In this document: piece by piece, positions 1 through 37,652 of the stretch
Position numbering within the stretch: the first letter of the stretch is position 1
Layout of the letters: each line of letters begins with the position of its first letter
DNA from: Acidobacteriota bacterium
GTDB taxonomy: Bacteria; Acidobacteriota; Terriglobia; Terriglobales; Acidobacteriaceae
NCBI GenBank assembly: GCA_003225535.1
Contig: QIAL01000309.1
Location: forward strand, 1-37,652
Length of the DNA stretch: 37,652 nt
Direction: 5' to 3'
Program-made: the position numbers and the translations under genes
Notes under the pieces: model-generated
What the model saw: only the letters and a program-made list of their open reading frames with translations
Told to the model about the DNA's origin: nothing
Database searches by the model: none

Positions 1-1144
1 GGCCTAGGGTGTAGGGAGTTGTGAAGTAGGCTTTGCCGCGGCACATTTCCGTTACCTTTTGTACGAACTGTACTAGGCCATAATCTGAGGCGAGCATGAA
101 GGTGTTGATCAGCACGCCGGCGCGCTTGCACTTCGAGACTTCTTCCAGCGTTTGGCTTACGACCAGGGGATCGAGGCCGAATGCGTTTTTGTAGATGCGG
201 CCGTCTTCTAGCGTTAGCGCCGAGGGCTTGCCGTCGGTGATCATCACGATCTGCTTCATGTCTTTTTTCTGCCGCTGCAGGATTCTCTGGGCCATGCGCA
301 AGCCTTCGCGCGTGTTGGTGTAATACGGTCCAACCTTGACTCGCGCCAACTGCGAGAGCGGAATCTCTTCGGCGGAATCGTGGAAGAGCACCAGGGAGAG
401 CGAATCTCCGGGATATTGCGTGCGAATCAGATGGGAGAGCGCCATTGCAACTTTTTTTGCGGGGGTGAACCGATCTTCGCCGTACAGGATCATCGAGTGC
501 GAGCAGTCGAGCATGAGTACCGTCGCGCACGAAGACTGGTACTCGCACTGATGCACCTGCAAGTCGGAGTATTCGATGTTCAGCGGCAGAGTCAGGCCCT
601 CACGCTGGATGGCGTTCGAGAGAGTCGCGGTGATGTCGAGATTCAGAGTGTCGCCGAATTCGTAGGTCTTTGACGAACCGCTGGCCTCGATGCCGGTGGC
701 CAAATCGCGCGTGTCGTGGCGCCCGAAACTCGATTTGCCGAGTGAACCGAGCAGGTTGCGCAGGGACTTGAAGCCAAGGAAGTCGAGACTCTTGTCTGTG
801 ATTTCGAAGCGAGCTTGCTGCGCTTCTCCCGTCTGACCTCCGACACTGGATTGGCGCGACGGGTCATGCGGTTCGTCGACCGAGATGTAATCTTCCTGCT
901 GCATGCGCTCGATGAGCTTCTCGATGAGTTCCTCGAGTTGCCCGTCGGCCGTCATCTGCTCGATCTGCTGGCGCAGGTTCTCGTCGAACATCTCGCCGTT
1001 GAGCAGTGCGTTCTCAATGGCGCGCTTGAGTTCATCGAGCGTTTGCTCGCCTTCGGGCAGTTCGTACCACATGGATTCCTGGAATCCGCTCTGGAGCAGG
1101 TAGTCCGAGAGGGCGCCGTATTTAGAGTAGCGGATGCGTTTCAT
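1..1144 (-). CDS. VWA domain (CoxE/ChlD-like) protein, partial: C-terminus runs off the left window edge
   Basis: Reading the minus strand from ATG at 1144 gives [64 protein letters not shown]...[33 protein letters not shown]...[25 protein letters not shown] motif is DCSHS. Not in the ORF track because it has no stop in the window. Confidence 0.85.
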
Positions 1145-1227
1145 AAAAACAGCTGCGAGCTATGAGCTTCGAGCTATGAGCAAAAGCCAAAGTTCTTGCG
1201 TATAGCTCAAGGCTCGAAGCGCATAGC

Positions 1228-2724
1228 TCAGTTGAACTGCCTTCTCTGCCGGAGCGGCCTGTCCTCGGGATCGAAGGATTTCTCGCGAACTGGCTCGGGC
1301 TTCTTTTCTCCGGCTTTGAATACGCGCTCTTCGCTGCGGCCGATGCGTTTGTGCGCGTGCAGGCCTTCGAGGATGAACTCTGCCGCGGACACTTGCTGCT
1401 CGGCGCTCTCTTTTGGCGACACGCCTAGAGGTCCGAGTTTGTCGATCAGGCCCTGGATTCCGCGGAGTTTTTCGAGCGCTTCCGCGGCGGAAACCGAGTC
1501 GGCCATTTGAATCTCGCCGCCGAGGTCGAACCATTGGACGATCTGCTGCACGTTGGCGCCGGTGTAGTACTCGTCGTAGGTTTTGGCGATGGCGGTGCGG
1601 ATGAGTTCGCGGCCGACGTGATCGGCACCCTTCATCTCACCTTCGTATTCGAGTTCGAGCTTTCCGGTGATTGCGGGGAGCGCGGCGTAGACGTCGCTGA
1701 TGCGCGGGACGACAAGCTTTTCTTCATTGCGAATGGCGCGGCGCTCGGCATTCGAGATCACGTTTTCCATCGCCGAGATCGGAAGGCGCTGGCTCACGCC
1801 CGAGCGCTTGTCGATCTTCTTGTCTTCGCGCGCGGCAAAGGCTACGCGCTCGATTACTTCCTGCACGTAGTTCGGAAGATGCATTGTGTGACCATTGCGG
1901 CGCGTCCAGGCTTCCTGCGCGGTGATCGCGATTCCTTCTTCGACGGTCGCGGGATAGTGCGTGCGGATCTCCGATCCGATGCGGTCTTTCAACGGGGTGA
2001 TGATTTTTCCGCGCGCTGTGTAATCTTCAGGGTTGGCGCTGAAGACCAGCGCGAGGTCGAGCGGCAGACGAATCGGATATCCCTTAATCTGCACGTCGCC
2101 TTCCTGCATGATGTTGAAGAGTCCAACTTGAATCTTTCCTGCGAGGTCAGGCAGTTCGTTGATGGCGAAGATGCCGCGATTGGCACGGGGAAGCAGGCCA
2201 TAGTGAACCGTCAACTCGCTTGAGAGTTCATGACCGCCGCGCGCCGCCTTGATGGGATCGATATCGCCAATCAAATCGGCGATGGTCACGTCAGGCGTGG
2301 CCAGCTTTTCGACATAGCGCTCGTCGGGAGTGAGATAGGCGATCGGGGCGTCGTCACCGAGGCGAGCGATTTCATCGCGGCAGCGGCGGCAGATCGGCGC
2401 GTAAGGATTGTCGTGAACCTCGCATCCGGCTAGATAGGGCATTTGCGGATCGAGCAGCGTCGTCAACGCGCGCAGGATGCGGCTTTTCGCCTGTCCTCGC
2501 AATCCGAGAAGGATGAAATTATGGCGCGAGAGAATGGCGTTGATGATCTGCGGCACGACGGTATCGTCATAACCGACAATGCCGGGGAACACGGAGGCGT
2601 CACCGTCTTCCCGCAAACGCGCTACCAGATTGTCGCGAAGTTCGTCTTTGACGCGGCGTGTACGTAAACGCTCTTCGGAGAAGGCACTGCGGCGCAGATC
2701 CCCCAACGTGCGCGGAACACTCAT
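1228..2724 (-). CDS. Magnesium chelatase subunit I-like AAA+ ATPase
   Basis: 498 aa ORF. FILLGLRGQAKSRILRAL P-loop variant, GIFAINELPDLAGKIQVGLFNIMQEGDVQIKGYPIRLPLDLALVFSANPEDYTARGKIITPLKDR as in ChlI/BchI-related AAA+ proteins. Directly upstream of the VWA gene on the same strand. Confidence 0.88.
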   Translation of the reverse strand: MSVPRTLGDLRRSAFSEERLRTRRVKDELRDNLVARLREDGDASVFPGIVGYDDTVVPQIINAILSRHNFILLGLRGQAKSRILRALTTLLDPQMPYLAGCEVHDNPYAPICRRCRDEIARLGDDAPIAYLTPDERYVEKLATPDVTIADLIGDIDPIKAARGGHELSSELTVHYGLLPRANRGIFAINELPDLAGKIQVGLFNIMQEGDVQIKGYPIRLPLDLALVFSANPEDYTARGKIITPLKDRIGSEIRTHYPATVEEGIAITAQEAWTRRNGHTMHLPNYVQEVIERVAFAAREDKKIDKRSGVSQRLPISAMENVISNAERRAIRNEEKLVVPRISDVYAALPAITGKLELEYEGEMKGADHVGRELIRTAIAKTYDEYYTGANVQQIVQWFDLGGEIQMADSVSAAEALEKLRGIQGLIDKLGPLGVSPKESAEQQVSAAEFILEGLHAHKRIGRSEERVFKAGEKKPEPVREKSFDPEDRPLRQRRQFN

Positions 2725-2800
2725 GAAAGAAAACCCCCACGAACTACAATGAGGTGATTATACGCCGCTGTCGCGCGTTGGGTTTGAGGGCGAGGGAAGC

Positions 2801-4246
2801 GTGAAACGGTTTTGTTTGAGAAGCGTTGCGCAGTGTCGATTCCACAGTGCGAACGTACTGCTCGTGCTCTGCATTTATTTTTTCGGGACATTCGCCCTCT
2901 CACAGGCACAGAGACCGGCTGACCTCTCGACGCCGGGGCAGATCGTGGACGTGACCTGCGCGTCCGATGCTACACAAAGCTACGCTCTTTATCTGCCTTC
3001 CACCTACACTTCGGCGAAGCGGTGGCCAGTCATCTATTTTTTCGATCCGGGTGGGCGGGGACAGCGTCCGCTCGAACTCTACAAGAACATCGCCGAAACG
3101 TACGGATTCATCCTGGCCGGCTCCAACAACTCGCGGAACTTTTCGAGTGACCAGGGGAAGGCTGTGAATGCGATTTGGCAGGACACGCACGCGCGGCTCG
3201 GGATCGATGAGCATCGTTCGTACGCCAGCGGGTTCTCGGGCGGAGCGCGTGTGGCTGGCGCCATGGCTTTGAGCGGTCCCGGCGGCCAAGTCGCCGGCGT
3301 GATCGCGCACGGCGCCGGCTATCCCAGCAACAGGACATCGAAGGATGATCTGCCTTACTTCTTCGCGGTTGGCGATCAGGATTTCAATTGGCCGGAAGTG
3401 ATCAACATTCGCCGCGAACGGGAGGAGCAGGGTTCGCCATATCGGGTGCGCGTGTATTCCGGACGCCATCAGTGGGCACCCGCTGCCGTCATGGAAGAGG
3501 CTGTGCAGTATATGAATTTGAAGGCGATGCAGGCCGGCAATCTCACGGCGGACCAGGCATTCCTCGATCGTCTGATGGACACGACCAGGAAGGAAGCGGT
3601 CGACGCAGAAAGCAGAAAAGATTCGATCGCGCAGCTTACCGCGTATCGCGCGTTAGTCTCTGACTTTGGTGGACTCCGCGATGTGAAGGAAGCAACTCAG
3701 AAGCTGACGGCACTGCAGCAATCACCCGCGTTGAAAGCGGCGCTGAAAAGCGAGCGCGAGCAGGTGTCCGACCAACTGAAGCTGGAACAGGAAATTTCAC
3801 AGAAAATCGCCAGCGTTGCCGATAATTCGGTAGCCGATGTTACCGCGCTTCGCCTTGATATCAGGCAGCAGATGGGCGCACTCCAGGATCAGGCGAAGCA
3901 CAGCAAGAACGAGCAGAAGCGCCTGATCTCGGGCCGGGTATTTAGCGGAGTCTTCGTAGGCGCAATGGAGGATGGGCAGCAGCAACTTGCGGCGCGACAT
4001 TTCGAGAAAGCGGAGGCCTACTTCGACCTGATGAGGCAGGTTAGCGATGATCCGTGGCCCGTATTGTTGCTGGCCGATACGCATGCGGCTGCGGGAAATC
4101 GAAAGCTGGCGATCAAGGATTTGCAGGAAGCGGTCCGGCGCGGGCTGAAGGATCGGGCAGTGATTGAGTCGGATTCGCAGCTTCAGGGGCTCAAAAGCGA
4201 GCCGGACTTTCAGAAGCTTGTGGCGGGGGTGGAAGGGGAGTCGTGA
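2801..4246 (+). CDS. Secreted alpha/beta-hydrolase (depolymerase/feruloyl-esterase-like) with C-terminal TPR-like region
   Basis: 481 aa. N-terminal signal-like segment, YALYLPSTYTSAKRWPVIYFFDPGGRG, GFSGGARVAGAMA nucleophile elbow, GRHQWAP His; C-terminal AARHFEKAEAYFDLMRQVSDDPWPVLLLADTHAAAGNRKLAIKDLQEAV is TPR-like. Confidence 0.7.
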   Translation: MKRFCLRSVAQCRFHSANVLLVLCIYFFGTFALSQAQRPADLSTPGQIVDVTCASDATQSYALYLPSTYTSAKRWPVIYFFDPGGRGQRPLELYKNIAETYGFILAGSNNSRNFSSDQGKAVNAIWQDTHARLGIDEHRSYASGFSGGARVAGAMALSGPGGQVAGVIAHGAGYPSNRTSKDDLPYFFAVGDQDFNWPEVINIRREREEQGSPYRVRVYSGRHQWAPAAVMEEAVQYMNLKAMQAGNLTADQAFLDRLMDTTRKEAVDAESRKDSIAQLTAYRALVSDFGGLRDVKEATQKLTALQQSPALKAALKSEREQVSDQLKLEQEISQKIASVADNSVADVTALRLDIRQQMGALQDQAKHSKNEQKRLISGRVFSGVFVGAMEDGQQQLAARHFEKAEAYFDLMRQVSDDPWPVLLLADTHAAAGNRKLAIKDLQEAVRRGLKDRAVIESDSQLQGLKSEPDFQKLVAGVEGES

Positions 4247-4249
4247 GAT

Positions 4250-4873
4250 TCAGTGCACGTGACCGTTGCCGCCAGCCGTTTGGCGTGCTCGCGCTGCGCG
4301 CTTCAATTGGGGAAGGATGGTTTCCAGGTACGCCGCGACGGCCTGAATTCGCTGTGCTTCGGAGCGCATCGCGAGCAACTTCTGTTTGAAATCGAGATCG
4401 AGCGGCAACGATCCGGCAAGATAAAACGAAAGCTGGTTCTGGTCGGCAGCGGAAAGATCCTGCACGGCTCCCGCCAACGAGAGGATTTCGAGATGAAGCT
4501 GAACTGCTTTCACGCGCTCTTCCTGGGCAGCGGCTTCAGGATCATCCGGGACGATCAGCACCTCTGCCTGCAGGAATGAACGATCGCGATTCACTTCGAT
4601 CACTTCGAAACGCTTGCGTCCTTCGCAAATCAGGTCCATGCGACCGTCGGGGTATTCCTTCGTCACGGTAATGATTTCGGCGGTGCATCCGACTTCGGCG
4701 ATGCCCTCTTCGAAAGCGCGCACCACGCCGAAGGGCGCCTCCGCGGAGATGCACTCGCGGATCATTTCCTTGTAACGCGGTTCGAAAATGTGAAGCGGCA
4801 AGGGAGTGCCGGGGAGCAGAACCAATTCGAGCGGGAACAGGGGAAGAAGCGCCACGAAGTCTCCAGCGCGCAA
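4250..4873 (-). CDS. LON peptidase substrate-binding (Lon N-terminal) domain protein
   Basis: 207 aa: LLPLFPLELVLLPGTPLPLHIFEPRYKEMIRECISAEAPFGVV... typical Lon-N domain. Confidence 0.88.
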   Translation of the reverse strand: MRAGDFVALLPLFPLELVLLPGTPLPLHIFEPRYKEMIRECISAEAPFGVVRAFEEGIAEVGCTAEIITVTKEYPDGRMDLICEGRKRFEVIEVNRDRSFLQAEVLIVPDDPEAAAQEERVKAVQLHLEILSLAGAVQDLSAADQNQLSFYLAGSLPLDLDFKQKLLAMRSEAQRIQAVAAYLETILPQLKRAARARQTAGGNGHVH

Positions 4874-4954
4874 TCAGAACGCGACATTTTCGATTCTACG
4901 ACATTGTGCCGGCAGCATCTTGACTTCATCGGCTGCGCCGAATACAACGCGAGC

Positions 4955-5737
4955 ATGGAACTTAGCGGGAAAGTGGTGGTGGTCACGGGCGCTTCGATGG
5001 GTATCGGCGAAGCCATTGCCCAGGTGTTCGCGCGGCAGGGCGCGAGCGTCGTTTTGCTGTCGAGAGATTCGTCGCGGGCGGAGGCCGCTCGCAACCGAAT
5101 CGGGTTTGTGGAGCGCACAGCCGCGTTGTCTTGCGATATTCGATACTCGGAAGAGATCGATCGCGTTCTCGGGCTCACGCTGCATCACTTTCAGCGGATT
5201 GACGTGTGGATCAATAACGCGGGACATGGACTGATCGACTCCGTGTCGGAGATGGACATGTCGGCTTGCCACGAGATGTTTGAGACGAACTTCTTTGGAG
5301 CCGTGACCGCGATGCAGAAAGTAATTCCCATCATGAAGCAGCAGGGCGGGGGCACGATCATCAACATTTCCAGCGTCGCGGGACATGTCCCGCTGCCGTT
5401 TCATGGCGCTTATAGCGCCACGAAGTTTGCCTTGAATGCGCTCGGCAAGGCCGCGAGAGTGGAGTTGAAGAAAGATGGGATCCATGTGATGACCGTGTGT
5501 CCCGGGTATGTGCGCACCGCATTCAGCGAAAACGCGATTCGGGGTCATGAACTCAAGAAGGTTCGGCCCAACTCGCTGCGTGGGATTAGCGCCGAGCGTG
5601 TGGCCCGGGCGACGCTTCGCGGGTATCTCAAGCAGAAGAGGGAAGTCATCGTCCCGTGGACGATGCATGTGCCAGTGAAGCTTTATCAGTTGTTTCCTGG
5701 GCTGGCGGAGTGGGCCATGGGAGGAATGGCGAAATGA
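4955..5737 (+). CDS. SDR family oxidoreductase
   Basis: From ATG 4955 inside ORF 4790..5737: MELSGKVVVVTGASMGIGEAIAQVFARQGASVVLLSRD, NNAGHG, YSATK motifs. Confidence 0.88.
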   Translation: MELSGKVVVVTGASMGIGEAIAQVFARQGASVVLLSRDSSRAEAARNRIGFVERTAALSCDIRYSEEIDRVLGLTLHHFQRIDVWINNAGHGLIDSVSEMDMSACHEMFETNFFGAVTAMQKVIPIMKQQGGGTIINISSVAGHVPLPFHGAYSATKFALNALGKAARVELKKDGIHVMTVCPGYVRTAFSENAIRGHELKKVRPNSLRGISAERVARATLRGYLKQKREVIVPWTMHVPVKLYQLFPGLAEWAMGGMAK

Positions 5738-5748
5738 AAGCGATTTCT

Positions 5749-5830
5749 GATTGCAGATTTTAGATTTGTGCAGGGATGGAGTCAGGGAGCCATCCCACGT
5801 GCGTCCCGGAACAATCTTAAATCTGCAATC
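5749..5830. repeat. Inverted-repeat element at the 3' ends of convergent genes (possible bidirectional terminator/REP-like)
   Basis: GATTGCAGATTTTAGATT (5749-5766) versus AATCTTAAATCTGCAATC (5813-5830), 17/18 complementary; internal GGGATGG...CCATCCC hairpin. Confidence 0.7.
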
Positions 5831-5848
5831 TGCAAAAGGCTCGCCCCA

Positions 5849-6163
5849 TCAGGCGGAGTTCAACTCACCCAGCATTGCTTCCATTTCCGATTGCGCGTGC
5901 AGATTGCCGGTGCGGCGGGCGGAGGCGATGCCTTCGTTTAACATTTTCTTCGCGTCCTCACCTCTTTCGGCCCGCACCAGGGTTTGCGCGGCCATGAAAT
6001 AACCCGCAGTGTAGTCAGGGTGGTTCTCAATCAAGATTGCGAATTCCGCGAGCGCTCGGTCGAAGTCGCCTTGCTTCGAATACTCCATGGCGAGACCGTA
6101 GCGCGCAAACGCATCTTTCGGATTCTCGGTCAGGATGTCATTCAAGGCGGCGATACGATCCAT
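5849..6163 (-). CDS. Tetratricopeptide-repeat protein
   Basis: 104 aa: NPKDAFARYGLAMEYSKQGDFDRALAEFAILIENHPDYTAGYFMAAQTLVRAER, TPR pattern. Confidence 0.8.
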   Translation of the reverse strand: MDRIAALNDILTENPKDAFARYGLAMEYSKQGDFDRALAEFAILIENHPDYTAGYFMAAQTLVRAERGEDAKKMLNEGIASARRTGNLHAQSEMEAMLGELNSA

Positions 6164-6298
6164 GGTGCAACTCCCCCGCAGACGAGGTTACTACAAAGCA
6201 GAGTCTGCTACGCGTAGAGTTCTGGTCAGCTGGTCAGCGCGGCTCGGCGTGATTACAATGGCGAGTCCAAGCATTTACTCCCTGAGGAAGAGTCCGAG

Positions 6299-6751
6299 TT
6301 GGCCTGTCCTTATTTCATGCCGGTCGCAAAACTGGAGGATGGCAGCTGGCCGCACCCGGCACGGCTTCCGCTCGGTTGCGGATGGAGCGGGCATTGCACG
6401 GCTCCGGGTCATGAGGACGCCGTTCCGTCGCAGGATGTTCTGCAAACTTTTTGCAACCTGGGCTATGCCAGTAGTTGCGGTTGGGCGCCAGCGGAACGTC
6501 GCTGGGACGCAGTGCGATTTGCCGTGGTTTCACCCGGCAGGAGTTTGCGGGAGCAAGAAAGGATTCCGTCAGAAAATGCGGCGAGAGTTCTCCGCCTCAC
6601 GGTGGTTTACGAACAGAACAACCGTCCTGCGGGTCAGGGAGAACTGGAATTCGATCTCTCGAGTGCGACCTGGTTGTGCCGCCACGAAGATAACCGCATT
6701 CAAAAGATGGCGGAGTGTTTTCTAGAAGCCTATTTGAGAAAGAGAAGCTGA
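6299..6751 (+). CDS. Cysteine-rich conserved hypothetical protein
   Basis: TTG-initiated 150 aa ORF with patterned cysteines: MACPYF..PLGCGWSGHC...TFCNLGYASSC..; ends just upstream of the thioesterase gene. Start codon uncertain because the frame stays open further upstream. Confidence 0.6.
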   Translation: MACPYFMPVAKLEDGSWPHPARLPLGCGWSGHCTAPGHEDAVPSQDVLQTFCNLGYASSCGWAPAERRWDAVRFAVVSPGRSLREQERIPSENAARVLRLTVVYEQNNRPAGQGELEFDLSSATWLCRHEDNRIQKMAECFLEAYLRKRS

Positions 6752-6789
6752 CCCGGCATCCCGCGCTCTAAGCAGAACGAAGGAAGACT

Positions 6790-7284
6790 ATGTCCGACCA
6801 CCTGATTCCACGGCCCGTCCGAGATTCACAATCAGAAATGGCGGAAATCGTGCTGCCCAACGACGCCAATCCGCTGGGAGCGCTGCTTGGCGGACGCCTG
6901 ATGCACTGGATCGACCTGGCGGGAGCGATGGCTGCGCACCGCCATGCGCGCAATCATGTGGTGACCGCCTCGGTCGATCACATCGATTTCCTGGTGCCGG
7001 TGCGTGTTGGAGACCTTGTGATTCTTCGCTCGTCAGTGAATCGCGTATTCCATACTTCGATGGAGGTCGGCGTGAAGGTTTATGTAGAAAACTACATTGC
7101 CGATACGGCGCAGCACGTCGCCTCCGCACACTTAACTTTCGTTGCCATTGATGCGGTGGGCAAGCGGGTGCCGGTGCCTCCCGTGATCCCCGAGACGGAG
7201 GACCAGCGCCAACGCTACGACGATGCTGGGAGGCGCCGCGAAATCCGCAGATCCGAATTGGAACGAAGGCGCAAGCCACGCTGA
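6790..7284 (+). CDS. Acyl-CoA thioesterase (hotdog fold, YciA-like)
   Basis: 164 aa: EIVLPNDANPLGALLGGRLMHWIDLAGAMAAHRHARNHVVTASVDHIDFLVPVRVGDLVIL. Confidence 0.88.
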   Translation: MSDHLIPRPVRDSQSEMAEIVLPNDANPLGALLGGRLMHWIDLAGAMAAHRHARNHVVTASVDHIDFLVPVRVGDLVILRSSVNRVFHTSMEVGVKVYVENYIADTAQHVASAHLTFVAIDAVGKRVPVPPVIPETEDQRQRYDDAGRRREIRRSELERRRKPR

Positions 7285-7362
7285 CTTCTGCGCGAAATGT
7301 GATGTGGATCACATCTAGCCCTCAGGTAAATAGTTAGCCTAGATCGGTCGCCGAGGATTTTC

Positions 7363-8700
7363 ATGGATAGTGCTCTCTTAGTTCACCGCCTTCACTTCGC
7401 ATTCACCGTCACCTTTCACTATCTTTTTCCTCAGCTGACCATGGGGTTGGCGCCACTGATTGTGGTGCTGAAGACGCTCGCTTGGAGACGCAACGATGAG
7501 ACCTACAACCGCGCTGCCCGGTTCTGGGCGCGGGTCTTCGGAATCAATTTTGTTCTCGGGGTGGTGACTGGGATTCCGATGGAATTTCAGTTCGGCACGA
7601 ACTGGTCGCACTTCTCGCGCTTTGCTGGAGGAGTCATCGGTCAGACACTCGCGATGGAAGGCGTGTTCGCGTTTTTCCTCGAGTCTGCTTTCCTCGGACT
7701 GTTCTTGTACGGCGAGAAACGGCTTGGCCCTCGCGGCCACTGGTGGTCGGCAGTGGCGGTCTTTCTTGGTTCATGGCTCAGCGGATTTTTCATCATCGTC
7801 ACCGATGCCTGGATGCAACATCCAGTGGGATACACGACGGCGGCGGATGGATCGGCGCAACTCTCCAGTTTCTGGGCGTTGATGTTGAATCCGTGGGCGT
7901 GGTGGCAATATGCGCACAACATGAGCGGCGCGGTCATCACCGGGGCATTCGTCATGGCGTCGGTGGGAGCGTTCTATCTGTTGTGGGGTAAGTTTCAGGA
8001 ATACGGACGAATATTCGTGCGGGTCGGAGTGGTAGCGGCTCTCATTGCGAGCGTGCTGCAGGTGTTCCCAACGGGCGATGGCCAGGGGCGCATGGTGGCT
8101 TTCGAGCAACCGGTGACCCTCGCTGCGATGGAAGGTCTGTTCCAAGGCCAGCCCGGAGCGCCGATCGTTTTAATCGGACAGCCGAACGTCGAGGAACACA
8201 AGATCGACAATCCGATCCTGGTGCCGAACGCGCTCAGCTTTCTGACCTACCGCCGATGGAACGCTGAGGTGAAAGGACTCGATGCGTTTCCGCAAGATCA
8301 GTGGCCGACGAGTATCGAATTGCTGTATTTCAGTTACCACATCATGGTGGGACTGGGGACATTGTTCATCGCCATCGCTGTCGTGGCGGCGTTCCTGATG
8401 TGGCGCGGCAAATTGTTTGTGAGCCGCTGGATGCTGTGGATTTTGCTGTTGGCGTTGCCATTCCCGTACATCGCCAACACTGCTGGATGGATGACTGCCG
8501 AACTCGGGCGCCAGCCATGGCTGGTGTACTCGGTGATGCGCACGGTGGATGGGTATTCGAAAACCGTTTCAGCGGGGAACGGGATATTCACTTTGCTGGG
8601 ATTTATGGGGATGTATACGGTGCTGGGGATATTGTTCCTGTTCCTGGTGAGGCGGGAGATAGAAAGGGGACCGGAGGCGCAGGTGGAAGCAGGACACTGA
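7363..8700 (+). CDS. cydA: Cytochrome bd-type (CIO-like) ubiquinol oxidase subunit I
   Basis: 445 aa: FAFTVTFHYLFPQLTMGLAPL, GINFVLGVVTGIPMEFQFGTNWSHFSRF, FFLESAFLGLF, GWMTAELGRQPW. Confidence 0.93.
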   Translation: MDSALLVHRLHFAFTVTFHYLFPQLTMGLAPLIVVLKTLAWRRNDETYNRAARFWARVFGINFVLGVVTGIPMEFQFGTNWSHFSRFAGGVIGQTLAMEGVFAFFLESAFLGLFLYGEKRLGPRGHWWSAVAVFLGSWLSGFFIIVTDAWMQHPVGYTTAADGSAQLSSFWALMLNPWAWWQYAHNMSGAVITGAFVMASVGAFYLLWGKFQEYGRIFVRVGVVAALIASVLQVFPTGDGQGRMVAFEQPVTLAAMEGLFQGQPGAPIVLIGQPNVEEHKIDNPILVPNALSFLTYRRWNAEVKGLDAFPQDQWPTSIELLYFSYHIMVGLGTLFIAIAVVAAFLMWRGKLFVSRWMLWILLLALPFPYIANTAGWMTAELGRQPWLVYSVMRTVDGYSKTVSAGNGIFTLLGFMGMYTVLGILFLFLVRREIERGPEAQVEAGH

Positions 8701-8841
8701 GATGCTTGGCAAGGGAGGGAAAATCTTGCGATGCGGCGCGCGGTATCGACGAGTCCAGATGTGTGCCTCTGCCGGCGGACAGCAGATTCCTCGCTTTGCT
8801 CGGAATGACAAAGAGTAACTGGGGAGACAAGCGCTTTTGCA

Positions 8842-9840
8842 ATGATAGGAGTTGGGAAGGATAGAAATGGAATCACTCTGGTTCGCCATTGTCGCTTTGC
8901 TCGTACGCCTGCGGAGCGGCAAGCCATCATGCGGGCGATTGGGCCCGTATGGGACGGCAACGAAGTATGGTTGCTGGCTGCTGGAGGGACGCTCTATTTC
9001 GCGTTTCCGCTGCTCTACGCGTCCAGCTTCAGCGGTTTCTATCTGCCGCTGATGATTGTGTTGTGGCTGCTCATGCTGCGTGGCATCGGCATCGAATTGC
9101 GTGCTCACATGGACAATCCGGTCTGGCGGGGATTCCTCGACTTTGTGTTCTGGGGATCGAGCGTACTGCTGACAATTTTCTTCGGCGCCGCTTTGGGGAA
9201 CGTGGTGAGGGGCGTGCCTCTCGGGGCGGACCAGTATTTTTTCGAACCACTGTGGACTGACTTTCGAGTGGGAACCGACAACGGCATTCTCGACTGGTAT
9301 ACGGTACTGAGCGGGGTGATTGCGCTGGTGACGCTGACAGCTCACGGTGCGCTTTACATTGCCGCGAAAACAGAAGGCGACTTGAACCTTCGCGCCCGTA
9401 CAACGGCGAAATACGCGTGGCCGCTGCAGCTTGCTCTGACTGTCGCGGCGCTAGCGGCGACGGTTTCGATCCGTCCCGGAGTGCTGGACAATTACAAGCA
9501 TCACATGGTGGGATTCGTGATTCCCGTGCTCGTCTTCGGCTCGCTGGCCGTGATGCTGCATGGCATCCTCAAGCGCGCGGACCGACTGGCCTTTCTGGCG
9601 TCCTGCACATACATCGTCTGCATGCTGGTGGGGGCGGCGTTCGCCCTCTATCCAGTTTTGCTGCCGGCGAGCACCGACCCGGCGCGAAGCATTACGATCT
9701 ACAACGCGGCCGCTGGACATCACGGACTGAGCGTCGGACTTGTTTGGTGGATCCTGGGAATGATCCTTGCTCTCGGATATTTCTTCTTCGTCTACCGGAT
9801 GTTCCGCGGGAAGGTGCGGATCGAGGGGGAAGGGTACTGA
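8842..9840 (+). CDS. cydB: Cytochrome bd-type ubiquinol oxidase subunit II, 5' end disrupted (likely true start ATG 8867 in another frame)
   Basis: IGPVWDGNEVWLLAAGGTLYFAFPLLYASSFSGFYLPLM matches CydB. The expected N-terminus MESLWFAIVALL begins at 8867 in a different frame, and the conserved TM1 DGFDLGxG segment is absent. Confidence 0.8.
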   Translation: MIGVGKDRNGITLVRHCRFARTPAERQAIMRAIGPVWDGNEVWLLAAGGTLYFAFPLLYASSFSGFYLPLMIVLWLLMLRGIGIELRAHMDNPVWRGFLDFVFWGSSVLLTIFFGAALGNVVRGVPLGADQYFFEPLWTDFRVGTDNGILDWYTVLSGVIALVTLTAHGALYIAAKTEGDLNLRARTTAKYAWPLQLALTVAALAATVSIRPGVLDNYKHHMVGFVIPVLVFGSLAVMLHGILKRADRLAFLASCTYIVCMLVGAAFALYPVLLPASTDPARSITIYNAAAGHHGLSVGLVWWILGMILALGYFFFVYRMFRGKVRIEGEGY

Positions 9841-9853
9841 CGCAAACCGCTGG

Positions 9854-10222
9854 TTAAGGCAAGTTCGCGTGTATTGCGAACGACTTCGCGACCTTGCGTA
9901 GTTGCTTGTCTTTTGTCCAGAGCAGTGTGGGCGGATCGAGGAAAACAGAGGCAATCAGATGTGCGTCGGTGAGGCCGATGCCCAGGTTGTATAGACGACG
10001 AGCCTCGATCGTAAGCCGGAGCTCGCTGGTCCGCGCCACCCGCACTTGCGGCAGCAGGTCTAGCATCGCGAGCGTTTTGGCGCGGTCGCGGAGTGATCCC
10101 AATGCAAGTTCGGCAACGATCCAGGGATGGATCACAATCTGGCCCGAGTTCAGGGCCTTCTGCAAGTCTGTGTTGCCGGAGCGGAAATGATCGATCCAGA
10201 TCGACGTGTCGGCGAGGATCAA
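9854..10222 (-). CDS. vapC: PIN-domain ribonuclease toxin, VapC-type
   Basis: 122 aa: MILADTSIWIDHFR...HPWIVAELALGSL...GLTDAHLIASVFL...LLWTKDKQLRKVA; acidic PIN residues; 4-bp overlap with upstream antitoxin gene. Confidence 0.88.
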   Translation of the reverse strand: MILADTSIWIDHFRSGNTDLQKALNSGQIVIHPWIVAELALGSLRDRAKTLAMLDLLPQVRVARTSELRLTIEARRLYNLGIGLTDAHLIASVFLDPPTLLWTKDKQLRKVAKSFAIHANLP

Positions 10223-10416
10223 TGTTTTCCTGGCCTGCGGCGAGGAATGTTTTTCAATCTGGGCATGGAGGCTCCGAGGGCTGCCAAGCGGCGGGCGCTT
10301 TCGCGCTCGATCAGGGCCTTGAGGGCTTCACGGATCAACGCCGTCTTTTCCGTTGTACCTGTATATTCCTGAGCGGTGCGGATGAGATCGTCGTCGAGGG
10401 CAATGGTGGTTCGCAT
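10219..10416 (-). CDS. vapB: Ribbon-helix-helix antitoxin, VapB-type
   Basis: Start at ATG 10416 within ORF 10219..10479: MRTTIALDDDLIRTAQEYTGTTEKTALIREALKALIERESARRLAALG. Confidence 0.87.
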   Translation of the reverse strand: MRTTIALDDDLIRTAQEYTGTTEKTALIREALKALIERESARRLAALGASMPRLKNIPRRRPGKH

Positions 10417-10430
10417 GGCGTCAATTATAG

Positions 10431-10442
10431 CATCAGCTGATG
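10431..10442. promoter_or_regulatory. Putative VapB/VapBC autoregulatory operator
   Basis: Perfect 12-nt palindrome CATCAGCTGATG 15-26 nt upstream of the vapB start; a further GATG half-site follows. Confidence 0.45.
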
Positions 10443-10646
10443 TCAAAAATGATGCTTCAAAAATGCAGAGTGTGTGCAATTATTGGGTAGCATGCTCGCT
10501 CTGGTCGGGGGCAACCGCACACATAACTCGGAGATTGGCCTGATTGGGAGCAGTACACCTCCTCCCCCACTTGTATAATTAATGCTTGGGGTGTTCTGCA
10601 TCATCTCCTCAACGCAGTTTCTTAATCCGTATCAGGAGCTAATCCT

Positions 10647-11504
10647 TTGAGCGCACATACACCGCATCAGCATGGACCGGGACCCGCCCAGCCGGGGCCG
10701 CAACCTCTACCGGGAGTCGACGCCATTATCGCCGTGGGGTCGGGCAAGGGAGGCGTCGGCAAGACCACGCTGTCGGTGAACCTGGCGGTGGCGTTGGCCA
10801 AGATGGGACACAAGGTCGGACTGCTTGATGCCGACGTGTATGGGCCGAACGTACCTCTGATGCTGGGCACGAACTCGCAGCCGCGCATGGTGGGCGAGAA
10901 CCGCATTGAGCCGATCGAAGCCTTTGGGCTGAAAGTGATTTCCGTTGGGTTCCTCAATCCGGGCGACAAGCCTGTGATCTGGCGCGGACCGATGTTGCAC
11001 CAGATCATTCGCCAATTCCTTGGCCTCGTTGAATGGGGAAAGCTCGACTACATGGTGGTCGACCTGCCTCCCGGGACAGGGGACGTCGCACTGTCTCTGG
11101 TACAGACGGTGCCGCTGACGGGGGCGGTGGTGGTCTCGACGCCATCGGATGTTTCGCTGCAGGACGCGCGCAAGGCGGTTGAGATGTTCCGGCAGATGAA
11201 GGTGGATATCGCCGGCGTGGTCGAGAACATGAGTTATTTTGTGTGCCCGCATTGTTCGCATGAAGTCGACATTTTCTCGCGCGGCGGGGCTGAGTTAATG
11301 GCGAAGCGCTTTGAAGTGCCATTCCTGGGCAGCATCGCGCTCGATCCGGAAGTGCGGAAATCCGGGGACGGCGGCAAACCGATCGTGCTTGAAGGGGAAA
11401 ACTCGCCGCATGCGAAGTCGATTTATGAGTTTGCGCGAAGGGTGGTGGAGCGTGTGGGCGAGATCAAGGCTAATGCGCCGGGGAATGTGATTCAGATTCA
11501 GTAA
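10647..11504 (+). CDS. mrp: Mrp/NBP35-family P-loop ATPase (Fe-S carrier)
   Basis: 285 aa, TTG start preceded by AGGAG: IIAVGSGKGGVGKTTLSVNLAVALA, MVVDLPPGTGDVALS, VENMSYFVCPHC. Confidence 0.92.
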   Translation: MSAHTPHQHGPGPAQPGPQPLPGVDAIIAVGSGKGGVGKTTLSVNLAVALAKMGHKVGLLDADVYGPNVPLMLGTNSQPRMVGENRIEPIEAFGLKVISVGFLNPGDKPVIWRGPMLHQIIRQFLGLVEWGKLDYMVVDLPPGTGDVALSLVQTVPLTGAVVVSTPSDVSLQDARKAVEMFRQMKVDIAGVVENMSYFVCPHCSHEVDIFSRGGAELMAKRFEVPFLGSIALDPEVRKSGDGGKPIVLEGENSPHAKSIYEFARRVVERVGEIKANAPGNVIQIQ

Positions 11505-11525
11505 TCTTCGGCAGCCAGCAAACCT

Positions 11526-11641
11526 TTGTCATCCTGAGCCGCGGTTTTGGCGGCGAAGAACCTATGCACTTGTTTGCAGCATACGCGCTTCCAGCATTGG
11601 CATAGGTCCTTCGCGGCCAAGGACGCCGCTCAGGATGACAA
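11526..11641. repeat. Palindromic-ended element, TGTCAT..ATGACA family (copy 2)
   Basis: Perfect 13-bp terminal inverted repeats TTGTCATCCTGAG ... CTCAGGATGACAA in the intergenic space between convergent genes. Confidence 0.8.
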
Positions 11642-11644
11642 GGC

Positions 11645-12802
11645 TTATTTGTCTTGGAATCTTGCCAGCCGCCAGATTGCATCCGGTTCATGATCTTTCA
11701 CGATCAAATCCGCCATCATCTCTCCTATCGCCGGGCCGTGTTTGAAACCGTGACCTGAGCCTCCGCCGAGCAGCCAGACATTTTCGTTCGTGGGATGGCG
11801 GTCGATGATGAAGTGACCATCGGGCGTTTGTTCATACTGGCAGACGCGGGTTTCGATCAATGGAGCATTGCGAAGGGCAGGGAAGCGGAAGGCGACGTAT
11901 TCGCGAATGTTCTTTAGCGTCTCGGGATCGATCACGCGCTCGCCATTGGTCGGGTCGAAATCCGGTCCGCGCGTATCGTCGGCGATTTTAAATCCACGGC
12001 GGTCGCTGCCGGGAATTCCGTAGCGGAACTTGCCGCGGTGGTCGGCCCACACGGGGAGGTGGGGATCGTGAAAGCGGGTGTCGCCGGGCGGAGTGCCGAA
12101 AAAGAATACGTCCTGCTTGGTGGCTTTGATGAACGAACTCACGGCTTGCGGAAAGAGTTTCCCGAGCCACGGACCGCAGGCGAATACGTAGCTGTGAGCC
12201 TTGAGTTGGGAGTCATCGGCCAGAGACAGACCGCGGAGCGGCGATTCTTCTAATCCTTGTCCAAGGACGCTGGCCTGGCGATAGCGGCCTCCTGCGGCGA
12301 CGAAAGCTTCGACCACTGCTGCGCAACTTGCCCGCGCATCGAGATAACCGCATTCCGGTTCGAAGACGCCCCATTCGATTTCTTCGAAGTTGATCTGCGG
12401 CCAATGCTTCTTCAATTGGGCGCCGGAAAGTTCCTGATACTTGATCTTTGCCTTGTGCAGCATCTCGACGGAGCCGCGCTCGAAGGAGTCGTCGCGGCCG
12501 GCAGCCATCCATAACACTCCGCTGCGATGGAGATACTGCTGTTTCCACTTGCGCTCGTACCTCGCCCATAGCTTTAGGGCACGGGCGGCCATTTCGGTGT
12601 AAGGCTGGTCGGGACCATAGGTGCCGCGCATGACACGCGTTTCGCCGCCTGAGGACGAACGTGAATTGCCGGGGCCCCATGCGTCGATCAGGGTGACGCG
12701 TGCGCCGCGTTCGAGAAGATGCAGGGCAGTCCATCCTCCGAAGGCTCCGGCGCCGATGACGGCAATGTGGGGTTTGGATTTCAAGCTTTCAATGTCGAAC
12801 AA
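11645..12802 (-). CDS. FAD-dependent oxidoreductase (DAO/monomeric sarcosine oxidase-like)
   Basis: PHIAVIGAGAFGGWTALHLLERGARVTLIDAWGPGNSRSSSGGETRVMRGTYG; C-terminal WLLGGGSGHGFKHGPAIGEMMADL. Proposed TTG start near 12802; the ORF extension to 13027 translates the repeat element. Confidence 0.85.
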   Translation of the reverse strand: MFDIESLKSKPHIAVIGAGAFGGWTALHLLERGARVTLIDAWGPGNSRSSSGGETRVMRGTYGPDQPYTEMAARALKLWARYERKWKQQYLHRSGVLWMAAGRDDSFERGSVEMLHKAKIKYQELSGAQLKKHWPQINFEEIEWGVFEPECGYLDARASCAAVVEAFVAAGGRYRQASVLGQGLEESPLRGLSLADDSQLKAHSYVFACGPWLGKLFPQAVSSFIKATKQDVFFFGTPPGDTRFHDPHLPVWADHRGKFRYGIPGSDRRGFKIADDTRGPDFDPTNGERVIDPETLKNIREYVAFRFPALRNAPLIETRVCQYEQTPDGHFIIDRHPTNENVWLLGGGSGHGFKHGPAIGEMMADLIVKDHEPDAIWRLARFQDK

Positions 12803-12854
12803 CTGACGGAAGAGGATAGCAGGAAGTTCCGGATGGTCGTGGTTTTGGCCAGAT

Positions 12855-12968
12855 TTGTCATTCCGAGAGAAGCGAAGAATCCCTACCTGGCAAGCGGACT
12901 CGGGGTAGGGATCCTTCGACTCCGCCGGAGTTGCGCTGCGCTCCACTCCGGCTGCGCTCAGGATGACA
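12855..12968. repeat. Palindromic-ended element, TGTCAT..ATGACA family (copy 3)
   Basis: TTTGTCATTCCGAG...GAAGCGAAGAATCCCTACC...GGGTAGGGATCCTTCGACTCC...CTCAGGATGACA; inverted ends plus internal inverted GGGTAGGGATCC/GAATCCCTACC. Confidence 0.8.
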
Positions 12969-13020
12969 GAACTAATAGAGAAACAGGGACCGACCAACGC
13001 TGCCGGCTTGCTTCCCTTGC

Positions 13021-13049
13021 TTGACACCGTTGCGACCCGTTCCTAGAAT
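13021..13049 (+). promoter_or_regulatory. Sigma70-type promoter for the hrcA-grpE-dnaJ cluster
   Basis: TTGACA (13021-13026), 17-nt spacer, TAGAAT (13044-13049). Confidence 0.6.
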
Positions 13050-13175
13050 CCCAACAGGATCATAACTTCGATCCAAAACCTAAGCTTCTGCATCTAAAAT
13101 AGTTAAGGAATGGACCAGAAGCTCTTGCTCCCCTCGGCACCCGGCGCCCGATCTGAGACAATTGAGAAGTGACGC

Positions 13176-14216
13176 ATGCCCGTTGACCCCAATATCGGGA
13201 ATCGCGAACGCGAAATTCTGACTGCCATCGTCGAGACTTTTATCTCTACGGGCGAGCCGGTCGGATCGCGGACGCTGGCGCGATCGAATCGCGAAGGATT
13301 GAGCCCGGCTTCGATCCGCAACGTGATGGCGGATCTTTCTGACGCGGGATTCCTCGATCAACCGCACGCCTCGGCAGGCCGCGTGCCCACGACGGAAGCT
13401 TACCGCTATTATGTGGAGCAGATTTCCGGTAACGCGCGTCTCGCGCCGCAGGAAGAGACGATGATTTCCGACTCGCTGGCTGGCATCACCGACGTGCAGG
13501 AATTCATGGAGCGCACTTCGCATGTGCTCTCACTGATTTCGCGAAATGTCGGCGTGACGGTGGCGACGAGCGGTCCGAAGAACGCGTTGGAACATGTCTA
13601 CTTCTCGCGCCTGGGGGACCAGAAGGTGCTGGCGGTAGTGGTGACTCGGTCGGGCCTGGTGCGCGATCGCGTGCTGCGAATGGATCTGCCACAGAGCGAT
13701 CTGGACCTGGCCGCGCGTTATATCAACGAGAATTTCCGAGGCTGGACGATGGAGTCCATGCGCGGGGAACTCGGACGCCGCATCGAAAAGGAGCGCAGCG
13801 AATACGACCGGCTGATGAATTCCATCGAAGCCTTATATAAGCAGGGAGCATTGGCGGCCGAGCAAGGATCGCAAATGGTATTCGTGGAAGGCGCGTCCAA
13901 CCTGCTGTCCGGTGAGAATGACCGCGACCGCCTGCAGGAGATGCTCAAGACGCTTGAGGAGAAAGAAAAAGTTGTCCAGCTTTTGAGCGCCTACCTCAAT
14001 GTGAAGCAGGAAGCGGTGCGAGTCGTCATCGGCCTGGACGAGGCCTTGCCTTCCATGCAGAATTTCGTATTGATCGGCGCGCCCGCTCATGCGGGAAATG
14101 AAGTCATGGGCTCTCTGGCGGTGATTGGGCCCACGCGCATGGATTATCAGCACACGATCACCGCGGTTTCTTACATCGCGCGTCTCTTCGACAAGATCTT
14201 GAATGAATCGGAGTAA
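13176..14216 (+). CDS. hrcA: Heat-inducible transcription repressor HrcA
   Basis: 346 aa: NREREILTAIVETFISTGEPVGSRTLARS...LSPASIRNVMADLSDAGFLDQPHASAGRVPTTEAYRYYV. Confidence 0.94.
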   Translation: MPVDPNIGNREREILTAIVETFISTGEPVGSRTLARSNREGLSPASIRNVMADLSDAGFLDQPHASAGRVPTTEAYRYYVEQISGNARLAPQEETMISDSLAGITDVQEFMERTSHVLSLISRNVGVTVATSGPKNALEHVYFSRLGDQKVLAVVVTRSGLVRDRVLRMDLPQSDLDLAARYINENFRGWTMESMRGELGRRIEKERSEYDRLMNSIEALYKQGALAAEQGSQMVFVEGASNLLSGENDRDRLQEMLKTLEEKEKVVQLLSAYLNVKQEAVRVVIGLDEALPSMQNFVLIGAPAHAGNEVMGSLAVIGPTRMDYQHTITAVSYIARLFDKILNESE

Positions 14217-14812
14217 TGAAGCTTGTTATGGCTAAATCGAACGGAAAACCAGAAGTTGAAACGCAAGGCTTGGACGTGGAGCACGAGCTTCCGCCGGGAG
14301 AAAAGGACGACGCGTCGTCCCCTTCCAGCCGCGGAGCCGTTGCCGAGCCTGCCGGTCCAGAATCAGAGTTGCAGAAAGTGAAAGCCGAGCGCGATTCGCT
14401 GCTCGACCGGTTGGCTCGGGCACAGGCCGAATTTGAAAATGCCCGCCGCCGTGCCGCAAAAGAGCAACAGGACTTTCGCGACTTCGCTATGGCGGACGCC
14501 ATCAAGTCTCTGCTGCCAGTGATCGACAACTTCGAACGCGCACTGCAATCGAAGTCTGAGGCTGCCGACTTTCGCGCCGGCGTGGACCTGATCTACAAGC
14601 AGTTGCGCGACGTGTTGACGAAGCTCGGTGTGCAGCCCATCTCGGCCAAAGGGGAGCAGTTCGATCCGCATATTCACGAGGCGATCGAGATGGTGGAGAC
14701 TCCGGACGCGGCGGATCACGAAGTGCTGGAAGAGTGGCAACGCGGTTACAAGTACAAAGACCGCCTGCTCCGTCCCGCGATGGTGAAGGTTGCGAAGAAT
14801 CCCGGAAAATAA
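14216..14812 (+). CDS. grpE: Nucleotide exchange factor GrpE
   Basis: 198 aa: DRLARAQAEFENARRRAAKEQQDF...LLPVIDNFERAL...LGVQPISAKGEQFDPHIHEAIEMVETPD...GYKYKDRLLRPAMVKVAK. Confidence 0.94.
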   Translation: MKLVMAKSNGKPEVETQGLDVEHELPPGEKDDASSPSSRGAVAEPAGPESELQKVKAERDSLLDRLARAQAEFENARRRAAKEQQDFRDFAMADAIKSLLPVIDNFERALQSKSEAADFRAGVDLIYKQLRDVLTKLGVQPISAKGEQFDPHIHEAIEMVETPDAADHEVLEEWQRGYKYKDRLLRPAMVKVAKNPGK

Positions 14813-14850
14813 GCGGAACTCTTTCGGTTGGACCAGGATCAAGGAGAGCC

Positions 14851-15243
14851 ATGCAGACGATTTTCCCCATCCTGCGCTACAGGGATGCGCGGGCGGCGAT
14901 TCACTGGCTGTGCGCGGCGTTCGGCTTCGTGGAACGCTGCTGCTTTCCGGACGACGGGCCGTTCGTGCGGCATGCGCAATTACAGCTTGGCGAAAACATC
15001 ATTATGCTTGGATCGGTTCGGGCAGACGATGGCATTGCCAGTCCTGGGGCGTCGGGAGCAGCGACGCAAATGCTGGCGGTCTATGTGAAGGATCCGGATG
15101 CGCATTACGACCGGGCAAATGCTGCGGGTGCGAAGATTTTGTATCCGCCGAAAGATACGGATTTCGGTTCTCGCGAATATCACGTGCTCGACCTGGAAGG
15201 TCATCCTTGGACGTTTGGCACCTATCGGCCGGCCGTGGACTAA
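14851..15243 (+). CDS. VOC (glyoxalase/bleomycin-resistance fold) family protein
   Basis: ATG at 14851: MQTIFPILRYRDARAAIHWLCAAFGFVERCCFPDDG...HVLDLEGHPWTFGTYRP. Confidence 0.85.
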   Translation: MQTIFPILRYRDARAAIHWLCAAFGFVERCCFPDDGPFVRHAQLQLGENIIMLGSVRADDGIASPGASGAATQMLAVYVKDPDAHYDRANAAGAKILYPPKDTDFGSREYHVLDLEGHPWTFGTYRPAVD

Positions 15244-15272
15244 GGCTTGAGCAATCTTGAGAAGGAACTGAT

Positions 15273-16403
15273 TTGACGACGAACGCAAAACGCGATTATT
15301 ACGAGGTGCTGGGAGTAACCCGGACGGTCACCGAGATAGAGTTGAAGTCCGCTTACCGGAAGCTGGCTTTGCAGTACCATCCTGATCGGAATCCTAACAA
15401 TCCCGACGCCGAAGAAAAGTTCAAAGAAGTCAGCGAGGCGTATGCGGTTCTCGCAGACACGGACAAGCGCGCAGTGTATGACCGCTTCGGGCATGCCGGA
15501 TTAGGCGGCGCTTCGAGCGGCGGCGCCGGTTTTGATCCGACGGTTTTCCAGGATTTCAGCGACATCTTCGGGGAATTCTTCGGGTTCGGCGATATGTTTG
15601 GGGGCGGGGGACGCCGCCGCAGCCGAGTACAGCGCGGTGCCGATCTGCGCGAAGACCTGACGCTCGAGTTCGAGGAAGCATACTTCGGCACCGAATCTCG
15701 GGTCACCGTTCGGCGCCACGAAGCTTGTGAAGAATGCCGCGGGTCGGGATCGGCTCCCGGCAAAGGGCCGACGAGTTGCCGCTCTTGCAATGGCCGCGGG
15801 CAGGTTCGCTACCAGCAGGGGTTCTTCAGCATCGCGCGGACGTGTCCCACGTGCCAGGGAACCGGCAACGTCATCACTGATCCGTGCTCGAAGTGCAAAG
15901 GCGAGGGCCGAGTGCTTCGCCAACGTACCGTCGACGCGAAGATTCCTGCCGGAGTTGAAGACGGGACTCGAATCCGCTTTGGCGGCGGGGGCGAGGTCGG
16001 TCAGTTCGGTGGTCCCGCGGGTGATTTGTATGTCGTGCTTCACGTGAAGGAGCATCCGTTCTTCGAGCGCGAAGGCAACGACCTGCATTGCGTGGTTCCG
16101 ATCTCTGTGGCGCAGGCCTCGATGGGGGCCGAGATCCGCGTGCCCACCATGGAAGGCGAGCACGTGCTGAAGATTCCGGAGGGCACGCAGCCGAGTACGA
16201 CGTTCCGCATTCGCAACAAGGGTGTTCCGGTGCTGAACGGCCACGGCAAGGGCGATCTGTATGTTGAGGTTCGCGTGCAAATTCCCGGCAAACTGAACAA
16301 GCGGCAGAAGGAACTGCTGCAGGAGCTCGACGTTCTCTCGAAGGTCGATAATCAGCCGCTGTTGCGGTCGCTGTTGGGGAAAGTGAAAGATATCTTCCAG
16401 TGA
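15273..16403 (+). CDS. dnaJ: Molecular chaperone DnaJ
   Basis: 376 aa: [35 protein letters not shown]; four CxxCxGxG zinc motifs ([32 protein letters not shown]). Confidence 0.95.
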
Positions 16404-16489
16404 TTTGGTCTGCTTGCGCGGCGCACAGGCTCAGAAGCTATCTCACAATGGACCGAACGGGTAACCTGCGCGTTCGCTGAGGAGCTAAA

Positions 16490-16735
16490 GAGTGTGCGTG
16501 AGAACTCGTCTTTCGCCCCTTCAGGGCTGGATCACTTTCCACCTTTACCCGCGCCTTGCGCCGCGGGCTGTATTCTTGCGCAGCTTTGCGGCTGGATTCT
16601 CGTACGTTTCGCCCCACCGTCTTTCCCGGAGTCTAGTTCTCATGCACACACTAAAGCCCACGTCGTTTGTAGCTTAAACGGAACGGCTAAAGCCATGCCC
16701 TACCCGAAATCCATTTATGAGATCGCTTCTTGCTA
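16490..16735. repeat. Repeat-rich intergenic segment between dnaJ and rsmE
   Basis: TTTCGCCCCTTCAGGGCTGGATCA...CGCGCCTTGCGCCGCGGGCTGTATTCTTGCG and ACTAAAGCCCACG...GGCTAAAGCCATGCCCTA; short palindromic arms, no credible CDS. Confidence 0.5.
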
Positions 16736-16747
16736 CTGGGGACTCGC

Positions 16748-17455
16748 ATGACCCGTCGCAGATGGATCGCCGATCAAGTCTCGGGCAACCGAGCTGCCCT
16801 CACCGGGGCACACGCCGACCACCTGGTCCGCGTGCTTCGCGCACGCGTGGGGCAGGAGTTCGATGTCGTGGCCAACGGAGTGGTGCGCCGAGGCGTAGTC
16901 GTCGCGCTAGCAGATAGCCTTGTTGATTTCGAGCTCGGGGAAGAGATCGCGGCGGAAGCGACAGCGATCCATTTGACCTTGGTGCTGGCGATCTTCAAGT
17001 TCGACCGCATGGAATGGGCGATTGAGAAATGCACGGAGCTCGGCGTAGCCGGAATGATCCCCGTCATCGCCCGGCGAACTGATTCGCACCTGGTGGCTGC
17101 CTCCGCGAAAAGAGTGGAACGCTGGCGCACGATTGCTGTACAGGCCTCGGAGCAATCACGGCGGGCGTCTCCGCCGGAGATCGCTGATCCGGTTAAGTTG
17201 CGGGAGGCGATGGCGCTTCCGGCCGGACTTAAAATCGTGTTGTCGGAGGCGGAGGAACAGTCCCAGTTTCGCGACATTCAGCCTGCAGGGGAAGTCCTGC
17301 TTGCGATTGGTCCCGAGGGCGGGTGGACGGAGGACGAACTGGAACTCTTACAGAACAACGGATGGTTGTCTGCGTCTCTTGGCCCGACCATCCTGCGAGC
17401 CGAAACTGCGGCCATCGCGGCGACTGCCATTACGATGTCGGCTCTCAGTCGATAA
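16748..17455 (+). CDS. rsmE: 16S rRNA (uracil1498-N3)-methyltransferase
   Basis: ATG 16748: MTRRRWIADQV...KFDRMEWAIEKCTELGVAGMIPV...LLAIGPEGGWTEDELELL...LGPTILRAETA. Confidence 0.9.
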   Translation: MTRRRWIADQVSGNRAALTGAHADHLVRVLRARVGQEFDVVANGVVRRGVVVALADSLVDFELGEEIAAEATAIHLTLVLAIFKFDRMEWAIEKCTELGVAGMIPVIARRTDSHLVAASAKRVERWRTIAVQASEQSRRASPPEIADPVKLREAMALPAGLKIVLSEAEEQSQFRDIQPAGEVLLAIGPEGGWTEDELELLQNNGWLSASLGPTILRAETAAIAATAITMSALSR

Positions 17456-17464
17456 AATGCTCTT

Positions 17465-17845
17465 ATGAACAAAGGACACATCTATTTCGAAATACAGGCC
17501 GACGATCCGGCACGGGCGGTACATTTCTATTCCCAGGTGTTCGGCTGGAAGTTTGGTGAGATCCCGGGATTGCCTGTGCCTTACTGGCGTATCGAAACTG
17601 GCGGGTCGAGAGGTGGACTGCTGCAGCGGCCTGCCAAAACTCCGCCGCCGCAGAGCGGCACGAATGCGTTCGTGTGTTCGCTTGAGGTTGAAGATTTCGA
17701 CGCGACTGCGAAAACCATTGAGCAAGTCGGGGGAATCGTCGCCTTGCCCAAATTTGCTGTGCCGAATACCTGCTGGCAGGGGTATTTCGTGGACACGGAA
17801 GGAAATACATTCGGAATCTTTCAGGTGGATCCGAACGCAAAGTAG
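17465..17845 (+). CDS. VOC family protein
   Basis: 126 aa: GHIYFEIQADDPARAVHFYSQVFGWKF...GYFVDTEGNTFGIFQVDPNAK. Confidence 0.85.
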   Translation: MNKGHIYFEIQADDPARAVHFYSQVFGWKFGEIPGLPVPYWRIETGGSRGGLLQRPAKTPPPQSGTNAFVCSLEVEDFDATAKTIEQVGGIVALPKFAVPNTCWQGYFVDTEGNTFGIFQVDPNAK

Positions 17846-17879
17846 CAACCTGCGTATTGCGGGCATGCGCTCGAAAAAT

Positions 17880-17912
17880 CCCCACTTCTCCCAAAGGCTG
17901 GGAGAAGTGGGG
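17880..17912. repeat. Perfect 14-bp stem hairpin (REP/terminator-like)
   Basis: CCCCACTTCTCCCA-AAGGC-TGGGAGAAGTGGGG. Confidence 0.75.
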
Positions 17913-17975
17913 CACCCAGTCGCGGAATAGTTCCGCACAGGTTTCCTCATCCCGGCAGGTGATATCCTGCCCGCA

Positions 17976-20942
17976 ATGGCGTCGAAGTCTAATTCACGTT
18001 CTGTCCCCTTTGTTCCTGACGAGCGCCAGTGTGAAGCGATCGAACACGTCCACGGTCCGATGCTGGTCGTCGCTGGAGCCGGCACGGGTAAGACGTCGGT
18101 TCTGACCCATCGCATCGAGCGGTTGGTGAAGGAAGGGCATGCCCGCACCGACGAGATTCTTGCCCTGACTTATACGGTTAATGCCGCCGAGGAAATGCAG
18201 GAGCGGGTACGCAAGTTGCTGGGTGGAAAAATCGTGCAGGCTCTGACCTTTCACGATTACTGCCTGAAACTGTTGAAGCGCGTAGGTAAAGATTTCGGCG
18301 TGCTCGATGAGAAGGACCTCTGGATTTATCTGCGGCGGCGCATCCACGACTTGCGTCTGGAGCACTACATTCGAGCTGCCAACATCGGGCAGTTCCTCAA
18401 TGACCTGCTGGACTTCGTGAACCGGTGTCACGACGAATTGGTGACGCCGGAGAAATATGCTGACTATGTCGAACGCATCGAACGGCGCGAAGTCCCGATT
18501 CCACGGGTGGTGAAGTCCAAGATTGCGCTTGATGATGAGGAGGTACTGGGCCGATGCCGGGAGATTGCCCGCGTATTCTCGACGATCGAGGGCTGGCTCG
18601 CGGAAGAAAACCTCGGGACCTTCAGCCATATGATCACGCGGGCGCACGCCCTGCTGCACAGCGATGAGTCTGTGTTGGCCGAGGCACGCCGTGGCGCCCG
18701 GTACATCCTTGCCGATGAATTCCAGGATGCCAACTTCGCGCAGATCAAGATTCTGACCCGCCTGGCGGGTGCCGACGGGAATCTTTTTGCGGTGGGCGAT
18801 CCTGACCAGTCGATTTACCGATTCCGTGGGGCATCTAGTGAGGCCTTCGAACTCTTTTATCGAAATTTCCCTGCGGCCAAGCGTGTGGTGCTGGAAAAGA
18901 ACCGGCGTTCGATCACTCCGATCTTGCAGACGGCTTTCGCCGTCATCAATGAGAATCCTCCAGTGTTCGCCAAGAGCGGCAGCAGCGCGTTTACGTATCA
19001 CCGAGTGCCCCTGAAATCGGCTCGTGATGAGGAGTCCGCCGCCTCCGCATTGCAACCGGCAAACCAGCCGGTGACCGCGATTGTCCTGAAGGATCGCAGT
19101 ACGGAAGGGCCCGACCTCGTCGCTTATTTGCGCGAGGCGCAGCGCAAGTCGAGATGCAAGTGGTCGGACTTCGGAGTGTTGTATCGTTCCCACCTGCACC
19201 GTGACGATCTGGTACAGGAACTAGCGGAGGCCGGGATTCCATTTGTGATCGAGAGCATGGATGTCTCGGATACTCCTGAGGCCCGTGATCTGTTTGCGTG
19301 CTTGAACGTGATCGTTTCCAGCGGAGATGACGTCAGCTTGATGCGCGTGGCGGGCTTGCCGTGTTTTCGAGTCAACCCTGAGCAGTTGCGGCAAGAGCTG
19401 CGTGCCATCGCGCGCGACAATCGCGAGGCCAAGGTAGTGCCTCTGTTCACCGCGCTCGACCGCGTCGACGGCGGCGCAGAGGTCGTAGCGCGGGTGCGGC
19501 GAGTGCGTGAAAGCATCCAAGGTCGCAACGCCAAAGGACGAGTTGCACTCGACATTGTGGTCCGGGAATTTGTCCTCGACACGTCCTCGCCCATCCTGCA
19601 GGCAGCCTTGCATTTTGTGGAGGATTGGGAGAAGAAGAGGATCAACAAGACCGCTGACCTTGAAGAGCTCGTCGACTACCTCGGCTATTTTCGCGAGGCG
19701 AATGGCGTCATACCGCTGCGGTCGGATGAGAACGAAAACGCAGTTCGCCTGATGACGGTCCACGGGGCCAAGGGACTTGAGTTTCCGCATGTCTTCATTC
19801 TGCGCGCTCTGTCTCCGTCCTTCCCATCTTCGTACAAGGAGACACTCGTTGCGTTCCCACGGGAATTGCGCGATCCCGATTCTCTGACCGAGGCGGATGA
19901 CAAAACGCTGCATGAGCAGGAGGAGCGGCGCCTGTTTTACGTGGCGATGACCCGGGCGCGGGATTCGCTGCGCATCTACGCGCGCGAGGGAACGGGCAAG
20001 ACCGATAAGACTCCGCCGGGCTATTTGCGGGAGTTGATCAAGAACAAAGCTGTGGCGCCATGGTTCCGTGCCATTCCGGCGGGGGGTGCACAAGCGACTC
20101 TCGAAATTGCCGCTGCGGCGTCCCCACTTTATCCCGAAGAATCGCAAACCACTCGTTGGTTCGAATTGGCGGTTTTAGAAGGACTGCACAAGCGCCTTAG
20201 CGCGTCGGCGGTCGAAACCTATCAGCGGTGCGGTTTGCAGTTCAAGCTGGAGCGGGACTGGCGCATCGCTGCCAAGCCTGCAGCGGCGATGCAATATGGC
20301 GCGGCGATTCATCGTGTGCTCAAAACCTACTTTGAGTCAATTCGGCTCGGTCGGCCGAAGAGTGACGAGGAAATCATCGAACTCTTCTGCCTGGATCTGG
20401 CCAGCGCCAAGATTCAGGAAGCATATCAGCACGAACTCTACGAGAAGCAGGGGATCGTGCAATTGCAGGATTTCCTATCGAAGGCACGTTCAATTCCCGC
20501 CTCGCAGGTTCTGCACACGGAAGAATCCTTCGAGTTCAAGGTGGGAGAGACGACCGTGGTCGGTCGCATCGACCGGATCGATCAGCGCCCGGACGGAACC
20601 GTCGCCATCATCGACTACAAGACGGGTAAGGCGCGCGATCAGGAATCGGCGGACGAGAGTCTTCAGCTGTCCCTGTACGCCATTGCAGCGAAGGAGAAGT
20701 GGAAGTACAGCGTCGGAGCTCTGATTTTTCACAACCTGGAAGAAAACGTTCCCGTCATGACCTCGCGGTCGGAGTCACAGTTGCTGTCGGCTCGCGCCTG
20801 CGTCGAAGATGCAGCCCAGGGAATTGCCGATGGTGTGTTCGAGGCGAAGGTGGGGCAGCACTGCAGCTTCTGCGCGTATCGGAGTCTTTGTCCTGAGAAA
20901 GAAAAGCGCATTCCACGGCTGGTAAGAGTTAGTGTGACCTAA
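17976..20942 (+). CDS. UvrD/Rep-type ATP-dependent helicase fused to C-terminal PD-(D/E)XK nuclease with Fe-S-type cysteine motif
   Basis: 988 aa: VVAGAGTGKTSVLTHRI (I), ADEFQDANFAQ (II), VGDPDQSIYRFRGA (III), LMTVHGAKGLEFPHVF (V), RRLFYVAMTRARDSL (VI); C-terminal VGRIDRIDQRPDGTVAIIDYKTGK nuclease motif and HCSFCAYRSLC cluster. Confidence 0.9.
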   Translation: MASKSNSRSVPFVPDERQCEAIEHVHGPMLVVAGAGTGKTSVLTHRIERLVKEGHARTDEILALTYTVNAAEEMQERVRKLLGGKIVQALTFHDYCLKLLKRVGKDFGVLDEKDLWIYLRRRIHDLRLEHYIRAANIGQFLNDLLDFVNRCHDELVTPEKYADYVERIERREVPIPRVVKSKIALDDEEVLGRCREIARVFSTIEGWLAEENLGTFSHMITRAHALLHSDESVLAEARRGARYILADEFQDANFAQIKILTRLAGADGNLFAVGDPDQSIYRFRGASSEAFELFYRNFPAAKRVVLEKNRRSITPILQTAFAVINENPPVFAKSGSSAFTYHRVPLKSARDEESAASALQPANQPVTAIVLKDRSTEGPDLVAYLREAQRKSRCKWSDFGVLYRSHLHRDDLVQELAEAGIPFVIESMDVSDTPEARDLFACLNVIVSSGDDVSLMRVAGLPCFRVNPEQLRQELRAIARDNREAKVVPLFTALDRVDGGAEVVARVRRVRESIQGRNAKGRVALDIVVREFVLDTSSPILQAALHFVEDWEKKRINKTADLEELVDYLGYFREANGVIPLRSDENENAVRLMTVHGAKGLEFPHVFILRALSPSFPSSYKETLVAFPRELRDPDSLTEADDKTLHEQEERRLFYVAMTRARDSLRIYAREGTGKTDKTPPGYLRELIKNKAVAPWFRAIPAGGAQATLEIAAAASPLYPEESQTTRWFELAVLEGLHKRLSASAVETYQRCGLQFKLERDWRIAAKPAAAMQYGAAIHRVLKTYFESIRLGRPKSDEEIIELFCLDLASAKIQEAYQHELYEKQGIVQLQDFLSKARSIPASQVLHTEESFEFKVGETTVVGRIDRIDQRPDGTVAIIDYKTGKARDQESADESLQLSLYAIAAKEKWKYSVGALIFHNLEENVPVMTSRSESQLLSARACVEDAAQGIADGVFEAKVGQHCSFCAYRSLCPEKEKRIPRLVRVSVT

Positions 20943-20952
20943 AATGCGGGGA

Positions 20953-21067
20953 CTGTCATTCCGAGCGCAGCGAGGAATCCCTAATCTCCGGCAATGCTTG
21001 TTGGGTAGGGATGCTTCGACTCCGAACGAGTTCGCTTCGCGATCTCGTTCTCCGCTCAGCATGACAG
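20953..21067. repeat. Palindromic-ended element, TGTCAT..ATGACA family (copy 4)
   Basis: CTGTCATTCCGAGCGCAGCGAGGAATCCCTA...GGGTAGGGATGCTTCGACTCC...CTCAGCATGACAG. Confidence 0.8.
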
Positions 21068-21100
21068 GATGGCTACTTTGTAGAATCCCGAAACCTTTCC

Positions 21101-21133
21101 AAAAAAACTTAGGGGACGCATTGAGCGTCCCCT
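21101..21133 (-). terminator. Rho-independent terminator of a short minus-strand unit
   Basis: Minus strand AGGGGACGC-TCAAT-GCGTCCCCT followed by AAGTTTTTTT; perfect 9-bp stem plus U-tract. Confidence 0.8.
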
Positions 21134-21154
21134 GTTGACTTCGTACGGAACTTG

Positions 21155-21196
21155 CTAGTGTTTCTTTTTCTTTTTTGCCTTTTTCTTGGTTGCCAT
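21155..21196 (-). CDS. Putative 13-aa lysine-rich micropeptide MATKKKAKKKKKH
   Basis: ATG GCA ACC AAG AAA AAG GCA AAA AAG AAA AAG AAA CAC TAG on the minus strand, preceded by GGGAGAATAGGAACA (SD-like), flanked by promoter and terminator. Confidence 0.45.
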   Translation of the reverse strand: MATKKKAKKKKKH

Positions 21197-21260
21197 TGTT
21201 CCTATTCTCCCTTCCATTCTTCATGGAAATGTGCAGTGATGTTTTACTGCAACTAGTTGA

Positions 21261-21289
21261 TGTATAGAGTTAATGAAAAATGAAGTCAA
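21261..21289 (-). promoter_or_regulatory. Sigma70-type promoter for the short minus-strand unit
   Basis: Minus strand TTGACT (21289-21284), 17-nt spacer, TATACA (21266-21261). Confidence 0.6.
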
Positions 21290-21568
21290 GAAAAAAATGA
21301 TGATCGATTCGCGCAAATTGTGGCACCAAAGTCACGACGAAAGAATTTCTTCGACGAATGTCAACCATTATTTTGCAGGAAACGTTCGTGAGATTCCGAG
21401 TTGCGACCTCGTTGATCGAACCATGACGAGAAATTTCCAATTGCACAAGGAGCACAACCTGCAAAAGCAGAGGTCGGACGTTGGCAGGTGCGCTGACTCG
21501 CGTGAAGCCAATGCTCTCGCTCGCTCATCTATAATGAAAACGCGAAATCTTCGCGAGGAGCCCGATTC

Positions 21569-22699
21569 ATGGCCTCTTTTGACGATGTTGTCATCATCTC
21601 CGGCTGTCGCCTTCCGGTTGGAAAATTTCAAGGTAGTCTCGCCGATTTCACTGCGCCGCAGTTGGGCGCCATGGTGGTGCGCGAGGCGGTGAAGCGTGCT
21701 GGTGTTGATCCCGCGCAGGTCGATGAATGCATCATGGGGAACGTGATCTCCGCCGGACTCGGGCAAAATCCCGCGCGACAGGCGGCAATCTTCGGCGGAC
21801 TAACTCCGGCGACAGGTGCCATGACAATCAACAAGGTGTGCGGCTCAGGATTGAAATCTGTGGCGCTCGCAGCGCAAGCGGTGCAGACCGGAAACAGTTC
21901 GATCGTCGTTGCGGGCGGCATGGAATCGATGAGCAATGCGCCCTACCTTCTTCCACAAGCGCGCAAGGGATACCGTCTGGGCAACGCGCAAGTGATCGAC
22001 TCGATGGTGAATGACGGGCTGTGGGATATCTACAACGACTACCACATGGGCATCACGGGCGAGAACGTCGCGGAGAAATATGGAATCACGCGCGAGGAGC
22101 AGGATGAGTTCGCGGTGAATTCTCACCGGAAGGCTGTTGCTGCGATCAAGGAGTGCCGCTTCAAGGCGCAGATCGTGCCTGTGGAGATTCCGGCGAAGAA
22201 GAAGGGCGCGCCTCCCACCATCTTCGACAAGGATGAGAGCCCCCGAGAAGACACGACCATTGAAGTTTTACGTTCGCTCAAGCCGGCATTCAAGAAAGAT
22301 GGAACTGTAACGGCGGGGAATGCGCCCGGGGTGAATGATGGTGCCGCCGCAGTTGTAGTCACGAGCGCCAAGCGCGCCGCGGAACTCGGGGCCAAGCCGA
22401 TGGTGCGCATTGTTGCGCAGGCCACGAGCGGCGTGGAAGCCAAATGGGTCATGATGGCCCCGGTGGGGGCTGTGCGACAGATTTGGGATAAGACGGGTTG
22501 GAAGAATGAAGATGTCGATCTCTACGAATTGAATGAGGCATTTTCTGTTCAGGCGCTTGGCGTCATGCGCGAGTTGGGACTGAATCCTGACAAGGTCAAC
22601 GTGATCTACGAGATGATCCGCCGGGATGTGAAGCGGGGGATCGCGGCGCTTTGCCTTGGCGGGGGGAATGCAGTGGCGATGGCGGTGGAGCGCGACTAA
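21569..22699 (+). CDS. Acetyl-CoA acetyltransferase (thiolase), lacking the conserved GHP catalytic-His loop
   Basis: 376 aa: [76 protein letters not shown]; expected NGGAxALGHPIGxSGARVLxTL missing after NV. Confidence 0.9.
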
Positions 22700-22738
22700 C
22701 TGGGTCGATTTTCACCACAGAGGCTCACAGAGGAGTTT

Positions 22739-24853
22739 CTAGTTTACCTTCGCCAGAGGCAGCGTCACGGTGAACATTGCTCCACCATCCGGAACATTTA
22801 CCGCTTCCACGGTTCCGTTGTGTTCCTTCATCACCGACTTGCAGATACTCAGGCCTAGTCCGGTCCCGCGTCCGGGACGCTTCGTGGTGTAGAACGGATC
22901 AAAGATGCTCGGTAGATTTTCCTTCGGGATGCCCGGTCCGTCGTCCTGGAAGCTGACCCACACAGTGCTGGTTCCTTTCCCGAGACGGATGCGTAAGGTT
23001 CCCCGGTCGCGAGCCTCGCGGATGGCCTGCTCGGCATTCACGATCAGGTTCAGAAAGACCTGCATCAACTGATGCGGGTCACCCAGCGCGTAAGGCATTC
23101 CCGCCTCTTTCAGGAAATCCACGGTGATGTTGTTCTTGCGCAGGGAATAGGCGTGCAGGTTGAGCGTGCGCTCCACGATCTCGACCAGATTGATGCGGCT
23201 CTTGCCGGGCGCGGGCGGGCGCGAGAAGTAGGTCAGGTTCTGAACGATCTCGGCGGCGCGCCGTGCCTGCTGCTGCAGCATGCCGAGTTGCTTGCGCGAG
23301 GTTTCGTTGGTCTCTGTGTCTTGAAGCAGTTCGCTTACGCCCAGGATGCTGGTCAACGGATTGTTAAGCTCATGCGCCACGCCGCCGATCATGGCGCCCA
23401 TGGCGGCCAGGCGCTCGCTTTCGACGACCTGCTGCTCCAGCTTGCGTTCGATAGTGATATCGCGCAGCGAGAAGATCACTCCGCTGATTTTTCCTTCGGC
23501 ATCGGCCAGTTGGCTGCCGGCGGCGCGCATCGTCCGTGCGCTGCCGTCGCGATGCCGCGTCCCGTACTCGGCCGCTCCAAACGCCTGGTCCCCCGAAACC
23601 AGCGTGTGATGCAGCGAGACCAGATCGGGCGCGTGGTCCGCCATTTCCGAGATCTTCTTCCCCAACATTTCGTCCGGCCGGTAGCCGAGCAGAGCCTCGG
23701 CACGCGAGCTGACGAACGTATACCGCTCCTCCAGATCCACAACCAGGATCAGATCGGGGAAACTCTCCAGCAGCCGGCTGCGGAATTCTTCCTGCTGGGC
23801 CAGTTGGCGCTCCATGTTGCGTTTTTCGGTGATGTCGACGAGCGTTCCCTGGTAGCGGATGATATTTCCGGCGGCATCCCATACGGCGCGCGAGGAATCG
23901 AGAAAAATGGCGGGCTTGCCATCCTTGCGTCGCAACTTGATTTCGCGTGTGCGCACGCCGCCGCGGTCATCGAGCGCTCGCCCTAGCACGGGAGCCCCGC
24001 CGTCGAAGCTCAGCGCAGCCGGTTCGACCGAGAGCAACTCCTTTTTCTCGGTGTAACCGAGCATGGTGACCAGGGCAGGATTCGCATCCAGCAACTGTCC
24101 TTCGGGCATGCTGAAATAGACACCCTCCTGCAGGGTTTCGAACAACTCCGTGAAGCGCAATTCCTTCTCGCGCTGTTCGGTGATATCGCGGCCCAGGATG
24201 CTTGCTCCGACTACTTCATCTCCCTTGAGGATCCCGTTGAGTACGCAATCAAAATAAAGTGGGCGCGAGTTGTTCTTCAGGCGGATACGGACAGTTCCAG
24301 TCCAGCGCTTCTTCTCGAGAAATCGTCCCAGCCCGCGTTCGATCTCGTCGCGCGCGGGTTCCTCCACAAAGTCGTAAACCTTGCTGCCCACCAGTTGCGA
24401 GTATGTGAGCCCCGTAAGCTCTGCGACGCGACGGTTGACGGTTCGGAGCGTTCCGTCGAGAGAAACGGCGCAGGCCGGGTCATCGAGCGAATCGATGAGC
24501 TCCTTGAAGTTGCGCTGCGAGCGCATGATGACCTGGCTGAGCTGATCCAGTTGCTCTTCGGAAGGCGCCGCACCAACATGCTCCTGCAATCCCCGGAGCA
24601 GTCCCTTGAGTTCGTTAACTTCGCGCCGCCGACCATATGCATAAGCGGCGAACAGGATCGAGAGCGCCAGGACGCCGACGGGAATGGCGCGCAGTTGAAA
24701 GGGCACGCCCTCCAGTCGCTCCCAGAGGAGAGCCACCAGGGCGACCGACAGAAAGACCATGAACAAGAGCACCCATCGCCAAAGCTGAGACTCTTCCCGA
24801 TCAAGATTTCCTGGCGGATTGGGACGTGAGGGAAGGGCTGGGTCCGGACTCAT
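22739..24853 (-). CDS. PAS-domain sensor histidine kinase, membrane-anchored
   Basis: 704 aa: two N-terminal TM segments, several PAS domains (FKELIDSLDDPACAVSLDGTLRTVNR...), HisKA GGVAHELNNPLTSILGVSELL, HATPase DDGPGIPKENLPSIFDPFYTTKRPGRGTGLGLSICKSVM. Confidence 0.92.
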   Translation of the reverse strand: MSPDPALPSRPNPPGNLDREESQLWRWVLLFMVFLSVALVALLWERLEGVPFQLRAIPVGVLALSILFAAYAYGRRREVNELKGLLRGLQEHVGAAPSEEQLDQLSQVIMRSQRNFKELIDSLDDPACAVSLDGTLRTVNRRVAELTGLTYSQLVGSKVYDFVEEPARDEIERGLGRFLEKKRWTGTVRIRLKNNSRPLYFDCVLNGILKGDEVVGASILGRDITEQREKELRFTELFETLQEGVYFSMPEGQLLDANPALVTMLGYTEKKELLSVEPAALSFDGGAPVLGRALDDRGGVRTREIKLRRKDGKPAIFLDSSRAVWDAAGNIIRYQGTLVDITEKRNMERQLAQQEEFRSRLLESFPDLILVVDLEERYTFVSSRAEALLGYRPDEMLGKKISEMADHAPDLVSLHHTLVSGDQAFGAAEYGTRHRDGSARTMRAAGSQLADAEGKISGVIFSLRDITIERKLEQQVVESERLAAMGAMIGGVAHELNNPLTSILGVSELLQDTETNETSRKQLGMLQQQARRAAEIVQNLTYFSRPPAPGKSRINLVEIVERTLNLHAYSLRKNNITVDFLKEAGMPYALGDPHQLMQVFLNLIVNAEQAIREARDRGTLRIRLGKGTSTVWVSFQDDGPGIPKENLPSIFDPFYTTKRPGRGTGLGLSICKSVMKEHNGTVEAVNVPDGGAMFTVTLPLAKVN

Positions 24854-25143
24854 AAGAGAATAATAAGGATTTTTCCCGAAGGCTCATCCTAATGCAGAGG
24901 AATCAAGACCAACAACCGGATTGTTTTACTTCTTGGTACCGGAGGGCAATGGACCTTCGCCCAAAATGGGACATCAATTTATCCACGCAAAATAGGCATT
25001 TCCGGGTTTTCCACAGCCCTTAGTGACATCCGTCACAGCCAGCGCTCCCTACAGACAGATAACGTTTCTGCTGAGTGCACTGCGAGGATTCCCCTGCTCT
25101 GACTTGGCGGGGTGGGGGATTCGAGTAGTCCGCACCTGTCCCA

Positions 25144-26691
25144 ATGCTCTACAAGACCCTTAGCGCGGCCGTTTATGGCATCGACGCCAATATCATTCAG
25201 GTGGAGGTCGACTGCTCTGGCATCAAGTGCGATCAGGACCACTTCCACACGGTGGGCTTGCCTGACGCAGCCGTTCGCGAGAGCCGCGATCGGGTACGTG
25301 CCGCTCTGAAGAATTGCGGCTACGATATCCCGCCCACGCAGATCACCATCAATCTCGCCCCGGCCGACATCAAGAAAGAAGGCTCCGGATTCGACCTGCC
25401 GATGGCGCTCGGCATAGTTGGGGCTTACGGTGGCCTGACCAAGAAAGAGATCTCCGATTGCCTTTTTGTGGGGGAGTTGTCGCTGGATGGAGGTGTTCGC
25501 AGTGTTCGAGGCGCTCTGCCCATTGCGGTCGAAGCCCGCGGCCAGAAGATCTCGCGTATGGTGGTCCCCGAAGCCAACGCCAAAGAGGCGGCGATGGTCG
25601 GTGGGGTCGATGTCTATCCCGTCCGTTCGCTGCTCGACGTAATCCACTTCGTGAACTCAGGGAACGGAATCCTCCCGGTCAAAGCGGATAGCGATTCTCT
25701 GCTGCGCGAGTCGCAGCAGTTCTTTGTGGACTTCAAAGACGTGCGCGGACAGCAGACGGCCAAGCGCGCCATCGAGATCGCATGCGCCGGAGGACATAAC
25801 ATCCTGATGATCGGGCCGCCGGGCTCGGGCAAGACGATGCTAGCCAAGCGCATGCCCACCATCCTGCCGCCGTTTACGTTTGAAGAAGCGCTGGAGACGA
25901 CGAAGATTCACAGCGTTGCCGGGGTGCTGGATTCGGGCACCGGGCTGGTTGGAACGCGTCCCTACCGCTCTCCACACCACACGATCTCCGACGCCGGACT
26001 GATCGGCGGAGGCGCCATTCCGCGTCCCGGCGAAGTCTCGCTTGCTCACAACGGGCTGCTGTTTCTCGACGAACTGCCAGAGTTCCCACGAAACGTTCTG
26101 GAAGTGTTACGTCAGCCCCTGGAAGACGGAACCGTCTCGATAGCTCGCGCGTCTATGTCGCTGACCTTTCCGGCGCGGTTCATGCTCGCCGCGGCCATGA
26201 ATCCCTGCCCTTGCGGGTTCCACAACGACCGCACACGCGACTGCCAGTGCACGCCGCCGATGATCCAGCGCTACATCTCGAAAATCTCAGGCCCGCTGAT
26301 GGACCGGATCGACATCCATATCGATGTGCCGGCGGTCAATTACAAGGAGATGCGTTCTAGCACGGAGCCCGAGGGATCTGCCAAGATTCGTGAGCGCGTG
26401 GTGAGAGCTCGCCAGAAGCAGTTGGAGCGCTTCGCCACGTCGCGACAAAAACTCTATTGCAACGCCCAGATGAGCTCGCGCCACATCCGCGCTTTCTGCG
26501 AACTCTCCGCTGACTGCGAGCGCCTGATCGAGCGGGCGATGACGCAGCAAGGACTCAGCGCCCGCGCTCACGACCGGATTCTTAAAGTCGCGCGCACCAT
26601 CGCTGATTTGGAAGACGTAGCCGCGCTCGGGCCTAAGCATATTGCAGAGGCGATCCAATATCGCAGCTTGGACCGGACGTATTGGACGTAG
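25144..26691 (+). CDS. comM: YifB/ComM family Mg-chelatase-like AAA ATPase
   Basis: 515 aa: [102 protein letters not shown]. Confidence 0.93.
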
Positions 26692-26823
26692 CGACTGGCA
26701 GACTGAGGAAGTGGTAAGCGCACGACGTTTGGTTATCGGTTAGAGGCTAAATCCGTCGACACCCTTGTTGGCGTATACCCTACTTGAGTTATGGGAGAAT
26801 AAGCCCCGGAGGGTCAGGCTGGC

Positions 26824-27219
26824 ATGAGGAAGATCGGGAGTTTTGCTGACGACCTGAGGAAGAGGTATGAATCCTGCCGCTGGCGCGGCCGGGTAAATTA
26901 CTTTGCCGCGTATCTTTTTCTTGTCGCAGCCGTCTGTAGCAGTGCTGTCGCGGCATTATCGGTTTCCATGGAACTGTGGCCGAAATCGGTCAACGCGGTT
27001 CTAGCCGCTGTGCCCGGTGCGATGTACTTGGTCAATCGCCAGTTTCGCTTCGAACAACGATCCAAATGGTGGTTCGAAAAGTTCTATGTAATTGAGGGTC
27101 TGTATCGAGGGATCGTTCGCGAAAAGCGCGATGAGGCCGAGATCAGTAGGGAACTAACGCTTCAATCGAAGGCGCTCGCGGGACGCTGGCCCGGTTTCGG
27201 TGAAGCGCCGAGTCGGTAA
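26824..27219 (+). CDS. Small two-TM protein, SLATT/DUF4231-like
   Basis: 131 aa: RVNYFAAYLFLVAAVCSSAVAALSVSMELWPKSVNAVLAAVPGAMYLVNRQFRFEQRSKWWFEKFYVIEGLYRGIV; two hydrophobic segments then W-W-K-x-E-x-LYR helix. Confidence 0.6.
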   Translation: MRKIGSFADDLRKRYESCRWRGRVNYFAAYLFLVAAVCSSAVAALSVSMELWPKSVNAVLAAVPGAMYLVNRQFRFEQRSKWWFEKFYVIEGLYRGIVREKRDEAEISRELTLQSKALAGRWPGFGEAPSR

Positions 27220-27430
27220 GCTCGAACTCGAAAGGGGCGGAGTGCATAACTGTGGGCATTCAAACCTTCGGCCGAAAATGGTTTCCAGACCGAACTCACC
27301 TCAAACCTTCAGCTTGGCGAAACATCTGACGCGTCCGAAAATCCCATTGGCTTAAGCTGCGGGTCCAAATCCTCCGCAGGCAGCCTTGCAAGTGGTGAAA
27401 ATGAAATGGGCGCGCTCTGTCAGGCTTCCG

Positions 27431-27856
27431 TCAACGCGCCACGGAGTGTTGTCTGCGTTTTTCCCACTCCGAACTGCGGAACAGGTAAGGGCCCACTTCG
27501 ATCAGGCGCGGCAGCATTTCAAATACCGAGATCGGAGTCCACCGTGTCCCCTGGCGAGTGCGGTATCCCCTACGATTGATCTCGTCGGCAATGCGAGCGT
27601 AGGAACCCTCCTGAACCAGGAGTTCCATCAATTGCACCAGGATTTCCCGCTCTTCCGGATTCTCTTCTAAGCTCTGGGTTTCGGGCTCAATGCGCAAGCC
27701 AAACGGCACTTGGCTCGGCAACTGGCTTTCGGAGGTTTCAACCTCCCTCTCCCATTCGATGGCCACCAGTTTCCAGCCTTTTTCGGTCTGATGTTTTAGA
27801 TCCTCGTCCGTCGGTGGGGCTGAGACCAACTGACGGACTCTCTCGGTTTTCTTCAT
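27431..27856 (-). CDS. Small protein with serine-recombinase 'Recombinase' domain-like C-terminus
   Basis: ATG 27856: MKKTERVRQLVSAPPTDEDLKHQTEKGWKLVAIEWERE...SYARIADEINRRGYRTRQGTRWTPISVFEMLPRLIEVGPYLFRSSEWEKRR. Confidence 0.6.
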   Translation of the reverse strand: MKKTERVRQLVSAPPTDEDLKHQTEKGWKLVAIEWEREVETSESQLPSQVPFGLRIEPETQSLEENPEEREILVQLMELLVQEGSYARIADEINRRGYRTRQGTRWTPISVFEMLPRLIEVGPYLFRSSEWEKRRQHSVAR

Positions 27857-28052
27857 GTCTCGACACCTTTCCCTGCAGGTTTCCAGAAGAAGGAGCATGC
27901 GAAGTTCCGGATCCGGTCGGAGCAAGTCCTGAGCTTGCAATAAGTTTGTTTGGCTTGGCCCAGGAAAATCGTCCGCTGACGGACGCAAGTGTCCAGAATC
28001 AGACAGCGTTTAGAGAGACTTGGCAGGTGTTGGCAGCTTCGACGTGGCTAGC

Positions 28053-28074
28053 GAGACGTTGCAAGCAACGTCTC
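28053..28074. repeat. Perfect 10-bp stem palindrome
   Basis: GAGACGTTGC-AA-GCAACGTCTC immediately upstream of guaA. Confidence 0.7.
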
Positions 28075-28121
28075 TACGAGAACCGCTTTACACTCGCTCC
28101 CCGAATTTGAGAAACTCATTC

Positions 28122-29678
28122 GTGGAATCCAAATCCCCGCTCGATTTTGGGGCCCAGTACACACAGCTCATTGCGCGCCGCATCCGGGAACAGAATGTTT
28201 TCTCGGTGGTGCTGCCGTGCACGGCGTCGCTGAAGGAAGTCAGAAGCTACAACCCGGTCGGGATTGTGCTCTCGGGAGCGCCGTGGTCGGTTTATGACAA
28301 AGACGCTCCGCCCGCCGACGTTCACGTATTCGACATGGGCGTGCCGGTACTGGGCATTTGCTATGGGTTGCAGTTCATGGTGCATACGTTGGGCGGCAAG
28401 GTGCGCCCGGCGGATAAGCGCGAGTACGGTCGCGCCGAAATCGACATCGTTTCGGATTCTGTGTTGTTTCAAGGTCTCGCAAAGAAGCTCGCCGTGTGGA
28501 TGTCGCACGGCGACGAGGCGCTGGAACTGCCTCCTGGCTTCGAGTTGATGGCGAAAACGCATTACGCCGTCGCCGGCATTCAGAATGTGGCGAAGAGGTG
28601 GTATGCGGTGCAGTTCCATCCCGAAGTGCATCACACACCGCAAGGTACGCAGATCCTGAAGAATTTTGTCTTCGAGATCTGCGGCGCGAAGCCTACATGG
28701 ACGGCGCAACACTTCATTACCTCGACGATCGAGCAAATCAAGCGGCAGATCGGCACGGGACGCGCCATCTGCGCGCTTTCGGGTGGCGTGGATTCATCGG
28801 TCGCTGCGGTCCTGGTCGATCGCGCTCTGCGCGATGCGAAAGGCAAGTCGCGCTTGACTAGCGTGTTCGTGAATAACGGCGTGTTGCGCAAGAACGAATT
28901 CGAAAAAGTGCAAGCTACCTTGCGCGACAAGCTTGGTCTGCACCTCGATGCTGTTGACGCGACCGATCGCTTCCTCGGCAAACTTGCGGGCGTCAGCGAT
29001 CCGGAGAAGAAGCGCAAGATCATCGGCAACGAGTTCATCAAAGTGTTCGAGAAAGAGGCTCGCCGCATCGAGAAAACTGAAGGCAAGGTGAAATGGCTGG
29101 TGCAGGGAACGCTGTATCCCGACGTGATCGAATCGCGTTCGGTGCGCGGACCGTCGCAAGTGATCAAGTCGCACCATAACGTCGGCGGTCTGCCGGAGAA
29201 GATGAAGCTCAAGCTGATCGAGCCTCTCAAAGATCTTTTCAAAGATGAGGTCCGACGCATCGGACGGGATCTAGGGATGCCGGACGAAATCCTGCGGCGT
29301 CAGCCGTTCCCGGGACCGGGGCTCGCCGTCCGCGTGCTGGGCGAGGTCACGCCCGAGCGCCTTCACCTGCTGCGCGAATGCGACGACATCGTGGTCAGCG
29401 AGATCAAGGAAGCCGGACTGTACACGAAGATATGGCAGTCGTTTGCGGTACTTCTGCCGGTGATGTCGGTGGGCGTCATGGGCGACATGCGGACCTATGC
29501 ATATACCTGCGCGATCCGCGCCGTCAGTTCTGAGGATGGGATGACAGCGGATTGGGTTCCGCTGCCGCACGAAGTGCTCAAGACCATCTCCACCCGCATC
29601 GTGAATGAAGTGAAGGGCGTGAATCGCGTGGTCTACGACGTGACGTCAAAACCGCCGGGAACGATCGAGTGGGAGTGA
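28122..29678 (+). CDS. guaA: GMP synthase (glutamine-hydrolysing)
   Basis: GTG 28122: VESKSPLDFGAQYTQLIARRIREQNVFSVVLPC, GICYGLQFMVHTLGGKV, CALSGGVDSSVAAVL, KWLVQGTLYPDVIES, QPFPGPGLAVRVLGEV, SKPPGTIEWE. Confidence 0.95.
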   Translation: MESKSPLDFGAQYTQLIARRIREQNVFSVVLPCTASLKEVRSYNPVGIVLSGAPWSVYDKDAPPADVHVFDMGVPVLGICYGLQFMVHTLGGKVRPADKREYGRAEIDIVSDSVLFQGLAKKLAVWMSHGDEALELPPGFELMAKTHYAVAGIQNVAKRWYAVQFHPEVHHTPQGTQILKNFVFEICGAKPTWTAQHFITSTIEQIKRQIGTGRAICALSGGVDSSVAAVLVDRALRDAKGKSRLTSVFVNNGVLRKNEFEKVQATLRDKLGLHLDAVDATDRFLGKLAGVSDPEKKRKIIGNEFIKVFEKEARRIEKTEGKVKWLVQGTLYPDVIESRSVRGPSQVIKSHHNVGGLPEKMKLKLIEPLKDLFKDEVRRIGRDLGMPDEILRRQPFPGPGLAVRVLGEVTPERLHLLRECDDIVVSEIKEAGLYTKIWQSFAVLLPVMSVGVMGDMRTYAYTCAIRAVSSEDGMTADWVPLPHEVLKTISTRIVNEVKGVNRVVYDVTSKPPGTIEWE

Positions 29679-29888
29679 GACAAGCGGGCGTCGGACGTCG
29701 GACCTCGGACCTTCGCGCTGAGTCATTCCCCTCGAATAGCGAAGGAGTGGAAGTTCACTTACCAGTTTGCGGTTACTTCCGTTTACTTTCTGCATGATCT
29801 TTCCTTGCTCGCCTACCGGATTCGTCCTACAACGACAATCACAATCAAAGCGACCAATGTGTGATTGCTTGTGTTGGACTGATTTTGG

Positions 29889-30905
29889 ATGGTGCAAGAC
29901 ATGTTTCACTCGGTACGATCGATCTGCTTCCGCACAGTTCTTCTCCTCCTGTTAACTTCTGCTGAGGGGCTCTATTCGCAAACCTCCATTGATGATGTAC
30001 ACGTAGTTCCCCGGACGCCGGGGATCGAACTGGCAACCGCCACAGCGGGGCCGCGGCTTTCCGGCGCCGGGCTGATCCGAACCAGCACCGAGCTGGTGAT
30101 GGTGCCGGTGACGATCACCGACGACATGAACCGTCCAGTGACCGGATTGGATCGCGATAATTTCCAGCTCTTTGAAAACAAGCAGGCGCAGGAAATCAAG
30201 AACTTCTCCAGCGAAGATGCGCCCGTTTCGATCGGCATCATCATGGACGTCAGCGGTAGCATGTCGGACAAACTGGAGCGGGCGCGCGACGCGGTGCACC
30301 AGTTCTGCGATGCTTCCAATCCTCAAGACGAGTTCTTCATGGTGACCTTTTCCGATGCTCCCCGGCTGGCCACTGATTTCACCGATCGGCCTGAGGAGAT
30401 TGAGAACGCGCTCCTGGGAGCGCAGTCGAAAGGCCGCACGTCGCTTTTAGACGCCATCTACATGGGTATCCACAAGATGAAGGACGCCCGTTACTCGCGG
30501 CGCGCCCTGCTGATCATCTCCGATGGCGGAGACAATCACAGCCGGTACAGCGATCGTGACGTGAAGAATGCGGTCAGGGAGGCTGACATCCTGATTTATG
30601 CGGTGGGCACTTACGATCGGTACGTCAACACACAAGAAGAGCTGCTAGGCCCGGAGTTGCTGCAAAACATCGCTGGGGAGACCGGCGGCCAGGCCTACAC
30701 GCTAAGCAATGTGAGGGAATTGCCTGAGATTACGCGTGCGATCGGCAATCGCCTGCGTCACCAGTACATGTTGGCGTACCGGCCGCAGACGCACTCCCAC
30801 GATGGAAAGTGGCACAAGATCAAGGTGAAGCTGCTGCTACCCAAGAAGTTGTCCTCGTTCGTGCGCGTTAGTGCCCGTACGGGATACTACGCCGGCGCTG
30901 AATAA
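29889..30905 (+). CDS. VWFA-related Acidobacterial domain protein (secreted)
   Basis: 338 aa: signal-like N-terminus; VMVPVTITDDMNRPVTGLDRDNFQLFENKQAQEIKNFSSEDAPVSIGIIMDVSGSMSDKLERARDAV; MIDAS DVSGS. Confidence 0.88.
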   Translation: MVQDMFHSVRSICFRTVLLLLLTSAEGLYSQTSIDDVHVVPRTPGIELATATAGPRLSGAGLIRTSTELVMVPVTITDDMNRPVTGLDRDNFQLFENKQAQEIKNFSSEDAPVSIGIIMDVSGSMSDKLERARDAVHQFCDASNPQDEFFMVTFSDAPRLATDFTDRPEEIENALLGAQSKGRTSLLDAIYMGIHKMKDARYSRRALLIISDGGDNHSRYSDRDVKNAVREADILIYAVGTYDRYVNTQEELLGPELLQNIAGETGGQAYTLSNVRELPEITRAIGNRLRHQYMLAYRPQTHSHDGKWHKIKVKLLLPKKLSSFVRVSARTGYYAGAE

Positions 30906-30990
30906 TACAAAATCGATAACCACGAGGGGCACGAAGGGCACGAAGGAATATCCTGCAGCGTTTGACCGCGCGAAAGAATGTTTCCAGGCG

Positions 30991-31353
30991 TCAGGCGTCC
31001 CGGTGGACCGTCTCCATGGAGAAGGCGGGCAGGCAGACTGCGATATATTCCGCTCCGCCATCTTCCGGTGTGGAATAGCGCACCCACTCGCCCGCATGAG
31101 CGACGATTGCCTGGCCGGCATGCACGTCGAGCATTCCGCCCTTGTGCTCCACTCGCAGCGTTCCCTTCAGAACGATGGTGAATTCGTCGAACTCGGGAGT
31201 CTGCCCGGGCTCGAGCCATCCTTGGGGGCTGCGCATGTGGGCGACACTGGTAGTGGATGTCCTGGAATTCACCCGTCCGATGTATTCGTCGATGATTTTT
31301 GGTTTGTTTCCGGCGGCTTGAATGCGCGTGGGTTGTGGGATGAGTGTGGGCAT
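30991..31353 (-). CDS. Cupin-domain protein
   Basis: 120 aa: PEFDEFTIVLKGTLRVEHKGGMLDVHAGQAIVAHAGEWVRYSTPEDGGAEYIAVCLPAF. Confidence 0.82.
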   Translation of the reverse strand: MPTLIPQPTRIQAAGNKPKIIDEYIGRVNSRTSTTSVAHMRSPQGWLEPGQTPEFDEFTIVLKGTLRVEHKGGMLDVHAGQAIVAHAGEWVRYSTPEDGGAEYIAVCLPAFSMETVHRDA

Positions 31354-31569
31354 AGGGTTAGATTTCGGCGTCCGGAAGTTCGGGAGCGCAGAATTCCTAG
31401 ACTACAACAGATCTGAAAGAAGGGGTCAGGGGCTAGGGATCAGTCGTCACTACTGATGGCGTAGCCGTCGGTGGTTTCCAGAACGATGGGACCGGCGATC
31501 GGAGTCACATAGCCGTCGGGGAATGCGGGGGCCGTCAAGGAAACTGGACAGCGCGAAGCCGCAAGCTGT

Positions 31570-32181
31570 CTATAACGGCAGCGACTGCAAGGCCAAGTCC
31601 ACGGCGCGATTCATCTCCGCTGGAGTAGCGCCGTTGACCGCCTGAACCCCCAGACCATTCATTATGATCATGATCAAGCGGGCGAGGTCTTTGGGATCGA
31701 CGTTCTTCTTGAGGTCTCCTTCTGCCCGGGCGCGCTGCAGGCGTTTCTGCAATTGCACGAGCCCGGCTTTTCGCCAGTCGACCATCGCCTGCTGTACTTC
31801 TTCGTTTCCCGAACCGCAGGCCAAACCGCCTTGGATGGAAAGGCACCCCGGGGGATGACCAGGGTCGCCGAGAAACTTGGCGCTCATTCGCAACAGCGCT
31901 TCGACTACCGCCCGCGCAGTCTTCAGATTGAGAGCTTCGGACATGAATGACAACGAACCGGCACTGTATTGCTTCATCACCCTTCGGAACAATGCCTCTT
32001 TATCCCCAAAAGTGGAATAGAGACTGGATCGGTTGATCTTCATCGCACCGGTCAGGTCGTCGAGCGATGTGCCTTCGTATCCCTTCTCCCAGAAGACGCG
32101 CATGGCTGCGTCGAGAGCTTCGTCCTCCCGAAAAGTTCGAGGTCGGCCCATCTTCGCCGGGTTGGCTTTATCCGACTGCAT
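31570..32181 (-). CDS. TetR/AcrR family transcriptional regulator
   Basis: ATG 32181: MQSDKANPAKMGRPRTFREDEALDAAMRVFWEKGYEGTSLDDLTGAMKINRSSLYSTFGDKEALFRRVM. Confidence 0.9.
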   Translation of the reverse strand: MQSDKANPAKMGRPRTFREDEALDAAMRVFWEKGYEGTSLDDLTGAMKINRSSLYSTFGDKEALFRRVMKQYSAGSLSFMSEALNLKTARAVVEALLRMSAKFLGDPGHPPGCLSIQGGLACGSGNEEVQQAMVDWRKAGLVQLQKRLQRARAEGDLKKNVDPKDLARLIMIIMNGLGVQAVNGATPAEMNRAVDLALQSLPL

Positions 32182-32249
32182 ACTTCTTTGATGCACTTTT
32201 ATACCATCCAGTCCAAAAAAGGTGAATCCCGACTGAGCCGGCATACATC

Positions 32250-32265
32250 TGAACCATACGGTTCA
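32250..32265. promoter_or_regulatory. Putative TetR operator in the divergent tetR/SDR intergenic region
   Basis: TGAACC-ATAC-GGTTCA, 6-bp perfect inverted arms, 23 nt before the SDR start. Confidence 0.55.
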
Positions 32266-32288
32266 AAAGTAACCGAAACGGAGGAATT

Positions 32289-33041
32289 ATGGCAGGCAAG
32301 CTGGAGGGCAAGATCGCACTCGTTACCGGCGGCAGCAGTGGAATCGGACTGGCCACGGCACAGAACTTCGTCAAGGAAGGCGCTTTCGTTTACATTACCG
32401 GCCGGCGGCAGGCGGAATTGGACAAGGCTGTGAAGGCAATCGGGTTGCAAGTGAAGGCCGTGCGTGCCGACTCATCGAGCCTGGCTGACCTCGACCGTCT
32501 GTTCGCTCAGATCAAACAGGAGAAAGGCCGGTTGGATGTAGTCTTCGCCAATGCGGGCGGAGGCAGCCTGGCTCCTTTGGGCTCGATTACCGAGGAGCTC
32601 TACGATCAGACCTTCAACACCAACGTGAAGGGCGTGCTCTTTACAGTGCAGAAGGCGCTGCCGCTGATTCCTGACGGGGGATCGATCATCCTGAATGCGT
32701 CGATCGTTTCGCAGAAGGGCATGGCGGCATTCAGCGTGTATTCCGCCACGAAGGCGGCGGTGCGTTCGTTCGCGCGCAGCTGGACGACGGATTTGAAAGA
32801 TCGCAAGATCCGGGTCAATGCCATCAGCCCTGGACCGATTGACACGCCGATTCTTGATGGACTGGCGGAGAGCGAAGAAGGGCGCCAAGGGATAAAGGAC
32901 CATTTGGCGTCGATCGTACCCCTTGGAAGGATGGGACGGCCGGAGGAGATCGGCAAAGCCGCCGTGTTCCTCGCCTCTGAGGATGCGAGCTTTGTGGCGG
33001 GAGTGGAGTTGTTTGTGGATGGTGGCTCGGCGCAGGTGTAA
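32289..33041 (+). CDS. SDR family oxidoreductase
   Basis: 250 aa: KIALVTGGSSGIGLATAQNFVKEGAFVYITGRR, NAGGG, YSATKAAV, VDGGSAQV. Confidence 0.92.
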   Translation: MAGKLEGKIALVTGGSSGIGLATAQNFVKEGAFVYITGRRQAELDKAVKAIGLQVKAVRADSSSLADLDRLFAQIKQEKGRLDVVFANAGGGSLAPLGSITEELYDQTFNTNVKGVLFTVQKALPLIPDGGSIILNASIVSQKGMAAFSVYSATKAAVRSFARSWTTDLKDRKIRVNAISPGPIDTPILDGLAESEEGRQGIKDHLASIVPLGRMGRPEEIGKAAVFLASEDASFVAGVELFVDGGSAQV

Positions 33042-33119
33042 ACCATTCACCACTTAGGACACGGATGAACGCGAAGGAATAGCGAGATCTTCCTTCGTGT
33101 TCCTTCGTGCCCTTTGTCG

Positions 33120-33896
33120 TTATCGGGTCGGTTCTGAAATCCAGCGGGAGATTGCGGTAACCATCTTGCGCGGGGCGAATCGCGTGGACTGGGCGACCAG
33201 CCAATTATGGGCGCCGCTGATGGCGAGGGTGCGGCCTTCCATGACGGCGCGGTAGCCGTCGAGCGCAACTTTGTCGGCATTCATAGCCCCGAGTTGTTTG
33301 AAGAGACGAGAGTTGTCGTTTCCGGCACGTTTGGCGAAGCCAGTATGAGTGGCTCCGGGGCAGAAGCAGGTTACGGTTACGCCGGAATTGCGGACTTCGT
33401 TGGCGAGGGCTTCGGAAAAAGAAATCACGTAGGCCTTGGTCGCATAGTAGACGGCCATCAGCGGTCCCGGTTGAAACCCTGCGGTGGAGGCGACGTTCAT
33501 GATACGGCCGCTGTGTCGGGCGAGCATTGGCGGCAGTAAGAGGCGAGTGAGTTCGGTCAGCGCGATGATGTTCAGCTGAATCTGGCCGAAGATTTCAGCG
33601 TGGGACATTTGCGCGAATTCTCCGAAGGCGCCGAAGCCGGCATTGTTGATCAGAATGTCGACGGCAACACCTTCGGTCTGCAGCTGATCGAAGAGAAATT
33701 TCGGGGCGAGGGGAGTGGACAGATCGAGGGGCACAGTCTTGACTGTGACTCCCTGTGTTCGCAGTTCGGTCGCGAGTTGTGCAAGTTTATCAGCGTTGCG
33801 GGCTGCGAGTACCTGATTGTGATGATCGCGGGCGAAGAGCTTGGCGAGTTCGTATCCGATGCCGCCGGAGGCGCCGGTGATCAGGACTGTGGACAT
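33120..33896 (-). CDS. SDR family oxidoreductase (YqjQ/DltE-like)
   Basis: 258 aa: TVLITGASGGIGYELAKLFARDHHNQVLAARN, INNAGFGAFGEF, YYATKAYV. Confidence 0.9.
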   Translation of the reverse strand: MSTVLITGASGGIGYELAKLFARDHHNQVLAARNADKLAQLATELRTQGVTVKTVPLDLSTPLAPKFLFDQLQTEGVAVDILINNAGFGAFGEFAQMSHAEIFGQIQLNIIALTELTRLLLPPMLARHSGRIMNVASTAGFQPGPLMAVYYATKAYVISFSEALANEVRNSGVTVTCFCPGATHTGFAKRAGNDNSRLFKQLGAMNADKVALDGYRAVMEGRTLAISGAHNWLVAQSTRFAPRKMVTAISRWISEPTR

Positions 33897-33916
33897 GACG
33901 CTATTCTAATGGCGTT

Positions 33917-34092
33917 CGTGTAGCTCCGGACGCCTCGTCCGGGGTTGCGCGCGAAGGGCGCAATGTGACGGTCAGAGCTGAGGGAGATGCGAGAAAGCGG
34001 CGATACGCTGAGAACACGATTCAGGTGAGACTTATACCGCGGATACGCGTCGCTCTGCTCCGCGGGGCGGACGAGGCGTCCGCCCCTACACG
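33917..34092. repeat. Palindromic element with inverted ends, each end itself a hairpin
   Basis: Left CGTGTAGCTCCGGACGCCTCGTCCGGGG (33917-33944), right CGGGGCGGACGAGGCGTCCGCCCCTACACG (34063-34092). Confidence 0.75.
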
Positions 34093-34101
34093 AGCGTTTT
34101 T

Positions 34102-35103
34102 CTATGCGTGGACCAGTTCTACTCCATAGATTGAGTGCCAACTGGTGGCTGCTTTTAGCTTGTCGTTGACGTTGTTGATGTTCTTCACGCCTTCGGTTTC
34201 TAGCCACTTGCGGAACGCCGCAGCACCTTGCTTGGCGTAGACGGGGATGCCTTCTTTCCAGGTCGCGCGTCCGCAGAGCACGCCATTGAACTTCACGCCG
34301 GATTCACCGGCGAGTTCGAGCGTCTCGCTGAATTCCGCGTTGCTCACACCAGCCGACAGATAAATGAACGGCTTCGTCGCAACGTTGGCGGCTTTGTGGA
34401 AGTGATCAATGGCTTCTTTCTTGGTATAAGCCTTGGTGCCGCCGAAGCATTTCACTCCTTCCACGAATTTCATGTTGACGGGCACCTCGACCTTCAGCAC
34501 GTCGACGCCGTAGCGGTCTTTCGAGAACTCGCGCATGCTCTCTGTCACGATGTGCGGCTTCTTTTTGGCGTATTCCACGCCCTTCTCGTCGGCACCCTCT
34601 TCGTATCCGACGAACTCCAGGAAGAACGGGATGTCGTTGGCACGGCACTCGTCGCCGATGCGCTCGACCCAAGCGTGCTTGATCTCATTGACGTGCTTCG
34701 GATCGTCCGGGGTGTAATACAGCAGAATCTTTACGCAATCCGCACCCGCCTCTTTCAGGCGGCGCGCCGACCATACGTCGAGCAGATCGGGCAGGCGGCC
34801 GGGGCCCGTCTTGTCGTACCCAGTCTTTTCATAGGCGAGGAGCAGGCCGGCGTTCTTGGCGCGGCGCTTCGCCGCGGGCAGGCCCCACTCGGGATCAAGC
34901 AGGATGGCGGTGGCGTGCGGCGTGAGAACTTCGGAAACCAGTGATTTGAATTCTTCCATCATGGCGTCGGTGACTTCGCCGCCTTTTTCCTTCGCCAGGG
35001 ATTTTTGTAGCGAGCCGCGTTGGTCCATGGCCGCGGCCGCAATGACACCGCGTTCGTTAGATACTTTCTTGAGGCCGGCTAGTTTGCCCGGGGTAAGCTT
35101 CAT
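34102..35103 (-). CDS. Tagatose-1,6-bisphosphate aldolase-like (LacD/class I aldolase family) protein
   Basis: 333 aa: GVIAAAAMDQRGSLQKSLAKEKG, DPEWGLPAAKRR, GADCVKILLYYTPDD, VDVLKVEVPVN, KPFIYLSAGVSNAEF. Confidence 0.82.
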   Translation of the reverse strand: MKLTPGKLAGLKKVSNERGVIAAAAMDQRGSLQKSLAKEKGGEVTDAMMEEFKSLVSEVLTPHATAILLDPEWGLPAAKRRAKNAGLLLAYEKTGYDKTGPGRLPDLLDVWSARRLKEAGADCVKILLYYTPDDPKHVNEIKHAWVERIGDECRANDIPFFLEFVGYEEGADEKGVEYAKKKPHIVTESMREFSKDRYGVDVLKVEVPVNMKFVEGVKCFGGTKAYTKKEAIDHFHKAANVATKPFIYLSAGVSNAEFSETLELAGESGVKFNGVLCGRATWKEGIPVYAKQGAAAFRKWLETEGVKNINNVNDKLKAATSWHSIYGVELVHA

Positions 35104-35408
35104 GAGACTCCTCCTGATAGGAACGGGATGAATGCTGGGAACTAGTTATTGTAAACCAACGAGGTGGGAAAGCCCTTCCGGTTTTTCGGCGTTTCGAGCC
35201 CAAATTCCGGGTTCAGGAAGTTACGGAGGGATTATCTAAATCGTCGCCTAAGTAATTCCGGAGGATCGATGAGCATACGGTAAAGAGGCCGCACAACGGC
35301 GGTCGCATAACGGATGAATCGTCCTTGCATTCGGTGACCGGGGTCACTGAAAGTAACAGCGATTGCAGCCAGGCTACTAACCGGAAGAATCACCGCACCG
35401 GTGACAAC

Positions 35409-35531
35409 ATGTTGCTTTCGCTCATGATCGTTTGTGCGGTGGGAGCAGGCCTGTTGTTTTTCTTGGGTGCATTCGACGAGCTTCGCGAGATCTGGACCCA
35501 TCCTGACCACATGGATGTTGACGATCAGTAG
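35409..35531 (+). CDS. Putative 40-aa single-pass membrane microprotein
   Basis: MLLSLMIVCAVGAGLLFFLGAFDELREIWTHPDHMDVDDQ: hydrophobic N-terminal helix, acidic C-tail; in-frame ATG inside ORF 35325..35531. No strong SD. Confidence 0.35.
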   Translation: MLLSLMIVCAVGAGLLFFLGAFDELREIWTHPDHMDVDDQ

Positions 35532-35787
35532 CACCATCCAAAGCCAAAAAGGTTGATGATTCCCACCACGTTGAGTTCCATCCGAACTAACCGCAGCGAG
35601 CTCCGAGAAAGGCCGCAGAGTCCGCGGAGAGCTGCGTAGGACACAAAAAGGGTCAATGACCCACGGGGATTCGACTGCGTGGTATAGTGGTATGACCGCT
35701 TGGTGGGTCTCCCGATTTGTAATCCGGGCGAGAATTCAGTATTAAACTCAAAGACTTACCTCAGGTCGAGGAGAGGAACCCGTTACG

Positions 35788-37152
35788 ATGCCGATTGCGA
35801 CTATCAATCCCGCTACTGGGGAAGTGATCAAGACCTTCCCGGCGCTTTCTGAAGCCGAGATCGAAAAGAAGCTGCAGTTGGCGGTGAGTACCTTTCGAGC
35901 TGGACGGACGACTCCATTTTCCACGCGCGCGCAGAGAATGCTGAAGGCCGCGCAAATCATCGAGCGGGACAAAGACAAATTTGCGCACTTGATGACCATG
36001 GAGATGGGAAAGACCTATAAGTCCGCCTTAGCCGAGGCCCTCAAATGCACCACCGCTTGCCGCTACTACGCAGAAAACACCGAGCGGTTCCTGGCCGATG
36101 AGGTTATTGAGACAGGCGCAAAAAAGAGTTTTGTTCGCTACCTGCCAATTGGACCAATCCTCGCCGTCATGCCATGGAATTTTCCTTTTTGGCAGGTATT
36201 CCGCTTCGCTGCTCCGGCGCTGATGGCGGGCAATGTGGGACTACTGAAGCACGCTTCGAATGTGCCGCAGTGCGCGCTGGCGATCGAGAGCATTTTTCTG
36301 GAGGCCGGTTTTCCCGAGGGCTCTTTTCAGACGTTGCTGATCGGCTCGTCCCAGGTGGACGCGCTGCTCAACGACCCACGCGTGGTGGCGGCGACGCTGA
36401 CCGGGAGCGAGCAGGCGGGCATTCAGGTGGGCATCGGGGCCGCGAAGCGAATCAAGAAAGTCGTACTGGAATTGGGTGGGAGCGATCCGTTTATCGTGAT
36501 GCCCAGCGCCGATCTCGAGGCCGCTGTCTCGACGGCGGTGCAGGCTCGCATTCAGAACAACGGGCAGTCGTGCATTGCGGCGAAGCGATTCATCGTAGCC
36601 GAGCCGATTGCGGATGAGTTCGAGCGCCGGTTCGTCGCGAAGATGGAGGGTCTGCAGGTGGGAGATCCATTCGACGAGAAGACTGAACTGGGTCCGCTTT
36701 CGACCCCCGATGCGGTGAAGGATCTCGATGCCGACGTGCAGAAAACGGTCAAGGCAGGGGGGAAGCTGTTAACCGGCGGACATCCAATAAAGCGTCCAGG
36801 AAATTTCTACGCACCGACGGTGTTGACGAATATTCCAAAGGACTCGCCCGCCTATGGGGAGGAGTTCTTTGGCCCGGTGGCTTCTATCTTCCGGGTGAAA
36901 GACGCGGGTGAGGCGATCCGGCTGGCGAACGACGTGCGGTTCGGCTTGGGCTCGAGCATCTGGACCAATGACGAAAAGGAGCGGGAGCGCTTCATCAACG
37001 AAATTGAAGCAGGGATGGTGTTCATCAACAAGATGGTGGCATCGGACCCGCGCATCCCCTTTGGCGGAGTGAAAGCCTCGGGTCACGGACGAGAACTGGG
37101 AATGGTAGGCATCCGGGAATTCGTAAACGCCAAGACGGTGTGGATCGCGTAA
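35788..37152 (+). CDS. NAD(P)-dependent aldehyde / succinate-semialdehyde dehydrogenase
   Basis: 454 aa: INPATGEVIKTFPALSEAEI, PWNFPFWQVFRFAAPALMAGN, LTGSEQAG, VLELGGSDPFIV, NNGQSCIAAKRF, FFGPVASIFRV, PFGGVKASGHGRELG. Confidence 0.92.
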   Translation: MPIATINPATGEVIKTFPALSEAEIEKKLQLAVSTFRAGRTTPFSTRAQRMLKAAQIIERDKDKFAHLMTMEMGKTYKSALAEALKCTTACRYYAENTERFLADEVIETGAKKSFVRYLPIGPILAVMPWNFPFWQVFRFAAPALMAGNVGLLKHASNVPQCALAIESIFLEAGFPEGSFQTLLIGSSQVDALLNDPRVVAATLTGSEQAGIQVGIGAAKRIKKVVLELGGSDPFIVMPSADLEAAVSTAVQARIQNNGQSCIAAKRFIVAEPIADEFERRFVAKMEGLQVGDPFDEKTELGPLSTPDAVKDLDADVQKTVKAGGKLLTGGHPIKRPGNFYAPTVLTNIPKDSPAYGEEFFGPVASIFRVKDAGEAIRLANDVRFGLGSSIWTNDEKERERFINEIEAGMVFINKMVASDPRIPFGGVKASGHGRELGMVGIREFVNAKTVWIA

Positions 37153-37162
37153 GCAATTGCTG

Positions 37163-37528
37163 TCACGGAGTCGGATGATCGGTCGGCGGGGAAGTCTCGG
37201 GCGCATCCTCGGTCAACAAATCCAGCCACGGACAGGCGTCCGACTCCAGCCGGTGGACCGCCGCCTGCATCTTGTCTCCCATCTCGTCGTACCGAACCCA
37301 AACTACGCGATAACGAGCCTTCTTCTTTCCGTAGAGAATTCCGATGACGTCGCCGCACTTGAGATCAGCGTCGAGTCCGGACAGTAACGCTCCAGACAAG
37401 CTGATGTCGCGCGCGTGAGCCTCTTGCAGAAAGCGCTCTCCCTGGGTATCGACACCCCAGACCATCAGTGAAAGATCGGCTGGCTTGCGCGGCTCGCGAC
37501 GGCGATCGAAGGTGCGAAAGATGCCCAT
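37163..37528 (-). CDS. PilZ-like domain protein
   Basis: ATG 37528: MGIFRTFDRRREPRKPADLSLMVWGVDTQGERFLQEAHARDISLSGALLSGLDADLKCGDVIGILYGKKKARYRVVWV. Confidence 0.75.
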   Translation of the reverse strand: MGIFRTFDRRREPRKPADLSLMVWGVDTQGERFLQEAHARDISLSGALLSGLDADLKCGDVIGILYGKKKARYRVVWVRYDEMGDKMQAAVHRLESDACPWLDLLTEDAPETSPPTDHPTP

Positions 37529-37652
37529 GGTGGCTCTCCCACCGTAGCGCCGCCGCCCTTGCAAGGTAAAGGTTACTCAGAAGTCGAAGCCTGTCTAAAG
37601 TCGGTGGCGCATTCCCATTTCGGGAAAATTCAGGAATGGTACTTTGAAGAAC

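Follow-up and report, generated by a model that had tools for sequence, protein, structure and literature searches.

Bacterial histone-H1-like proteins and the lysine tails of HU are much longer proteins, or the tails of longer proteins. One H1-like protein, AlgP, combines its repeat tail with an N-terminal domain; it has been described as binding DNA and is found in association with polyphosphate granules (PMC9239181). A second group of described systems, SgrS/SgrT and VcdRP, comprises short independent transcripts with conserved RNA structure, a very small ORF and an intrinsic terminator; the 29-aa VcdP acts on citrate synthase (PMC8672173).

Here we describe a unit on the minus strand of the window (the whole 37,652-nt stretch of Acidobacteriota DNA that was analysed) that resembles both groups. 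Its peptide family shares with AlgP, chlamydial Hc2, the Burkholderia and Bordetella H1-like proteins and the lysine tails of HU a Lys/Ala/Pro/Thr tail with KKAAKK and AKKPAKK repeats, the closeness in tail composition extending to the polyphosphate-associated AlgP (PMC9239181). As in the bacterial H1-like proteins, acidic and aromatic residues are almost nil and the chain is presumed to be a disordered polycation. Unlike those proteins, the whole micropeptide is only 12-32 aa and has its own promoter and terminator. The layout is that of SgrS/SgrT and VcdRP (PMC8672173), but the ORF is the most conserved part of the unit in the window's genus; unlike VcdP, the window micropeptide is nearly pure lysine. 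A search of the open-access literature returned no report of this micropeptide locus, and it appears to be a new, lineage-wide micropeptide gene. We favour, with a probability of roughly 0.6, the reading that the unit yields a stand-alone mRNA whose product is a polylysine peptide, free and disordered, with affinity for nucleic acid or some other polyanion.

The unit and its reading frame in the window's genus

The features of the unit and its surroundings are as follows.

21289-21101, minus strand: whole unit, made up of promoter, two-hairpin leader, start site, 13-codon ORF and intrinsic terminator
21326..21336, plus strand: conserved upstream element ACCAAAGTCAC (GTGACTTTGGT on the minus strand), shared by many members of the genus and by several genera beyond it
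21284..21289, minus strand: -35 hexamer TTGACT, from the sequence; TTGAC invariant among 30 diverse family members
21261..21266, minus strand: -10 hexamer TATACA after a 17-nt spacer, from the sequence; TATA invariant among 30 diverse members
21232..21251, minus strand: leader hairpin 1 (GCAGU...ACUGC), from the fold, lying within a few nt of the probable start of the transcript
21211..21229, minus strand: leader hairpin 2 (UUUCCAU...AUGGAAG), from the fold
21202..21213, minus strand: start region AAGGGAGAATAG, likely ribosome-binding; invariant and mostly unpaired in the fold
21155..21196, minus strand: micropeptide ORF MATKKKAKKKKKH, stop TAG; peptide identical in 34 genus records
21134..21141, minus strand: AAGTCAAC in the 3´ UTR, occupying the site of AAGGCAAC in other genera; degenerate in the window's genus
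21101..21133, minus strand: intrinsic terminator, AGGGGACGC-loop-GCGTCCCCT, then AAG and T7
21569..22699, plus strand: thiolase gene (Pfam PF00108/PF02803), divergent neighbour
17976..20942, plus strand: UvrD/REP helicase and PD-(D/E)XK nuclease gene (addA-like), convergent neighbour

The initial annotation had proposed a self-contained minus-strand unit, and conservation, codon pattern and synteny strongly support this. Its TTGACT-N17-TATACA promoter is present and kept in relatives as TTGACa/t-17-TATACa/c, with a -10 hexamer that matches the consensus at 4/6 positions and lacks the final T, which is why the window promoter was not listed in a strict sigma-70 scan. The perfect 9-bp stem (21133-21111, minus strand) and T7 tract that it had described are likewise there, with AAG between them; most relatives have a GGGGACGC-type stem, and variants are compensated. 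The predicted transcript, from the sigma-70-type promoter to the terminator, would be roughly 150 nt. What did not hold was the Shine-Dalgarno AGGA placed beside the ATG, which relatives do not conserve; invariance is seen instead for AAGGGAGAATAG (21213-21202), and GGGAGAATA in this start region is near-invariant family-wide. The ACCAAAGTCAC element, ~40 nt upstream of the -35, is a possible regulator site.

The 13-codon, 42-bp coding region was found where the annotation had put its 13-aa lysine peptide (21196-21155, minus strand); it is conserved, and its codon pattern supports selection. With three mismatches allowed, the ORF pattern matched once in the window, and 100 shuffles gave no match. 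Another ATG lies upstream in the same frame (MEGRIGT-MATKKK...) and was considered as the start, but its frame is broken in several relatives and we therefore place the start at MATKKK. When the 211-bp unit was used as a DNA query, all 45 genus genomes gave matches: most of the unit was matched in 43, at 82-98% identity, and in the remaining two the match was confined to the ORF portion of a second locus (see below). In 34 orthologous genus records, a few of which share one genome, the peptide is always MATKKKAKKKKKH, and the eight variable ORF columns all fall at codon position 3, an outcome with a chance of ~2.5e-5 by simple counting (14/42 columns are third positions; relatedness ignored). 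Every one of the 30 nt past the stop is variable in these records. This pattern indicates that the amino-acid sequence of MATKKKAKKKKKH is under selection. The genus probably includes Candidatus Sulfotelmatobacter, since the exact window peptide occurs in its records and their thiolase neighbours are 85-89% identical to the thiolase of the window.

Distribution and gene order

A covariance model built on 21 leaders (R1) matched 128 of 200 genomes of the order, in 48 of 57 genera and nearly always in one copy. With a second model covering promoter and leader and built on 30 diverse members (R3), we detected one copy in each of 36 sampled family genomes (36/36) and none in 261 genomes of other Acidobacteriota families. 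Scanning a sequence collection for the start context gave at least 119 stretches; all of the listed matches were Acidobacteria, mostly named Acidobacteriaceae, Terriglobales, Edaphobacter, Granulicella, Terracidiphilus, Acidobacterium or Candidatus Sulfotelmatobacter. A loose KKH-stop pattern applied phylum-wide was abandoned, drowned in chance matches from AT-rich genomes. Promoter, peptide and terminator are all kept in relatives, and this conservation across the family is decisive against chance.

A 42-bp coding region beneath the reach of gene callers is thus found in every sampled genome of a large family of soil bacteria with its neighbours kept, and few protein genes so short would have evolutionary support this strong. 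The promoter-leader model finds such genes by their frame, not by the ORF. Carriers include cultured strains, among genomes named Edaphobacter, Granulicella and Terracidiphilus, which makes tests possible.

The gene order in the window is hrcA-grpE-dnaJ-rsmE-addA-like, unit, thiolase. Counting records, several of which stem from one genome, the thiolase gene lies upstream and divergent in 185/185 in which it was found, in agreement with the divergence first noted; the addA-like gene, where within reach, lies downstream in convergent orientation (131/131); and rsmE is downstream on the same strand in 65 and on the opposite strand in 25. This arrangement bears on a further proposal of the initial annotation, a Lys-rich attenuator, in which ribosome stalling on the peptide would control a downstream gene in response to lysine. 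The Lys-codon run does precede a terminator, and rsmE does follow on the same strand in several genera (the 65 records). In the window, however, as in all 131 records with addA-like, the gene behind the terminator is convergent, the thiolase gene is upstream and divergent, and rsmE has the opposite orientation in 25 records. Furthermore, there is no adjacent lysine gene, the codon run and its length vary freely, and the folds that were computed showed no conserved antiterminator. With a convergent gene behind the terminator and rsmE in varying orientation, gene order largely rules out the attenuator, which we consider extremely improbable.

Between the addA-like gene and the unit (window ~20948-21070) lies a GTCATTCCGAGCG...CTCAGCATGACAGG stretch that resembles dispersed intergenic repeats; a search for inverted repeats (>=12) found none.

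Composition, codons and proposed action of the peptide

Outside the window's genus, the ORF encodes longer peptides of the histone-H1-tail type, such as MATKKAAKKAPAKKAAKKAAKKK, MATKKAAKKAAKKPAKKAAKKK and MATKKKAKKKSSKKH. The 178 distinct leader and ORF sequences collected encode 96 distinct peptides of 12-32 aa, composed of 54.4% K, 30.5% A, 7.4% T, 2.6% P, 0.1% D and about 0% R, with Thr, Pro, His and Ser as the minor residues after Lys and Ala. All but two of the 178 sequences end in KK or KH. Lysine is encoded 1731 times (471 AAA, 1260 AAG), alongside no AAC or AAT, no AGA or AGG, one CGN, two GAN and 23 AGC codons; the set was chosen for >30% Lys, a filter that alone cannot yield the missing Asn and Arg codons. 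On these counts, selection is for lysine as such, beyond charge or A-richness.

The codon counts also speak to the idea that the A-rich stretch goes untranslated, serving as an (ARN)n tract for the Hfq distal face that mimics a lysine ORF. AAA and AAG codons fit A-R-N triplets and Hfq-like genes are present, but such a tract would permit AAC, AAT and AGN, and beside the 1731 Lys codons there are 23 AGC but no AAC, AAT, AGA or AGG. In addition, ORFs of many lengths share the conserved ATG and stop ahead of the terminator. We reject the tract on the codon counts and regard it as having next to no chance of being correct. As judged from the sequence patterns, we have high confidence that the unit is a translated gene.

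In the stand-alone mRNA that we favour, the sigma-70-type promoter would give a transcript that opens with the two conserved hairpins, as the pattern of conservation suggests. These 5´ hairpins may protect the mRNA and hold the start site open, and the open, invariant AAGGGAGAATAG would then allow translation of MATKKKAKKKKKH. From its composition, the product would be an unfolded polycation, a histone-H1-type tail without the body, that could attach to DNA, RNA/ribosomes or polyphosphate whatever the sequence and so tune compaction or condensation. The peptide has the Lys/Ala/Pro-rich, Arg- and acid-poor make-up of H1-like tails, with disorder presumed, and its composition makes it a probable polyanion binder. 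Of the nucleic-acid-binding micropeptide in the initial annotation, the micropeptide part thus stands, while binding is, on composition, the likeliest of three options. Against our preferred reading, a chromatin protein of just 13 to 23 residues would be very short, and the reading does not explain why Lys is so strictly preferred to Arg. By the curated models tried, the peptide is outside every H1-like family: in NCBIfam, no model matched a 23-mer, and a 30-mer reached at best 17.8 bits against a cut-off of 100 and 15.3 bits against one of 80, both far too low. A bodiless histone-type tail would be a minimal natural system for the action of polylysine on nucleoids, ribosomes and polyphosphate.

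The peptide could instead associate with the ribosome or RNA polymerase, being sized and charged like the smallest extra ribosomal proteins, and not bind DNA or polyphosphate. Its extreme basicity, the universal single-copy locus in the family and the frequent neighbour rsmE, which encodes a 16S rRNA methyltransferase, are in line with this role. Unlike ribosomal proteins with fixed contacts, however, the peptide drifts in length (12 to 32 aa) and K/A content, and it is absent outside the family, which leaves this role quite unlikely.

Leader RNA, lineages without the reading frame and a second locus

RNA folding of the window unit gave z = -3.8, and in the majority of leaders two short hairpins form, with AAGGGAGAATAG left open behind them. 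In an alignment of 28 diverse leaders, 87.8% of cells in both helices are paired, versus 20-46% when the helices are slid, a figure that is favoured by the structure having been drawn from the aligned sequences themselves. Compensatory double changes were observed in 35 cells versus 13.4 in shuffled alignments, with 0/500 shuffles reaching the observed number, and for these aligned leaders are stronger evidence for the structure than the paired-cell figure. Hairpin 1 has 5/7 pairs changed on both sides and 89.8% of cells paired; for hairpin 2, both sides changed in 3/4 counted pairs. A search of Rfam gave nothing above the gathering score. As in dual-function sRNAs, a conserved RNA structure goes together here with a promoter and a terminator of the unit's own.

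Promoter, hairpin 1, GGGAG and terminator are also kept in lineages in which the ORF has decayed (g31, g65 and one g34 genome). The ORF-less loci noted were L312-L318, L320, L323 and L159. In these, the ATG has become ACG and the Lys codons are gone, with indels in the ORF region and conserved ends. Because some lineages lost the ORF and kept the promoter, hairpin 1 and the terminator, an RNA function beside the peptide is possible. The g31 and g65 loci have rsmE behind the unit on the same strand, while the g34 case has the thiolase gene and no rsmE match; either the RNA has its own role at ORF-less loci or the promoter is kept for rsmE. The peptide is thus not indispensable in all of these lineages, and the RNA alone may matter.

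Between stop and terminator, most genera have an AAGGCAA-type motif, for which the window has AAGTCAA. GGCAA was found in 73/109 family spacers versus 4.6 expected from shuffles. In class A units such as L179, L182 and L220, AAGGCAA(C) was seen a few nt 5´ of the terminator stem.

These observations raise the prospect of a transcript that works in addition, or even chiefly, as a small RNA pairing with targets through AAGGCAAC as the seed, the peptide being a second product. The parts that outlast the ORF, the enrichment of the 3´ motif and the Hfq-like genes in the genome would all fit. Nevertheless, the third-position-only variation and zero Asn codons reflect selection for the peptide wherever there is an ORF, the 3´ motif is degenerate in the window's own genus, and in most ORF-less lineages, the g34 case apart, the promoter may serve the same-strand downstream rsmE. 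We judge such base pairing unlikely, and of the sRNA initially suggested only a possible second role is kept. Stated more broadly, there is a tentative case for a family-universal dual-function locus, consisting of a structured RNA, a conserved 3´ element and a free, lysine-only histone-tail peptide of 12-32 residues, with functions that would be separable because the RNA persists in several lineages that no longer have the peptide.

The window's own genome (G000) carries the second locus (L174; contig C356, 6712-6750, minus strand), encoding MATKKKAKKKKH, which is near-identical to the window peptide, behind its own separate promoter. Promoter and leader differ (TTGACA in relatives, CGCAATATCTTG, CAAGGGAAAATCGTTCACGGAGG), the terminator is GCCTCTT...AAGAGGC, and a hydantoinase B gene is divergent from it in three of the loci examined. 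The R3 model gave no match at this locus, and there are therefore two different units encoding almost the same peptide. The second ORF was matched in nearly all genus genomes. Loci similar to it were seen in several other genera; a class B consensus pattern missed even known holders such as G099 and G119, and its non-matches in other genera are uninformative.

We also noted, on the minus strand of an Edaphobacter sp. record (L193, NZ_JAPWKF010000010.1), a 124-aa DUF6496 protein with an H1-like N-terminal tail. Unlike the micropeptide, it carries the DUF6496 domain at its C terminus, and neither the class A promoter nor the leader hairpins are present, but like the micropeptide it begins MATKKANKKAAKKAVKK and shares the GGGAGAATAG start context.
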